DNA of 54,887 bases, from NCBI GenBank assembly GCA_030156255.1, contig JASGMV010000025.1:1-54887 (forward strand), given 5' to 3'. Numbering within the stretch: position 1 is the stretch's first letter; each line of letters begins with the position of its first letter. Shown piece by piece: positions 1 to 54,887 of this stretch. This stretch comes from Desulfovibrionales bacterium. Its GTDB lineage: Bacteria; Desulfobacterota; Desulfovibrionia; Desulfovibrionales; Desulfovibrionaceae. The translations under genes and the position numbers were made by a program. The notes under the pieces were generated by a model that saw nothing but the letters and a program-made list of their open reading frames with translations, was not told the DNA's origin and ran no database searches.

Positions 1-101
1 AATGGTCGCTCTACGAACCCAAATTTGGACCCGTTTTGCTTCCTTGCCCGACTCGCCATTTCATTGTCAAAGAACCGGTCTCCCGCTGAGCGGGAAAGAA
101 T
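1..101 (-). promoter_or_regulatory. Putative rRNA operon leader with boxA
   Basis: Read on the minus strand, this stretch holds a 6-bp hairpin (TCCCGC-TGA-GCGGGA, 81-95) and then TTCTTTGACAA (64-74). The latter matches the ribosomal antitermination boxA (TGCTCTTTAACA) at most positions. Such a motif between tandem promoters and 16S rRNA is usual in bacteria. The 16S gene would lie just left of position 1. No protein-coding gene is visible in 1-323. Confidence 0.5.
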
Positions 102-130
102 CTTTTAAGTCATCCGCGATGGGCTGTCAA
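102..130 (-). promoter_or_regulatory. Putative rRNA-type promoter P2
   Basis: On the minus strand a perfect TTGACA box (125-130) is followed after 16-17 bases by TTAAAA/TAAAAG (102-108). An A/T-rich run just upstream (about 131-145) could serve as an UP element. It reads leftward toward the boxA-like leader at 60-76, which supports an rRNA operon leader beginning here. Confidence 0.45.
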
Positions 131-185
131 CTGAATTTTTCAACTTTCTCGTTTCGAATTCGTTGTTCCCCGTCGCGGAGAAAGG

Positions 186-214
186 TATCTACGGAGTTCC
201 GCCCCACTCGTCAA
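186..214 (-). promoter_or_regulatory. Putative rRNA-type promoter P1
   Basis: On the minus strand a TTGACG box (209-214) is followed, after 17 bases, by TAGATA (186-191). The -35 is close to consensus and the -10 is weak. It sits directly downstream of the asnS terminator and upstream of a second promoter-like sequence, a tandem layout typical of rRNA operons. Inference only; no rRNA gene is inside the window. Confidence 0.4.
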
Positions 215-270
215 CAGAAAACTTCAAAAAGATTTGTTTTTGTTTTCAACTTATTACACGTTGCGGCCAC

Positions 271-310
271 AAAACCCACGGCTGGCGCGGGCTCCCGCCC
301 CATCCGCGGG
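271..310 (-). terminator. Possible terminator of asnS
   Basis: Minus-strand stem CCCGCGG (304-310) / CCGTGGG (275-281), with one G-U pair and a G/C-rich interior, is followed by TTTT (271-274). It lies 14 bases after the asnS stop codon. The U tract is short, so the call is moderate. Confidence 0.4.
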
Positions 311-323
311 CTGCGATTTTTCA

Positions 324-1694
324 TCAGAACTCCAGGTGATTCGGGGTGCGCGGAAACGGGATCACGTCCCGAATGTTCCCGACGCCGGTCAGCATCATGA
401 TCAACCGCTCGAAGCCCATGCCGAACCCGGCGTGCGGCGCGCTGCCGAAGCGGCGCGTGTCCAGATACCACCAGTAGGACGCCTCCTCGAGCCCGCAGGC
501 CCGGGCTCTGGCCTGCAGCACGTCGAGCCGTTCCTCGCGGGCGCTGCCGCCCACGATCTCCCCCACGCCCGGGGCCAGCACGTCCATGGCCCCCACCGTG
601 GCGCCGTCTTCGTTGAGCCGCATATAGAAAGGCTTGATGGACGCCGGGTAATCCCGCACGACCACGGGGGCCTTGAAGTGCTCCTCACAGAGAAAGCGTT
701 CGTGTTCGGTCTGCAGGTCCATCTCCGGGTCCACGGGAAACTGGAAATCCCGCCCGGATGCGGCCAATACGCCGACCGCCTCGGCGTGGGTGATGCGAAC
801 AAAGGCCGTTTCGGCCGTGTGGCGGATGGATTCGAACAAGCCCGGACTCACGAACCTGTCGAACAGGGCGAGGTCCTCCTCGCACTGCTCCAGGGCGAAG
901 GAGGCCAGGTTGCGCACGAGGGCCTCGGCAAGGTTCATGTTGTCCTCAAGGTCCGCAAAAGCCATTTCGGGCTCGACCATCCAGAACTCCGCGGCGTGGC
1001 GCGGCGTATTGGAGTTTTCGGCCCGGAAGGTCGGACCGAAGGTATAGACGTCGCCCACGCCGAGGCAGAGCAATTCGGCTTCGAGCTGGCCGGAGACCGT
1101 CAGGTAGGCAGGTTTGCCGAAGAAATCCCCGGCGCGGGGAGCCTCGCCCGCGGCGGCCCCGTCCAGCGTGGTCACGCGGAAGAGTTCGCCGGCGCCTTCG
1201 CAGTCCGAGCCCGTGAGCACGGGCGTTTGTACGTAGTGGAAATCACGCTCTCGAAAGAACCGGTGAATGGCGAACGAAAGGTCCGACCGGATGCGCAGCA
1301 GGGCTCCATATTTATTGGTCCGGGGCCGCAAGTGGGCGATGGTGCGCAGGAACTCGTCCGAATGGCGTTTCTTCTGCAGGGGATAATCCTCGGGAGCGGG
1401 CCCGAGAACGGTCAATTCCTCCACGCGGATTTCGAATTTCTGGCCCTTGCCCGGCGAAGGAACCATCTCGCCGACGGCCAGGATCGCCGCGCCGACGGCC
1501 GCCTCGGGCAGCACTTGGGCCGCCGGGCTTGCGCCATCCACCACCAACTGGACGTTGGCCAGGCACGAGCCGTCGTTGAGTTCGATAAACGAAACGCCCT
1601 TGGAGTCGCGGCGCGTGCGCGCCCAGCCCTTGACCATGATCCGGCCGAAAGGCGCTTCGGCCTGCAAAATGTTCCGCACTCGCGTTCTTTTCAT
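324..1694 (-). CDS. asnS: Asparaginyl-tRNA synthetase
   Basis: This cytoplasmic enzyme charges tRNA-Asn with asparagine for translation. The 456-residue product has the usual AsnRS length. It carries an N-terminal OB-fold anticodon-binding domain (about residues 15-105, including RIMVKGWARTRRDSKG) and a class II catalytic domain. Motif 2 is seen as FRAENSNTPRHAAEFWMVEPE and motif 3 as GFGMGFERLIMMLTGVGNIR. The active-site pattern is AsnRS-like rather than AspRS-like. The ATG start has a strong AAGGAGG eight bases upstream. It is divergent from ftsY with about 150 bases between them, and a probable rRNA leader follows it. Presence of AsnRS implies direct Asn-tRNA charging rather than reliance on the transamidation route only. 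Confidence 0.95.
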   Translation of the reverse strand: MKRTRVRNILQAEAPFGRIMVKGWARTRRDSKGVSFIELNDGSCLANVQLVVDGASPAAQVLPEAAVGAAILAVGEMVPSPGKGQKFEIRVEELTVLGPAPEDYPLQKKRHSDEFLRTIAHLRPRTNKYGALLRIRSDLSFAIHRFFRERDFHYVQTPVLTGSDCEGAGELFRVTTLDGAAAGEAPRAGDFFGKPAYLTVSGQLEAELLCLGVGDVYTFGPTFRAENSNTPRHAAEFWMVEPEMAFADLEDNMNLAEALVRNLASFALEQCEEDLALFDRFVSPGLFESIRHTAETAFVRITHAEAVGVLAASGRDFQFPVDPEMDLQTEHERFLCEEHFKAPVVVRDYPASIKPFYMRLNEDGATVGAMDVLAPGVGEIVGGSAREERLDVLQARARACGLEEASYWWYLDTRRFGSAPHAGFGMGFERLIMMLTGVGNIRDVIPFPRTPNHLEF

Positions 1695-1845
1695 GCATCC
1701 TCCTTGAGCCTACAGTATGCGCTGAGCCGAGTCCGCGCGCAAGAGGCCGTCTTGCCTCGCCGCGCATCCTGTTTTACATAGCCACTGGTTTGACATCGCT
1801 CCGGCGATTCGTCGGTTCTTCCAATTCTATCCGCGAGGTATCCCC

Positions 1846-3270
1846 ATGGCCTTCTTCTCCAAACTGAAAAAACTGTGGAGCACCGAAGAAAGCGTCGAAG
1901 CGGCGGTGCAGGAATACGAGGCGTCGCGGCGCGCCGACTCCGACGCCTCGGCGGCGCAGGAGCCCCCGGCCGCGTCCGTACAGCCCTCCGTTGCTCCCGA
2001 GGAGATTTCGACCGCGGAGCCGACGTCCCCCGAAACCGCCTCCCCCCAAACGGCGCCCGTATCCGAAGCCGACGCTGGCTGGCGCGCAGACCTGACCACC
2101 GTTCTGCGGCAGGCCGAACCCCGGCTGTCGGTCTGGCTGGACATCCTGTTGGAAGACGTCAATGAGGCCGGCCCCGACCTGTGGGACCGTCTGTTGTTCT
2201 TGTTCAACAGCCTGCAGGCGCCGGAAAAGGAGGCCAAGGACTTCGTCGCCCGCTTCGAATCCTGGCTGGACGACATGGGCTACGAGGCGGTGGAGGAGTT
2301 CCGGTCCGAACTGCAGTATCGTCTGGCGCTGGCCCTGGATCTGGAGGACGAGGAGGACGAACGCAGCCGACTGTTCCTCAAGCTGTCCGAGGGCTTGAGC
2401 AAGACCAAGGAAAAGATATCCCAGCAGATCGATTCGCTGCTGGACCGCCACGGAGAACTGAACGACGTATTCTGGGAGGAGTTGGAGGAAATCCTGATCA
2501 TGGCCGACGTCGGATTCGACGCCGCCACCAAACTTCTGGAGGGGCTCAAGTCCCGCGCCAGACGCGATGGCGTGCGCGATTCCGAGGGATTCCGGAAAAT
2601 TTTGCGCGAGGAGCTGGAGGAGGTCTTCAAAGCTCCCAAACGCATCGCCTCCTACAATCCGCCCGAGGTGGTCCTGGTGGTGGGGGTCAACGGCGTGGGC
2701 AAGACCACGACCATCGCCAAGCTGGCCCACAGGGCCCAAATGCAGGGCCGCAAGGTGCTGGTGGCCGCTGGAGACACCTTCCGCGCCGCAGCCATCGAAC
2801 AGTTGGAAATATGGTCCAAGCGCGTGGGCGCCGGATTCTACGCCAAGCAGCACGGCGCCGACCCTGCGGCCGTCGCCTACGAAGCCGTGGACAAAGCCAT
2901 GCAGGAGGGGTTCGACCTGGTATTCCTGGACACGGCCGGCCGGTTGCACACCAAGGCCAACCTCATGGAGGAGCTGACCAAGATCAAACGCGTATGCGGC
3001 AAGAAGCACGAAGGCGCTCCCCATAAATGCGTACTCGTGGTAGACGCCACCACCGGGCAAAACGCCATATCGCAGACCAAACTCTTCCATGAAGCCGTGG
3101 GCGTGGACGAAATCATTCTGACCAAGCTGGACGGCACCGCCAAAGGCGGCGTCGTGGTCTCCCTGGCGCTCCTGTTCCATCTTCCCATCACCTATGTAGG
3201 GCTGGGCGAGAAGATGGAGGACCTGCGCCCCTTCAGCGGCGAGGACTTCGCCAAGGCTCTGCTGAGCTGA
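1846..3270 (+). CDS. ftsY: Signal recognition particle receptor FtsY
   Basis: FtsY is the membrane-associated GTPase that docks SRP-ribosome complexes at the translocon. The 474-residue protein has an acidic, Ala/Pro/Glu-rich N-terminal region (A domain, about 1-165) followed by the NG domain. GTPase elements are visible: G1 GVNGVGKTTT (280-289), the RAAA element after GDTF, DTAGRL, and TKLDGTAKGG near the end. The C-terminus matches the family (GLGEKMEDLRPF). It is a single-gene unit: a strong hairpin terminator follows at 3358-3391. Its N-terminal region is longer than in short FtsY forms but lies within family range. Confidence 0.96.
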   Translation: MAFFSKLKKLWSTEESVEAAVQEYEASRRADSDASAAQEPPAASVQPSVAPEEISTAEPTSPETASPQTAPVSEADAGWRADLTTVLRQAEPRLSVWLDILLEDVNEAGPDLWDRLLFLFNSLQAPEKEAKDFVARFESWLDDMGYEAVEEFRSELQYRLALALDLEDEEDERSRLFLKLSEGLSKTKEKISQQIDSLLDRHGELNDVFWEELEEILIMADVGFDAATKLLEGLKSRARRDGVRDSEGFRKILREELEEVFKAPKRIASYNPPEVVLVVGVNGVGKTTTIAKLAHRAQMQGRKVLVAAGDTFRAAAIEQLEIWSKRVGAGFYAKQHGADPAAVAYEAVDKAMQEGFDLVFLDTAGRLHTKANLMEELTKIKRVCGKKHEGAPHKCVLVVDATTGQNAISQTKLFHEAVGVDEIILTKLDGTAKGGVVVSLALLFHLPITYVGLGEKMEDLRPFSGEDFAKALLS

Positions 3271-3357
3271 CCTCCGAAAGAACAGCCCGCCCTTCCGCAA
3301 GCTACGCGAGCCGTCCGAAAAAAAAGCCGGCTTTCAAACTGCAGTCCGTCCGCCGCC

Positions 3358-3391
3358 AAAAAGGCGCACCATACATGCTGCGCCTTTTTTT
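3358..3391 (+). terminator. Rho-independent terminator after ftsY
   Basis: A perfect 11-bp stem, AAAAAGGCGCA / TGCGCCTTTTT, with a 10-base loop, continues into a T run (3385-3391). It lies about 90 bases after the ftsY stop. The A run on the left arm means it could also stop leftward transcription. Confidence 0.85.
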
Positions 3392-3404
3392 GTCGGAATT
3401 CCGT

Positions 3405-3433
3405 TTGACAAATTGTCACACAGCCGTCATAAA
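3405..3433 (+). promoter_or_regulatory. Sigma-70-type promoter with palindromic operator
   Basis: A perfect TTGACA (3405-3410) is followed after 17 bases by CATAAA (3428-3433). The -35 is embedded in an exact palindrome, TGACAA-A-TTGTCA (3406-3418). Its position over the -35 would suit a repressor of the following gene (3505-4647). The repressor identity is unknown. Confidence 0.55.
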
Positions 3434-3504
3434 AATAGCATCTATTCATACGGAGCCGCCTTTTTACGAGCCCGCTGTCGGTCACTCGACCAATGGAGAG
3501 CTTC

Positions 3505-4647
3505 ATGGACGCACGCAACTGGCCTGTCGGGCGCGAGGATGAAGCGCCGCGCCGGCAAGCCCGATTTACCTGCAACCAAAGCCACTTCTGCGAAACCACC
3601 ATCAAACGTTTTCGCGTCCATCTTCTTTCCTTCCTGTCCGAACAGAGTCTGCCCTTGGAGCAGCATTCCGTGGAGGCCCTTTCCGAAAGCCTCCAGAACG
3701 AGCTCAAGCAACTCCACGCGAACGCCTATCTGTCCAGGTTGTTCGCTCTGCGCCGGCAATTATCCAAGCAGGCCGAACAGGACGCGTCGGCGAACGGCAT
3801 GGTTCCGGCGGCCAACCTCATCACCTCGGACTTTTCCCGGCAAGCAAGCCAGCTATTCGGCGCCTGCGTCGAAAAATATCTCGAAGGCGTTCGCCGGCAG
3901 GTGGGCCCCGAATTGCTCCGGGAGGAAATCGAGGCGTTCAGGGTGGAGTTTCTGCAACGCGCCAACAGGCAAACCATGAAAATTCTCGAACTGTTCGGCG
4001 TGGAGAATCGAGCGCATCAGGCGGGGGCCTACTCCCAGACGAAGCAGGCCTCCTGTAAACCGGAAAACAAAATCTACGTCATTTCCTACCTGCAGGACCT
4101 TTTCGGGCGCGGGTTGCTTTATCCCATGGAGCTCTATCACGAAATCACGGGCGACGAGGACGTGCGGCGGGATCCGGACGCCGCCGCCCTGCCCAGAAAA
4201 CTCTGCTTTCACATTCTGGCGGGAATCCGCAGGAGGCTCATCGGCGCCGAGAAATACGACAAGATCAACGCCCGGCTTCTGAAACTTCTCACGCAGGCCA
4301 CGGAAAAGGACTGCGACTTCAACGTCCGGGAATGCAACGCCATATTGATGGAGGAAACGAACAGACTGCATCTCATGGAGCACATGCTCCATTGCCTCGA
4401 CCTTCTCACGCACAGCTCCCGCCGGGAGCAGCTCATCCAAAGCATCAACGCATCCATCCGCGGGGAAGCCGACGTCTGCGAATCGCCCCCCTTCAACAAT
4501 GAGGATTTATCCACATTATGCAACGCCTGGGCGCGTTTTCTTTACGATAATTATGCACTCATCCCATCGAAAAGAACGACGAAAATCGTCCTGGAGCGCT
4601 ATCTGCCGGAAAAAGCCGGCGCGTTGAGGATGGGCTCGACCGTCTGA
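3505..4647 (+). CDS. Protein of unknown function, helical, 380 residues
   Basis: I do not recognise this family. The product is predicted soluble, with no signal peptide and no membrane segment, and is rich in charged helical stretches (for example LLREEIEAFRVEFLQ). Cysteines are scattered and form no obvious metal-binding motif. Two in-frame ATGs exist. I prefer the one at 3505 because GGAG lies six bases before it, while the ATG at 3493 has no ribosome binding site. It is a single-gene unit with its own good promoter (3405-3433) and is convergent with the phosphatase gene at 4721-6859. Base composition is slightly less GC-rich than its neighbours around the promoter only. Confidence 0.75.
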   Translation: MDARNWPVGREDEAPRRQARFTCNQSHFCETTIKRFRVHLLSFLSEQSLPLEQHSVEALSESLQNELKQLHANAYLSRLFALRRQLSKQAEQDASANGMVPAANLITSDFSRQASQLFGACVEKYLEGVRRQVGPELLREEIEAFRVEFLQRANRQTMKILELFGVENRAHQAGAYSQTKQASCKPENKIYVISYLQDLFGRGLLYPMELYHEITGDEDVRRDPDAAALPRKLCFHILAGIRRRLIGAEKYDKINARLLKLLTQATEKDCDFNVRECNAILMEETNRLHLMEHMLHCLDLLTHSSRREQLIQSINASIRGEADVCESPPFNNEDLSTLCNAWARFLYDNYALIPSKRTTKIVLERYLPEKAGALRMGSTV

Positions 4648-4720
4648 AGCTCGAACTCGCCGGCCGCCTTGCGCGCAGCCCCGGGCGAACGCCGCCCCCC
4701 CCCGGCGCTCGCGATTTGCG

Positions 4721-6859
4721 TCACGCCCGCACAACGACCAGCGTGACGTCGTCCTCGATTTTGGCCTTGCCCGTAAATCGATACAAGTCGTGCAGCAGCG
4801 CATCCATCGTTTCCCGAGCCGACATCCCGGCGCAGCCTTGCAGCGCGGCCGTCAGCCGGTCGCGGCCATAGGCCTCCCCTTGCTCGTTGCGGGCTTCGGT
4901 GATTCCATCCGTCACCAGAACGAACGTCCGGCCGGCCAGCCGGTCCAGCCGGGAATCGGTGTACGCGCCCTCGGGCAAAACGCCCCAGGCCGCGCCTGCG
5001 CCGCCCAGAAACATCTCCACGTCTCCGGAATCCCTGTCCAGGACCAGCATCGGTTCATGCCCGGCGCGCACGAAGTCCAGTCTTCCCGCATCCGGGTCCA
5101 GCTCCAGCAGAAATGCGGTGACGAACTGTCCGGTCTCTTCGGTGTCCTCGGCCAGCAGCCGGTTCACGCGCCCGGCGATGTCCGCAAGGGAGGCGCCCTC
5201 CGTGGCCCGGGCTCGCACGGCGCTGCGGCAGGAGGCCATGAGCAGCGCGGCGGACAGGCCGTGCCCCGAGACATCGCCCACCACGCAAAGCAGCCGGCGG
5301 CGACCGAATTCCGGGTCGTCCCGGACAATGTAGTCGAAGAAATCCCCTCCGGTCTCGTCGCAATAAACGCTGACGCCGGCCGCATCGAGTCCCGGTACGG
5401 AAGGAGGGGCTTTGGGCAGCAGGTTCTGCTGCACCTCCATGGCGACTTCCAGAGACTCCCGGAGGCGAACGTGGGCCTTGAGCGCCGGGACCATATGGTC
5501 GAAGGTGCGCCCCAAGCGAGCCACCTCATCGTCGCCCGGAATGTCGGCCGTGATTTCGAAATTGCCTCGCCCCAGGGACTCCGCCGCCGAGGCCAGGCGT
5601 TTGAGCCGGGCGGTGAGCGAACGCGTCGCATACAGCGCAACGACCACCACCGCGACCAACATGAGAGCGACGAATATCCCCGTGGTCCGAAGCTGCTGGT
5701 TCATGACCGACTCCACAAAGGAGCCGAAGGCGTCCGCCTTGGCGGTCACGGCGGCTTCCGGAGCGATGACCAGCAAGGCCGCCCCCTGATCCCCGACCGG
5801 AGCGCCGGCCCACAGGGACGGACGGCCCCGCCAGTCCAGAAAGGAAATGGAGGATTCGCCCCGCCCCAGGGTTTGAGCCAGATGCTTGAAAGCCGTGGCG
5901 TTCCGCGAAGACAGGGTCCGGCGCTGCTCCGCCATCATCCAGCTCCTGAACCGAGGCGTCCTGTCGGACTTCGCCTCGGCCAGGATGTCCAAGGACTCGT
6001 CGCCGACCTGGACCAGATAGACGGCGACCTCGGGCGACAGGCTCTCCAGTTGTTTCTGGACGCCGAACAACGACTGAATGGTGAACACGGCCGCCGTGGC
6101 CACCGGCGCGTCATCGCCGGCGCCCGGTATGTTCGTGGCCATGGCCAGGACCGGCAGCCTGGTCAACGGATCGATCATGGGCGCGCTCCAGATGAATCCG
6201 GGCCGGGCCTTGTCCAAAAAGTTGCGCATCTTCATCGCCAAGACGTGGGTTCTCGCTGCGTTGATCGGAGCCGGATAAATCTCTACGTCTCCGTTTTTCA
6301 GCAGACTCGCCTGCCACAGGGCGTCCCCATCCATCCGGGCGCGGCTGAGTTGGTAGGCGAACAGCCGACTCGTTTGCAGCTCCACGGAAGTGGGCCTGGC
6401 CATACCGCCCATATCACCCACCATATCACCCATGGCGCCCATGCCGCGCCCCATCCCCGCTCCCGAGCCCATGCCGCCGGTCTTGACGACGCCAGCCGCA
6501 TCGAGTCGGACATCGATCGGATCGCAGTCATCCGGACCGTAGTGCGCGCAGTACAAACCGGGATCTGCTTGCCCCGGATTCACCGACAAACGTTGCAGGG
6601 AGTCCGGGGCGACAAGCCCGAGAGCCTGGAGATTCAAGGCCGTCTCCAAAAATCTGCGGCCTTGCTCGAAGAAGAGGCCGTGATCCTCCACAAGCCTTTT
6701 CAGGTCGTTCATGGTCTGGTTGACCAGCGCATTACGGCTCGCAGTCGCCAATTCATCCCGCAGGCGAGCCAGGGAGCGCGCGCCGTTCACGCGAAGGACG
6801 ATCGATGGGGCAACCGACAGGCAAAGCAACAGAATCAGCAATTTGGTCCGTAAGGTCAT
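4721..6859 (-). CDS. Membrane-bound SpoIIE-type serine phosphatase with HAMP domain
   Basis: This is a predicted PP2C-family phosphatase that acts on a cytoplasmic phosphoserine target, typically an anti-sigma-factor antagonist, in response to a periplasmic signal. The 712-residue protein has an N-terminal membrane segment (about 1-25), a large periplasmic domain, a second membrane segment (about residues 390-410), a HAMP domain (SLTARLKRLASAAESLGRG...) and a C-terminal SpoIIE domain. Catalytic motifs seen are GGDFFDY, GDVSGHGLSAALLM, GHEPML and VTDGITEARN. The periplasmic domain contains a Gly/Met-rich insert with seven Met in 24 residues (about residues 130-153), preceded by two Cys (CAHYGPDDC). 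ATG at 6859 is chosen because GGAGAG precedes it. No partner anti-sigma factor lies in the window. Confidence 0.88.
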   Translation of the reverse strand: MTLRTKLLILLLCLSVAPSIVLRVNGARSLARLRDELATASRNALVNQTMNDLKRLVEDHGLFFEQGRRFLETALNLQALGLVAPDSLQRLSVNPGQADPGLYCAHYGPDDCDPIDVRLDAAGVVKTGGMGSGAGMGRGMGAMGDMVGDMGGMARPTSVELQTSRLFAYQLSRARMDGDALWQASLLKNGDVEIYPAPINAARTHVLAMKMRNFLDKARPGFIWSAPMIDPLTRLPVLAMATNIPGAGDDAPVATAAVFTIQSLFGVQKQLESLSPEVAVYLVQVGDESLDILAEAKSDRTPRFRSWMMAEQRRTLSSRNATAFKHLAQTLGRGESSISFLDWRGRPSLWAGAPVGDQGAALLVIAPEAAVTAKADAFGSFVESVMNQQLRTTGIFVALMLVAVVVVALYATRSLTARLKRLASAAESLGRGNFEITADIPGDDEVARLGRTFDHMVPALKAHVRLRESLEVAMEVQQNLLPKAPPSVPGLDAAGVSVYCDETGGDFFDYIVRDDPEFGRRRLLCVVGDVSGHGLSAALLMASCRSAVRARATEGASLADIAGRVNRLLAEDTEETGQFVTAFLLELDPDAGRLDFVRAGHEPMLVLDRDSGDVEMFLGGAGAAWGVLPEGAYTDSRLDRLAGRTFVLVTDGITEARNEQGEAYGRDRLTAALQGCAGMSARETMDALLHDLYRFTGKAKIEDDVTLVVVRA

Positions 6860-6997
6860 GGGCTCTCCAGTTTTATGCACAGGCGATCTTCCAAGCTATA
6901 TCTACAGATCCTGACGAGCAATCCCCGCAATGAGCGCAATCCGGCCGCGGGAGAGGCGAGTCGCCGCCGCGCCGCAACAGCCCGCCGACAAAAGTGC

Positions 6998-7026
6998 TTG
7001 GAATACCATCGCCTCGCGGGTAAAGT
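6998..7026 (+). promoter_or_regulatory. Possible promoter of the YjbQ-PHP-DdpX operon
   Basis: TTGGAA (6998-7003), a 17-base spacer and TAAAGT (7021-7026) form a plausible sigma-70-type promoter 35 bases before the YjbQ start codon. Each box matches consensus at four of six positions. Confidence 0.35.
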
Positions 7027-7061
7027 CGCCCAAGGACAAGCCTCACACAAGGAGCTTGGAT

Positions 7062-7478
7062 ATGAAATCCTATCGCAAAGAGCTGTTTTTCGAAATCCCG
7101 TCCAGACGTGGTTTCGTGAATATCACTCCCGATTGCGTGCAGGCATTGTCGGAATCCGGCGTCCGTGAAGGGCTCATGCTGGTGAACGCCATGCACATCA
7201 CCGCCAGCGTGTTCATCAACGACGACGAATCCGGACTGCATCAGGATTACGAAACGTGGCTCGAACGCCTGGCGCCGCATGAACCGGTCGGCCAATACGC
7301 CCACAACACCTTCGAAGACAACGCCGACGCCCACATGAAACGGCAAATCATGGGACGCGAAGTCGTGGTCGCCGTCACCGAGGGCCGGCTCGACTTCGGA
7401 ACCTGGGAGCAGATATTTTACGGGGAGTTCGACGGGAGACGGCAAAAGCGCGTGCTCATCAAAATCGTCGGAGAGTAA
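7062..7478 (+). CDS. YjbQ family protein (UPF0047)
   Basis: This 138-residue protein belongs to the YjbQ/UPF0047 family, compact trimeric proteins with conserved His residues. Some members show weak thiamin phosphate synthase activity, but the physiological role is unsettled. Family signatures are visible: [29 protein letters not shown], then [20 protein letters not shown] and a terminal [11 protein letters not shown] segment. ATG at 7062 has AAGGAGC a few bases upstream. The reading frame stays open upstream to 6930, but that part has no family similarity. The stop is 3 bases before the PHP gene start, so the two are probably cotranscribed and translationally coupled. Confidence 0.88.
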
Positions 7479-7481
7479 ACC

Positions 7482-8222
7482 GTGATCCGCAACGACCTGC
7501 ACGTGCACTCCATTCGCAGCAGCTGCGGGCTGCACACCTTGTTGGAGATCGTGTCCATCGCCTCGGCCAAGGGCGTGCGGAGCTTGAACCTCAGCGACCA
7601 CGGGCCGGCCCTGGGACGATCCATCAACTTCGGCGTCTTCACCGACCTGCGGCGGTTGCCGGAAACCGTGGAATGGGGCGCAGCAAAGGTCCGCGTGTGG
7701 CGGGGAATCGAGGCCAACCTGCTCAACATCGCCGGCGACACGGACGTTCCGCCGAAATTCGTCCACCGATTCGACATCATCAGCCTGGGCCTGCACGCCT
7801 GTTTCGAACTGGCGGGGCTGCGCGACGAAGCCCGCAACACCAAGGCGTTCGTCAACGCTTTCACCCGCCGCGGCGTGGACCTGGCGACCCATCCCTGCAT
7901 CAAGGCCCATCCCGTCAACATAGACGCCGTGGTCGAAGCGGCGGCTGAAACGGGCGTCATGCTGGAAATCAACAACACCAACTTGCGCCTGGGCAAAACG
8001 GACGTCCGAAAGCTTGAGAGAATGATCGCCAAGGCGCTGGATTGCGGCGCCCTGCTGGTCGAAAGCTCCGACGGGCACGTCTACACCGAAATCGGAGAAA
8101 ACGAGCAGGTGGAAACGCTGCTGTCCAGAATGGGATTGGACCCGGACGCCACCCTGTTCAACCGCAGGGACAAGGCCCTGGACGCCTACATAACAAAACG
8201 AAAACAGGACCGCACGCCGTAA
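7482..8222 (+). CDS. PHP-domain metal-dependent phosphohydrolase
   Basis: The 246-residue protein is a PHP-superfamily phosphoesterase, similar to the YcdX/histidinol-phosphatase-like group. The first metal site is seen in RNDLHVHS (residues 3-9) and further metal ligands in SLGLHAC and ATHPCIK. SDGHVYTEIG near the C-terminus carries the final Asp/His pair. The substrate cannot be told from sequence. It starts with GTG, three bases after the YjbQ stop, and is followed after 14 bases by the dipeptidase gene. Tight spacing argues for one operon of three genes. Confidence 0.85.
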   Translation: MIRNDLHVHSIRSSCGLHTLLEIVSIASAKGVRSLNLSDHGPALGRSINFGVFTDLRRLPETVEWGAAKVRVWRGIEANLLNIAGDTDVPPKFVHRFDIISLGLHACFELAGLRDEARNTKAFVNAFTRRGVDLATHPCIKAHPVNIDAVVEAAAETGVMLEINNTNLRLGKTDVRKLERMIAKALDCGALLVESSDGHVYTEIGENEQVETLLSRMGLDPDATLFNRRDKALDAYITKRKQDRTP

Positions 8223-8236
8223 GTCGGGAGGAGCGC

Positions 8237-8923
8237 ATGAAAGCAAGAGCGGCCTTTTCCATCTTCATTTTATTGGTTCTTGCGTCGTCCGCCGCGGCGC
8301 AAGACTTGCCCCAAGGCTTCGTCTATCTCGACCAGGTCGCACCCTCCATCCTGACGGAGCTCCGCTACGACACGCCGGACAACTTCCTGGGCCGCCCCGT
8401 GGACGGCTACCGGGCGCAGCGCGTCATCCTCACGCGCCAGGCGGCCCTTGCGCTGCAAAAGGTTCAGAAGTTCCTGGCGCCGTTCAACCTCGGCCTCAAG
8501 ATATTGGACGCCTACCGGCCGCAACAGGCGGTGGACCATTTCATTCGCTGGGCCAAGGACCTTGGGGATACGACCATGAAATGGAAATACTATCCCGACG
8601 TCGACAAGAAAAATCTTTTCCGGGACGGCTACATAGCCAGCCGGTCCGGCCACAGCCGAGGTTCGACCGTAGACTTGACCATCGTCTCCCTGGAAGAAAA
8701 AACCTTCGGGCAAGAATTGGACATGGGCTCGGGGTTCGACTTCTTCAGCCCCATGTCCTGGCCGGACAGCCCGCGGCCGACGCCGAGCCAACGAGCCCAC
8801 CGCGCGCTGCTCCGGTCGGCCATGGCCGGACAGGGCTTCCTTCCGTACGACAAGGAGTGGTGGCATTTCACCCTGAAACAGGAGCCCTTTCCGGAGACCT
8901 ACTTCAACTTCCCCGTCCAATAG
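8237..8923 (+). CDS. ddpX: D-alanyl-D-alanine dipeptidase, VanX/DdpX type
   Basis: This zinc enzyme hydrolyses D-Ala-D-Ala, in the cell-wall turnover or peptide-scavenging role known for DdpX. The 228-residue protein has a signal peptide (1-22, ending ASSAAAQD), so it should act in the periplasm. The VanX active site is complete: SGHSRGSTVD gives His139 and Asp146, and EWWH gives Glu207 and His210. The ligand spacing is the same as in VanX. DAYRP (91-95) is the conserved loop. No vanH/vanA-like genes are adjacent, so resistance is unlikely. It is the last gene of the YjbQ operon, with GGAGG before the ATG. Confidence 0.92.
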   Translation: MKARAAFSIFILLVLASSAAAQDLPQGFVYLDQVAPSILTELRYDTPDNFLGRPVDGYRAQRVILTRQAALALQKVQKFLAPFNLGLKILDAYRPQQAVDHFIRWAKDLGDTTMKWKYYPDVDKKNLFRDGYIASRSGHSRGSTVDLTIVSLEEKTFGQELDMGSGFDFFSPMSWPDSPRPTPSQRAHRALLRSAMAGQGFLPYDKEWWHFTLKQEPFPETYFNFPVQ

Positions 8924-8941
8924 CGTCGGGGTTCCTTGCCG

Positions 8942-8987
8942 CTGCGGCGGGCGGAAGTCTCACTTGAGGCCGCGCCGCCCGCCGCAG
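8942..8987 (+). terminator. Strong hairpin after ddpX
   Basis: A perfect 13-bp G/C-rich inverted repeat (8942-8954 with 8975-8987, CTGCGGCGGGCGG and its complement) with a 20-base loop begins 19 bases after the ddpX stop. There is no T run after it, so it may be a transcript-end stabiliser or a factor-assisted stop rather than a classic terminator. The rest of the 301-base gap (8924-9224) shows nothing else convincing. Confidence 0.5.
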
Positions 8988-9224
8988 TTCAGCTTGCAAA
9001 CGATTCAAGCTCTCGCTCCCGCAGGGGCGGCAACCTCCATTCTTTTTGGCGTCCGGGTCAGCAAAAACTTGAACATCTACCGCTAATCACGCTACATTCA
9101 CCGGGAACTTCCCCTTCTCCACGAAAGGCGGGCGATGCAACAGCGCGCCTGCTGCGCCCCGCTTTAGCCCGGGCGCAGCGCCGCCAGGAAAAAACGGCTC
9201 GGCGAGCCAAAGCCCGGAGGCGAC

Positions 9225-10268
9225 ATGAAGACATTGTCAGCGGTCCTGTTCCTGGGGCTCGCCTTGCCGCTGATCGCGGTCCAGTCGGCGCCCGCCCGCT
9301 CCCCCCTGGAGGGGAAAAACATTCTGTGGGTTGATTCCTACCATCAGGGGTACGCATGGAGCGACGGCATAGAACAGGGAATCCGCGAAACGCTCGCCGG
9401 GACCGGCGTCCGCTTGGACGTCTTTCGCATGGACACCAAGCGCCATCCCTCCGTAGCGGCCATGCGGCAGGCGGGAGAAAAGGCCCTTGCGGCCATCCAG
9501 CGCAAGCGCCCGGACGTGGTCATCGCTTCGGACGAAAACGCCCAGCGCTACCTCGTGACTCCCTATCTCATGAAGTCCGACCGGCCCGTAGTGTTCTGCG
9601 GCGTCAATTGGGACGCCTCGGTCTATGGGTATCCCACAAAACACATCACCGGCATGGTGGAGGTGGAGGGCGTTCTGGAGTTACGACAACTCTTGCGCAA
9701 AAGCGCCAAAGGGGACCGCGTCGGATTTATCGGCGGCGCCACCGCAACCATCGCCAAAATCGCGGACTACATCAACAGCCGCTACTTTCAAGGCGCTCTG
9801 AACGTATATCTCTTCCATAATTTCGAAGAGTTCAAAGAAGAGTTCCTGCGCGCTCAACAGGAAGTGGACCTCTTGTTCGTTCGCAGCTACGCGGGCGTCG
9901 CGGATTGGCCGGCCGAGGAGGCGGAATCCTTCGTACTGGCCAACACCCGCATCCCCACCGGGTCCCATCTGGACTTCATGGCCCCTTACGCCATTTACGT
10001 CATGAGCAAAGACCCGACGGAGCAAGGAGAATTCGCCGCTCAAACGGCGTTGAAAATCCTGCAGGGCGTCTCTCCGGCGGATATTCCGGTGGCTTACAAC
10101 AAGCGCGTCAAATTAACCGTCAACATGGACTTGGCCCTCGCCGCAAATGTCGTCGCTCCCATGTCCGTGCTGCGGGTCGCCACCATCTTCAGGCGGCCCA
10201 ACTCGGCGCCCGCGAAAGATTCCCATGACGCCGACGCCGAAGCTTCGAACAGAAATTTCGCGCAATGA
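9225..10268 (+). CDS. Periplasmic ABC-type substrate-binding protein (PF04392-like)
   Basis: The 347-residue protein looks like a family 1-type periplasmic binding protein of the ABC_sub_bind group (PF04392). It has a signal peptide (1-25, cut near APARS), then ILWVDSYHQGYAWSDGIEQGI and repeated Rossmann-like segments (RPDVVIASDENAQRYLV, RPVVFCGVNWD, GDRVGFIGGATATIAKIADYI). No transporter permease or ATPase genes are nearby. Instead, a hybrid sensor kinase starts 24 bases downstream. The likely role is as the periplasmic ligand-binding partner of that kinase. The ligand is unknown. GGAGG lies before the ATG. Confidence 0.82.
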   Translation: MKTLSAVLFLGLALPLIAVQSAPARSPLEGKNILWVDSYHQGYAWSDGIEQGIRETLAGTGVRLDVFRMDTKRHPSVAAMRQAGEKALAAIQRKRPDVVIASDENAQRYLVTPYLMKSDRPVVFCGVNWDASVYGYPTKHITGMVEVEGVLELRQLLRKSAKGDRVGFIGGATATIAKIADYINSRYFQGALNVYLFHNFEEFKEEFLRAQQEVDLLFVRSYAGVADWPAEEAESFVLANTRIPTGSHLDFMAPYAIYVMSKDPTEQGEFAAQTALKILQGVSPADIPVAYNKRVKLTVNMDLALAANVVAPMSVLRVATIFRRPNSAPAKDSHDADAEASNRNFAQ

Positions 10269-10292
10269 ACCGATACGGAAGGAGGTTGCGGG

Positions 10293-12620
10293 GTGCGTTT
10301 GCAAGTCAAGGTCAACATCATTTGCCTGGCTGTTTTGACCATCGTGGTCTGCTCCGCCGCCGCGGCCGGCGTCTGGACCATCGACAGGCTCGCTTACGAT
10401 CTGAACCGCAAGCTCCTCGCCTCCGAGGTGGACAACGTTCTGGACCGCATCCGGGAGAGTTACGACGTCCTGGAAACCAGCGGCGTTTCAAAAGTCGCAA
10501 GCTACGTCAAATCCGCCCAGGACGAACTGGTCGCCAATCTGGTCAAAAGCCAACGTCGATTTTTCGGCCGCATCATGATTCTCGAAGGGCCCGGCCGCGT
10601 GGTCTTCAATGAATCGCAAACGCCGCCTCCCCTGGACGCTCCGTGCATCCGGAAAATGATCCTTGAGAAGGAAGGAGACATGGAGTGCCGCTTCAACGAT
10701 AAAGACCGATTTTTCTTCTACCGCACCTTCACTCCGTGGGGGTGGCTCGTGGTCCTCTCCGTGTCAACGGATGAAATGTTCGCCATGCGCAGCTCATTTT
10801 TAGCCAATTCCGCCATCATCCTCACCCTGGGCTTGTTTCTGGGAGGTTTGGCGCTGGTCTGGTTCATGCGCAGCGTGGTGGGGCCTGTGCAGCAATTGGC
10901 CGAAACGGCTCTCGCCATCAGCAAAGGCGACTGGGACCGCAAACCGATCGTTCTCAAAACCGAGGACGAAATTTCGGAGCTGGCCCATGCTTTCTCCCTG
11001 ATGGCGAAAGAACTTCAAACCGCCCAGAGCGATCTGAAGCAACAGGCCCGGGAACTCCGCACGGCCAACGCCAACCTGACCCAGGAGGTGGCCGTGCGAA
11101 GCCGCGCGGAACGGGAGCTTTACACCTTGAACCGCGACCTGGAGCGCCTTGTCCAGCAGCGCACCGCCGACCTGGTCGGCAAGGCCGACGAACTGGAGGC
11201 CGCCAACAAGAAGCTGCTGGAAATGGACGAAATCAAGTCCGCCTTTCTCAACTCCGTATCGCACGAACTGCGCACTCCGCTGACCTCCGTGCTGGGATTC
11301 ACCAAGCTCATCAGCCGGGACTTCATCAAGCATTTCGACTCATTGTCGCAGGAAGAGGCCTCCTTGCGACAACAGGCCAAACGCATCCTGGACAACCTGA
11401 AGATCATCGAGCACGAAGGCGAACGGCTGACCCGCATGATCAATGAATTTCTCGACCTGACGCGCATCGAATCGGGTCGCGTGGAATGGAGCGACCGCGA
11501 CCTCTGCCTCGATGAAATCCTGCGCCAGACGGTGAACAGCGTGGGCGGCCTCTTCGCCCAGAAACCCCAGATCCGGCTCGTCGCCGACATCCCCGACGAT
11601 CTGCCGCGGCTGTATGCGGACCCCGACCGCCTTGAGCAGGTCTTCATCAACCTGTTGAACAACGCGGCGAAATTCACGCACCAAGGCAGCGTGACCATCA
11701 CCGCGCGGGAGGTTGGAAACGACGTGTACATCTCCGTAGCGGACACGGGGGAGGGGATTCCGCAAGAGGAGCTGGACAAAATCTTCGACAAATTCCACCA
11801 GGTCCGCATGCCCGACACCCGGGAGCAAAAACCTCCGGGAACCGGCCTGGGATTGGCGATTTGCAAGCAGATCGCGACGCACTACGGCGGCGACATTCAA
11901 GTGGAGTCGCGCCTTGGCCGCGGCAGCGTCTTCACCGTGACGCTGCCCGCCTTTCGCCAGAATCAAGCTGCGCTCCAGGACGCAACGGAGTTCCTCGACG
12001 GAGAGGGGCCCCTCATTCTGGTGGTGGACGACGAGCCGGCCATTCGCACGTTCCTATCCCAATTTCTGCACGAGGCCGGCTACCGGGTCTTCACCGCTCC
12101 GGACGGCCCCAGCGCCTTGGAAAAAGCCAGGCGGCTCCGGCCGGACCTCGTCACCCTGGACATCATGATGCCTGGCATGAGCGGGCGCGAGGTCATCTCC
12201 AGAATGCGGCGAGACCCGGAGCTGGCCCACGCCCCCATCCTGGTCATCACCATGCTACGGGAGTTTCAAAGCAACGACGTGGAGGCGGCCCTGGCCAAAC
12301 CCATTGACGAAGCGCTCTTGCTGGATACCGTGCACAGCCTGCTCAATCGCCGCAGCGCCAGCCGGCCGGCCATCGCCATGACCCGCAACGGCCCCGAGGA
12401 CTTGAGCCCCTACATGGCCCTGGCCCAAGGCGAAATCCTGCATTGCCGGGAGGAAGAGATGTGGCGGCGCATCAAGGCCGGCTTCGAAGGGGCGGTGATC
12501 CTGCCGGCATGGGCCGCCAGGGTCGTGGACCTCTCGGTGCTGGCGGCCTACGAAAAGGTGCACCTGATCATTCTGCCCGACCCGCAGTCCCGCGGAGAGG
12601 CGAACGGATCCACGAAGTAG
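10293..12620 (+). CDS. Hybrid sensor histidine kinase with receiver and extra C-terminal domain
   Basis: This inner-membrane kinase has 775 residues: membrane segment (about 8-30), short periplasmic domain (about 31-165), second membrane segment (about 170-192), HAMP, coiled coil, HisKA with phosphoacceptor His324 in [10 protein letters not shown], HATPase (N-box NLLNNAAKF, DTGEGIP, GTGLGLAI) and a receiver domain (573-688, phosphoacceptor Asp623, Lys669). A tail of about 85 residues (691-775) follows that I do not recognise; it includes GEILHCREEEMWRRIKAGFEGA. Start is GTG with AAGGAGG upstream. It forms a two-gene unit with the binding protein at 9225-10268, which is likely its sensor input. 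No HPt protein is seen nearby. Confidence 0.9.
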   Translation: MRLQVKVNIICLAVLTIVVCSAAAAGVWTIDRLAYDLNRKLLASEVDNVLDRIRESYDVLETSGVSKVASYVKSAQDELVANLVKSQRRFFGRIMILEGPGRVVFNESQTPPPLDAPCIRKMILEKEGDMECRFNDKDRFFFYRTFTPWGWLVVLSVSTDEMFAMRSSFLANSAIILTLGLFLGGLALVWFMRSVVGPVQQLAETALAISKGDWDRKPIVLKTEDEISELAHAFSLMAKELQTAQSDLKQQARELRTANANLTQEVAVRSRAERELYTLNRDLERLVQQRTADLVGKADELEAANKKLLEMDEIKSAFLNSVSHELRTPLTSVLGFTKLISRDFIKHFDSLSQEEASLRQQAKRILDNLKIIEHEGERLTRMINEFLDLTRIESGRVEWSDRDLCLDEILRQTVNSVGGLFAQKPQIRLVADIPDDLPRLYADPDRLEQVFINLLNNAAKFTHQGSVTITAREVGNDVYISVADTGEGIPQEELDKIFDKFHQVRMPDTREQKPPGTGLGLAICKQIATHYGGDIQVESRLGRGSVFTVTLPAFRQNQAALQDATEFLDGEGPLILVVDDEPAIRTFLSQFLHEAGYRVFTAPDGPSALEKARRLRPDLVTLDIMMPGMSGREVISRMRRDPELAHAPILVITMLREFQSNDVEAALAKPIDEALLLDTVHSLLNRRSASRPAIAMTRNGPEDLSPYMALAQGEILHCREEEMWRRIKAGFEGAVILPAWAARVVDLSVLAAYEKVHLIILPDPQSRGEANGSTK

Positions 12621-12653
12621 CAAGCATCGAGTCGGGGAAACGCCGTTCGCAGG

Positions 12654-12977
12654 CTATATCCCGGGAAGAAGAGGCTGGCGGCGGCGGTCCCTGCGGCGGG
12701 CGACGGTTTCGGGGGAGGCTCCCAACCGGAACGGCCAAAGCGGGCACAGGCCCTTGCCCTCGCAGGTTCGTATTTCCGTACGGTTCCCGCCGGCGCAATG
12801 CAGGCAAAATCGCCGAATCGCCCGCACCAGCGTCCGTTTCTCCATCTCCCTGCAATCCCGAAAGGCGTGCAGAGCGCAGGACGCGGCGCTGCAGCGCGCC
12901 ACCTCCGAACGCTGGTCGCCCATGCACTCCAGGCATTGGCGGCGAATTCTTTCACACGGCTTCTGTTTCAAGGACAT
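12654..12977 (-). CDS. Small Cys-rich protein with two zinc-ribbon-like repeats
   Basis: The 107-residue product has two similar units: IRRQC15-x2-C18-x10-C29-x4-C34 and IRRFC58-x2-C61-x10-C72-x5-C78, each ending in a [HW]xFR-like segment. This is a recognisable but uncharacterised family in Desulfovibrio-type and phage genomes, probably binding Zn or a similar metal. The C-terminus is basic (RRRDRRR), which would suit nucleic-acid contact, but that is inference. No clear ribosome binding site precedes the ATG. It follows the 45-residue gene by 33 bases, so coupled expression is likely. It is convergent with the hybrid kinase gene. Confidence 0.72.
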   Translation of the reverse strand: MSLKQKPCERIRRQCLECMGDQRSEVARCSAASCALHAFRDCREMEKRTLVRAIRRFCLHCAGGNRTEIRTCEGKGLCPLWPFRLGASPETVARRRDRRRQPLLPGI

Positions 12978-13010
12978 GGCGGGCGGACGCCCTCCCAGCG
13001 GGCGAGCCCG

Positions 13011-13148
13011 CTACGCCTTACGGACTTCCATCCACCCTGAGGCGTAAGACCGGGTGTGCCGTTCGCACATCAGCTTCAGGAACAGCAGGTCGTCGCCCAC
13101 CTGAATCACTATTTCCTTGCCTTTGTCCACGTGAACCAATTGATACAT
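13011..13148 (-). CDS. Small conserved-looking protein, 45 residues
   Basis: This short gene encodes 45 residues, starting MYQLVHVDKGKEIVIQVGDD and ending WMEVRKA. An ideal GAAGGAG lies seven bases before the ATG, and codon use is GC-rich at third positions like its neighbours. The pattern of alternating hydrophobic residues suggests a small beta-rich fold. It has no signal peptide or metal motif. I think similar small proteins exist in Desulfovibrio, but I cannot name the family. It sits between the response regulator and the Cys-rich protein, all on the minus strand. Confidence 0.7.
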   Translation of the reverse strand: MYQLVHVDKGKEIVIQVGDDLLFLKLMCERHTRSYASGWMEVRKA

Positions 13149-13252
13149 GTCGACTCCTTCTCTGCATCGCCTTCCGGAACCGGAAAGCTTTTCGCTATCC
13201 TTTCTTCCTTGCTTGCGACGTGTTCAGCCGCGCCTCCGAGAGATCGGCTCGA

Positions 13253-13633
13253 TCAACAAAAAAAGCTCTCCACCAGCCGGATAATGTCCTCGGGATCGAA
13301 AGGTTTGGTTATATAGCGCCGAGCCCCGGCGGCCAACCCCCGAAGGCGGTCGCTCTGCTGGTCGCGGGCCGTGAGCAGCACGATGTAGCAGGAGCTTGCG
13401 GCCTCGCCCAGGCCGTCCACCCGTCGGCAAACCTCGAAACCGTCCATGCCGGGCATCATCACGTCCAGTAAGACAAGAGCCGGCTGTTCCTGCTCGATGA
13501 GCCGGAGGCCGTCTTCCCCATTGCCGGCCGTCAGGACCTCAAACTCCAGGTCCTCCCGCACCGTCTCCAACGTCTGCTCCAACAAGCGGCGGACATTGGA
13601 ATCATCGTCCACGATCAACACCTTCCTGGACAC
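13253..13633 (-). CDS. Single-domain response regulator (CheY-like)
   Basis: The 126-residue protein is one receiver domain with no output domain. Key residues are visible: the acidic pair in VDDDSN, phosphoacceptor Asp in LLDVMMPGMDG, Thr in LLTARD and Lys in YITKPFDPED. It would act by protein contact or as a phosphorelay intermediate. It starts with GTG, with AAGGATG upstream, and lies about 130 bases after the acyl-CoA ligase stop on the same strand. Its cognate kinase is not evident; the hybrid kinase at 10293-12620 is the nearest candidate. Confidence 0.9.
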   Translation of the reverse strand: MSRKVLIVDDDSNVRRLLEQTLETVREDLEFEVLTAGNGEDGLRLIEQEQPALVLLDVMMPGMDGFEVCRRVDGLGEAASSCYIVLLTARDQQSDRLRGLAAGARRYITKPFDPEDIIRLVESFFC

Positions 13634-13765
13634 GGGCCATCATCCTTCGTTCGCATTTGAAATTGAAGCATCATGGCCCCAAGCAGCAACCCCGGTCAAG
13701 TCCAAACAGCATTCCGCCTCCGGCGGCCTGAAGGCGGGCGGACGCCTCACGCAAGTCGCTCCAAC

Positions 13766-15430
13766 TTATTTTTCCGCCCGCGCTTCATCCCGAAGGACCC
13801 GGCGCAAAATTTTGCCCACGTGGGATTTCGGCAGGCAGTCGCGAATCTCGACTTCCCGGGGGGTCTTATAATTCGCCAGCCTGCGCCGGCAAAAAGAGCG
13901 GATGTCCACAGGCGCCGCATGGCTTCCCGGCTTGAGCACCACAAAAGCCTTGACCGTTTCGCCCCGCCTTCCATGTTTGACGCCCACCACCACGGCCTCC
14001 GCCACCTCTTCGTGCCGATACAAAACTTCTTCGATCTCCCGCGGATAGATATTGAATCCGCCGGAAATGATAAGATCCTTCTTGCGGTCCACGATGAAGA
14101 AGTACCCTTCTTCGTCCATGACCGCCACGTCACCGGTCAGCAACCAGCCGTCTTTCACGGCCTGGGCGTCGTCTTCGGGCCTGCCCCAGTATCCTTTCAT
14201 GACCTGGGGGCCCCTGATGGCCAGCTCGCCCGGCATGCCGGGCGGCAAAGGCTCCATGCTCCCCTCGGCCACGACCTTGGCGTCGGTGTCGGGAAACGGC
14301 AGACCGATCGAGCCCGACTTGCGTTTGCCCTCCAGCGGATTGATGTGGGTCACGGGCGACGTCTCGGACAAGCCGTACCCTTCGATCACCTTGGCGCCCG
14401 TGGATTCCTCGAACCGGCGAAGCACTTCCTCCGGCAGCGGCGCCGAACCGGAGATGCAATAGCGCAGGTAGGAAAAATCCATCTTCGAAAAACCCTTCTG
14501 TTGCATCAAGGCCGTGTAAACGGACGGTGCGCCCGGGAAAACAGTGGGCCGGACCCGCTGCATGGTTTCCAGCAACTCCGAAGGAACGAACCGGGGCGTC
14601 GGAGCCAGGGTCGCCGCCAGGGACGTGGGGAAATTCAGGCACACGGTCAGGCCGTACACGTGGAAATAGGGTAAGATTCCCAAAAAAACCTCGGGATCGT
14701 GCCCCACGGCGTGCAGCACCGTCCGGCATTGCTGGGTGTTCACGGACAGGTTGCGGTGGGTGAGCATGCATCCTTTGGGCGTCCCCGTGGTGCCGCCGGT
14801 ATATTGCAGTACGGCCAAGTCCTCGGCGGGGTCGATGTCCGGGCAGCTGTAGCGGGCTTTGCCGCGCGCAAGTTTCTTCAGCCGCTCCACGCCCCGGCCG
14901 TAGGGGACGTCCGGCAGCCGGCCTTCGCGCTTGAGGCGAAACCTGGCCAACTGCCCGAAGGGGAACCGCAAATCGTCCGGAATGGAAAAGCAAAAGAACT
15001 GCTCCACCGGAATCGTCCCCCGCAAAGGCGCGATCTTGGGCCACAGCATGTCCAGCAGAATCATGAACCGGGCGCCGGAGTCTTTCAAAATCCGGGTCAG
15101 TTCATGCTCCATGTACAACGGACTGACCATGACCACCGTCCCGCCTGCCTTGAGCACGCCCCAATAAGAGAGAATCGTGGACGGCAGGTTGGGCGCCATG
15201 ACGGCCACACGATCGCCCTTGGCCAGTCCATGGGCCTTCAGCCCGGCGGCCAGAGCTTCGCAACGGGCCAGAAGCTTGCGGTAACTCGTGCGGCGATTGC
15301 GAAAGACGATGGCCGTTCGATCCGGATGGTCGGCGGCAGCGTTGTCCAGAAGCTGAAACAACGGGCCTTCGGTATAATGGACGCTCGCAGGGACGTTCGT
15401 GTCGTAACTGGACAGCCACGGCCGCTCCAT
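13766..15430 (-). CDS. Long-chain fatty acid-CoA ligase (AMP-forming)
   Basis: This ANL-superfamily enzyme activates a fatty acid to its adenylate and then its CoA thioester. The 554-residue product has the AMP-binding P-loop YTGGTTGTPKG (210-220), the YGLSETSP motif, and the hinge/C-terminal region TGDVAVMDEEGYFFIVDRKK followed by the catalytic Lys in SHVGKILRR. These fit FadD-like ligases. The frame is open 130 codons further upstream, but ATG at 15430 has AGGAAC at good distance and begins the family similarity, so the longer start is rejected. It is divergent from hypF. Exact chain-length preference cannot be read from sequence. Confidence 0.9.
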   Translation of the reverse strand: MERPWLSSYDTNVPASVHYTEGPLFQLLDNAAADHPDRTAIVFRNRRTSYRKLLARCEALAAGLKAHGLAKGDRVAVMAPNLPSTILSYWGVLKAGGTVVMVSPLYMEHELTRILKDSGARFMILLDMLWPKIAPLRGTIPVEQFFCFSIPDDLRFPFGQLARFRLKREGRLPDVPYGRGVERLKKLARGKARYSCPDIDPAEDLAVLQYTGGTTGTPKGCMLTHRNLSVNTQQCRTVLHAVGHDPEVFLGILPYFHVYGLTVCLNFPTSLAATLAPTPRFVPSELLETMQRVRPTVFPGAPSVYTALMQQKGFSKMDFSYLRYCISGSAPLPEEVLRRFEESTGAKVIEGYGLSETSPVTHINPLEGKRKSGSIGLPFPDTDAKVVAEGSMEPLPPGMPGELAIRGPQVMKGYWGRPEDDAQAVKDGWLLTGDVAVMDEEGYFFIVDRKKDLIISGGFNIYPREIEEVLYRHEEVAEAVVVGVKHGRRGETVKAFVVLKPGSHAAPVDIRSFCRRRLANYKTPREVEIRDCLPKSHVGKILRRVLRDEARAEK

Positions 15431-15651
15431 AGTTCCTCCCAATTGGAAACGAGATGCGCAGAAACCTACAGGCTGGAGAAGCCAGTAGATCGAGAATCGC
15501 TTGCGCTGCGTCGCGCCCTGCCTGATACCCGATATCCACCCGCCCCTCAACTCTTTTGGTTTGGAGAGCCCGTGGTCCGCTCCCACATCGCATCGTAGAG
15601 AGACGTCGGCGGCGTGCTGCAGCGCGTCGAACATATTGGGAGCCCGGCAAG

Positions 15652-15679
15652 CGTCAGGGCGAACCGCCTCGCCCTGACG
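15652..15679. repeat. Perfect 11-bp hairpin in the fadD-hypF intergenic region
   Basis: CGTCAGGGCGA (15652-15662) and its exact complement (15669-15679) flank a 6-base loop. No T run follows on either strand. It lies in the middle of a 520-base stretch (15431-15950) in which I see no protein gene, tRNA or clear promoter. It could be part of a leader RNA or small RNA. Confidence 0.5.
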
Positions 15680-15950
15680 AAACAAGACGGCCCCGGCGCA
15701 GGTCGATTCGTTGAAGCTCCAGCCCAGGAGTATCGAGGGACAAACGGCCCGATGCGCTCGGTGCGTCCGCATGGTCTCCGTCTTGCCCTTGCATCGCTGC
15801 GCGCCTCCCGCACTTTGCATATCCTGAGCGGATGGGAATAAAAGCCCCGGCCCCGCAACGCGCTGTGCGGAACCGGCGCGACGCGTTCGCCGGACGGCGT
15901 CTTCACGCTGCGCGGTTGCCAGATCCGAGCGCCGGAGGTATCCTCAAACC

Positions 15951-18308
15951 ATGAGCGGACATCAATCCTTCGACGGCGTCCAACGGCGGCGCGCCGTGGC
16001 GGAAGGCCAGGTTCAGGGCGTGGGCTTCAGGCCCTTCGTCTATCGCTTGGCCGTCGAGCACGGCCTGACCGGGCGGGTCAAAAACGCCCCGGAGGGCGTG
16101 GTGATGGAGTTGCAGGGCGCCGGGCCGGACCTCGACGCCTTTTTGTCCGACTTCCGGACCAAGCTCCCGCCCCTGGCCCGCGTGGTGCGGCTGGACGTGG
16201 CCGGCGTCGCCCCTGTGGAGGGGGAGAGCGGCTTTTCCATCGAAGCCAGCGAACAGGGTGCGGGGCACAACGTGCTCATCAGCCCGGACACCGCGACCTG
16301 CCCGGACTGCCTGGCCGAAATGTTCGATCCCGACGACCGGCGCTACCTCTACCCTTTCACCAACTGCACCAACTGCGGGCCGCGCTACACCATCACCAGA
16401 GCCATCCCCTACGACCGGCCCGTGACGTCCATGGCCTGCTTCCCGCTGTGCGACGCCTGCCGCCGGGAGTACGAAAATCCCATGAACCGGAGGTTCCACG
16501 CCCAACCCAACGCCTGCCCGGAGTGCGGCCCCAAGCTGCGCCTTGTGGACAAGGACGGGCGCGATCTGGCCCAGGGAGGCGACCCCCTCGCAATCCTGGC
16601 CAGCATGCTGGCCGACGGCCGCATCGCCGCGATCAAGGGGCTGGGAGGCTTCCACCTGTCCTGCGATGCGGGGAGCGAAACCGCAACGGTCCTGCTGCGC
16701 GAACGCAAACGCCGGCCCCACAAGCCCCTGGCCGTCATGGTCCCGGACCTGGAGGCCGCGCGCAGACTGGGCGATGTGGGTGAAGCCGAGCAGGCCTGGC
16801 TCGAAGGCTCCGTCCGGCCCATCGTCCTGCTGGCGCGCAAGGCCGGCGCGGGATTGGCGGCCTCCGTGGCGCCGGACACGGACCGCATAGGCGTCATGAC
16901 GCCCTACACGCCCCTGCACCACGTTCTGCTCAGGCGATTCGCCGAACGCCTACCGCCCGGCCGACCGCCGGCCCTGGTCATGACCTCCGGCAACCTGAGC
17001 GAAGAGCCCATCGTCCTGGGAAACCGGGAGGCCCTGCGCCGGCTCGCGGACATCGCCGACGTCTTTCTGCTCCACAACCGGGACATCCTCGTCCGCACGG
17101 ACGACTCCGTGTTGCGCGTCCTGCCGGAGTTCAAAACCCCGCTTCTGTTCCGCCGCGCTCGCGGATTCGTCCCGAGTCCCGTGTTTTTGCCCAAGCCAGG
17201 GCTGTGCGTCCTGGGCGTTGGTCCGGAGCTCAAGGCCACCCTCTGCCTGACCAAAGGCGATACGGCCTACGTCAGCCAGCACATCGGGGACATGGAGAAT
17301 CTCGAAACCCTGGAGTTCTACAAGGAAATTCTGGATCATCTCCAGCGCATCCTGCGCGTTTCTCCGGTGTTGGCCGTGCACGACCTGCATCCGGATTACA
17401 TGACCACAAGCCTGGCCAAGGAGCTCGGCCTGCCGACCTACGGCCTGCAGCACCACGCGGCCCACGCCTACGCGGCCCTGGCCGAGAACAAATTCAGCGG
17501 CCGCGCCCTGGCGCTGGCCCTGGACGGCACGGGCTACGGCGAGGACGGGACCATCTGGGGCGGAGAAATTCTGCTGATAGACACGGACAAGGCGCAGCAT
17601 CAACGGTTGGCCCGGCTGCGGCCCTTCCGACTGCCAGGAGGCGAGGCCGCGGTGCGCGAGCCCTGGCGCACGGCCCAATCCCTGCTCTGGGAGGCCGGCC
17701 TACGCGAACCCGGTTTACAAGGACAGGGCGGTTGGGAATGGCCCTGGCTTACCGAGTTCGGCCCGGCCAGCCGCTTTTTGCCGCAAATGCTGGACAAAGG
17801 CGTCAACGCCCCCTGGACGTCGAGCTGCGGCAGGTTGTTCGACGGCGTTTCCGCCCTGGCGGGGCTGTGTTCGTCCATCAGCTACGAGGGACAAGCCGCC
17901 ATCCGCCTGGAGCGGGCTCAGGATTTTTCCGCCCAAGGAAGCTACCCCCTGCCCCTGGATCTGGCGTCCGATCCGGCGGAGCTGGATGTGCGCGAACTCG
18001 TGTTCGCCGTGGCGCGCGACCTGAAAAACGGCGCGACGCCCGGCGCCGTGAGCCGGCGCTTCCACCGCGGCCTGGTCCACGGTCTGGCCGAAGCCGCCGC
18101 CGTCCTGGCCAAGCGATCCGGGACGACGCACGTCGCCTTGAGCGGCGGCGTGCTCCAGAACGCAACCGTTGCGGTGGAGCTGTCCAAAGCCCTGGCGGAT
18201 CGCGGACTCACCCCCTTCGTGCACGGGCAGTCGCCCCCCAACGACGGCTGCATCAGTCTGGGGCAGGCCGCATACGGCCAGGCCATGGCCCGAAACCTGG
18301 AGCATTAG
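15951..18308 (+). CDS. hypF: Carbamoyltransferase HypF, [NiFe]-hydrogenase maturation
   Basis: HypF converts carbamoyl phosphate and ATP to a carbamoyl group that is passed to HypE, giving the cyanide ligands of [NiFe]-hydrogenases. The 785-residue protein has the full domain set: acylphosphatase (AEGQVQGVGFRPFVYRLA, about 18-100), two zinc fingers of C-x2-C-x18-C-x2-C type (CPDCLAEM...CTNC, CDAC...CPEC), a YrdC-like domain (AIKGLGGFHLSCDA, RERKRRPHKPLAVM) and a Kae1-like domain (HHAAHAYA, LALDGTGYGEDGTIWGGE). GGAGG precedes the ATG. No other hyp gene is in the window. The glycosyltransferase gene starts 8 bases downstream, so both are probably one transcript. Confidence 0.96.
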   Translation: MSGHQSFDGVQRRRAVAEGQVQGVGFRPFVYRLAVEHGLTGRVKNAPEGVVMELQGAGPDLDAFLSDFRTKLPPLARVVRLDVAGVAPVEGESGFSIEASEQGAGHNVLISPDTATCPDCLAEMFDPDDRRYLYPFTNCTNCGPRYTITRAIPYDRPVTSMACFPLCDACRREYENPMNRRFHAQPNACPECGPKLRLVDKDGRDLAQGGDPLAILASMLADGRIAAIKGLGGFHLSCDAGSETATVLLRERKRRPHKPLAVMVPDLEAARRLGDVGEAEQAWLEGSVRPIVLLARKAGAGLAASVAPDTDRIGVMTPYTPLHHVLLRRFAERLPPGRPPALVMTSGNLSEEPIVLGNREALRRLADIADVFLLHNRDILVRTDDSVLRVLPEFKTPLLFRRARGFVPSPVFLPKPGLCVLGVGPELKATLCLTKGDTAYVSQHIGDMENLETLEFYKEILDHLQRILRVSPVLAVHDLHPDYMTTSLAKELGLPTYGLQHHAAHAYAALAENKFSGRALALALDGTGYGEDGTIWGGEILLIDTDKAQHQRLARLRPFRLPGGEAAVREPWRTAQSLLWEAGLREPGLQGQGGWEWPWLTEFGPASRFLPQMLDKGVNAPWTSSCGRLFDGVSALAGLCSSISYEGQAAIRLERAQDFSAQGSYPLPLDLASDPAELDVRELVFAVARDLKNGATPGAVSRRFHRGLVHGLAEAAAVLAKRSGTTHVALSGGVLQNATVAVELSKALADRGLTPFVHGQSPPNDGCISLGQAAYGQAMARNLEH

Positions 18309-18315
18309 AAGCATC

Positions 18316-20010
18316 GTGGCGGACCTCGGATGGAAATACCGGGCCGAACGCGTGGAGATGGAGGACGGCGGGTTCGATTTGCGCGTGCTGCGGCCGGACG
18401 GCAAAACCTGGTCGTTGTGGGGCCGGCGCGGCGTGGACCGCGAGGAGGCCCTGGCCAAAAGCTCGCCCGTGGGCCAATTGCCGGTGCTGCTGGGATCGGG
18501 CCTCGGCCGCTGCCTGGAGCTTCTCGCCGGCCAGGGGCCCGTGGCCGTGGCGGACGCCGAGACGCCGCTGTTCGATGCCTCCGGCGTCTGGGAACGTTTC
18601 CGAAACCATCCTGAGGTGTTGTGGATCGAAGATCCGGACCCGGAACGGGCCGAAACGAAAATCAGAGCTTTCGCCCGCGAGCGAAACCTTCGCCCGGCGC
18701 CGCTAAAAATGCCCCTATACCCGCGCCTGAACCCGGCGCTTTACCCGACGCTTGCGGCCCGACTGGCTCGGCCCGAGGGGATGGACGCGGAGGCGTTGTT
18801 CTGGCGCCGCGCCAGATATCCAAAATTCAAGGGCGAAAAAACCAGAGTCCTGCTGCTGTCCAGCCCCTATTTTCTGTACCGTGAAATCCGCCAGGCCCTG
18901 GCGAGCCTCGGCGTTCTGACGCAGGAGGTGGACGTCGGCGCGGGTTCGACCATGCGACCGGGCTTTGTCGAGGACATGCTGCGCCGGGTCTTGTCCTTCC
19001 GGCCGGATTTCGTCCTGACCGTCAACCACCTCGGCGTGGACCGGGAAGGCGCCCTGGCCGAGCTTTTGGAGAAATTGTCCTTGCCCCTGGCCTCGTGGTT
19101 CGTGGACAGCCCCCATCTCATCCTGCACCGATATCCGGGTCTGGCGCGGCCGAACACGGCCGTTTTCACCTGGGACGAGGAGACGGCGGACCCACTGCGA
19201 AAGCAGGGATTCCCCCTGGTCGTCCATTTGCCCCTGGCTGCGGACGCGCGCGTGTTCCGCCCCGGCCTGAAGCCCCTGCGCAAGACCCTGCGGGCCGACG
19301 CCGGATTCGTGGGCGACTCCATGGTCGCCAAAGCGGCGGAAAGGTTCGCCGACGCCGCACCGACCGGATTGCTGGCCCGGGACTACCGAAAATTGGCCCA
19401 AGGACTGTCCGAAGCGCCGGAAACCGCCCCCGCGGACTTCCTGCGGCGGGCGTTCCCGGAGCACGCCAAGGCCTTCGAAGAGTTGCCGAACAACGAACGC
19501 AAACTGTCTTACGAAGCCCTGCTCACCTGGGAGGCGACCCGGGCCTACCGGAGCGGCTGCGTGCGAAAGATCACGGCGTTCGACGCGGTGGTGGCCGGAG
19601 ACGAACATTGGAAGGACGTCCTGCCCCCGTCGCCGTCGCTGCGACTGGCGCCGAGGCTGGACTATTATCGCGACCTCCCCCGCTTCTACCCCGGGGTCAA
19701 GGTCAATTTGAACTGCACCAGCCGGCAAATGAAATCCGCGGTGAACCAGCGGGTCTTCGACGTTCCGGCCTGCGGGGGATTCGTGCTCACCGACCGCCAA
19801 ACCGGGCTGGAGCGCCTGTTCGAACCGGGGAAGGAAACGGCCGTGTTCGACCATCCGGAGGAAATCACGGATATGGTCCGGCATTATCTGAATCACGAAG
19901 CGGAGCGCCGCCGACTGACCCAGGCCGCCAGAACGCGGGTTCTCGCCGAACACACCTACGAACGCCGCCTGGAGCAACTCCTGTCCGCCATGCGCTCGAA
20001 CTTCGGTTAG
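18316..20010 (+). CDS. CgeB-like glycosyltransferase (DUF3880 plus Glyco_trans_1_2-type)
   Basis: The 564-residue product resembles the CgeB-type glycosyltransferases common in Desulfovibrio. An N-terminal region of about 150 residues (YRAERVEMEDGGFDLRVLRPDG...) precedes a GT-B fold. Its first half has RVLLLSSPYFLYREI, FVLTVNHLGVD and SWFVDSPHLIL. The second half ends in the typical FNVPACGG/LLTD-like segment, here FDVPACGGFVLTDRQTGLERLF. The start is GTG at 18316, eight bases after the hypF stop; the frame is open further upstream inside hypF, but that part is a shadow. The substrate is unknown; such enzymes often modify surface polysaccharide or flagellin. A 24-bp perfect hairpin follows the stop. 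Confidence 0.85.
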   Translation: MADLGWKYRAERVEMEDGGFDLRVLRPDGKTWSLWGRRGVDREEALAKSSPVGQLPVLLGSGLGRCLELLAGQGPVAVADAETPLFDASGVWERFRNHPEVLWIEDPDPERAETKIRAFARERNLRPAPLKMPLYPRLNPALYPTLAARLARPEGMDAEALFWRRARYPKFKGEKTRVLLLSSPYFLYREIRQALASLGVLTQEVDVGAGSTMRPGFVEDMLRRVLSFRPDFVLTVNHLGVDREGALAELLEKLSLPLASWFVDSPHLILHRYPGLARPNTAVFTWDEETADPLRKQGFPLVVHLPLAADARVFRPGLKPLRKTLRADAGFVGDSMVAKAAERFADAAPTGLLARDYRKLAQGLSEAPETAPADFLRRAFPEHAKAFEELPNNERKLSYEALLTWEATRAYRSGCVRKITAFDAVVAGDEHWKDVLPPSPSLRLAPRLDYYRDLPRFYPGVKVNLNCTSRQMKSAVNQRVFDVPACGGFVLTDRQTGLERLFEPGKETAVFDHPEEITDMVRHYLNHEAERRRLTQAARTRVLAEHTYERRLEQLLSAMRSNFG

Positions 20011-20013
20011 AAT

Positions 20014-20105
20014 CGGGGGAAGGGGAAGACCCTTTTTATGGAAAAAGGGTCTTCCCCTTCCCCCGAACCCCCATCCTCTTTCCCAAAAACATTTTATGGA
20101 GAGGG
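20014..20105. repeat. Hairpin repeat element, copy A
   Basis: A perfect 24-bp inverted repeat (20014-20037 with 20042-20065) with a 4-base loop is built from G runs, A runs and CCCTTTTT. It is followed by CCCCCATCCTCTTTCCC and AAAAAC. The same architecture and tail recur at 54810-54887. It lies 3 bases after the glycosyltransferase stop and may end transcription, although no T run follows the stem. Confidence 0.75.
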
Positions 20106-20170
20106 CCAGAAGCCAGGAAAAGGCGAACCGCCAAGAAGACGGACTCCCTCGCGAAAATTTTGAAAATTCT

Positions 20171-20216
20171 CAAGAACCTTTTTCCAAAAGGTTTTTGAGC
20201 CGCCGGAGGCTTATCC
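20171..20216 (-). terminator. Hairpin downstream of argC
   Basis: On the minus strand, stem CAAAAACCTTTT / AAAAGGTTCTTG (20171-20182 with 20186-20197, one G-U pair) with a 3-base loop follows a GCCTCCGGCGGC motif (20199-20210). It lies about 30 bases after the argC stop. AATTTT follows rather than a clean T run, so termination is likely but not certain. Confidence 0.55.
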
Positions 20217-20227
20217 TCTTCGATTTG

Positions 20228-21283
20228 CTACGGCGCCAGGGGCGGCAGCCGCAGTCCGGCCGCCTCGTCCAGTCCGAGCATGAGGTTGGCGTTGGCCACG
20301 GCCTGGCCCGAGGCGCCCCGGCAAAGATTATCGATGGCCGACACAATGATAAGTCGGTTGGTCCGGGGGTCGACCACGAGCCCGATGTCGCAGAACATGG
20401 TCCCGCGCACGTTGCGGACCTCCGGCAGGCTCCCGGCCGGCAGCACCCGCACCCAAGGATCGTTCCTGTAGAAATCCCGATACGCTTCGACAACGTTGTC
20501 CGCATCCAGGGGCTTGGCCATCGTGGCGTAGATCGTGGACAGGATGCCGCGATTGATGGGCAGCAGATGCGGGCTGAAGGACACGACCACGTCCCGGCCG
20601 GCCAAAATCGACAACTCCTGCTCGATCTCGGGAGTGTGGCGGTGTTTGCCCAGATTGTAGGCCCTGAAATTGTCGTACACCCCGCAGAAGATGTTGCCGG
20701 GGCCGGCGTTGGCGCCTGCGCCCGTAGCCCCGGACTTGGAGTCGGCCACCAAGCCCTCGGGCGAGATCAGCCCCAGCCGCAGGGCCGGTGCGCAGCCCAG
20801 TAGAATGGACGTCGGGTAGCATCCGGGATTGGCGACGAGCCCGGCCCCCCGCACCTGCTCCCGGTACAGTTCGACCAGCCCGTAAACGGCTTCGGACAAG
20901 AGGCCCGGCTGGACGTGCTCGCAGCCGTACCAGGCCTCGTACACGGCCTTGTCCCGCAGGCGGAAATCCGCGCTCAGGTCGACCACCTTGACGTCCCGCG
21001 CTCTCAGCAGCCCGGCCGCCTCCATGGCCGTTTTGTGGGGCACGGCCAGAAAAACCAGGTCGCAGGCCGAGGCCAAATCATCGTAATCGGGTTCGCAAAT
21101 CGCGACGTCCGCCAACGCGAATCCCTCCACCAGAGGATGGAGTTCGCCGAGGCGCTTGCCCGCTTCGCTGCGGGACGTCGCCCGGACCAACTCCATGTCC
21201 GGATGTCCGGCCAGAATCCTCAAAAGCTCCAGCCCGGTGTACCCCGTGGCTCCAACCAAGCCGACCTTCGCCTTTATCGCCAT
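20228..21283 (-). CDS. argC: N-acetyl-gamma-glutamyl-phosphate reductase
   Basis: ArgC reduces N-acetylglutamyl phosphate to the semialdehyde using NADPH, the third step of arginine synthesis in the cytoplasm. The 351-residue product has the N-terminal GLVGATGYTGLELLRIL nucleotide-binding motif, the active-site segment VANPGCYPTS with the catalytic Cys, and the C-terminal NLCRGASGQAVANANLMLG. ATG at 21283 is preferred to an upstream TTG because GGAGC lies seven bases before it. It follows the DUF1844 gene by 83 bases on the same strand. The remaining arg genes are not in the window. Confidence 0.96.
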   Translation of the reverse strand: MAIKAKVGLVGATGYTGLELLRILAGHPDMELVRATSRSEAGKRLGELHPLVEGFALADVAICEPDYDDLASACDLVFLAVPHKTAMEAAGLLRARDVKVVDLSADFRLRDKAVYEAWYGCEHVQPGLLSEAVYGLVELYREQVRGAGLVANPGCYPTSILLGCAPALRLGLISPEGLVADSKSGATGAGANAGPGNIFCGVYDNFRAYNLGKHRHTPEIEQELSILAGRDVVVSFSPHLLPINRGILSTIYATMAKPLDADNVVEAYRDFYRNDPWVRVLPAGSLPEVRNVRGTMFCDIGLVVDPRTNRLIIVSAIDNLCRGASGQAVANANLMLGLDEAAGLRLPPLAP

Positions 21284-21366
21284 GTCGCGCTCCAAAATCC
21301 GATCCTGAACATGTATGAAAAAAATTTTCGCAGGCCCGGCTGGCGGGACCGGCTCTCAAACGTCTG

Positions 21367-21675
21367 CTAACGGGTTTTCTGAACGTATTTCATGCGCAAC
21401 TGGGACAACAAGTCGCACAGCATTCTCGACTCTTCTTCGTTGAGCCCGGAGTCCAGCTTGCTCTTGAGCATGCCCAGCACGTCGATCGTATGTCTGGCCA
21501 GATGCGGCCGGGCCTCGACGCGCCCCGTTTCCGGGTCCTCGGTTTCGCCAAGCAAGACCATGGCGGAAGAATAAAGGGACAAGACAAAGGTCGAAAACGT
21601 CACTTCCGGCAGCGGCATATCCTTCAAATATTCAGCGCCGCAACCGCAGGACGCGGACTTTCCGTTTTGGGCCAT
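21367..21675 (-). CDS. DUF1844 family protein
   Basis: The 102-residue protein matches DUF1844: LPEVTFSTFVLSLYSSAMVLLGE in the middle and NEEESRMLCDLLSQLRMKYVQ at the end. An N-terminal CGCG segment (residues 10-13) contains two Cys. The function is unknown. AAGGAGG lies six bases before the ATG at 21675; the frame upstream of it is a shadow. It is upstream of argC on the same strand, an arrangement I associate with Desulfovibrio-type genomes, and is divergent from the hybrid kinase at 21878. Confidence 0.88.
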   Translation of the reverse strand: MAQNGKSASCGCGAEYLKDMPLPEVTFSTFVLSLYSSAMVLLGETEDPETGRVEARPHLARHTIDVLGMLKSKLDSGLNEEESRMLCDLLSQLRMKYVQKTR

Positions 21676-21789
21676 CACACACCTCCTTGGCTGCGAAACA
21701 ATTACCCTTCCCCTTCCGGCTTGGCAACCGCCGCCGTCGGCCCAGGCCCGTTGCATGGAGATTCCGCCGCCAATTCGTATTCTTACGGT

Positions 21790-21817
21790 TTACCAATTAA
21801 GCGCATTGGAATATCAT
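21790..21817 (+). promoter_or_regulatory. Possible promoter of the hybrid kinase gene
   Basis: TTACCA (21790-21795), a 16-base spacer and TATCAT (21812-21817) lie in an unusually A/T-rich patch 60 bases before the kinase start. The -10 matches five of six positions; the -35 is weak. Confidence 0.35.
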
Positions 21818-21877
21818 TCTTTATAGTGGACTCTCCGTGTATACAAGAGGGCGTAAAATTCAGTTTGGCGGGCGATC

Positions 21878-24820
21878 ATGCGGATAGAAGCAAAAGCCAT
21901 TTTGACATCGTTGGCCGTTTTGGCGCTGGTATTGGCGACGGTTCTGACCGCCAACCGACTTTTCTACGTCAACGACATCTACCAATCCGAAAGCGCTTAC
22001 GTCGAAAAATTGTTGAAGGTCGTCATAGCCAACCTGGACATCATGTACGACGATTTGCTGGAGGAAAAACAGGAAGCCGCGGACCGGGCCAAGCGAAGCC
22101 TGGGCCGGCGGAACAACGCCGTGCTTGAAGTGCTGGCCGCCATTCGGCAGGCGCAACCCGCATCCGCCGAGGCCCGGCGCACGGCCCTGAACTATCTGCG
22201 CAGCAACCGTAAAAAATTTCGGGATATCGCCATCTACTCCAAGGACCTCGAACCGCTTTTCATCAGCGATCCGGCCCTGGACAACGCGTCTTGGAGCGCC
22301 TCGGAGCAAACGCTCAGGCCGAGCTTCCTCGAAAATTTTTTCAACGAGGCGCGAACCTCCTCGACCGCGTTCACCGAAGGCGAATGGCCTCTTGCCCCGG
22401 GAAACGCGAAGACCCGCAACCTCATCCTCGCCCAACTGTTCCGTCCCTGGGAATGGCTGGTCTTCTCCTTTGTTCCGGCGCCGGATGTCCAGACGGCCGC
22501 GAACATCCTCACGGAGAACATCCTGGACGAACTGGCCGAACTCAACAACAGCCTTCACCTCTCCGGGCATGGCTACTTCATGGTCACCAACGGCGACGGC
22601 GAACTTTTGGTCCACCCCAAGCTTCCGAGAGGCAGAGGCCAGGATATGGACCTAATCAGCGGAAAACCCTTGTGGCGGCTCTTCCTCGAAGCCGCGCAAG
22701 CCGGCCGAAACAGCGTGGAGTACATTTGGCTGCCGGAGGGAGAAGGAAAACCCGAGGAAAGCAAAATTTCCTTCTTTCAAAGATTCCGCCCCTTGGGATG
22801 GTACGTCATCTACACCATCAACAAAAAGAAACTCGAAGCTCCCGCCCGGCGAACGGCCAAGACGGAATCCGCCATTCTCGCCGCCATTCTACTGGTGGCG
22901 TCGCTTGCGCTGTTCTTTTTCATGCGCCGGCACACCCTCCCGTTGCGCCGGGTGACGACCGCGCTCACGGAGCTGCCCAGCAGAGGGTTTCGCATGGACG
23001 CCAACGCGCTGGCGGAGCTGGAGCAAAAATACGGCCAGGGCGCCGATGAACCGTCCATGTTGTTGCGGACCTTCGGGCAAATGCAGGAGCAGTTGAATTT
23101 ATACGTGGACGAGTTGGACGCCGCCACCCGGGAGACGGACGCCTACGCTCGGGACTTGTCCGAGTTGAACCGGCTCTTGGATCTCCGGGTCCAGGAGCGT
23201 ACGGCGGATTTGACTCGGACGAATCTCCAGCTGCAGGAGGAGGTCTCCAATCGGGAGCGGGTCGAACAGGCCTTGCGGAGCAGCAGGAGACAACTCAGTC
23301 TGGTGGTGGACGGAGTTCCGGCCCGTATCTGCCAGCTTGACCGCAGGGAGCGCTTTCTGCTCGTCAACAGACTCTACGCCAAGGACTTCGGCCTGTCGAA
23401 AGACAACTTCATCGGGAAACAGCTCGGAGCATTCTTCGATGATGTCGACATGGCCCGGATTCGCCCAATGCTTCAAAAAGCCTTGGAGGGAGAAGAAAGC
23501 TCCGGGGAAATAACGATGCACACGACGCAGGTCGCAGACCGCACAACGGCCTTCACCCACATCCCCCATCGCGACGACCGGGGGGAAGTGATCGGCGTCA
23601 TCACCATGAGCCGGGACATCACCGAGCAAAAACGCCTGGAGCGCGCCCTGGTGCGAAACCGGGAGAGAGCCGAGGCCGCAAGCCAGGCCAAGAGCATGTT
23701 CCTGGCCAACATGAGCCACGAACTGCGCACCCCCCTCAACGGCGTCATCGGCATGCTGGAGTCGGTCCTGCTGACCGGAGCCGACACGGAATGGGAAAGC
23801 AAGCTCTCGGCGGCGCTGGAGGCCGCCGAACACCTTGCGCGCCTGGTGGACGACGTTTTGGACTTTTCCCGCGTCGAAGCGGATAAAATGACGCTGGACA
23901 GCACGCCGTTCGACCTGCGCCGGCTCTCGTCCTCCATTGACAACATCCTGCGCCCCCAGTTCAAAAAGAAAGGCCTGGGCCTGAGCTGGGAGTCGGACCG
24001 TGACCTCGTCCACTATCTCGTGGGAGACGCCCGGCGCATCATGCAGGTGGTCGTCAATCTGCTCTCCAACGCGCTCAAGCACACGACAGCAGGCGGGGTT
24101 CGCGTCCACATCAGCCAGGAAAGCGACGGCGCGCAGGAAGACGATCTTATCCTGGCCCTGCAAGTCGTCGACACGGGATCAGGCATCCCGCAAGACAAGT
24201 TGGAGAGCATCTTCGAAAGCTTCACGCAACTGGAGGAGACCGGACAACGCTCCAGCGGCGGCGCCGGGCTCGGCCTGGCCTTGTGCCGCCGGCTGGCCAG
24301 GCTCATGGGCGGCGACGTCGTCGCCCAAAGCGAGCCGGGCCGGGGCAGCGCCTTCACCTTTACCGCCAAACTACGCCGGGCTCCCAGGGATTTCGAGGCG
24401 GAGCCGGCCCCGGCCGAAACGGTTTCGACGGCCGCCTCGGGGTACTCCGTGCTGGCGGCCGAAGACAATCCCCTCAACGCCGAGCTGCTCCGGCACCATC
24501 TCACCGCCCTCGGCCACGCCCCCATTCTCGTGGCCAACGGACAGGAGGCCCTGGACGCCCTGGCGGAAAAAAATTTCGACCTGATCCTCATGGACATGGA
24601 AATGCCGGTGCTGGACGGATTGGAGACGACTCGCCGCATCCGCGCCGGCGAATCCGGCCGCAACGATCCAAACATTCCCATCATCGCCGTCACGGCCCAC
24701 GCGCTGCCGGAATATCGCAAAATGTGCGAACAGGCCGGCATGAGCGACTATCTGCCCAAACCCATTCGCTTCAACAATCTGGCCGAAGTCCTTGGCCGCC
24801 AGCTCCTTCCGCGGACCTGA
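21878..24820 (+). CDS. Hybrid sensor histidine kinase with periplasmic Cache-type domain and PAS
   Basis: This 980-residue membrane kinase has membrane segment 1 (about 8-28), a periplasmic Cache-like sensor (about 30-325, with [17 protein letters not shown] and [13 protein letters not shown]), membrane segment 2 (about 333-350), HAMP-like linker, coiled coil, PAS (about 470-590), HisKA ([17 protein letters not shown]), HATPase ([25 protein letters not shown]) and a C-terminal receiver ([12 protein letters not shown], phospho-Asp in [13 protein letters not shown], Lys in YLPKPIR). The architecture is BarA/ArcB-like but without an HPt domain, so a separate HPt protein is expected elsewhere. 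No clear ribosome binding site is seen before the ATG. The signal is unknown. Confidence 0.9.
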
Positions 24821-25015
24821 CGCCCGCCGCCGCTCGGAAAACTACAGCCGGAGCACGATGGAGAACAACTCTCCGGAAACGTCTGCGCGCGGTGCTCCAA
24901 TCGGTCCGCAACAGCCAGGAGCGCCTCGAAGGCCGTCTGCCGATTTCGAACGAAAGATTCGACGCGCTCAAGGAAGCGTTGCGCACCATTGACGCAATGA
25001 TTATTCTGTCATGGC

Positions 25016-27139
25016 ATGAAGCAAGGCGCCCCCTCCTTCGTTCTCTCCGAAAACAACTGCTGGAAAGTGGGCGTTGCGCATCGAGCGGCGGTCCTCGTGG
25101 ACGCCGCCGATTACTTCTCGGCGCTGCACGAAACATTGCTTCATGCGCAACGATCCATTCACATCCTCGGTTGGGACCTGCACAGCCAAGTTGAACTCAT
25201 CCGGGGAAAAGCTCCCGCCAACAACGCTCCCTCCAGGCTTGGCCCTCTCCTCAATTGGCTGGCCAGGCGCCGCCCCGGTCTGGACGTGCGCCTGCTCCTC
25301 TGGGACTACTCCATGGTTTTCACTTTTCAGCGCGAACCGCCGCCTCTGTACAATCTGGACTGGACTCCCCGCAGGAACGTCAAATTCCGTTTCGACGGCG
25401 AACATCCCTTGGGAGCTTCGCACCATCAGAAAGTCGTGGTGGTGGACGGCAAGCTCGCCTTCGCCGGAGGCCTCGACCTGACGCAGCGGCGATGGGATAC
25501 TTCCGAGCACGCTCCCCGCAACTACCTTCGCAAAGCGCCCAACGGAGAAACGTACCCGCCCTTCCACGACATCCAAATGCTGGTCGACGGAGAGCCGGCC
25601 GAAGCTCTCGCCGAACTGTTCCGCAAGAGATGGAAACGGGCCACCGGCAAAAACATCCGCACGAGGCCGTCGCAAGGCTCCGATCTTTGGCCCGCCTCCG
25701 TGGCTCCCGACTTCCATGAAGCGCTCACGGGCGTGGCGAGGACCGAACCGCAATACAAGAGCCGCAGAGAGGTCAGGGAAGTCGAAGCCCTTTACCTGGA
25801 TGCGATTCGGGCCGCGGAGCGATACATCTACCTGGAGAATCAATACTTCACATGCCCGCCCATCGCGCAGGCTCTCGCCGAAAGGCTGCGGGAGGAAAAC
25901 GGTCCTGAAGTCGTGATTGTCCTGCCGCGCCGCACGCGAGGGTGGCTCGGTGAAAAGATCATGGACGCTAGGCGCGTCCCCGCCCTGCTCGCCATGCAGG
26001 AAGCCGACGCCCATGGCCGGTTGCGAGCAGGCTATCCGCACGTCGCCGGATTGGGCGCCCAGAATATCATGGTCCACGCCAAAGCCATGATCGTGGACGA
26101 CCGGCTTCTGCGTGTCGGATCAGCCAACCTGAACAACCGCTCCATGGGGCTGGACACTGAGTGCGATCTGGCCATCGACGCCTCGGGATCCCCGGAAACG
26201 GCGACGGCCATAGCCCGGGTGCGCGACCGGCTGCTGGGCGAGCACTTGGGAGCGCCTCCCCGCGAAGTGGGCTCGATCATCAAAGCTACCCATTCCCTCG
26301 TCCAGGCCGTGGACCAATTGAGCGACGACCGCCGGGGCCTGCGCGCGTTGGAGTTGCCGGACGACTCGGGGTTTGAGCCGTTGCGCGAGATGGAAGTGCT
26401 GGACCCCGAACGCCCCATCGAAGCCGACCAGATACTGGACGCCTTCGCGCCCAAAGATGAAAACGAGTCCAAAAGCCTCAGGGCGAGCTGGTTTCTCTCG
26501 CTGGCCGTGCTCGCCATTCTGGGACTGGCCGCGGCCTGGCGATGGACGCCGCTTTCCGATTTTTTGAACGAAAGCAATCTGTTGCAGCAGTTGAGGGCGC
26601 TTGCCGGAACGCTGTTGATCTATCCCGCAATCCTTGGGGGCTTCATGCTCGGCGGGCTTGTCGCCTTCCCGGTGACCATTCTCATCGGCGCCACGGCGCT
26701 CATCCTGCCGCCGGCGGAAAGCCTCGCCATGGCTTTGGCCGGTTGCATGGCGAACGCCTCCGTGACCTACGCGGCCGGCGCGATGCTGGGAAGAAACGGC
26801 ATACGCCAACTGGCCGGACGCCGGTTGAACCGAATCAGCCGCCGGCTGGCCAAGCGCGGAGTCCTCAGCATCACCGTGGTCCGCATCATCCCGGCGGCTC
26901 CTTTCAGCCTGATCAATGTCGTGGCCGGCGCGTCCCATATCCGTTTCAAGGACTATTTTCTCGGCACGCTTTTGGGCGTGGCCCCGGGAATCTGCGCCGT
27001 CACCCTTTTCACGGACAGCCTCATCAAGGCCATGACCCGACCCGGCGTCGTCAACACCCTGGTCTTCTTCGCCGCCATTGCCGTCATTGCGGGAGGAGCC
27101 TTCTGGCTGCGCCGGCGCCTTTCCCGGCCCGGGGCCTGA
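25016..27139 (+). CDS. Phospholipase D-type protein fused to a VTT (DedA-like) membrane domain
   Basis: The 707-residue protein joins a two-HKD phospholipase D/cardiolipin synthase-like domain to a membrane domain. HKD 1 is HHQKVVVVDGKLAFAGGLD and HKD 2 is VHAKAMIVDDRLLRVGSANL, both complete. From about residue 490 there are several membrane segments and a VTT/SNARE-associated signature (VVRIIPAAPFSLINVVAGASHI). It likely processes phospholipids at the inner membrane: phosphatidyl transfer or hydrolysis. PLD-VTT fusions next to an EEP-family gene are a known combination, and such a gene starts here 8 bases downstream. The ATG has no clear ribosome binding site. The 195 bases before it show no convincing gene. 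Confidence 0.9.
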   Translation: MKQGAPSFVLSENNCWKVGVAHRAAVLVDAADYFSALHETLLHAQRSIHILGWDLHSQVELIRGKAPANNAPSRLGPLLNWLARRRPGLDVRLLLWDYSMVFTFQREPPPLYNLDWTPRRNVKFRFDGEHPLGASHHQKVVVVDGKLAFAGGLDLTQRRWDTSEHAPRNYLRKAPNGETYPPFHDIQMLVDGEPAEALAELFRKRWKRATGKNIRTRPSQGSDLWPASVAPDFHEALTGVARTEPQYKSRREVREVEALYLDAIRAAERYIYLENQYFTCPPIAQALAERLREENGPEVVIVLPRRTRGWLGEKIMDARRVPALLAMQEADAHGRLRAGYPHVAGLGAQNIMVHAKAMIVDDRLLRVGSANLNNRSMGLDTECDLAIDASGSPETATAIARVRDRLLGEHLGAPPREVGSIIKATHSLVQAVDQLSDDRRGLRALELPDDSGFEPLREMEVLDPERPIEADQILDAFAPKDENESKSLRASWFLSLAVLAILGLAAAWRWTPLSDFLNESNLLQQLRALAGTLLIYPAILGGFMLGGLVAFPVTILIGATALILPPAESLAMALAGCMANASVTYAAGAMLGRNGIRQLAGRRLNRISRRLAKRGVLSITVVRIIPAAPFSLINVVAGASHIRFKDYFLGTLLGVAPGICAVTLFTDSLIKAMTRPGVVNTLVFFAAIAVIAGGAFWLRRRLSRPGA

Positions 27140-27147
27140 ATCGTCCC

Positions 27148-27903
27148 ATGGAGCAACGCAGCAAATCCCACGCAGCAAAGGCCTCTTTCACGGCGGCCAC
27201 GTACAACGTCCATTCCTGGGTGAACCGATCAGGACGCCGAACTCCGCTCAAAACCATCGAGGTCGTCAAAAGCCTGGATGCGGATGTCGTCGCCCTGCAG
27301 GAGGCTGTGCTCGATCCGCCGGGCGACGAATCGCTCACGGCCGAAGACCTCGCCCGGGCATTGGGGATGCAGGTGATTCCGGGGCCCACCATGCTGCGAA
27401 GCGACGCGCGATTCGGCAACCTTCTCCTGCTGAAATTTCCCGTCCTGAGCGAACGCCGGTGGGACCTCAGCGTCCGCAAAAGAGAACCTCGCGGCTTGCT
27501 TGAGGTGGAGACCAAAATCCATGGCCGATCCGTGCGGATACTCGCCACGCACCTAGGGCTGCGCCTGAGGGAGCGCGCCAGGCAAATGCGGCGTCTGGTC
27601 CAAATCGCGCGGCAAGGGGAAAACGCTCCCACGGTGCTGCTCGGCGATATGAACGCATGGCTGGAGTGCGCGCCCTGGTACACGGAGCTCAAAAAATTTT
27701 TCTCCGACCAGGCCAAGGAGCGGACGTTCCCTGCGGCCTGCCCGACGCTGTCCTTCGACAGAATCATGGTGGGCGGAGGCTTGGCGATCTCCGCCGCGGA
27801 GGTCGCCAAATCGCCGCAGGCCCGCAACGCCTCCGACCATCTGCCGGTCCGGGCGCGGTTGATCCTGCCCGCGGCCGCATGTCGTCCGGGAACGCCTACC
27901 TGA
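27148..27903 (+). CDS. Endonuclease/exonuclease/phosphatase (EEP) family protein
   Basis: The 251-residue protein belongs to the EEP superfamily of metal-dependent phosphodiesterases (exonuclease III / sphingomyelinase-like fold). Motifs in order: TYNVHSW, VVALQEAV with the metal-binding Glu, ILATHLGLR, LLGDMNAW with Asp/Asn, and SDHLPVRA with the terminal Asp-His. No secretion signal is seen. Its position right after the PLD-VTT gene points to phospholipid head-group or phosphodiester chemistry rather than DNA repair, but that is inference. The last 8 bases overlap the convergent oxidoreductase gene. Confidence 0.88.
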   Translation: MEQRSKSHAAKASFTAATYNVHSWVNRSGRRTPLKTIEVVKSLDADVVALQEAVLDPPGDESLTAEDLARALGMQVIPGPTMLRSDARFGNLLLLKFPVLSERRWDLSVRKREPRGLLEVETKIHGRSVRILATHLGLRLRERARQMRRLVQIARQGENAPTVLLGDMNAWLECAPWYTELKKFFSDQAKERTFPAACPTLSFDRIMVGGGLAISAAEVAKSPQARNASDHLPVRARLILPAAACRPGTPT

Positions 27904-29245
27904 ACATGTACCTCACGGCGTAACCGAACGAGGGATAGGCCCATGGCTGGGCCTGCAGGTCGTCCACCGTCAGATGATGGCGAACGGCCAGACCGAAGAT
28001 ATTGGCGACCTCCTCGGCGTGATGCCCCAGGTAATGGGCGCCCACGATCCGGCGGGAGCTTCCGTCCACCAGAATCCTGTAGCCGGCGCGGCCGACGCCC
28101 AGGCGCTTGTGCTCGGACCATCCGGAGGCGTCGCCCTCGTAAATGCGGCAATCGAGCCCCTGCGCCGCCGCCTCTTCCTCCAGCATTCCCACCCGCGCCA
28201 GCGGCGGATGCGTGAACACCACGCTCGCCGAGCCGCGCAGGTCGGCTTGCACCGCAGGCCCGTTCAGAATGTTGCGGGCCACGGTTTCGGCCTGGACCAC
28301 GGCGGTCGGCGTGAGGGGAAATCCCGGCTCCGCGCAGTCCCCGGCGGCGAACACCGCGGGATTGGACACGCTTTGCATGAAAGCGTTGACCTTGACGCCC
28401 CGTGCGGACGCCTCCACGCCGCCTCGCTCCAGATCGAGGCCTGCGACGTTCGGCGAACGCCCGGCGCCGTGAACCGCCAAATCCGCCGTGAAGCGGCGCC
28501 CGTCCTTTCCGGCCAGAACCTCGACCTTGCTCCCGTCGCGCCGCACTTCATAAACCGGATGCCCGGTCAGCACCTCCACGCCGGATGCGCGCATGGCTTC
28601 GACAAGCTCGCCGGACAAACCGCGGTCGAAAGGCTTCAGAACACGTTCGCTGCGATGAAGGATAACGGCCTTGGCCCCTGCTCTTGCGGCCACGGTTGCG
28701 AATTCGAAGGAAACGAAGCCGCCGCCTATGAACACGATGGAGGAAGGCAGGTTGTCCAGGTCGAGAAACTGCTCGCTGGAGGCGATCAGTTCTTCGCCGG
28801 GGAAATCCAACTTCCTGGGAGAGGCGCCGGTTGCGATGCATATCTTGGGAGCCGTGAGGCGTCCCACGCCGTCAACCTGCACGGCGTCCGGTCCGTCGAA
28901 TCTGGCGTCGCCGGCCAGCGTATGCGCCCCGTCCTTCTCCAACGAGACGCGTATCGCGTCCGAAGCAGGCTCGGTAAAGGACCGCTTGAAACGCATCAGC
29001 TCCGGCCAATCCAGGACCAGCGCGCCGGTGACGCCATGGCCGTGCATGTCCTCGCCCCGGGCCGCGGCTGTTGCGGCGTCCACAAGGACCTTTTTTGGTT
29101 CGCAGCCGCGCAGGGGGCATACGCCGCCCCACCCCCGGCGCTCCACCACGGCGACGCGAAGCCCCGCCTTGGCGCACCGTCGGGCGACGATTCCCCCCGC
29201 AGGCCCGGAGCCCAAAACAATCAGATCGTATTCATTGTTCGGCAT
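27896..29245 (-). CDS. FAD-dependent pyridine nucleotide-disulfide oxidoreductase
   Basis: The 449-residue flavoprotein belongs to the dihydrolipoamide dehydrogenase / glutathione reductase / mercuric reductase family. It has the FAD motif VLGSGPAGGIVA, a redox-active pair in GVCPLRGCEPKK (C-x4-C), the NAD(P) motif IGGGFVSFEFA, a second FAD contact FAAGDCAE and the dimerisation domain. At the C-terminus the usual HPTxxE dyad is replaced: the aligned segment reads AYPSFGYAV, with Tyr at the His position and Tyr at the Glu position. This argues against a normal lipoamide dehydrogenase. ATG at 29245 has AAGGAG upstream and follows the lactate dehydrogenase stop by 19 bases, so the two are probably one operon. 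Confidence 0.85.
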   Translation of the reverse strand: MPNNEYDLIVLGSGPAGGIVARRCAKAGLRVAVVERRGWGGVCPLRGCEPKKVLVDAATAAARGEDMHGHGVTGALVLDWPELMRFKRSFTEPASDAIRVSLEKDGAHTLAGDARFDGPDAVQVDGVGRLTAPKICIATGASPRKLDFPGEELIASSEQFLDLDNLPSSIVFIGGGFVSFEFATVAARAGAKAVILHRSERVLKPFDRGLSGELVEAMRASGVEVLTGHPVYEVRRDGSKVEVLAGKDGRRFTADLAVHGAGRSPNVAGLDLERGGVEASARGVKVNAFMQSVSNPAVFAAGDCAEPGFPLTPTAVVQAETVARNILNGPAVQADLRGSASVVFTHPPLARVGMLEEEAAAQGLDCRIYEGDASGWSEHKRLGVGRAGYRILVDGSSRRIVGAHYLGHHAEEVANIFGLAVRHHLTVDDLQAQPWAYPSFGYAVRYMFR

Positions 29246-29264
29246 ATGCTTCCACTCCTTGGCC

Positions 29265-30221
29265 CTATGGTTCGATGGCGTCAAAAGCTTCCTTGAGCGT
29301 GCGGGCGGATCGAAGCAACGCGGCCTCTTCGGATTCCCCCAAAGGAGAATCGATAATCGCCTCCACCCCTGCGGAGCCCACGAGGCAGGGCAAGGACAGG
29401 CAAACGTCCTGCAAGCCGAACTGTCCCCGCATCTGCGTGGAGACGGTCAATACGCTCCGCTGGTTCCGAAGAATGCTCTTGACGATTCTGGCCACGGCCA
29501 AGCTCACGGCGTAGTACGTGGCCCCCTTCATCTGAATAATCTGGTAGGCGGAATTGCGAACGTCCTGTTCGATCTCCTCCCGGACTCCGCCGCAGGCCGC
29601 CCTTGCGCAAAAATCCCTACAATACTGGTCAAAAGCCACGCCGCCGATGTTCAGCCGACTCCAGACGAAGACCTCGCTGTCGCCGTGTTCGCCGATCACG
29701 TAGCCATGGACGTTGCGGACGTCCACGCGGCAATGGTTGGCGATCAGGAACCGAAACCGGGCGGTATCCAGCACCGTGCCGGAGCCGATGACCCGCTCCG
29801 GCGGCAGGCCGGACTCCTCCAACGCCGCCCGGGTCAGCACGTCCACGGGGTTGGAGACGATGAGCAAGATCGGATACGGATTGTGGGCCATGACCTCCCG
29901 GACGATGGAGCGCATAATCCTGGAGTTTTTGGCGCACAAATCAAGGCGCGTCTCGCCCTCCTTTTGCGCGGCCCCGGCCGTGACGATCACGATCTGAGCG
30001 TCCTTGCACAGCTCGTATCCGCCGGCGCGAATATCGACCGGGTCCGTGAACGCCAGACAGTGCTTGAGATCCATCGCTTCGCCCATGGCTCGATCGGGAT
30101 TCGCGTCAATGAGGCCCAATTCCTGGACCAACCCTTTGGAGATGATGGAGTAAGCGGTTGTCGCCCCGACCATTCCGGCCCCCACAACAGCGACTTTGGT
30201 CAACGATGCGGCTGACTGCAT
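29265..30221 (-). CDS. ldh: L-lactate dehydrogenase (NAD-dependent)
   Basis: The enzyme interconverts pyruvate and L-lactate with NAD(H) in the cytoplasm. The 318-residue product has GAGMVGATTAY (NAD site), NPVDVLT and GEHGDSE with the catalytic His. The substrate-specificity loop reads AGAAQKEGETR: Gln at the position where malate dehydrogenases have Arg, which favours lactate. GGAGGAG precedes the ATG at 30221; the frame upstream is a shadow. It is followed closely by the disulfide oxidoreductase. Lactate is a main carbon source of Desulfovibrio-type cells, although their catabolic enzymes are usually flavin-linked. Confidence 0.92.
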   Translation of the reverse strand: MQSAASLTKVAVVGAGMVGATTAYSIISKGLVQELGLIDANPDRAMGEAMDLKHCLAFTDPVDIRAGGYELCKDAQIVIVTAGAAQKEGETRLDLCAKNSRIMRSIVREVMAHNPYPILLIVSNPVDVLTRAALEESGLPPERVIGSGTVLDTARFRFLIANHCRVDVRNVHGYVIGEHGDSEVFVWSRLNIGGVAFDQYCRDFCARAACGGVREEIEQDVRNSAYQIIQMKGATYYAVSLAVARIVKSILRNQRSVLTVSTQMRGQFGLQDVCLSLPCLVGSAGVEAIIDSPLGESEEAALLRSARTLKEAFDAIEP

Positions 30222-30546
30222 CCCTACTCTCCTCCGGCGACCCCGCCTTCGAACGCCTTGCTTCACGGCGCGGTGAAACGGTTGCTCGTCGCGCCGTTGC
30301 GCCAGAGGCGCTCCAGGCAGGCCGGCCCTTTTCTGGTTACACAAAACTTCAGACGACAGCCAAGGACAGAACGGCGCAACGCCGCCTTCCTCACATTACT
30401 ACCGTAGGAGGATGGGGGAAAAAGGCAAGGCCAACGAAACGATAATCAGGAAACGCGGAGAGGCGAACGGTTCCCGTTCGAGGCGTTCGACGGATTCGGC
30501 ATCCACGGCAAGAGCGCGCCACCCGGCGAGAACCCAACGGAGAACG
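30222..30546. other. 325-base intergenic stretch upstream of ldh
   Basis: I see no gene here. Two inverted repeats are present: ACGGCGCG with CGCGCCGT (30265-30272 with 30290-30297) and CGAACGG-TTC-CCGTTCG (30464-30480). The first would lie in the ldh leader on the minus strand; the second could mark the transcript end of the preceding gene. No convincing promoter boxes were found. Confidence 0.4.
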
Positions 30547-31701
30547 TCAACTTTTGGAGGGCCTGCCCTCGCACCATTGAACGACCCGCAGCAGATCCTC
30601 GCTGGTCACGTCGCGGCCTTTCCTGCCGAAAATCTTGACGAAACGGACCACCTCGGACACCAACTCATCATCCGGGGAGTCGATACCCATCCGGGACAGA
30701 GCCCAGCGTACGGAACTCGCTCCGGACATCCCGCCCAGGGCGATTTCCATTTCCCGGCCCACGAGGCCGGGGTCCAGACTCTGGTAATGCTCGGGATTCT
30801 GGATGACGGCGTTGGCATGCACGCCGGCCGAATGGCGAAAAACGTCCTTGCCGATCACCGGGAAGAAGGATGGAACGGAGACGCCAGCGTGGCGCTCCAC
30901 CAAAGCGTACAGATCCGGCAGCCTGTCGAGGTCCCAATGCTCCCCTTCCCCGAAGTCGGCCGCCAGAACGGTCATCAGGGTCGCCAAATCCACAATCCCG
31001 GCCCGCTCGCCCAGCCCGAGAATGGATGCGTCGAGGATATCCACGCCGGCCTGGTAGGCGTCCAGGGCGTTGGCCAGGGCCAACCCCCGATCGTTGTGGC
31101 AGTGCGCCGCCAGCATCGGCGCCAGGCCGCGCCGCTCCAGGGCGTCGCGCAGATCGTTGACGTACCGGCCCATGGAGCGCACCCCCGGGATCATGTAGCC
31201 GGTGGTGTCGGCCACGCTGATCACGTCCGCCCCGGCGAGGACCGCCGTCCGGCACGCTTCGAGCACGTTGTCCCATTCACTGCGCACCGTGTCCTCCGGG
31301 GTGAACCGGATCAAGGCGTCCGGCAGCAGCTCCCGGGCTCTGGAGACGGATTCCTCGATTGCCTCCAGAGCTTGCGGCAAGCTCATGCGAAAGACCTTGT
31401 CCAGCCGGGAGTCCGAGACGCACAAAAATATTCCGACGCAGCCGGCCCCGGAGGCTGCGGCCGCGGAAACGTCGGACAAGCTGCATCGGGAGTGGGCCAC
31501 GATCTTGGCCCGCAAATCCATGCCCGCCAAGCGCTTCACTGCCTCGGCGATCTCACGGCCCGCCACGGGATGGCCGGCCTCGATAAAATCCACGCCCAGG
31601 GCGTCCAGCGCCGTAGCCGCCATTTCCTTGGCGTGCAACGGGAAAAAAACACCGGGGGCCTGTTCACCTTCCCGCAAGGTGGTGTCCAGGATTCGAACCA
31701 T
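30547..31701 (-). CDS. LeuA/NifV-like acyltransferase (homocitrate / isopropylmalate / Re-citrate synthase family)
   Basis: The 384-residue enzyme belongs to the HMGL-like TIM-barrel condensing enzymes, which join acetyl-CoA to a 2-oxo acid. It starts with RILDTTLREGEQAPGVFF and has metal-site AHCHNDRGLALANAL and GLGERAG. It ends soon after the barrel linker, with no C-terminal LeuA allosteric domain; that length suits homocitrate synthase (NifV) and Re-citrate synthase rather than LeuA. No nif or leu gene is adjacent. Re-citrate synthase is known to belong to this family and to occur in Desulfovibrio, so that role is worth testing. It lies between the sensor kinase and ldh on the same strand. 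Confidence 0.8.
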   Translation of the reverse strand: MVRILDTTLREGEQAPGVFFPLHAKEMAATALDALGVDFIEAGHPVAGREIAEAVKRLAGMDLRAKIVAHSRCSLSDVSAAAASGAGCVGIFLCVSDSRLDKVFRMSLPQALEAIEESVSRARELLPDALIRFTPEDTVRSEWDNVLEACRTAVLAGADVISVADTTGYMIPGVRSMGRYVNDLRDALERRGLAPMLAAHCHNDRGLALANALDAYQAGVDILDASILGLGERAGIVDLATLMTVLAADFGEGEHWDLDRLPDLYALVERHAGVSVPSFFPVIGKDVFRHSAGVHANAVIQNPEHYQSLDPGLVGREMEIALGGMSGASSVRWALSRMGIDSPDDELVSEVVRFVKIFGRKGRDVTSEDLLRVVQWCEGRPSKS

Positions 31702-31760
31702 TCTATTTCTCCAGATTCAAGCGCAACGAGGTCATAATACTCGTCCGCAGTCAAGGCAAC

Positions 31761-34718
31761 TCAGGCCGGCGAGGCTTCCGCGGTTCCGACGCTCTCGGCG
31801 ATAAGGCGCAACACGTCCTTGCGCCGTACGGGTTTGATCAGATATCTGGTGCACCCGGCCTCCACGCAACGTTGCTCGTCCCCGGCCATGGCGTGGGCCG
31901 TGAGGGCCACGATGGGCGCGGGCTCGGCGCCACGCTCCCTTTCGATTTCCCGAATGGCCCGGGTGGCGGCGAGACCGTCCATCACCGGCATGGAAACATC
32001 CATGAATACAATATCGAAATTCCCGTTCCGGAAGGCCTCCACTCCCTCTTTCCCGTTTTCCGCCAACACGAGCGAGCAACCGGTGTCCTCCAGATAGTAT
32101 TCGAACAACATACGGTTCAGATCGTTGTCCTCGACCATGAGCACGGAAGCCGGGGGCAGGTCGACCGGAGAGAACTCGGCGCCCTCAGCGCCGCCCGGCG
32201 CCTCCATGGCCGCTTTGAAGGGCAAGGCCACCCAGAAGGCGCTGCCCCGTCCCGCCTGGCTTTCACACCATATTCCGCCTCCCATGATCTCCACCAGACT
32301 GTGGGCGATGGCCAGCCCCAACCCGGCCCCGCCGAACTGGCTGGACACGGCGCCGTCGGCCTGGGTGAAAGCCTCGAAGATTGCGGCCTGCTTCTCCGGC
32401 GGCACGCCCGGGCCGGTGTCCCGGACCATGAACAAAACTTCGAAGACGTCGCCGTCCTCGCCCGTCGGGTTCGCCAGGGACGCCTCAAAAAAGATATCCC
32501 CCTGGCTCGTGAATTTGACCGCGTTGCCCAGAAGATTGCTCAACACCTGGCGCAGGCGGTTGGAGTCGCCGCGCAAGGCGGCGGGCAACTCCGGGGAAAC
32601 GCGGGAATGCATCCGCAGCCCTTTGTGCCCGGCCTGAACCGAAAAAATGTCCATAAGCTGTTGGATCAGCCCGGGCAAGTCGAAATCCTCCTCCTGCAAG
32701 TCAATCTTCCCGGCTTCGATCTTGGACAGGTCGAGCACATCGCTGATCAGAGCCAGCAGGGCCTCGCCCGACTCCCGCAACAAATGGACGTATCCTCGCT
32801 GATCCGACGTGAGGGCCGACTTTTGCAGCATGTCCGTGGCGCCGAGAACGATGTTCATGGGCGTTCGGATTTCATGGGACATGTTGGCCAAAAACAGCGA
32901 CTTGGACAGGCTCGCAGCCTCGGCGGCCTTGAGTTCGCGTTCGGCCCCCTGGCGGGCCTTGCGCTCGGAAATATCCTGGGCGAATCCTTCGATGCTTCTG
33001 CGGTTGTCGTTTTCATCCACCACCAGCCGGCAACTGACCGCAATCCAGAAACTCTCGCCGTCCGGACGGCGGCCTTGAATCTCCATGCCCTCCACCGCGC
33101 CTTCGCTCATCAGGCTGCGGAAGAACCTGCCTCGGCTGTCTTTGTCGATATCCAGCAACAAACTCAAATCGTTGACGGAAGACTTGAGCTCGTCCACCGA
33201 GGCGTATCCCATCATCCGAGCCATGGCCGGATTGGCGCGAAGGAACCGGCCATCCGAGGATATCCGGAAAATGCCCTCCATGGCGTTCTCCACCATGGAC
33301 CGATAACGGGCCTCGGCCTCCCGCAACGAGGCCTCCCGAGCTTCCAGTCGCTCCACCATGTCGTTGAGTCCGCGCGCCAAGTCGCCGATCTCGTCGTTGA
33401 CGCTTTCCTCCAACCTGCGCGGCGCCTCGCCCTTGGAGATGGCCTCCACCGCGTCCAGCGCCGATTGGACGGGCGTCAGCACCCGACGGGAGAAAAAGAA
33501 CGAGACGAAGCCCACGGAGATCCCCAGGCAAGCCATGGACAAAGCGAAGAAGGTCGCCACGAATCGGTTGATCGCCTCCGTCCTCGTTTTGCCGGTGAGT
33601 TCCACCGACTTCAGGATGTCCGACTCCTTGCGAACCTCTCCCAAAAGCCACCCCGTGGAGGCCACGCGCTGATAGCCCAGCAGGACGCCCCCTTCCTCCA
33701 GCTGCACGCGGGCCTGACCCGACGCGGGCCCGGACAATGCGCGCTTCACGGCCTGAACGATCTCCGGAATGGTGGAGTCCAACAAATTGTACTGCAGTAG
33801 CGCCCCCGGCGCCAACGAGCTATAATCCTTGACGGAAATTCCAAAGCGGGGAAGTAATTCCAGCGGAAAGGCCAGCACGCAGCCCTTGTTGTCGATCAAA
33901 AAGCGAAAGCCTTTCCCCTCGCCGTCCTTCACGCCCAGCAGGTCGCGCACCAGATCTTCGACTCGGATATCCAGGCCGGCCGAGCCCAAAAATTCTCCGG
34001 AGGCGGAAACGCACGGCGCCGTCACGGTGATCATGAGCCCCAGCCCGAGCGAATCCTGGTACACGTCGGTCCACAGCGTGCGGCCCTCCGGATTGTTTTC
34101 AGGCGCCGCGAACGTGAAGCAAATGTCGTCCCGGAAGTCGAACGCGTCCGCTGCGGGCATCCGCTCCACATGGTGGATGTTCGGATAATACAGGGAGGCG
34201 CCGGACTTCATGATCAGCCAGGAGGCCTTGGCTGGCGGGATGCTGGACCGGGCGAAGGCCACCGCCTGCTGCGCCCAGGACAAGGCGTTCAACATCCGCA
34301 CGGCCTTCGGCGTCAACTCGGACGTTCCCCAATAGACCATGGAGGTCAGGCTGGCGTTGCCGTTGGTCCACACGCCGTTGGAGGCGTAGCGCTCCCAGCG
34401 GCCGCCGGGAGAGGCCTCTCTTTTGCCGAGCAAGTCTACATTGTCCAGGCAGTAAGCGGCCTGCCCGGCCGTGTTTTGAACGTTGTTTTCGGCCTGCCGA
34501 AGCATGTCGCTGCACAGCGCGGCCCATGTGCGCGTTTCCCTGGCCAGATAGCCTTCGGCCTGGGCCAAGGCGAACTGCTTCGTGTGGGAAACGGTCTGGT
34601 CGGCCAACCGGTAAAAGCTGTGCACGGCGAACATGGACAACGCTATCAGGGCCGTCCCGAGAATGAAGGAGGAGATGGCGACAAAGCACACTCCCAGGCG
34701 GCTGTTCAGCGTAACCAC
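31761..34718 (-). CDS. Hybrid sensor histidine kinase with dCache sensor, HAMP and PAS
   Basis: This 985-residue membrane kinase has membrane segment 1 (about 10-35), a large periplasmic dCache-like domain (about 40-380, with SAGLDIRVEDLVRDLL and GFRFLIDNKGCVLAFP), membrane segment 2 (about 385-410), HAMP, PAS (RYRSMVENAMEGIFRI...), HisKA (ANMSHEIRTPMNIVLGA), HATPase ([25 protein letters not shown]) and a receiver (MVEDNDLNRMLFEYYL, Asp in IVFMDVSMPVMDG, Lys in YLIKPVR). It starts with GTG, with GGAGG upstream. The LeuA/NifV-like gene begins 59 bases downstream on the same strand. No HPt domain is present. dCache domains usually bind small organic ligands; the ligand here is unknown. Confidence 0.9.
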   Translation of the reverse strand: MVTLNSRLGVCFVAISSFILGTALIALSMFAVHSFYRLADQTVSHTKQFALAQAEGYLARETRTWAALCSDMLRQAENNVQNTAGQAAYCLDNVDLLGKREASPGGRWERYASNGVWTNGNASLTSMVYWGTSELTPKAVRMLNALSWAQQAVAFARSSIPPAKASWLIMKSGASLYYPNIHHVERMPAADAFDFRDDICFTFAAPENNPEGRTLWTDVYQDSLGLGLMITVTAPCVSASGEFLGSAGLDIRVEDLVRDLLGVKDGEGKGFRFLIDNKGCVLAFPLELLPRFGISVKDYSSLAPGALLQYNLLDSTIPEIVQAVKRALSGPASGQARVQLEEGGVLLGYQRVASTGWLLGEVRKESDILKSVELTGKTRTEAINRFVATFFALSMACLGISVGFVSFFFSRRVLTPVQSALDAVEAISKGEAPRRLEESVNDEIGDLARGLNDMVERLEAREASLREAEARYRSMVENAMEGIFRISSDGRFLRANPAMARMMGYASVDELKSSVNDLSLLLDIDKDSRGRFFRSLMSEGAVEGMEIQGRRPDGESFWIAVSCRLVVDENDNRRSIEGFAQDISERKARQGAERELKAAEAASLSKSLFLANMSHEIRTPMNIVLGATDMLQKSALTSDQRGYVHLLRESGEALLALISDVLDLSKIEAGKIDLQEEDFDLPGLIQQLMDIFSVQAGHKGLRMHSRVSPELPAALRGDSNRLRQVLSNLLGNAVKFTSQGDIFFEASLANPTGEDGDVFEVLFMVRDTGPGVPPEKQAAIFEAFTQADGAVSSQFGGAGLGLAIAHSLVEIMGGGIWCESQAGRGSAFWVALPFKAAMEAPGGAEGAEFSPVDLPPASVLMVEDNDLNRMLFEYYLEDTGCSLVLAENGKEGVEAFRNGNFDIVFMDVSMPVMDGLAATRAIREIERERGAEPAPIVALTAHAMAGDEQRCVEAGCTRYLIKPVRRKDVLRLIAESVGTAEASPA

Positions 34719-34990
34719 CGCGTCGCCTCCGTAGCGTCAGCGCCATCGAATACGGCCGTGCTCATCCTTGTTCGTTTACTGCAAATCGCAAAACCTGAAA
34801 ACCCTTGGCCGGCTCGCCGGGCGTCACTCCTCGCTTGCCGCGAATTTGTTACACCACCGTCATATGCGCGCTCGCTTCATCAGATAGGAATACGTTGAAA
34901 TTACGCACGCTCCATGCGATCAAATCCGGTAGGGCGACCGCCGCCGAGCCGACGCCTTGCAATTTTTCAACCCGAGACGGAAGGCCTCGT

Positions 34991-36514
34991 ATGACGACAC
35001 CACCTCCCTCCCCCCCTGCAGAGGAGGACGCGACCACTTTGATGGACGACCTCGCCGCCAGACGAACCGTGCAACAATACCTGGACGAGGTTCCGACGTG
35101 GCCGGACGGCACCCAGGTATCGTCCACGCCCATGACCTCCATGCAGTGGCGCATCTGGGCTCTCGCCACGGCCGGAAAATTTTTCGAAGGCCTGGTGGTG
35201 TTCATGACCGGCGTGGCCTTGCCGCTCATGGTCGAGGAATTCCACCTGGGAGCGATGGAAAAGGGCGCGATCGGGGCGGCGAGCCTGTTCGGCATCCTGG
35301 TCGGCGCGACGGCGCTCGGCGGATTGTCGGACCGCTGCGGCCGCAAAAAAATGTTCATCGCGGAGATGCTCCTGTTCTGCATCTGCCTGTCGCTCGTGGC
35401 CGTGAGCCCCAACTATTTCTGGCTGCTGGCCTGCCTGTTCGGCATGGGCTTGGCCCTCGGCTGCGACTACCCCACGGCGCATATGGTCATCTCCGAATCC
35501 ATTCCCAGCAGGGACCGAGGCAAACTCGTGCTCGGAGCTTTCGGCTTCCAAGCCGTCGGAGCGCTGGTCGGGGCTTCGCTGGGGTATCTCATCCTTTATC
35601 GGCATCCGGACATCGGCGCATGGCGCTGGATGTACGCAACGGCGATCCTCCCCGCGTTACTGGTGCTCATCGGGCGATTCTTCATTCCCGACAGCGGGCA
35701 TTGGCTCGTCGCTCGCGGACGAATCCGCGACGCGGAGTTGGAAATGCAAAAATTGCTGGCGCGCCGGCCTCCCTACCCCAAAGACATCAAACTCGCCGCC
35801 CCGCGCTGCAACGGAGGCGAGGAGGAGCGCGGCGGCGCCCCAACCCATTACGGCGTTCTTTTCGACCCCAAAAACCGGCGAGCCTCCATCCTGGCCTCCG
35901 TCCCATGGTTCCTGCAAGATCTCTCCACCTACGGCGTCGGGATCTTCACGCCGACCATCCTGGCTGCGGCCATCGGCCACAAGACCCAATTCGCCCACAA
36001 CATCACGGCGTTGATTCAAAACGACATGCAGGCGGCCAAGGGAGCCGCTTTCATCGACGTCCTGCTCCTCTGCGGCATCATCACCGCGGTCATGCTCGCC
36101 GACAAGGTCGGCCGCATCAAGCTTCAAGTCACGGGATTCATCGGTTGCGCCGTGGGGCTGTTTCTGGCCGCCATGTCCACCAGGACCTCCGGAGGCTCCG
36201 AATTGATGCTCATCGTCGCTGGCTTCATGATCTTCAACTTCATGACCAACATGGGTCCCAACTCCATGACCTACCTGCTTGCCGGCGAAGTCTTTCCCGT
36301 CCACATCCGCGGCAAAGGAGCAGGATTCGCCGCCTCCTTCGCAAAAATCGGCGCCGTGTGCACGGCTTTCCTTTTTCCCATCCTCCTGAAGGACCTGGGC
36401 ACGGGGCTGCTGCTGTACATCCTGGCAGGCGCATCCTTGCTGGGAGCGCTCATCACTTGGCGTTTCCGAATCGAAACCGCCGGAGTCAGCCTCGAAGACA
36501 TCGGTCTGGACTGA
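34991..36514 (+). CDS. MFS transporter, sugar/aromatic acid transporter-like
   Basis: The 507-residue inner-membrane protein is a major facilitator with about 12 membrane segments and a hydrophilic N-terminus of about 55 residues. Family motifs are GGLSDRCGRKKMF (loop 2-3), LGCDYPTAHMVISESIP and a second-half copy LLAGEVFPVHIRGKGAG. These resemble the sugar-porter and aromatic acid:H+ symporter groups; the substrate cannot be assigned. ATG at 34991 has GGAAGG upstream; the open frame before it has no membrane-protein character. It is divergent from the hybrid kinase at 31761-34718, with 272 bases between them, in which I see no clear operator. Confidence 0.87.
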   Translation: MTTPPPSPPAEEDATTLMDDLAARRTVQQYLDEVPTWPDGTQVSSTPMTSMQWRIWALATAGKFFEGLVVFMTGVALPLMVEEFHLGAMEKGAIGAASLFGILVGATALGGLSDRCGRKKMFIAEMLLFCICLSLVAVSPNYFWLLACLFGMGLALGCDYPTAHMVISESIPSRDRGKLVLGAFGFQAVGALVGASLGYLILYRHPDIGAWRWMYATAILPALLVLIGRFFIPDSGHWLVARGRIRDAELEMQKLLARRPPYPKDIKLAAPRCNGGEEERGGAPTHYGVLFDPKNRRASILASVPWFLQDLSTYGVGIFTPTILAAAIGHKTQFAHNITALIQNDMQAAKGAAFIDVLLLCGIITAVMLADKVGRIKLQVTGFIGCAVGLFLAAMSTRTSGGSELMLIVAGFMIFNFMTNMGPNSMTYLLAGEVFPVHIRGKGAGFAASFAKIGAVCTAFLFPILLKDLGTGLLLYILAGASLLGALITWRFRIETAGVSLEDIGLD

Positions 36515-36637
36515 CGCCGTCCCGGCAGGGGCGGAATACGTCGAGAAGCCCCCCCGGGACCTCTTCAAGCGCTCCGGGGTGATACGTCTGTCGAGAGAGA
36601 AGCGGATGCGGCCGGGCGGCGCCGGCCGTGAGGAGCG

Positions 36638-37021
36638 TCAGGCGGGAAGTTTGGAAAAAATCCCCTGAACCTTGAGCCGCAACTCTTCCGGCTCGAAGGG
36701 TTTGTCCAGGCAATCGTGAAACCCCATCTCCCGCAAGGCGAGCAACATTTCCTTATCCCCGTACCCCGTCACCACAAGAACAGGAAGTTGGAAGCCTTTT
36801 TCCAACAACCACCGGATCAGGTCCAACCCGTTCATGACCGGCATGGAGATGTCGGTGATGACCAGATCGTACAACCTGCCGAGCTTGCGGGCCTGCAGGA
36901 TCATGGACAGCGCTTCCGCTCCGTCCTTGGCGCCCTCGGGTGTAAATCCCCCGATTTCAAGGACGTCGCACATGGATTGCTGAATGGCCGGGTCGTCCTC
37001 TACAACAAGTATTTTCCGCAT
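36638..37021 (-). CDS. Single-domain response regulator (CheY-like)
   Basis: The 127-residue protein is one receiver domain: acidic pair in VEDDPA, phospho-Asp in LVITDISMPVMNG, Thr in VVTGYGD and Lys in CLDKPFEPEEL. There is no output domain. GAGAGGAG precedes the ATG at 37021; the longer open frame is rejected. It is convergent with the MFS gene and lies 228 bases downstream of the NtrC-type gene. An unusually A/T-rich tract (37087-37117) lies upstream. Partner kinase unknown; the sensor kinase at 38696-41377 is the closest on the same strand. Confidence 0.9.
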   Translation of the reverse strand: MRKILVVEDDPAIQQSMCDVLEIGGFTPEGAKDGAEALSMILQARKLGRLYDLVITDISMPVMNGLDLIRWLLEKGFQLPVLVVTGYGDKEMLLALREMGFHDCLDKPFEPEELRLKVQGIFSKLPA

Positions 37022-37060
37022 ACTCCTCTCCGACAACTTTGCAGCCTGCCCGAAAAGCAT

Positions 37061-37076
37061 TGAAACAATCATGCCA
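37061..37076 (-). promoter_or_regulatory. Weak sigma-54-like promoter before the response regulator
   Basis: On the minus strand TGGCATG-ATTG-TTTCA has the spacing of a -24/-12 promoter, but the -12 box has TTTC in place of TTGC. It lies 40 bases before the start codon, with an A/T-rich tract (37087-37117) upstream that could bind a bending protein. The mismatch at the -12 makes this uncertain. Confidence 0.3.
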
Positions 37077-37249
37077 GGAGTAAGCACTATAAATAAATAA
37101 TAAATTAAATATATTACATCCAACAGACGCCGCAGGCGACTGCAAATCCCCGACAACCTTTTTCCAGGTTTACTTGCTTCGTTCGACGCCGGACTTGCGG
37201 AACAAGGCCTTTCGGCCGACAAAAAACGCCGGCCGGTCGCCAAAAGTTG

Positions 37250-38677
37250 TCAACCTTCTTCCGCCTCATCGCCGCGGGCGCGCTTCAAGCGTTTGCTCAA
37301 AGCCTGCTGGCTGACCCCCAGCATCGAAGCCGCGATGCGCTGGTTGCCCTCGGCCCGCCGTAGCGCCTCTTCGATGAGCTGCGCCTGGATGCCTTTCAGG
37401 GACGGCAACACCGGCGTCTCGCGCAGCCACAGGGAGGGATCGGCCCCCAACTCCGCAGCGGTTTCGGCCGCGTAAGCGCCCTCCCGGCCAATGTGCTCCC
37501 GAAAGCAGGCCAAGGACAGCATCCGGCCCTCGTGGCGGCTCACCGCGTCAAACACCATGCCCCTCAGCTCCCGCACGTTGCCGGGGAAATGATAGGCGCT
37601 CAACAACGTCATCAACTCCAAGGGATAGGAGGGAGGCTTCTTGCCGTATTCGGCGGCGGCGACGGACAGAAAATGCTCCACCAGAGGCGGAATGTCCTCC
37701 GGCCGTTCCCGCAACGGGGGAATCCGGACCACATGGACGCTCAACCGGTAATAGAGGTCGCTGCGCAGTCCGTCGGCGCCGCGCAAACGCTCCTCGCCGT
37801 GATTGGTGGCGGCGATGACGCGCGCGTCCGTGGATCGCGGCGCATCTTCGCCCAGGGGGGTGTATTCGCGTTCCTGCAAAACCCTCAGCAATTTGACCTG
37901 GGAGCTTTCCTGCAAGTCCCCCACCTCGTCCAGGAAAATGGAGCCGCCCTTGGCGCGCTCGATCAACCCCGGCCGGAAGGACGAAGCTCCGGTGAAGGCG
38001 CCCCGGCAGTGGCCGAAAAGCGTGTCGCTGAATACCTGGTCGTCCAACCCGGCCGCGTTGACCGCCGTGAACGTCCCGTTGCGATTGCTGGCCTTGTGAA
38101 TGGCTTTCGCCACCAATTCCTTGCCCGCGCCGGTCTCGCCCAGAATCAAAACCGGCTCCCGGCTCGGCGCCACCACCTCGCAATAGTGCAGCATGGAGCG
38201 CATGCGGGAGCTGCGGGTAACGATATCCGCAAAGCATTCCGGACGGTTCAGTTGGTCATTCTGAAGCAGCGTCTGCAGCCGACGATTCTCGCACCGCAGC
38301 TCGCGAACCTCCATCGCCCGGCGGACCGCCTGGACGAGATCCTGCATTTCCGCCGTCTTGACGAAGTAATCGTACGCGCCCGCCTTGATGCAGCGCACCG
38401 CCGTCTCCACCTCATCCAGGGCCGTGACCACGACGACCACCACTTCCGGATGATCGCGGACGCAACGCTCCAAAATCTCCTCGCCGCCGACCTGGGGCAT
38501 GGTCAAGTCGAGCACCAAGACCCCGATGCTCCGTTCCGCCAGCAGCTCCAACGCCCGTCTGGGGTCGGATTCCGTGACAATATCCTCCATCCCCTCGGAC
38601 TCCAGCACCGTCTCGAAGCTCAACAACCATCCGGGCTCGTCGTCCACCAGCAGGATGCTCGGGGAGCTGCACGCCAT
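37250..38677 (-). CDS. NtrC-family sigma-54-dependent response regulator
   Basis: This 475-residue cytoplasmic activator has a receiver domain (about 5-120; LLVDDEPGW, phospho-Asp in LVLDLTMPQVGG, Lys in YFVKTAE), an AAA+ domain (about 155-390; Walker A GETGAGKE, GAFTGA loop for sigma-54 contact, Walker B GGSIFLDEVGD, arginine-finger region) and a Fis-type HTH at the C-terminus (NQRIAASMLGVSQQALSKRLKR). It should activate sigma-54 promoters when phosphorylated. AAGGAGG precedes the ATG. Its gene starts 18 bases after the sensor kinase stop, so the pair is one two-component operon. A sigma-54 promoter at 45198-45212 is a possible target, unproven. Confidence 0.93.
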   Translation of the reverse strand: MACSSPSILLVDDEPGWLLSFETVLESEGMEDIVTESDPRRALELLAERSIGVLVLDLTMPQVGGEEILERCVRDHPEVVVVVVTALDEVETAVRCIKAGAYDYFVKTAEMQDLVQAVRRAMEVRELRCENRRLQTLLQNDQLNRPECFADIVTRSSRMRSMLHYCEVVAPSREPVLILGETGAGKELVAKAIHKASNRNGTFTAVNAAGLDDQVFSDTLFGHCRGAFTGASSFRPGLIERAKGGSIFLDEVGDLQESSQVKLLRVLQEREYTPLGEDAPRSTDARVIAATNHGEERLRGADGLRSDLYYRLSVHVVRIPPLRERPEDIPPLVEHFLSVAAAEYGKKPPSYPLELMTLLSAYHFPGNVRELRGMVFDAVSRHEGRMLSLACFREHIGREGAYAAETAAELGADPSLWLRETPVLPSLKGIQAQLIEEALRRAEGNQRIAASMLGVSQQALSKRLKRARGDEAEEG

Positions 38678-38695
38678 GGGCGCCCTCCTTCGCTC

Positions 38696-41377
38696 TCAGG
38701 GTTTGCAGTCGATCATGGGCAACAGGATACGGCACAAGGTCCCTGCTCCCGGCTCGGACTCGTACAAAATTTCTCCGTGGTGCTCCTGGATGATGCCGTG
38801 CGACACGGACAGTCCCAGGCCCGTGCCGCCGCTATCGCGCTTGGTCGTGAAAAAGGGATCCAGGATTTGCCCCATGTCCTCGGGGGTGATGCCCTGTCCC
38901 TGGTCCCGGACCTCGATCATCGCCCATCCTCTCTTGGAGGCCCGCTTCAGGCGCACCTGAATGGCCTGCTCTTGCCCCGTGAGCGCTTCGCACGCGTTGA
39001 TGATGACGTTGAGCAGAACCTGCTCCAGCCTTTGAGCGTTGCCCCGGGTCCAGAGATCCTCCAGTCCCGCGTCGACTTCATAGTTGCGCGTGGCCTTCTT
39101 GACCTTGTTCCAGGCCAGGCTGGAGGCGGTGCGAACCACCTTGCCGAGATTGACGGTCTGGGTCATGTCCGTAGCGTCTTTTCGCGCAAAATCCTTGAGT
39201 TCACTGACGATCCGTTTAATTCTCCGCGAAGAGTCGATGATCTGGGCCAGCAGTTGCGGCGCGCGGTCCAGCGCCCGGGCGCCGCGCAACCCGCCGAGCT
39301 TGAGACTTCCCTCGGATCGCACTGCGGCGCGGACAAACGGGACCGCATCGCCCCAGATGCGCAGCAACAACGGAGCGTTCAGGGAAATAACGCCGGTAGG
39401 ATTATTGATCTCGTGCGCCACGCCGGAAACCAGCACTCCCAAGGAGGCCAACTTGTCGGCCTGGACGAGCTGCTGTTGCCGCAGCCTCGCCTCCTGGGCC
39501 GCTTTGACCTGGGGAGTGACGTCGCTGACGCTCAGCACAATGCCCTGCAATTGGCCCTCCGCATCCCTGAAGGGCGTCGCCACTTTGGACAAATGGCGCC
39601 GGACTCCGCCGGGCGTGGTGAAAAGTTGCTCATACTCGTCGCGCAACGCGCCGCGCTCTATGCGCTTGAGCGGACAGCTCTCGCAATCACAGCGGTCGCC
39701 CAGGCCGAGCTCCCGGCACTTGAACCCGATCACGTCCTCTTCCTTGCGGTCCAATATCTCCAGCAACCGCCGATTGACCTTGTGAATCACGCCGTCGTTC
39801 CGCAACAACAGCATCCCGGAACCGGCGGAGTGGAAGACCTGGTCCAACTCCGTATAGGCTTCCTGCAACCGCCGCTTGGACTCCATTTTTTCCGTGATGT
39901 CCAAAAAGGCTCCAAGTACGGCCTGCTCGCCCTTGTATTCTATGAGCGTCGCCGAGGAGGTGAACCAGAGCGGATTCCCCTCAGCGTCCAGCGCCTTGAC
40001 GTCGTAATCGCGCACGCCCCCGTCGCGCAGCAAAAGCTCCAGAACGGCGTCCTCCTGCTTCTTGCTGACGCCTGAGGGGACGCCTCCCTTGACCCCTTCC
40101 AAAGTCCCCAGGACCGAGGAGGCCATTTCGTTGGCGTACAGGGACTTTCCCGTCGCCAGGCTGGCGATGAAAATGGGGATGGGCGAAGCGTCCAGCACGC
40201 ATTGAAGCTGCGCCCGGCTCTCCTCCAATGCGTGCTCGGCCATCTTCTGCTCGCTGATGTCGATGGCGAAGCCGTCGAGGAGTTGGTCGGAACCGAAGAG
40301 ATCGTCCACCATTCTGCCGTACAGCGCCACCCACAGCGGCCGCCCGTCCTTGCGGCGCAGCATCACCTGAAGCCCGCGCACCTCTCCGCGCCCCCGATAG
40401 ATATTCAGAACCTCGTCCCGATGGGAGGGGTCCATGTACACATCGGAAACGTTGGGCCAGCTGACCATAAGCTCTTCCGGCGTCTCGAATCCGAGCATTC
40501 TGGCGAACACGTTGTTGATGCTTCGCCAAGCGCCTCCGGAAGTCGCCAAAAACGCCCCGATCGGAGCGCGCTCCAACGCGCCCCGCAGGCTGCGCTCGCT
40601 TTCGCGCAGAAGCGTTGTTTCCTGCTGGCTGGAGAGTTCGTACACATGGCCGTCCAAATGCCGGAGCCGGCTCTCGGCCGACCTCACGGCGCGCATCGTC
40701 ACCCGCAGCCACACCAACGAACCGTCGCGGCGCCGGCCCAAGGTCTTTTGGTCCACGGTGAGCCCCGTCTGCAGCGTCCGTTGCACCTTGCGGCGGTACA
40801 CCACAGGATCAAACCAGCATTGGCGCCCCATGTCCCGGACTTCCTCCAGCATCTGCTGCGGCGAATCGTACCCGTAAACGCAGGCCAGAGCCCGGTTGGC
40901 GGCGTTCAGCCGGCCATTCGGGGAAATCTGAAAGACGCCCATGGGGGCGTTCATGAAAAGATCGAGATAGGCGCAATCCGTCTCGCCTCGCCCCTGCTCG
41001 CAGAGGAAACACTCGGCGGCTCCGCGGACCGCCCGCTGCGCCCGCGCCAAAAGCTTGTCCAGAACGTGCTCCAGCACCGCGGGCTCGGCGGGCCAAACCA
41101 CGGCGTCGAAAGCGCCCGCCTCCAAAGCATCTTGCTGGGTTGCGGCGTCGTGCGCCACGGCCAGCGCGGGCGCGGAGCGGCAAGAGACGATCGCGCTCCG
41201 AATCGCCTTGGCCGAAGCCTCGCGGACATCCACCACGGCGGCCGCGTGCTTCGCGCCGTTTCCGCCGCCCCCTTCGGCGCTTTCGGACGAAGCCGCCGAA
41301 AATCCTCTCGCCTCCAGCAAAGGACGCAAGGCCTCTGCAAGAAGCTTGTCGTTCGTGGCGAGTCTTACGGTTTTCAT
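38696..41377 (-). CDS. Multi-PAS sensor histidine kinase, soluble, NtrB-like
   Basis: The 893-residue kinase has no membrane segment. The first 105 residues resemble a degenerate receiver: AAVVDVRE takes the place of the phospho-Asp loop and VVWPAEP replaces the Lys-Pro motif. Four PAS domains follow (about 133-245, 255-375, 380-500, 505-625), then HisKA (VSGVAHEINNPTGVISLN) and HATPase (NVIINACEAL, DQGQGI, GGTGLGLSV). The fourth PAS contains a Cys cluster, C-x9-C-x-C-x2-C (CRELGLGDRCDCESC), which could bind a metal or sense redox state. It is cotranscribed with the NtrC-type regulator and is its likely kinase. A promoter with a perfect TATAAT lies at 41487-41513. Confidence 0.9.
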   Translation of the reverse strand: MKTVRLATNDKLLAEALRPLLEARGFSAASSESAEGGGGNGAKHAAAVVDVREASAKAIRSAIVSCRSAPALAVAHDAATQQDALEAGAFDAVVWPAEPAVLEHVLDKLLARAQRAVRGAAECFLCEQGRGETDCAYLDLFMNAPMGVFQISPNGRLNAANRALACVYGYDSPQQMLEEVRDMGRQCWFDPVVYRRKVQRTLQTGLTVDQKTLGRRRDGSLVWLRVTMRAVRSAESRLRHLDGHVYELSSQQETTLLRESERSLRGALERAPIGAFLATSGGAWRSINNVFARMLGFETPEELMVSWPNVSDVYMDPSHRDEVLNIYRGRGEVRGLQVMLRRKDGRPLWVALYGRMVDDLFGSDQLLDGFAIDISEQKMAEHALEESRAQLQCVLDASPIPIFIASLATGKSLYANEMASSVLGTLEGVKGGVPSGVSKKQEDAVLELLLRDGGVRDYDVKALDAEGNPLWFTSSATLIEYKGEQAVLGAFLDITEKMESKRRLQEAYTELDQVFHSAGSGMLLLRNDGVIHKVNRRLLEILDRKEEDVIGFKCRELGLGDRCDCESCPLKRIERGALRDEYEQLFTTPGGVRRHLSKVATPFRDAEGQLQGIVLSVSDVTPQVKAAQEARLRQQQLVQADKLASLGVLVSGVAHEINNPTGVISLNAPLLLRIWGDAVPFVRAAVRSEGSLKLGGLRGARALDRAPQLLAQIIDSSRRIKRIVSELKDFARKDATDMTQTVNLGKVVRTASSLAWNKVKKATRNYEVDAGLEDLWTRGNAQRLEQVLLNVIINACEALTGQEQAIQVRLKRASKRGWAMIEVRDQGQGITPEDMGQILDPFFTTKRDSGGTGLGLSVSHGIIQEHHGEILYESEPGAGTLCRILLPMIDCKP

Positions 41378-41486
41378 AGGTCCGTCGGCGCCTCATGGAC
41401 GCGCGCGTTGCAGGCTTCGGCGCACGCCAAAAAACAAAACGAAAGGGATCGAGCATGGTCGGACGGCAAGTCCTCTTACTCGTCGG

Positions 41487-41513
41487 ATTATAAAGAGTTA
41501 GCGTTACCGCCAA
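41487..41513 (-). promoter_or_regulatory. Promoter of the sensor kinase / NtrC operon
   Basis: On the minus strand a perfect TATAAT (41487-41492) is preceded at 15 bases by TTGGCG (41508-41513). The short spacer is a weakness. The transcript would have a leader of about 100 bases before the kinase start at 41377. Confidence 0.5.
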
Positions 41514-41522
41514 CAAAAAACA

Positions 41523-41544
41523 AGGGGCCGGTGATCCGGCCCCT
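41523..41544 (-). terminator. Rho-independent terminator, minus direction
   Basis: A perfect 9-bp stem AGGGGCCGG / CCGGCCCCT with a 4-base loop is followed on the minus strand by TGTTTTTTG. It lies 200 bases downstream of the BASS transporter gene and just upstream of the kinase promoter, so it likely separates the two transcripts. Confidence 0.75.
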
Positions 41545-41606
41545 GTGGGGTGCTGGCAAAGTCAGGTATGCGGGCTGCCCGTAAAATCCGCACATGCGAA
41601 GCGCAA

Positions 41607-41659
41607 GGAAAAGCCAAGGCCGACGCGCAGATCAGGTACGCGTCGGTTTTGGCTTTCCC
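41607..41659. repeat. Long imperfect hairpin in the BASS gene 3' region
   Basis: An 18-bp stem (41610-41627 with 41639-41656), perfect except for two adjacent G-U pairs, closes an 11-base loop; two more G-C pairs extend it past one mismatch. It begins about 90 bases after the transporter stop on the minus strand. It is part of a row of three hairpins between 41523 and 41723. Confidence 0.6.
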
Positions 41660-41691
41660 GCAGCAACGGAGCAGATGTTTTTTTTCGGCGG

Positions 41692-41723
41692 CCTGCGGGG
41701 GCGGAGGATCCGGCCCCCGCAGG
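41692..41723. repeat. G/C-rich hairpin flanked by T and A runs
   Basis: CCTGCGGGGGC and its complement (41692-41702 with 41713-41723) flank a 10-base loop, with eight T before and eight A after on the plus strand. The flanking runs can pair and lengthen the stem. The loop sequence GGAGGATCCG resembles that of the terminator at 41523-41544. It lies about 20 bases after the transporter stop. Confidence 0.6.
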
Positions 41724-41744
41724 AGGAAAAAAAATTTGCGTTCG

Positions 41745-42737
41745 TCAAGCGGATTCGACGGCGGCGGACTCGCTTTCGGGCGGACCAAGCACGCGATCCG
41801 AAAACTTTACGTACCAGGCCGCGGACTGCACTTGCAGCACGTAGGCCAGGGCGATGACCAGCGCCGCGTCGGACCCCTGCGGGCCGAAAGCATTCATGGC
41901 GATGGCCAAAGCGATGGACAAATTGCGCATCACCGAGCCGTACACCATGGCCACGGCGTCGCCGCGCGGCAACAAAAGCCTTCCAAGCAGCGTGCTCAGG
42001 AGATAGTTGAAGCCGTAAAGAAAAGAAAGCGGTCCCAAAATCGAGGCCAGCATCTCCGGGTGGGCGGCGATGGACCGCGCCTTGAGCGCCATGGCGATGA
42101 ACACGATGCCCAGGACGCCCAGGGTGGCCAGGGCCGGAAATTTCGGCGCGATGCGTTGCTTGAATTCGGCCGCACCGTACCGGCCGACCAGGAGTTTGCG
42201 GGTCAGTTGTCCAACGGCCATCGGCAAAAAGACGATCAGCCCGATCTGCTTGAACACCGCGGCCAAATCCACGGGAATCTCGGCGCCGAGCAGACCCTGC
42301 ACGTAGACCGGCGTCGCAAGGGAGCCCAGCACCAGGCCGATCACGGTCATTTTCACCGCCGCCGCGAGATTGCCCTTGGCGAAGCCCGTCCAGGAAATGG
42401 TCATGCCGCTGGTCGGCACGAGTCCGGCCAGCAGAAGCCCAAGGGCGAGGTAGGGGTTCTCCGGAAAAAAAGCCCGCCCCAAGCCGAAGGCCAAAAACGG
42501 AATCACCCCAAAGTTGAGAAGTTGCGTCAACACCTGGGCCTTGAGGTCGCCGCCCCGCAGGACCTCGGCCGGGCGCAGCGTAACCATCATGGGGTAAACC
42601 ATAAGGAATGTGAACGGAATGATAAGAACCTTGAGCGGACGGGCGTCGAAGGACAGGCCGGCCGCCATGCCGGCCGCCATGAACGCCGGAATAGCCAGCA
42701 CGAGATTTTTCGTTGCCATCTGGATCAGTCTGCGCAT
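41745..42737 (-). CDS. Bile acid:sodium symporter (BASS) / arsenite permease-like transporter
   Basis: The 330-residue inner-membrane protein has about ten membrane segments and fits PF01758 (BASS superfamily, which includes Acr3-like permeases). Visible signatures are LLLAGLVPTSGMTISWTGFA, with a Pro-Thr-Ser turn in a membrane helix, and YGSVMRNLSIALAIAMNAFG, a crossover helix. It lacks the Cys of classical Acr3, so the substrate, arsenite or an organic anion, is not settled. AAGGAG precedes the ATG at 42737. It is divergent from a Crp/Fnr gene with 105 bases between them that contain a perfect FNR-type palindrome, so control by that regulator is likely. Confidence 0.85.
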   Translation of the reverse strand: MRRLIQMATKNLVLAIPAFMAAGMAAGLSFDARPLKVLIIPFTFLMVYPMMVTLRPAEVLRGGDLKAQVLTQLLNFGVIPFLAFGLGRAFFPENPYLALGLLLAGLVPTSGMTISWTGFAKGNLAAAVKMTVIGLVLGSLATPVYVQGLLGAEIPVDLAAVFKQIGLIVFLPMAVGQLTRKLLVGRYGAAEFKQRIAPKFPALATLGVLGIVFIAMALKARSIAAHPEMLASILGPLSFLYGFNYLLSTLLGRLLLPRGDAVAMVYGSVMRNLSIALAIAMNAFGPQGSDAALVIALAYVLQVQSAAWYVKFSDRVLGPPESESAAVESA

Positions 42738-42814
42738 ACGTTTCTCCTTGGATCGTGGTGTGCGCCAATCAACCGTGTCAGAACGCAACATAGGGCATGG
42801 GCTGGTGGTTCGCG

Positions 42815-42828
42815 TTGATTTCGATCAA
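42815..42828. promoter_or_regulatory. Perfect FNR-type operator
   Basis: TTGAT-TTCG-ATCAA matches the FNR consensus TTGAT-N4-ATCAA at all ten defined positions. It ends two bases before the AAGGAGG ribosome binding site of the Crp/Fnr gene and lies 78 bases upstream of the BASS transporter start. Its position suggests autorepression of the regulator and possible control of the transporter. Confidence 0.8.
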
Positions 42829-42842
42829 CAAGGAGGCTTTTT

Positions 42843-43514
42843 TTGGTTTCTCCCAAGATTTTATCCGGCGTCGGCCTGCTCCAGGGGTTGTCCCTGGAGC
42901 AGCTGGAGCGGCTCGCAGCCGCGGCCGTGGTCAAAAATTTCGCGGCCGGAGAATTGATCGTCTCCGAATCGGAGCCGAGGCGGGGCTTCAACATCGTGCT
43001 GGAGGGAAGCGTGAAGGTCTTCAAGGCCTCCAGCGAAGGCAAAGAGCAAACCATTTACGTCTTCGGCCCCGGAGAACCCTTCTGCCTGTGCTCGGCCTTC
43101 AGCCGGGACGAACACCTGGCGAGCGCCGCGGCGCTGGAGCCGAGCCGCATTCTGCTCCTTTCCCCTACCGAAATGGAAAAACTGGCCCGAAAAGAGCCGA
43201 CGCTGCTCATGTCCATGGTTTCGCTGCTCTCCAGGCGGCTCAAGGATTCTTTGGAGCTTATCGAGTCGCTGTCCCTGCGCGGACTTCCCGGCAGGATCGC
43301 GGCCTTCCTGCTCCAGGCGGCCCAGGAAGAGAACGGCCGCATGATCGTCCGGCGACGGCTGACCCAACGGGAGTTGGCCAAAATGCTCAACGCCACGCCC
43401 GAAGCCTTGTCGCGCGCCCTCAAAAAACTGGCCGATGACGGACTGATCGAGAACAAGGGACGGGAGACGCTTCTCCTGGACGTGGAGGGGCTGCGGGAGG
43501 CGGCCAGAGGTTGA
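42843..43514 (+). CDS. Crp/Fnr-family transcriptional regulator
   Basis: The 223-residue protein has a cyclic-nucleotide-type beta-roll (about 10-125), a dimerisation helix and a winged HTH. The recognition helix reads PEALSRALKKL, with Glu187, Ser190 and Arg191 in the E-x2-SR pattern of FNR, which fits the TTGAT-N4-ATCAA box in front of it. It has no N-terminal Cys group for an FNR-type Fe-S cluster; the only Cys are in FCLC (80-83). Its signal is therefore different from that of FNR. The start is TTG, chosen because AAGGAGG lies six bases upstream and no ATG fits. Confidence 0.9.
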   Translation: MVSPKILSGVGLLQGLSLEQLERLAAAAVVKNFAAGELIVSESEPRRGFNIVLEGSVKVFKASSEGKEQTIYVFGPGEPFCLCSAFSRDEHLASAAALEPSRILLLSPTEMEKLARKEPTLLMSMVSLLSRRLKDSLELIESLSLRGLPGRIAAFLLQAAQEENGRMIVRRRLTQRELAKMLNATPEALSRALKKLADDGLIENKGRETLLLDVEGLREAARG

Positions 43515-43539
43515 AACGCCGGACCGCCGGCTCGCTCCA

Positions 43540-44685
43540 TCAGCCAGGCGATAGAGGCAGGCTCACCACGAGAAGGGTCTCCTCCGGCTCGTCCGAGGTG
43601 GACATGGCGATGTCGCCGCCGTGGGCGCGCGCCACAAGCAAGGCGCTATAGGCGCCAAGCCCCGTGCCGCGGCGCTTTCCCGAGGTGGCGTACTTGCCGA
43701 AAAACTTGTCGCGAATTTCCTGCGGCACGGCCCCCTGGTTCCGTATCCACACCTTGGCGAGCCCGTCTTCCGCAAAGACGGCCGCCTCGACCCAGCCGCC
43801 CGTGGAGGCGGCCTCCATGGCGTTGAGCAGCAGGTTGGCGAGCATCACCCGCAGCAAATCCCTCTCCCCCCCGACGACCACGGGTTGCAAGTCGACGAAG
43901 ACCTGAAGCTCCTTGGTCCGGCGCAGGCCGTCCAGGTCGTTCAGGCAGTCGTTGGCCACGTCCTCCAGGTTCACCGGTTCGGGGTCCAGCTCGAAGCGGT
44001 TGGTCTCCATTCGATAGATGCTGAGGGAATTGTCGATCATCCGCTGCATGGCCTTGCCGCTGTCCAGCACCATGAGCAGCATACGGCGCTGATCTTCCGT
44101 CAGGTCGTCCTGCTGCAGCAGGAGCGTGGGAAGCCCGATGATCCCCTGCAAGGGAGACTTGAGGTCGTGGCGCAGGATGCGCTGGACGTCCTCGCGCAAG
44201 GTCTCGGCCTTCTTGCGCTCCGTGATGTCCATCAGGAAGGCGTCGTAGTAGGCCACGCGGCCGTCCTGGCCACGGATCGCGCGCATGCAGCGCGACGTCC
44301 AGATGACGACGCCGTCCCTGCGGCGCATGGGGCATTCGTAATCCGCGACAACTTCCTCTCTCTCCAGAGTAGCCACCAGCTTGCCGCGATCCTCCTTGTG
44401 AAGATACAGCTCTCCCCCGATATCGTGCACCGAGGAAACAAGCTGCTCCGCGGAGTCGTACCCGTAAATTTGAGCCAGCCGCGGGTTGGCGCTCAGAAAG
44501 GTCCCCTCGGGAGTGGATCGGTAGACGCCAATGGGCGCACTGTCGATCAAAGCCTCCAGACGGCGCCGGGCCTCCTCCAATTGCAAGGCGCTCAATCGCC
44601 GGCGCTTGCATGAGAAGAGCAAGGACAGGCCCAGGCCAAAAACGGCACCGGCGCCTCCGACCAACAGCGTTGCGAACAGGCTCAT
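43540..44685 (-). CDS. PAS sensor histidine kinase
   Basis: The 381-residue kinase has one N-terminal membrane segment (about 5-26), a PAS domain (about 45-160, ALIDSAPIGVYRSTPEG...), HisKA with an HDLKSPLQ-type phosphoacceptor site (RILRHDLKSPLQGIIGL) and an HATPase (NLLLNAMEA, IRNQGAVP, GTGLGAYSA). The G2 box is less conserved than usual (GLGAYSALL). It has no receiver domain and no periplasmic sensor. It follows uspA by 7 bases and has GAGG before its ATG, so the two genes share a transcript, probably from the sigma-54 promoter at 45198. It is convergent with the Crp/Fnr gene. Confidence 0.9.
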   Translation of the reverse strand: MSLFATLLVGGAGAVFGLGLSLLFSCKRRRLSALQLEEARRRLEALIDSAPIGVYRSTPEGTFLSANPRLAQIYGYDSAEQLVSSVHDIGGELYLHKEDRGKLVATLEREEVVADYECPMRRRDGVVIWTSRCMRAIRGQDGRVAYYDAFLMDITERKKAETLREDVQRILRHDLKSPLQGIIGLPTLLLQQDDLTEDQRRMLLMVLDSGKAMQRMIDNSLSIYRMETNRFELDPEPVNLEDVANDCLNDLDGLRRTKELQVFVDLQPVVVGGERDLLRVMLANLLLNAMEAASTGGWVEAAVFAEDGLAKVWIRNQGAVPQEIRDKFFGKYATSGKRRGTGLGAYSALLVARAHGGDIAMSTSDEPEETLLVVSLPLSPG

Positions 44686-44692
44686 AGACGCC

Positions 44693-45124
44693 TCACGTCG
44701 CCACCAGAACGGGGATGTCCGCCATCGTCACAACCTTCTCGGCGACCCCGCCGACCCGGCCGCCGCCCTCGGCTCCGCGGGCGCCCAGGACGATAAGATC
44801 AGCCTCCATCCACCGGGCGCGTTGTAGAATCTCCTCCGGCGGATAACCGACGGCAATGAAAAAATCTGCGTTCTCGGTGTCGTACATCCGGTACTTGGCC
44901 AAATCGCTCATTTTCTTGTCCGCGGCCATACGAAGTTCGGCTTTCAGCACCCTTGAGGAGATGCTGGCCGGATCCGCAGGATAGTCTTTGTCCAACTCCG
45001 GCAGGACGTGCAACACCGCAAGGCGGGCGCCCGAGAGTTTTGCCAGACACTTCGCCAAATCCAACGCCTTGTCGGTCATCCGGGAAAAATCCACCGGACA
45101 GAGAATCGTCTGAAAACTGGACAT
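44693..45124 (-). CDS. Universal stress protein, UspA family
   Basis: The 143-residue protein is a single Usp domain: ILCPVDFSRMTDKALDLA at the N-terminus and ADLIVLGARG near the C-terminus. The ATP-binding pattern G-x2-G-x9-G-[ST] is altered at its end (GARGAEGGGRVGGVAEKV, no Ser/Thr after the last Gly), so nucleotide binding is uncertain. ATG at 45124 is chosen over a GTG two codons earlier because GAGG sits five bases before it. It is the first gene of an operon with the sensor kinase. A strong sigma-54 promoter lies 74 bases upstream, pointing to control by an NtrC-type activator. Confidence 0.9.
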   Translation of the reverse strand: MSSFQTILCPVDFSRMTDKALDLAKCLAKLSGARLAVLHVLPELDKDYPADPASISSRVLKAELRMAADKKMSDLAKYRMYDTENADFFIAVGYPPEEILQRARWMEADLIVLGARGAEGGGRVGGVAEKVVTMADIPVLVAT

Positions 45125-45197
45125 CGCCACCTCATCGTTATTGCGGCCACCCGGCGAAACGCCGCGAACGAAGACGTCCCCGCTCTTCGAGACAAAG

Positions 45198-45212
45198 GCA
45201 AAGAATATGCCA
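45198..45212 (-). promoter_or_regulatory. Sigma-54 promoter of uspA / sensor kinase operon
   Basis: On the minus strand TGGCATATTCTTTGC has the -24 TGGCA and -12 TTGC boxes at exact spacing; only one consensus base (C to T) differs in the -24 box. An A/T-rich tract lies upstream (about 45225-45265), where activator or IHF binding would be expected. Confidence 0.75.
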
Positions 45213-45369
45213 GCCTTATACAGCTACATCCAACTGATATAAATTATTTTTCTGAGAAATGCAGAAAAAACGAGTGAACTAGGCGCCGGGTTTTCTTACA
45301 CTCCGTCAAATCACAGCGTCCCGCGCGGGCCGGGGGTGCGCACAATCAGGGAAGGGCTCCGGGAAAGGC

Positions 45370-46431
45370 CTACGATCCGGATTGCATGCGCCGCTGCATC
45401 AGCAGGAAATCCGCCAACGTCAGAGCGACCATGGCCTTGGCCACCGGATTGATGCGGGGAATGGCGCTCACGTCGTGCCGGCCGCCGACGCTCAAAACGG
45501 CGGGTTCGCCCGACGAGGTCACGGTCTGTTGCTCCAAGGCGATAGAGGGGATGGGCTTGACGTGGATGCGGGCGATCACCTCCTGGCCGTTGGACACCCC
45601 GCCCAACACGCCTCCGGCGTTGTTGGACGCGAATCCGCGAGGCGTCATCCGGTCGTTGTTCTCGCCTCCCGTGAGACGGGAGGCGATGGCGCCGGCGCCG
45701 ATCTCCACGGCCTTGACCGCGCCGATGGACATCAGGGCGTAGGCCAGACGGGCGTCCAACTTGTCGAAAACCGGTTCGCCGAGGCCGGCCGGAACGCCTA
45801 CGGCCTTGATCTCCACCACGCCGCCGATGCTGTCCCCCCGGGACTTGACCTCGCGCACGCGCTCCTCCCACAAGGGGACCGTGTTCACGTCCGGAGAGCC
45901 GAACGGTTTGTCCTGGGCGGCTTCGACGTCCAGCGGCCTGGCCGGGATTCCCCCCAGCTCCAGGGTGTAGGCGAAGACCTGAATCCCCTCCTGCGCAAGC
46001 AGCGCCAGGGCCACAGCGCCGCCGGCCACCCGAGCTGCGGTCTCACGGCCGGAAGCCCGTCCGCCGCCGCGGTAGTCGCGAAAGCCGTATTTGGCGTCGT
46101 AGGGCATGTCCGCGTGCCCCGGACGGTAAATATCCTTGATCTTGGAGTAGTCGCGGGAGCGCTGGTCCGTGTTTTCGATCAAAAAACCGATGGGCGTTCC
46201 CGTGGTGCGGCCTTCGAACACGCCGGACAGGATCCGCACGAGATCCTTTTCCTTGCGGGCGGTGCTGGCCGGACCCTGGCCCGGTTTGCGGCGGTCCAGC
46301 TCGGCCTGGATCATCGCCTCGTCCAGGGGGATTCCCGAAGGGCAGCCGTCCACCACCCCGCCGACGCCGGGGCCGTGGGACTCGCCGAAGGTGGCCAGCC
46401 GAAAGATTGTGCCGAAGGCGCTCCCGCTCAT
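45370..46431 (-). CDS. aroC: Chorismate synthase
   Basis: AroC makes chorismate from EPSP, the last step of the shikimate pathway, using reduced FMN. The 353-residue product has all family signatures: GESHGPGVGGVVDGCPSG at the start, GGGRASGRETAARVAGGAVA in the middle and the C-terminal half with SIGAVKAVEIGAG and GGVSNGQEV. It lies 4 bases after the ktrA stop and is the last gene of the aroK-ktrB-ktrA-aroC set. AAAGGA precedes the ATG. Confidence 0.96.
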   Translation of the reverse strand: MSGSAFGTIFRLATFGESHGPGVGGVVDGCPSGIPLDEAMIQAELDRRKPGQGPASTARKEKDLVRILSGVFEGRTTGTPIGFLIENTDQRSRDYSKIKDIYRPGHADMPYDAKYGFRDYRGGGRASGRETAARVAGGAVALALLAQEGIQVFAYTLELGGIPARPLDVEAAQDKPFGSPDVNTVPLWEERVREVKSRGDSIGGVVEIKAVGVPAGLGEPVFDKLDARLAYALMSIGAVKAVEIGAGAIASRLTGGENNDRMTPRGFASNNAGGVLGGVSNGQEVIARIHVKPIPSIALEQQTVTSSGEPAVLSVGGRHDVSAIPRINPVAKAMVALTLADFLLMQRRMQSGS

Positions 46432-46435
46432 TTTA

Positions 46436-47098
46436 TCAAATCCTTTTGATCAACCGGCTTACGTCGTCCAGATTCCCCATGACCAGCATCATGTCGCCGC
46501 GCTGCAGGCGATCCTGGGCTTGGGGAACAAAATCCATTTCCGTGGTCCCCACCTTCCGGATGGCCAAAACCTGAACTTTGTGCTTACGCCGCAAATCCAG
46601 ATCTCCGAGAGTCTGGCCGTCCCAGTCGTCCACCATGACCTCTTGGACCACCACGCCCCTGGCCAGTTCGATATACTCCAAAAGGCCCGGAATAGACAGC
46701 CGATGCGCCAACTGTTGGGCAACGAAACGTTCGGGGAACACGACCATGTTCACCCCCAACCGGGTGAGGATCTTCTCGTGGCGCTCGCTGACGGCCTTGA
46801 CCCATATCTCCTCCACGCCCAGCTCCTGCAGCCCCAGCACCACAAGGATGCTGGCCTCCATGGACGCTCCGGTGGAGACCACCACATGGCTCAAGTCCTT
46901 GAATCCCAACTGCTCCAGAGCCTTTTCGTCCGTGGCGTCAGCCGTGAAGACGTGAGAAAGCATGTCCTGGGCCCGCTTGATCCTTTGCGGGTCGCTGTCC
47001 ACCCCGACGACCGTGTGCCCCAGCTCCTTGAGCGTCTGGGCCAACGACAGGCCGAACTTGCCCAGGCCGATGACGCCTACCTCTTTTTTTCTGGCCAT
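46436..47098 (-). CDS. ktrA: Potassium uptake regulatory subunit, KtrA/TrkA type
   Basis: The 220-residue cytoplasmic protein has an RCK N-domain (VIGLGKFGLSLA, with acidic VDSDPQR for the adenine nucleotide) and an RCK C-domain (about 140-220). It gates the membrane subunit KtrB in response to ATP/ADP or NAD(H). Single RCK length matches KtrA rather than the double TrkA of enteric bacteria. ATG at 47098 has GGAGG upstream; the earlier open frame is not coding. It follows ktrB by about 90 bases on the same strand. Confidence 0.92.
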   Translation of the reverse strand: MARKKEVGVIGLGKFGLSLAQTLKELGHTVVGVDSDPQRIKRAQDMLSHVFTADATDEKALEQLGFKDLSHVVVSTGASMEASILVVLGLQELGVEEIWVKAVSERHEKILTRLGVNMVVFPERFVAQQLAHRLSIPGLLEYIELARGVVVQEVMVDDWDGQTLGDLDLRRKHKVQVLAIRKVGTTEMDFVPQAQDRLQRGDMMLVMGNLDDVSRLIKRI

Positions 47099-47190
47099 GG
47101 CCTCCTCCCTTTGGCGACCCGGATTCAGGCGAAGGCCGCCAACGCCGCCAGGGGTACACCCGGAGACGACCCGGCGCAAGTTGGCAGGTC

Positions 47191-48564
47191 TCAACCCAGC
47201 GGCAGCGTCCGCTCAGGCAACCGGTAGCGGGGCTCCGTCTGCCAGGAGTGCAACGCCGTGAGCAGCCAGACCGGCCCCAGGCGTCCGATGAACATCAGCA
47301 AGGATATGACCAGTTTGCTTCCCGTGGTCAACCCTGCGGTCAACCCCATGGACAACCCCACCGTGCCGAAGGCCGAAATCGTCTCGAACAGGGTCTCCAG
47401 CAGGCCGGCCCGGGCCAAGGGATGCGACTCCACGCCGCCTTCCGCGGCCAGCAGCAGCAACGTGGCCACACCGATGAAAAAGAAACTGAAGATGAGCAGC
47501 GTCAGAGCCTTGTTCACGCTTTCGGAATCTATGGCGAACCGCCCCACGCGCACCTGGTCCCGGCCCAGGAATTGAGCCCGGATGAATCCCCACCACACCC
47601 GCAGCGTGGTCGTCTTGATCCCGCCGGCGCAGGAGCCGGGCGATCCTCCGATGACCATCAACAGCATCATGATGACCAACGACACGTTGGTCATCACGGA
47701 AACGTCCAGCGTGTTGAAGCCCGCGGTGCGGCACGTCACGGACTGGAACAGCGACTCCAGAACGAGCGCACCCAGTCTGACCTGCCGATGTCCGCCGGCC
47801 AATTCGGCCAGGAAGATGGCGGCTGCGCCGACAATGACCAGCATCGCGCTGGTCCGCAGGACGACCCTGGACGGCCAGCTCAACCACGCTTCGGGCTGCG
47901 GACCTTCGCCGCGTTTGGCCCTAAATCGGGCTGCAAGCCAGCGAGGCAGTCCGGCCAGTTCATACAGAACGGCGAACCCCAAGCCGCCCAGCGTGATCAA
48001 AACCATGATCACCACATTGACCCCGATCTGGTCCTTGAATTGGACGAGGCTGTCCGAATAGAGGCCGAAGCCGGCGTTGCAGAAGGCCGAAACCGAGTGG
48101 AACAAGGCCGACCAAAGACCGAATCCGCAGGGGTTGAGCCAGTGCAGCAACACGGCCCCGACCAACTCCACGCAAAAGGTTCCAGCCACTACCTGCAAAA
48201 TGAACCGAACCAGATGGAAGGCCGGATCGTGCAACAACGTCTGGCTCACCGAGATGCGGTCGGACAGGGACACGCGCTTCCGGAAGAGGTACAGCGCCAG
48301 GGTGGTGTAGGTCATGATGCCGAGTCCGCCGAGCTGGATCAACCCGAGAATGACCGCCTGCCCCAGATGATTGAAACTGGTCCCGGTGTCCACCACCGAC
48401 AGTCCGGTGACGCACATGGCCGAGACCGACGTGAACAGGGCGTCCACCAGCGAAAGGTCCCCCCGGTGGCACGGCGCCCAGCGCAGCACCGCCGCGCCCG
48501 CGAAAATGGCGAGCGCGTAAAACCACACGGGAAGCCAAAACGGCGTCAGCAGTCTATTTTTCAT
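47191..48564 (-). CDS. ktrB: Potassium uptake membrane subunit, KtrB/TrkH type
   Basis: The 457-residue membrane protein has the four pore-loop repeats of the Trk/Ktr/HKT family, each with the filter Gly: SVSAMCVTGLSV, SVSAFCNAGFGL, SVTCRTAGFNTL and TISAFGTVGLSM. It transports K+ (often with Na+) and works with KtrA. ATG at 48564 overlaps the end of aroK by 11 bases, and no separate ribosome binding site is seen, which suggests translational coupling. The longer frame start at 48603 lies inside aroK and lacks membrane character. Confidence 0.93.
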   Translation of the reverse strand: MKNRLLTPFWLPVWFYALAIFAGAAVLRWAPCHRGDLSLVDALFTSVSAMCVTGLSVVDTGTSFNHLGQAVILGLIQLGGLGIMTYTTLALYLFRKRVSLSDRISVSQTLLHDPAFHLVRFILQVVAGTFCVELVGAVLLHWLNPCGFGLWSALFHSVSAFCNAGFGLYSDSLVQFKDQIGVNVVIMVLITLGGLGFAVLYELAGLPRWLAARFRAKRGEGPQPEAWLSWPSRVVLRTSAMLVIVGAAAIFLAELAGGHRQVRLGALVLESLFQSVTCRTAGFNTLDVSVMTNVSLVIMMLLMVIGGSPGSCAGGIKTTTLRVWWGFIRAQFLGRDQVRVGRFAIDSESVNKALTLLIFSFFFIGVATLLLLAAEGGVESHPLARAGLLETLFETISAFGTVGLSMGLTAGLTTGSKLVISLLMFIGRLGPVWLLTALHSWQTEPRYRLPERTLPLG

Positions 48565-49105
48565 GGGAGTTGCAGTTCCGCCGCCCGGGCCGCAGGCGCT
48601 CACAGGCCCGTTCGACCAGTTCCTCCAGGGGCAAACCGGCGTCCAGCACGACGTCGGCGGTCTGCCTGTACAGCGGTTCGCGCCGAGCCAGGACGTCGCG
48701 CACCTCGTCGATGACGGTCCCGCCCGTCAGGGACGGCCGCTGGGCCTCCAAGGGATCGCTGGCCAGCCGCCGGGCCAGGATTTCCGGATCCGCGCACAAA
48801 TAGGCAACCTGGCCTCTGGAGAGCACGGCCCGGTTCTCCGGTTTCAAAACGATCCCCCCTCCGCAGGCGATGACGCCTCCGTCCTTGCCGGCGAGGGCCG
48901 CGGCCTGGTTCAAGGCCCGGGTTTCTATGGCGCGAAAACTGTCCCACCCGCGAACGGCCACGTGGTCCGCGATGCTTTGGCCAAGCAGGGTTACGGCCAA
49001 GTCGTCGGTGTCGAGGAAAAGAATGTCCAGCCGCTCGGCCAGGATTCGCCCCAGGCTGGTTTTGCCGCTGGCCCTGGGGCCGACAAGGAAAATCGGACGC
49101 TGCAT
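48554..49105 (-). CDS. aroK: Shikimate kinase
   Basis: The 183-residue enzyme phosphorylates shikimate with ATP. The P-loop is GPRASGKTSLG (9-19), followed by DTDD for Mg/shikimate binding, an Arg in RGWDSFRAIE, and GGGIVL. GGGGAG precedes the ATG at 49105. It is the first gene of a minus-strand set with ktrB, ktrA and aroC; thus two shikimate-pathway genes flank a K+ uptake system. A terminator of the preceding gene lies at 49131-49166. Confidence 0.93.
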   Translation of the reverse strand: MQRPIFLVGPRASGKTSLGRILAERLDILFLDTDDLAVTLLGQSIADHVAVRGWDSFRAIETRALNQAAALAGKDGGVIACGGGIVLKPENRAVLSRGQVAYLCADPEILARRLASDPLEAQRPSLTGGTVIDEVRDVLARREPLYRQTADVVLDAGLPLEELVERACERLRPGRRNCNSHEK

Positions 49106-49130
49106 GCAGTCTCCCCAAAGGAGCTTGATC

Positions 49131-49166
49131 AAAAAAACCGGCCCCCGCCAACGCGGAGTCCGGTTT
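49131..49166 (-). terminator. Rho-independent terminator after the 555-residue protein gene
   Basis: On the minus strand AAACCGG (49160-49166) pairs with CCGGTTT (49135-49141), with a paired G/C interior, and is followed by a run of T. It lies about 60 bases after the stop of the 49225-50892 gene and upstream of aroK. Confidence 0.8.
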
Positions 49167-49224
49167 CATACCAAGCGGGGGGGAAGCGCGTCAATGTCTG
49201 CTCAAGAGCGCTTTCCGGGGAGGC

Positions 49225-50892
49225 CTATTGCTGGTCCTGCGCCACGGCCTTCGCCGGGCTCAGGGACCGAAACACCTGGAAGGCGTCGTCAAACGTCAGA
49301 TCGAGTCCGGCGGCCATGCCCGCCGACGCGGCGGCGGCGTTTTCGTCCGTGTCTTTCAAAGAGCCGAGCAAGGTTTGCACAGAACTCTGGGACTTGCCCT
49401 GAGCAGACACTTCCGAGGTGACGCGCGTTTTGAGATAATCAGCGCCATCCTCGAGCCGGACGATGGACTCCTTGGATCTGACTTCGCTCCTCTGCCGCAG
49501 CTTGCCGTTTTCATCGTAGTTCTCCACGACATGCGACGTGCGGTCCAAGGTCGCCCGGTACTCGTCTTCGGCCAGGGCTCCGCCGATACGGAACTCCAGC
49601 CCGCCCTCATGAAGATTCTCAACGCCCTCCTCGGTGTCCTTGCGGCGCAAGGTCAGCTCGCCTTCTCTGTTGTAAATCTCGGTCTCCCATCTCACGCTAT
49701 ACGGCCGGTCGGAGGCTCGGCCTTCGGAAATATTTTCCGCCGTGTCGAACTGGCCTTTTCCCACATATTTCTGCAGAGCGTCGGTGAAGAAGCTGGCGTC
49801 CGAGGAGCTTTCCAGTATCGAATCGGACAGCAGCTCCGCCCCGCTCTTCGTCTCTTCGGTCACATATTCTTCTTCGCTAAGATTCAACAAATCCAAAATA
49901 TTCGGGCGCTCCGGCAAAGCCGAAAGCTCCGTTTCCGACATGGACAGCTCGCCATGGGTCCTCTGGACCAACTTCCCGTTGGCGTACCACGACGAACTGA
50001 AGGATTGCTCCAGTTCCCCGTCCTCCGTGCCTTCGAAGTCCTTCACATGATCCTCGAAGAGCGAGTCCCGGACCTTCTCGCCATCGGCGTCGAACTCGAC
50101 GATTTCAATGGAGAACAGGCTGTCGGCGCCCACCTGCTCCATGCTCCACGCGGCAAGATCATCCGTCGGCACGTCGGAGCGGTTGGCCTTGCTCACGTTC
50201 GTGGATTCGCGGTTGATTTCAATGCTGCGCCGCAGTTGTCCGTCCGTATACTCCTGGATCGAGCCATGATACGTGCTGACATGCTGGTCTTGGGACACCT
50301 TGGCGCCCTCGGTCCCCATGTCCCCAAGGTCAATGTATTCGCTCCGCAGAAGCATCGAGTCCGTCATACTGCGTGTGAGTTCGCCATGTTCGAACCACTG
50401 GAAGGACCGCCTCACGGACGCCACCTCGTCCTCGTTCTCCGACATCTCCACCGTGCTCGTTTGGCGCACCTCGCCGGTCGCGTCATAAAGCTTGGTGGTC
50501 ATGGAGACGCCGCGGTCCGACACGGAGCCGTTGATCGTCCGAACGAGCCGGCCTTCCTTGTACTCATTGACCGTGAACTCGCCGTCCTCGACCTCGACCT
50601 CCCGGGTGACGCCGTCCTTCAGGCTCTGCGTCCCGCTTTCCAACCCCAGGCGGTCGAGCCACTCCTTGGCCTTTTCGCCGAACTCGGTTTCTTCGGGCTC
50701 CTCCTGCTTCAAAGAATATTTCACCCTGGCCTCTTCGGAAATGGAAGCGATGTCCCCGATATCCAGCGGCGTCCCGATGGCGCTTTCCCGGACGGAACTC
50801 CGCTCGACGGCCGTCGAAGATTCACTTTCTGCGGTCGAGTAGGCCGAGACCCCCGAGCCATATGCTTGTAGAGGAAAGATGGACTGTGTCAT
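49225..50892 (-). CDS. Unknown 555-residue repeat protein
   Basis: I do not recognise this family. The protein is acidic and Ser/Glu-rich, with no signal peptide and no membrane segment. It contains at least eight copies of a beta-hairpin-like unit of the form [YWF]-x2-[DENH]-G-[EKQR]-[LV]: YKEGRLVRT (111), YDATGEVRQT (136), WFEHGELTRS (166), YTDGQLRRS (215), FDADGEKVRDS (267), WYANGKLVQRT (302), YNREGELTLRR (407) and YDENGKLRQRS (459). This resembles YD or MORN-type repeats but with irregular spacing. The C-terminal 50 residues are Ala-rich. No ribosome binding site precedes the ATG; a sigma-28-like promoter ends six bases before it. It is a single-gene unit with its own terminator. Confidence 0.8.
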   Translation of the reverse strand: MTQSIFPLQAYGSGVSAYSTAESESSTAVERSSVRESAIGTPLDIGDIASISEEARVKYSLKQEEPEETEFGEKAKEWLDRLGLESGTQSLKDGVTREVEVEDGEFTVNEYKEGRLVRTINGSVSDRGVSMTTKLYDATGEVRQTSTVEMSENEDEVASVRRSFQWFEHGELTRSMTDSMLLRSEYIDLGDMGTEGAKVSQDQHVSTYHGSIQEYTDGQLRRSIEINRESTNVSKANRSDVPTDDLAAWSMEQVGADSLFSIEIVEFDADGEKVRDSLFEDHVKDFEGTEDGELEQSFSSSWYANGKLVQRTHGELSMSETELSALPERPNILDLLNLSEEEYVTEETKSGAELLSDSILESSSDASFFTDALQKYVGKGQFDTAENISEGRASDRPYSVRWETEIYNREGELTLRRKDTEEGVENLHEGGLEFRIGGALAEDEYRATLDRTSHVVENYDENGKLRQRSEVRSKESIVRLEDGADYLKTRVTSEVSAQGKSQSSVQTLLGSLKDTDENAAAASAGMAAGLDLTFDDAFQVFRSLSPAKAVAQDQQ

Positions 50893-50898
50893 GCAATT

Positions 50899-50926
50899 TT
50901 ATCGGATGTCCGCTTTCAAAAATTTA
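50899..50926 (-). promoter_or_regulatory. Sigma-28-like (flagellar) promoter of the repeat protein gene
   Basis: On the minus strand TAAATTTT (50919-50926) and TCCGATAA (50899-50906) each match the sigma-28 boxes TAAAGTTT and GCCGATAA at seven of eight positions, with a 12-base spacer (consensus 11). The -10 ends six bases before the ATG, so the transcript would be nearly leaderless. Confidence 0.35.
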
Positions 50927-51006
50927 GGAGCAACGCCCCCCGTCTTTAAAAAAAATTACAAAAGCGTTTACTCTCTTTGAACATAAAAGAATCACTTCTA
51001 CAAGAA

Positions 51007-51042
51007 AGCCCGCGGATCGCTCGACGGTCTGCGGCGCGGGCT
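51007..51042. terminator. Hairpin between the repeat protein and YchF-like genes
   Basis: A perfect 8-bp stem AGCCCGCG / CGCGGGCT encloses 20 bases. TTTCTTGT follows on the minus strand and CTTT on the plus strand. Since both flanking genes start from this region, it more likely sits in the leader of the YchF-like gene than at a transcript end. Confidence 0.35.
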
Positions 51043-51101
51043 CTTTGCCAACCATGGGCTTTGGTGCTACACAGCAGCACCTCAATGAAGGAGAAAAACG
51101 T

Positions 51102-52115
51102 ATGCGCACCGCCATTTTCGGCTTCAGCGGCTCCGGAGTTTCCGAACTGTTCGCGGCCCTGGCCGGGCCCAAGGCCGCGGCCGCTGGCGCCCGGGCCATG
51201 TCCAAGGTTCCGGAGCCGCGGCTCGATCCGCTGATCGCTCTGTTCACGCCGAAGAAGATCACCTACAGCGAGATCGAATTCATCGACACGCCGGGCGGCG
51301 GAACCCGCAGCGGAGGACTTGGCGAGCGGACCCTGGTCGAAGTGCGGTCGGCCGACTGCCTGCTCGGCGTTTTGGACGCCTTTTCCGGGCTCAACGACCC
51401 GGCCGCTCAAATGGAGGCCATCGAAACGGATTTCCTGGTGGCCGACCTCGCCGTGGTGGAGAAACGCCTGGAGCGGCTGGCTCTGGACAAACGCAAGAAC
51501 AAGGACCTCGTCGACCCTGAAGAGGAGAAGGCGCTGCAGGCGGTCATGGAGGTGCTCGAGTCCGAGCGCCCCCTGCGCAGCGAACCGGAGCTGGCGCAGG
51601 CCGGAGTGCTGCGAGGTTTCCAATTTCTGTCGGGCAAACCCGTGCTCTACGCCTGGAACCTGCCCGAATCCGAGGTGGCCGGATTCACCCCGCCCGAAGC
51701 TCCGAACGGGGCGCTCATCCTGCCGGTGGCCGCACGCTTCGAAAAGGAGTTGGCGGAGTTGGAGGATCCCGAGGAGCGCGAGATGTTTTTAACCGACCTC
51801 GGCATTTCTGAGTCCGCCTTGAACCGGGTTATCCGGGGCGTCTACGAGCTCTTGGGGCTCATCTCCTTTTTCACCGCCGGAGACAAGGAAGTGCGGGCCT
51901 GGCCGGTGCGGGACGGCGCCAAGGCCCCGGAAGCCGCCGGAGTCATCCACACCGACTTCCAAAAGGGATTCATCCGGGCCGAAGTCCTCGGCTACGACGA
52001 TTTCCTCAAGGCCGAAAATTTCAAAAAGGCCAAAGAGCTCGGCCTGTTCCGCCTGGAAGGCAAGGAATACCTAGTCAAAGACGGCGACATCGTCGAATTC
52101 CGCTTCAACGTGTAA
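51102..52115 (+). CDS. YchF/Obg-like protein with TGS domain and altered P-loop
   Basis: The 337-residue protein aligns with the YchF/OLA1 P-loop ATPase group: N-terminal Rossmann part, DTPGGG at the switch II position, NLPE (N-x2-E) where YchF has its adenine-selective NVAE, and a C-terminal TGS-like domain (GVIHTDFQKGFIRAEVLGYDD ... KDGDIVEFRFNV). The P-loop reads GFSGSGVSE: Val stands where the catalytic Lys should be. Nucleotide hydrolysis is therefore probably lost, and the protein may bind ribosomes without catalysis or be a paralogue of true YchF. GAAGGAG precedes the ATG. Confidence 0.85.
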   Translation: MRTAIFGFSGSGVSELFAALAGPKAAAAGARAMSKVPEPRLDPLIALFTPKKITYSEIEFIDTPGGGTRSGGLGERTLVEVRSADCLLGVLDAFSGLNDPAAQMEAIETDFLVADLAVVEKRLERLALDKRKNKDLVDPEEEKALQAVMEVLESERPLRSEPELAQAGVLRGFQFLSGKPVLYAWNLPESEVAGFTPPEAPNGALILPVAARFEKELAELEDPEEREMFLTDLGISESALNRVIRGVYELLGLISFFTAGDKEVRAWPVRDGAKAPEAAGVIHTDFQKGFIRAEVLGYDDFLKAENFKKAKELGLFRLEGKEYLVKDGDIVEFRFNV

Positions 52116-52151
52116 CTTTCCAAGCCGCTTCTTTTGAGCTAATTTGGCGCC

Positions 52152-53192
52152 ATGCTTCTCAAAAGAATCTTTTTGGCGTTCGTCCTTGGCCTCGCCTTGG
52201 CCGCGGTTCCCGTCGCGGGCTCGGCCAAGGACGAATCCGGCGGCGATCTCATCGGTTTGGCCACGGGGTATTATGGACTGGGAGACCAGGCCTTCAACGA
52301 CATGGTCCACACCGGTTTCGTGCTCCTGAAACACCAGCAGGACTTCCGATACCTGACGCAGACCCCCAAGACGCCAGAAGATCTTGAGCCGACGCTCCAG
52401 TCCCTGATCGACAAAGGCTGCACGGCCCTCATCTGCGCCGGAGCCTATTACAACCAGGCCATTGAGAACCTCTCCCGGGAATATCCACGCGTAACCTTCG
52501 TCCTGGTCGACGGACAGGCGATTTCTTATCCGCATAACGTGGCCGCCATCGTTTTCAAGCAGAATCAGGCCGCCTATCTGGCCGGGGCGTTGGCGGCCAT
52601 CATCAGCAAGACCGGGCGCATCGGGTTCATCGGAGCGACCGACAACGTAGCAATCAAAGATTTCCTGGACGGCTACCAAGCCGGCGCCAAAGCGGCCCGG
52701 CGCAACATCTCCCTGGACGTCGCCTACATCGCCGACAAGTCGGCCGGCAAGCCTTTCGGCGATCCCAAGACCGCCGAGGCCATCGCCACGAATATGTACA
52801 AGCGCGGCGCGGACATCATCTTCGCCGCGGCCGGCGCCTCAGGCGCCGGCGTGATCGATGCGGCGCGCAAAAACGGCCAATTCGCCATCGGCGTGGACCA
52901 GGACCAGGACGGCCTGGCCCCGGGATACGTGCTCACCAGCGTCATCAAACGCCTGGACCTGGCCGTGTACAACATCCTGCGCGACATCATGGCCAATCGC
53001 TTCCAGAATACGGTCTACGTCATGAATCTCAGCTCCAGCGCCGTGGGGCTCTCGGACATGCGCTACACCAAAGTGCTGATCCCGGCCGAAACCCTGGATG
53101 CTCTGGAGCAAATCAAAAAATCCATCAACACCGGCAAAATCCATGTCCCGACAGCCAATCCCGTCTTCCGATTCAGCCGGCTCCCCGACTAG
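52152..53192 (+). CDS. BMP-family periplasmic substrate-binding protein
   Basis: The 346-residue protein belongs to the basic membrane protein (BMP/Med/PnrA-like) binding-protein family, whose members often bind nucleosides. It has a signal peptide (1-24, ending VAGSA), without a lipobox Cys. Typical segments are GLGDQAFNDMVHTGF, LICAGAYYNQAIE, RIGFIGATDNVAIKDFLDGYQAGA and DIIFAAAGASGAGVIDAA. No ABC permease or ATPase gene is nearby in the window. It follows the YchF-like gene by 36 bases and precedes a ferredoxin by 4 bases, so the three may be cotranscribed. Confidence 0.9.
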   Translation: MLLKRIFLAFVLGLALAAVPVAGSAKDESGGDLIGLATGYYGLGDQAFNDMVHTGFVLLKHQQDFRYLTQTPKTPEDLEPTLQSLIDKGCTALICAGAYYNQAIENLSREYPRVTFVLVDGQAISYPHNVAAIVFKQNQAAYLAGALAAIISKTGRIGFIGATDNVAIKDFLDGYQAGAKAARRNISLDVAYIADKSAGKPFGDPKTAEAIATNMYKRGADIIFAAAGASGAGVIDAARKNGQFAIGVDQDQDGLAPGYVLTSVIKRLDLAVYNILRDIMANRFQNTVYVMNLSSSAVGLSDMRYTKVLIPAETLDALEQIKKSINTGKIHVPTANPVFRFSRLPD

Positions 53193-53196
53193 CGAT

Positions 53197-53385
53197 ATGA
53201 AAGACATCGCCCTGGACCACGTCTGCTGCATCCTCTGCATGGGCTGCGTGGAGACGGCGCCGGATTTCTTCGCCTTTGACGAGGATACGGACCGCATCGT
53301 GGTTCTTCACGATCAGGCCTTCGAGGAGGACATCCGCGAAGCCGTCAATATCTGTCCCAAGGCCTGCATCTCTCTGGAGCCCTGA
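53197..53385 (+). CDS. Small [4Fe-4S] ferredoxin
   Basis: The 62-residue protein has one [4Fe-4S] binding pattern: C11-x2-C14-x2-C17 in the N-terminal part (HVCCILCMGCVE) and C53-Pro near the end (NICPKACIS), typical of single-cluster ferredoxins of sulfate reducers. It is acidic. It is an electron carrier, perhaps for the neighbouring radical SAM protein, whose gene starts about 100 bases downstream. No clear ribosome binding site is seen, so translation may depend on the BMP gene, which ends 4 bases before. Confidence 0.87.
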   Translation: MKDIALDHVCCILCMGCVETAPDFFAFDEDTDRIVVLHDQAFEEDIREAVNICPKACISLEP

Positions 53386-53489
53386 GTTCATCCGAAGTCG
53401 TCCGAAAACCGTAGCGAATTTGTCTCTTCCCTGTAACATCCGCGTGGCATCGTGTTCCCTGCACGGTAACCGCCAGCCACGGGGACGAC

Positions 53490-54794
53490 ATGAAAGACAA
53501 ACTCGCAACCGGTCTTCTTCGCACACTCTTCGGCGGCCGCATCCCGCCCCAGATCGTGATCCAATACACCGACCAATGCAATGCGGCCTGCGGACAATGC
53601 GCCATGCGCGCCTCCAACCGGTTCAATCGCTCCACCCTGGAGCCGAATCGGGTCAAATGGCTCATCGACGCCATGGCCGAACGCGGCGTTGCGGCCATCT
53701 CCTTCACGGGCGGCGAGCCCATGCTCCACCTCGACGACGTGCTCGAACTCATGCGCTACGCAGGGCGGGCGGGCATTCCATATATCCGCACCGGGACGAA
53801 CGGCTTTTTTTTGAGAGGTTCGGACAAACCGGACTTCGAAGCGCGCATCCACAGCATCGCCGCGCGCCTGGCCAACTCACCGGTGCGCAACTTCTGGATC
53901 AGCCTGGACTCCGCGCACCCGGAAACCCACGAGAAGAACCGCGGGCTCCCGGGAGTCGTCAAAGGGATTGAAAAAGCCCTGCCCATTTTTGAACAATACG
54001 GCGTCTACCCTTCCGCCAATCTGGGCGTCAACCGGCTCACCGGCGGCCCGGAGCCCATCACCGGGCTGCGCTCCGACCGGACATTCGATCCCGAACTGTT
54101 TTCCAGACAGTTCCGTAGCGCCTTCCGGGCGTTCTACTCCTTTGTGGAGTCCCTGGGCTTTACGATGGTCAACGCCTGCTACCCCATGAGCTTCGAGGAC
54201 GCCCAAGCCGACAGGGCCGTGTACGCCGCCACCTCGGTGGAGGACTTCATCCGCTTCCGGAACGAAGAAAAGCCGTGGCTGTTCCAGGCCCTCCTGGACG
54301 TGATCCCGGAATTTCGCCCGCGGCTGCGCATCTTTTCCCCCCGTTCGGCTCTGCACGAGCTCATCCAAGGCTACCGCGGCGACTCCGGCGGGTTCGCCTG
54401 CCGCGGCGGCGTCGATTTCTTCTTCGTGGACGCCTGCAACATGGACGTCTACCCGTGCGGCTACCGGGGAGAGGAAAATCTGGGCAAGCTCTGGGACCTG
54501 GACTTGTCCAAGCTCAACGCCGAACCGTGGTGCAAGCAGTGCGACTGGGAGTGCTTCCGCGACCCCTCCACCCTGTTCGGCCCCATGCTGGAATTCCGAA
54601 GCTCGCCCGCCAAGGCAGTCCGCCGGCTGCTCAAAGACCGAACCTTCGCAAAGCTCTGGTTCGAGGATCTGCGGTACTACCGCGCCTGCGGCTACTTCGA
54701 CGCGCGGCGCCCCATGAACAAAGCCAAACTCGGCCGTTTCAGAAAAACGGACAACGCAGCGGGCCCCTCCCAAATCGAAGAAGCGACCGCCTAG
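53490..54794 (+). CDS. Radical SAM protein with SPASM-like C-terminal Cys cluster
   Basis: The 434-residue enzyme has the radical SAM cluster motif C30-x3-C34-x2-C37 (QCNAACGQC), the SAM-binding FTGGEPML and a TIM-barrel pattern (IRTGTNG, FWISLDSAHPETHEKNRG). The C-terminal part (about 320-375) has further Cys: FACRGG, DACNMDVYPCGYR and WCKQCDWECF. These are arranged like a SPASM/twitch domain that holds auxiliary Fe-S clusters. The reaction is unknown; SPASM proteins often modify peptides or proteins, but no precursor peptide gene is seen. The preceding ferredoxin could supply electrons. A hairpin repeat follows the stop at 54810. Confidence 0.88.
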   Translation: MKDKLATGLLRTLFGGRIPPQIVIQYTDQCNAACGQCAMRASNRFNRSTLEPNRVKWLIDAMAERGVAAISFTGGEPMLHLDDVLELMRYAGRAGIPYIRTGTNGFFLRGSDKPDFEARIHSIAARLANSPVRNFWISLDSAHPETHEKNRGLPGVVKGIEKALPIFEQYGVYPSANLGVNRLTGGPEPITGLRSDRTFDPELFSRQFRSAFRAFYSFVESLGFTMVNACYPMSFEDAQADRAVYAATSVEDFIRFRNEEKPWLFQALLDVIPEFRPRLRIFSPRSALHELIQGYRGDSGGFACRGGVDFFFVDACNMDVYPCGYRGEENLGKLWDLDLSKLNAEPWCKQCDWECFRDPSTLFGPMLEFRSSPAKAVRRLLKDRTFAKLWFEDLRYYRACGYFDARRPMNKAKLGRFRKTDNAAGPSQIEEATA

Positions 54795-54809
54795 GCTTGT
54801 TTACGAAGA

Positions 54810-54887
54810 CCGGGGAGGGGGAAAGCCCCTTTTGAAAAAGGGTTTTTTCCCCTCCCCGGACCCCACCCTCTTTCCCGAAAACTTTCT
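54810..54887. repeat. Hairpin repeat element, copy B
   Basis: A 24-bp stem (54810-54833 with 54836-54859; 21 Watson-Crick pairs, two G-U, one mismatch) with a 2-base loop is followed by CCCCACCCTCTTTCCCGAAAAC, broken by the window end. It has the same layout and tail as copy A at 20014-20105. It lies 15 bases after the radical SAM stop and may end its transcript. Confidence 0.75.

What the first reader, a model, noticed from the sequence alone, without database searches (positions are those of the whole stretch)
49225..50926. 555-residue repeat protein with a possible flagellar-type, leaderless promoter
At least eight [YWF]-x2-[DENH]-G-x-[LV] hairpin units at irregular spacing give a beta-rich scaffold I cannot place in a known repeat family. 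There is no ribosome binding site, and sigma-28-like boxes end six bases before the ATG. This raises the idea of a flagellum- or motility-linked protein of unknown type.
Basis: partly seen in the sequence, partly recalled or inferred. Interest (0 to 1): 0.6.

Follow-up and report, generated by a model that had tools for sequence, protein, structure and literature searches.

The report
Flagellar-regulon, probably exported beta-sheet protein
The window holds a gene that is very probably switched on with the flagellum-building programme; its protein is probably pushed out through the flagellar export channel and is predicted to fold into one long beta-sheet, and it belongs to a fast-changing protein family that the databases searched here do not describe.

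Summary
It belongs to a family found in 35 of 288 genomes of the same taxonomic family. The promoter is conserved: 29 of 30 members score >=10 of 13 for the sigma-28 consensus within 150 nt of the start, against 12 of 210 neighbouring ORFs. All 35 carriers have flagellin, as do 208 of 253 others. The proteins are nearly cysteine-free (5 Cys in 17,168 residues), lack a Sec-like leader, and carry an N-terminal motif D-x-V-x-I-S-x-E-A (29 of 30) also seen in FlgM (24 of 30) but in 0 of 188 background ORFs. Residues 66-320 are predicted as an antiparallel beta-meander (pLDDT 80.8), closest among re-aligned solved structures to OspA (Z 13.2). Best reading: a late flagellar gene whose product is exported by the flagellar type III apparatus and acts outside the cell. 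Transcription is well supported, export inferred, the outside role guessed. Leaderless expression is likely, and its nearest relative has the same layout.

The parts
50899..50926 (-). sigma-28-like promoter TAAA-N16-TCCGATAA, ending six bases before the ATG
   Evidence: a site scoring >=10 of 13 in 29 of 30 members
49225..50892 (-). 555-aa ORF, no ribosome binding site, probably monocistronic
   Evidence: terminator-like stem behind it
49137..49158 (-). two overlapping terminator-like stems between this gene and the next ORF on the same strand
   Evidence: weak, the scan gave 8 in the region against a mean of 3.4 in shuffles
50719..50892 (-). residues 1-58: Ser/Thr-rich, predicted disordered N-terminus, the presumed export signal
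   Evidence: residues 1-68 under pLDDT 50; S+T 0.29 family mean, 0.11 background
50728..50754 (-). residues 47-55 DIASISEEA: FlgM-like motif D-x-V-x-I-S-x-E-A
49933..50697 (-). residues 66-320: predicted antiparallel beta-meander of 14 strands after one helix
50545..50562 (-). hairpin unit 1 YKEGRL (residues 111-116)
   Evidence: aromatic 30/30, G 13/30
50467..50487 (-). hairpin unit 2 YDATGEV (136-142)
   Evidence: aromatic 30/30, G 27/30
50377..50397 (-). hairpin unit 3 WFEHGEL (166-172)
   Evidence: aromatic 30/30, G 28/30
50233..50250 (-). hairpin unit 4 YTDGQL (215-220)
   Evidence: aromatic 30/30, G 21/30
50074..50094 (-). hairpin unit 5 FDADGEK (267-273)
   Evidence: aromatic 30/30, G 30/30
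49969..49989 (-). hairpin unit 6 WYANGKL (302-308)
   Evidence: aromatic 30/30, G 30/30
49654..49674 (-). hairpin unit 7 YNREGEL (407-413)
   Evidence: aromatic 30/30, G 30/30
49498..49518 (-). hairpin unit 8 YDENGKL (459-465), inside the sub-threshold MORN_2 match
   Evidence: aromatic 26/30, G 28/30

Best explanation
A stand-alone late (class III) flagellar gene. FliA (sigma-28) transcribes it once FlgM has left the cell; in this lineage the transcript starts at or one base before the ATG, so it is translated without a leader. The product has a disordered, Ser/Thr-rich N-terminus with a FlgM-like motif that addresses it to the flagellar type III export apparatus; it is exported unfolded, which would explain the near absence of cysteine (this link is my inference; two literature searches, did not confirm it). 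Outside it folds into a long antiparallel beta-meander (OspA-like sheet built of [YWF]-x-x-[DE]-G hairpins) and acts at the filament or cell surface, most likely in adhesion or surface sensing. Shown by comparison: promoter and its conservation, motif, Cys depletion. Predicted: the sheet. Inferred: export, leaderless start. Guessed: the adhesive role.
For: Promoter: 23 of 30 members score >=11 and 29 of 30 >=10, against 2 and 12 of 210 upstream regions of neighbouring ORFs; in 1200 shuffles 0.7% reach 11. In the own genome a site of the same kind stands before the 138-aa gene that precedes flgM, and one flagellin gene has TAAAGTTT-N11-GTCGATGA. FliA is present. Flagellin: 35 of 35 carriers, 208 of 253 non-carriers, Fisher p = 0.0024. 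Cys: 5 in 17,168 aa, 26 of 30 members Cys-free, against 1.45% and 5 of 188 background ORFs; 0 of 53 length-matched ORFs are Cys-free. By a crude count no Sec-like hydrophobic stretch in 30 of 30. FlgM-like motif: 29 of 30 members, 24 of 30 FlgM, 0 of 188 background; a motif profile made from the family alone puts 25 of 30 FlgM above the best of 272 background ORFs. Proteins fused to a FlgM signal are exported by the flagellar apparatus (PMC7911332, passage). Fold: pLDDT 80.8, pTM 0.69; OspA Z 13.2 over 153 residues.
Against: No experiment on expression, export or location. Members are related, so the promoter counts are not independent; I set the start codons by hand, after seeing promoter scores of the plus-strand loci. 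One of 30 promoters (L007) is not recognisable. The pattern scan of the own genome gave 16 sites against 7 for a reversed control and the looser pattern 14 against 8, so single sites are weak evidence; 5 or so of the 16 have no convincing gene behind them. Two proteins with the same N-terminal motif (L112, L113) contain cysteines, and I saw no sigma-28 site before L113. The motif match to FlgM is short: the global profile alignment reached only 15% probability. No conserved neighbour ties the gene to flagellar genes. The structure rests on one sequence, a fragment; the whole protein gave pLDDT 46.8. Foldseek had no match at E <= 0.001.
Confidence: 0.6

Rival explanations
1. It is a cytoplasmic member of the sigma-28 regulon that uses the FlgM-like motif to bind sigma-28, a second anti-sigma factor or decoy that tunes late gene expression, and is not exported.
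For: Motif shared with FlgM; a sigma-28 promoter would give feedback.
Against: No PF04316 match among the families listed for 30 members; the local profile alignment covers only 25 columns, not the rest of FlgM; some 450 further residues and the Cys depletion are unexplained.
Confidence: 0.12
2. It is a surface or secreted protein sent out by another route, and sigma-28 only coordinates it with motility.
For: Cys depletion and an acidic, beta-rich, divergent sequence (24-34% identity to the window protein) fit many exposed proteins.
Against: No Sec-like hydrophobic stretch in the first 42 residues of 30 of 30 members by a crude count; FlgM-like motif.
Confidence: 0.15
3. It is a MORN_2-repeat protein of the YwqK kind (name recalled), a cytoplasmic binding or immunity protein.
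For: MORN_2 is the only Pfam family that more than 2 of 30 members match at E <= 0.1 (13 of 30).
Against: Window score 23.4 bits is below the cut-off 29.6; units are irregularly spaced; N-terminal motif and promoter unexplained.
Confidence: 0.07

Closest known systems
Campylobacter jejuni Feds, FspA and FlaC: Feds and FspA are sigma-28-dependent; FspA and FlaC are described as secreted by the flagellum (PMC9856085, passages)
   Same: Sigma-28 promoter, no known structural flagellar domain, acidic; export by the flagellum presumed here.
   Different: No sequence comparison was made here; a 555-aa beta-sheet body and a FlgM-like motif are not mentioned in the passages seen; export is not shown here.
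FlgM (PF04316), the exported anti-sigma-28 factor
   Same: Motif D-x-V-x-[IL]-S-x-E-A some 35-45 residues in; nearly Cys-free (2 in 3304 aa); behind a sigma-28-like site in this genome.
   Different: PF04316 not matched; the rest of FlgM is absent; about five times longer, beta-rich body.
[quoted passage not shown]
   Same: The predicted meander aligns at Z 13.2, rmsd 4.0 over 153 residues (6kk9_B) and Z 12.6, rmsd 2.7 over 141 (5z1o_A).
   Different: Sequence search of the PDB did not find it; 14 and 16% identity in those two rows; no lipoprotein leader seen; prediction only.
MORN_2 repeats (PF07661)
   Same: Y-x-x-[DEN]-G-x-[LV] hairpins.
   Different: Below the Pfam cut-off; irregular spacing; longer predicted strands.

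Membership tests
FlgM (PF04316) | match to the PF04316 profile | tested here: not met
   not among the 10 families matched by any of 30 members at E <= 0.1
FlgM (PF04316) | motif D-x-V-x-[IL]-S-x-E-A (as seen in 24 of 30 FlgM here) | tested here: met
   29 of 30 members, 0 of 188 background
MORN_2 (PF07661) | score over the Pfam gathering cut-off | tested here: not met
   23.4 bits against 29.6 for the window protein
Sigma-28-dependent gene | promoter like TAAAGTTT-n11-GCCGATAA (consensus: PMC2859248, passage) | tested here: met
   window site 11 of 13 scored positions, spacing one base longer; 29 of 30 members >=10
Sigma-28-dependent gene | loss of expression without fliA | not testable with these tools
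   needs a mutant
Flagellar type III export substrate | secretion dependent on the flagellar export gate | not testable with these tools
   indirect support only: Cys depletion, N-terminus, motif
OspA-like single-layer sheet | solvent-exposed antiparallel meander | tested here: inconclusive
   single-sequence model of residues 66-320, Z 13.2
RHS/YD repeat | Pfam RHS_repeat match | tested here: inconclusive
   no RHS family among the 10 families, but an RHS core is Foldseek's weak top row, E 0.011

The most novel reading that the evidence does not exclude
The N-terminal segment is a portable FlgM-type address. Sigma-28, which escorts FlgM (recalled), would both transcribe these genes and bind the D-x-V-x-I-S-x-E-A element of their products to hand them to the export gate. 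That would define a flagellar secretome in this bacterial family, with the window protein, the 138-aa protein encoded just before flgM and the protein of L016 as members.
Probability: 0.2. Interest if true: 0.8.

Novelty: new variant of a known kind. Interest (0 to 1): 0.6.

Why it matters
Export of non-flagellar proteins by flagella is known to me mainly from a few pathogens. A sigma-28-controlled, nearly Cys-free protein family with a FlgM-like motif would extend that to a whole bacterial family and give a sequence tag by which to find further members. It also offers a candidate for a long natural single-layer sheet and a leaderless sigma-28 gene, both directly testable.

Tried and rejected
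Genome-contig scans with the single protein and with A1 found no relative; the genome search did. PDB by sequence profile: only two rows, E 0.7 and 0.76. Foldseek with the whole-protein model: not interpretable at pLDDT 46.8. Foldseek with the fragment: no E <= 0.001; the weak top rows are an RHS core, teneurin and a porin-like protein. NCBIfam: no match for the window protein. One member of 30 matched AcrF2 in Pfam at E 1e-4, taken as chance. A strict D-x-[VIM]-x-I-S-x-E-A DNA pattern hit the own genome once, in the gene before flgM, and not the window gene, whose motif has Ala at the third place.

Gene neighbourhood: in 19 of 21 neighbourhoods the family gene was recovered; in L069 and L070 another ORF displaced it in my greedy ORF choice. 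Clusters that recur across genera are broad superfamilies at varying distances, in the members scanned: GGDEF or histidine kinase proteins (cluster in 7 loci) and ABC transporter ATPases (5 loci) (six proteins scanned). Other recurring clusters stay mostly within one genus; clusters 16 and up, of fewer than three loci, were not followed.

Corrected on the way: the first upstream scan misread minus-strand loci and was replaced. The first motif test against FlgM was biased because I had picked 20 of 30 FlgM ORFs with a pattern close to the motif; it was redone with all 30. These 30 are the best-scoring loci held, not all FlgM rows, and PF04316 itself may contain the motif. In one search the pattern allowed Val at the fifth place for FlgM and background but not for the family.

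Rows dropped: one search gave 43 match rows; loci were held for 30 (L001, L023-L051), and L007 added the second G030 copy. L034 was dropped (interrupted frame, no clear start), so A2 has 30 rows; the other 12 rows (later copies in G237, genomes G277, G287, G289, G295, G296, fragments in G188) were not aligned. One search used part of a second copy in L028 and left out L029; one search used the 30 rows of A2. Background ORFs (188, 210 and 272, by length limit and available upstream sequence) were found mechanically and include false ORFs.

Literature: eight searches; no title in the listed results describes this family; most subscription papers are not held. Passages were seen of PMC7911332, PMC4641369, PMC9856085, PMC2859248 and PMC12183334; none was read whole. 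PMC4641369, on sigma-54 in Desulfovibrio vulgaris, does not contain the word fliA. sought a paper on cysteine scarcity in flagellar exported proteins and listed none with that subject in its title. The taxon was named by no tool: Desulfovibrionaceae is my guess from gene content.

Full report
What is there. The ORF runs on the minus strand from the ATG at 50892 to a stop ending at 49225, 555 residues. No ribosome binding site fits between. The E. coli consensus is TAAAGTTT-n11-GCCGATAA, and the mapped aer start falls 6 bp downstream of the -10 octamer (PMC2859248, passages). Applied here, the transcript would start at, or one base before, the A of the ATG. Two overlapping terminator-like stems lie just behind the gene (49158-49137, minus strand), and no sigma-70-like site was found in 48500-51400.

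The family. The single protein matched 2 of 59 genomes, the own one and G030. A profile of three proteins matched 35 of 288 genomes of the same family, 10 of 44 genera, and 31 of 297 of the order. A 30-member profile matched 36 of 348 genomes of the class; these 36 are all in the same family, and one of them, G244, matches only in the N-terminal stretch. The order and class samples were dominated by the window's own family among the genomes shown, so absence elsewhere is tested only in part. Identity to the window protein is 24-34%.

Promoter. Scored on 13 positions (TAAAG and GCCGATAA, three spacings) within 150 nt of the start, 23 of 30 members reach 11 and 29 of 30 reach 10; of 210 upstream regions of neighbouring ORFs, 2 and 12 do. 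In 1200 shuffles 0.7% reach 11 and 6.6% reach 10. L007 is the exception. Members are related and starts were set by hand, so the counts overstate independence. In the own genome the pattern occurs 16 times against 7 for its reversed form; a looser one 14 against 8. Genes behind the 16 sites include the 138-aa gene followed by flgM, neuB, and several unknown proteins without Pfam match; some sites have no convincing gene. One flagellin gene has TAAAGTTT-N11-GTCGATGA; the second one inspected has a weaker site and the third was not inspected.

Leaderless layout. Box-to-ATG distance is 6 in the window, 7 in L025 and 43-108 in the 27 other members with a recognisable site. Window and L025 pair in the tree (support 90/83, 93% of bootstrap trees), so one loss of the leader is the simplest reading, though the support does not reach the tool's star.

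Export. The 30 proteins hold 5 cysteines in 17,168 residues and 26 have none; 188 neighbouring ORFs hold 1.45% and 5 have none. These background ORFs are mechanical and include false ones. Residues 2-46 are 29% Ser+Thr (background 11%, FlgM 15%), and by a crude count no member has a Sec-like hydrophobic stretch. The motif D-x-V-x-I-S-x-E-A starts at residues 32-54 in 29 of 30 members, occurs in 24 of 30 FlgM proteins and in 0 of 188 background ORFs. An 18-column profile from the family alone ranks 25 of 30 FlgM above the best of 272 background ORFs and 24 above the best of 300 shuffles; it also ranks 2 of 7 other proteins with sigma-28-like sites above that background. Local profile alignment to FlgM covers 25 columns (probability 71%, E 3.6e-5 for one comparison); the global one reaches only 15%. 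L112 and L113 have the motif and contain cysteines, and I saw no sigma-28 site before L113. All 35 carriers have flagellin, as do 208 of 253 others.

Body. MORN_2 is the only recurrent Pfam match, 13 of 30 members at E <= 0.1, below cut-off in the window protein. AlphaFold2 without an alignment gave pLDDT 46.8 for the whole protein and 80.8 for residues 66-320, one helix and 14 strands in an antiparallel meander. In the second look at Foldseek's rows OspA chains lead (Z 13.2, rmsd 4.0 over 153; Z 12.6, rmsd 2.7 over 141), ahead of outer-membrane barrels (Z about 10-12, rmsd 6-9). OspA is a dumbbell with a central single-layer sheet and acts as a tick-midgut adhesin (PMC12183334, passages). A shared fold shows no function.

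How it works. Sigma-28 transcription is the firmest step; export by the flagellar apparatus is inferred from composition, N-terminus and motif; a role at the surface is a guess. The best analogue in kind is the set of Campylobacter Feds, FspA and FlaC (PMC9856085, passages). It is not filed as FlgM or MORN_2: those profile tests failed.

Noticed in passing
L015 (own genome C63), L013 (C44), L020 (C96), L017 (C80): Further Cys-free proteins without Pfam match (E <= 0.01), each behind a sigma-28-like site: candidates for a flagellar secretome.
   Followed up: partly
L016 (own genome C77, minus strand, about 1-770): Sigma-28-like site before an ORF with an N-terminal motif like the family's (QDTAFFSEEAQ) and DTGAGDD repeats that recall RTX repeats (recalled; no Pfam match); cut by the contig end.
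   Followed up: partly
L014/L114 (own genome C59): A 138-aa protein with EDAVTISKEAK is encoded between a sigma-28-like site and flgM.
   Followed up: partly
L112 and L113 (G277, G244): Proteins with the N-terminal motif (GDTVTISEEARK) on a different body, with cysteines.
   Followed up: partly
L060 (G237 C1:687181-692968): Three tandem copies of the family.
   Followed up: no
L012 and L018 (own genome C40, C86): NeuB (Pfam) and an ORF that looks like a glycosyltransferase (by eye) behind sigma-28-like sites, perhaps for flagellin glycosylation.
   Followed up: no
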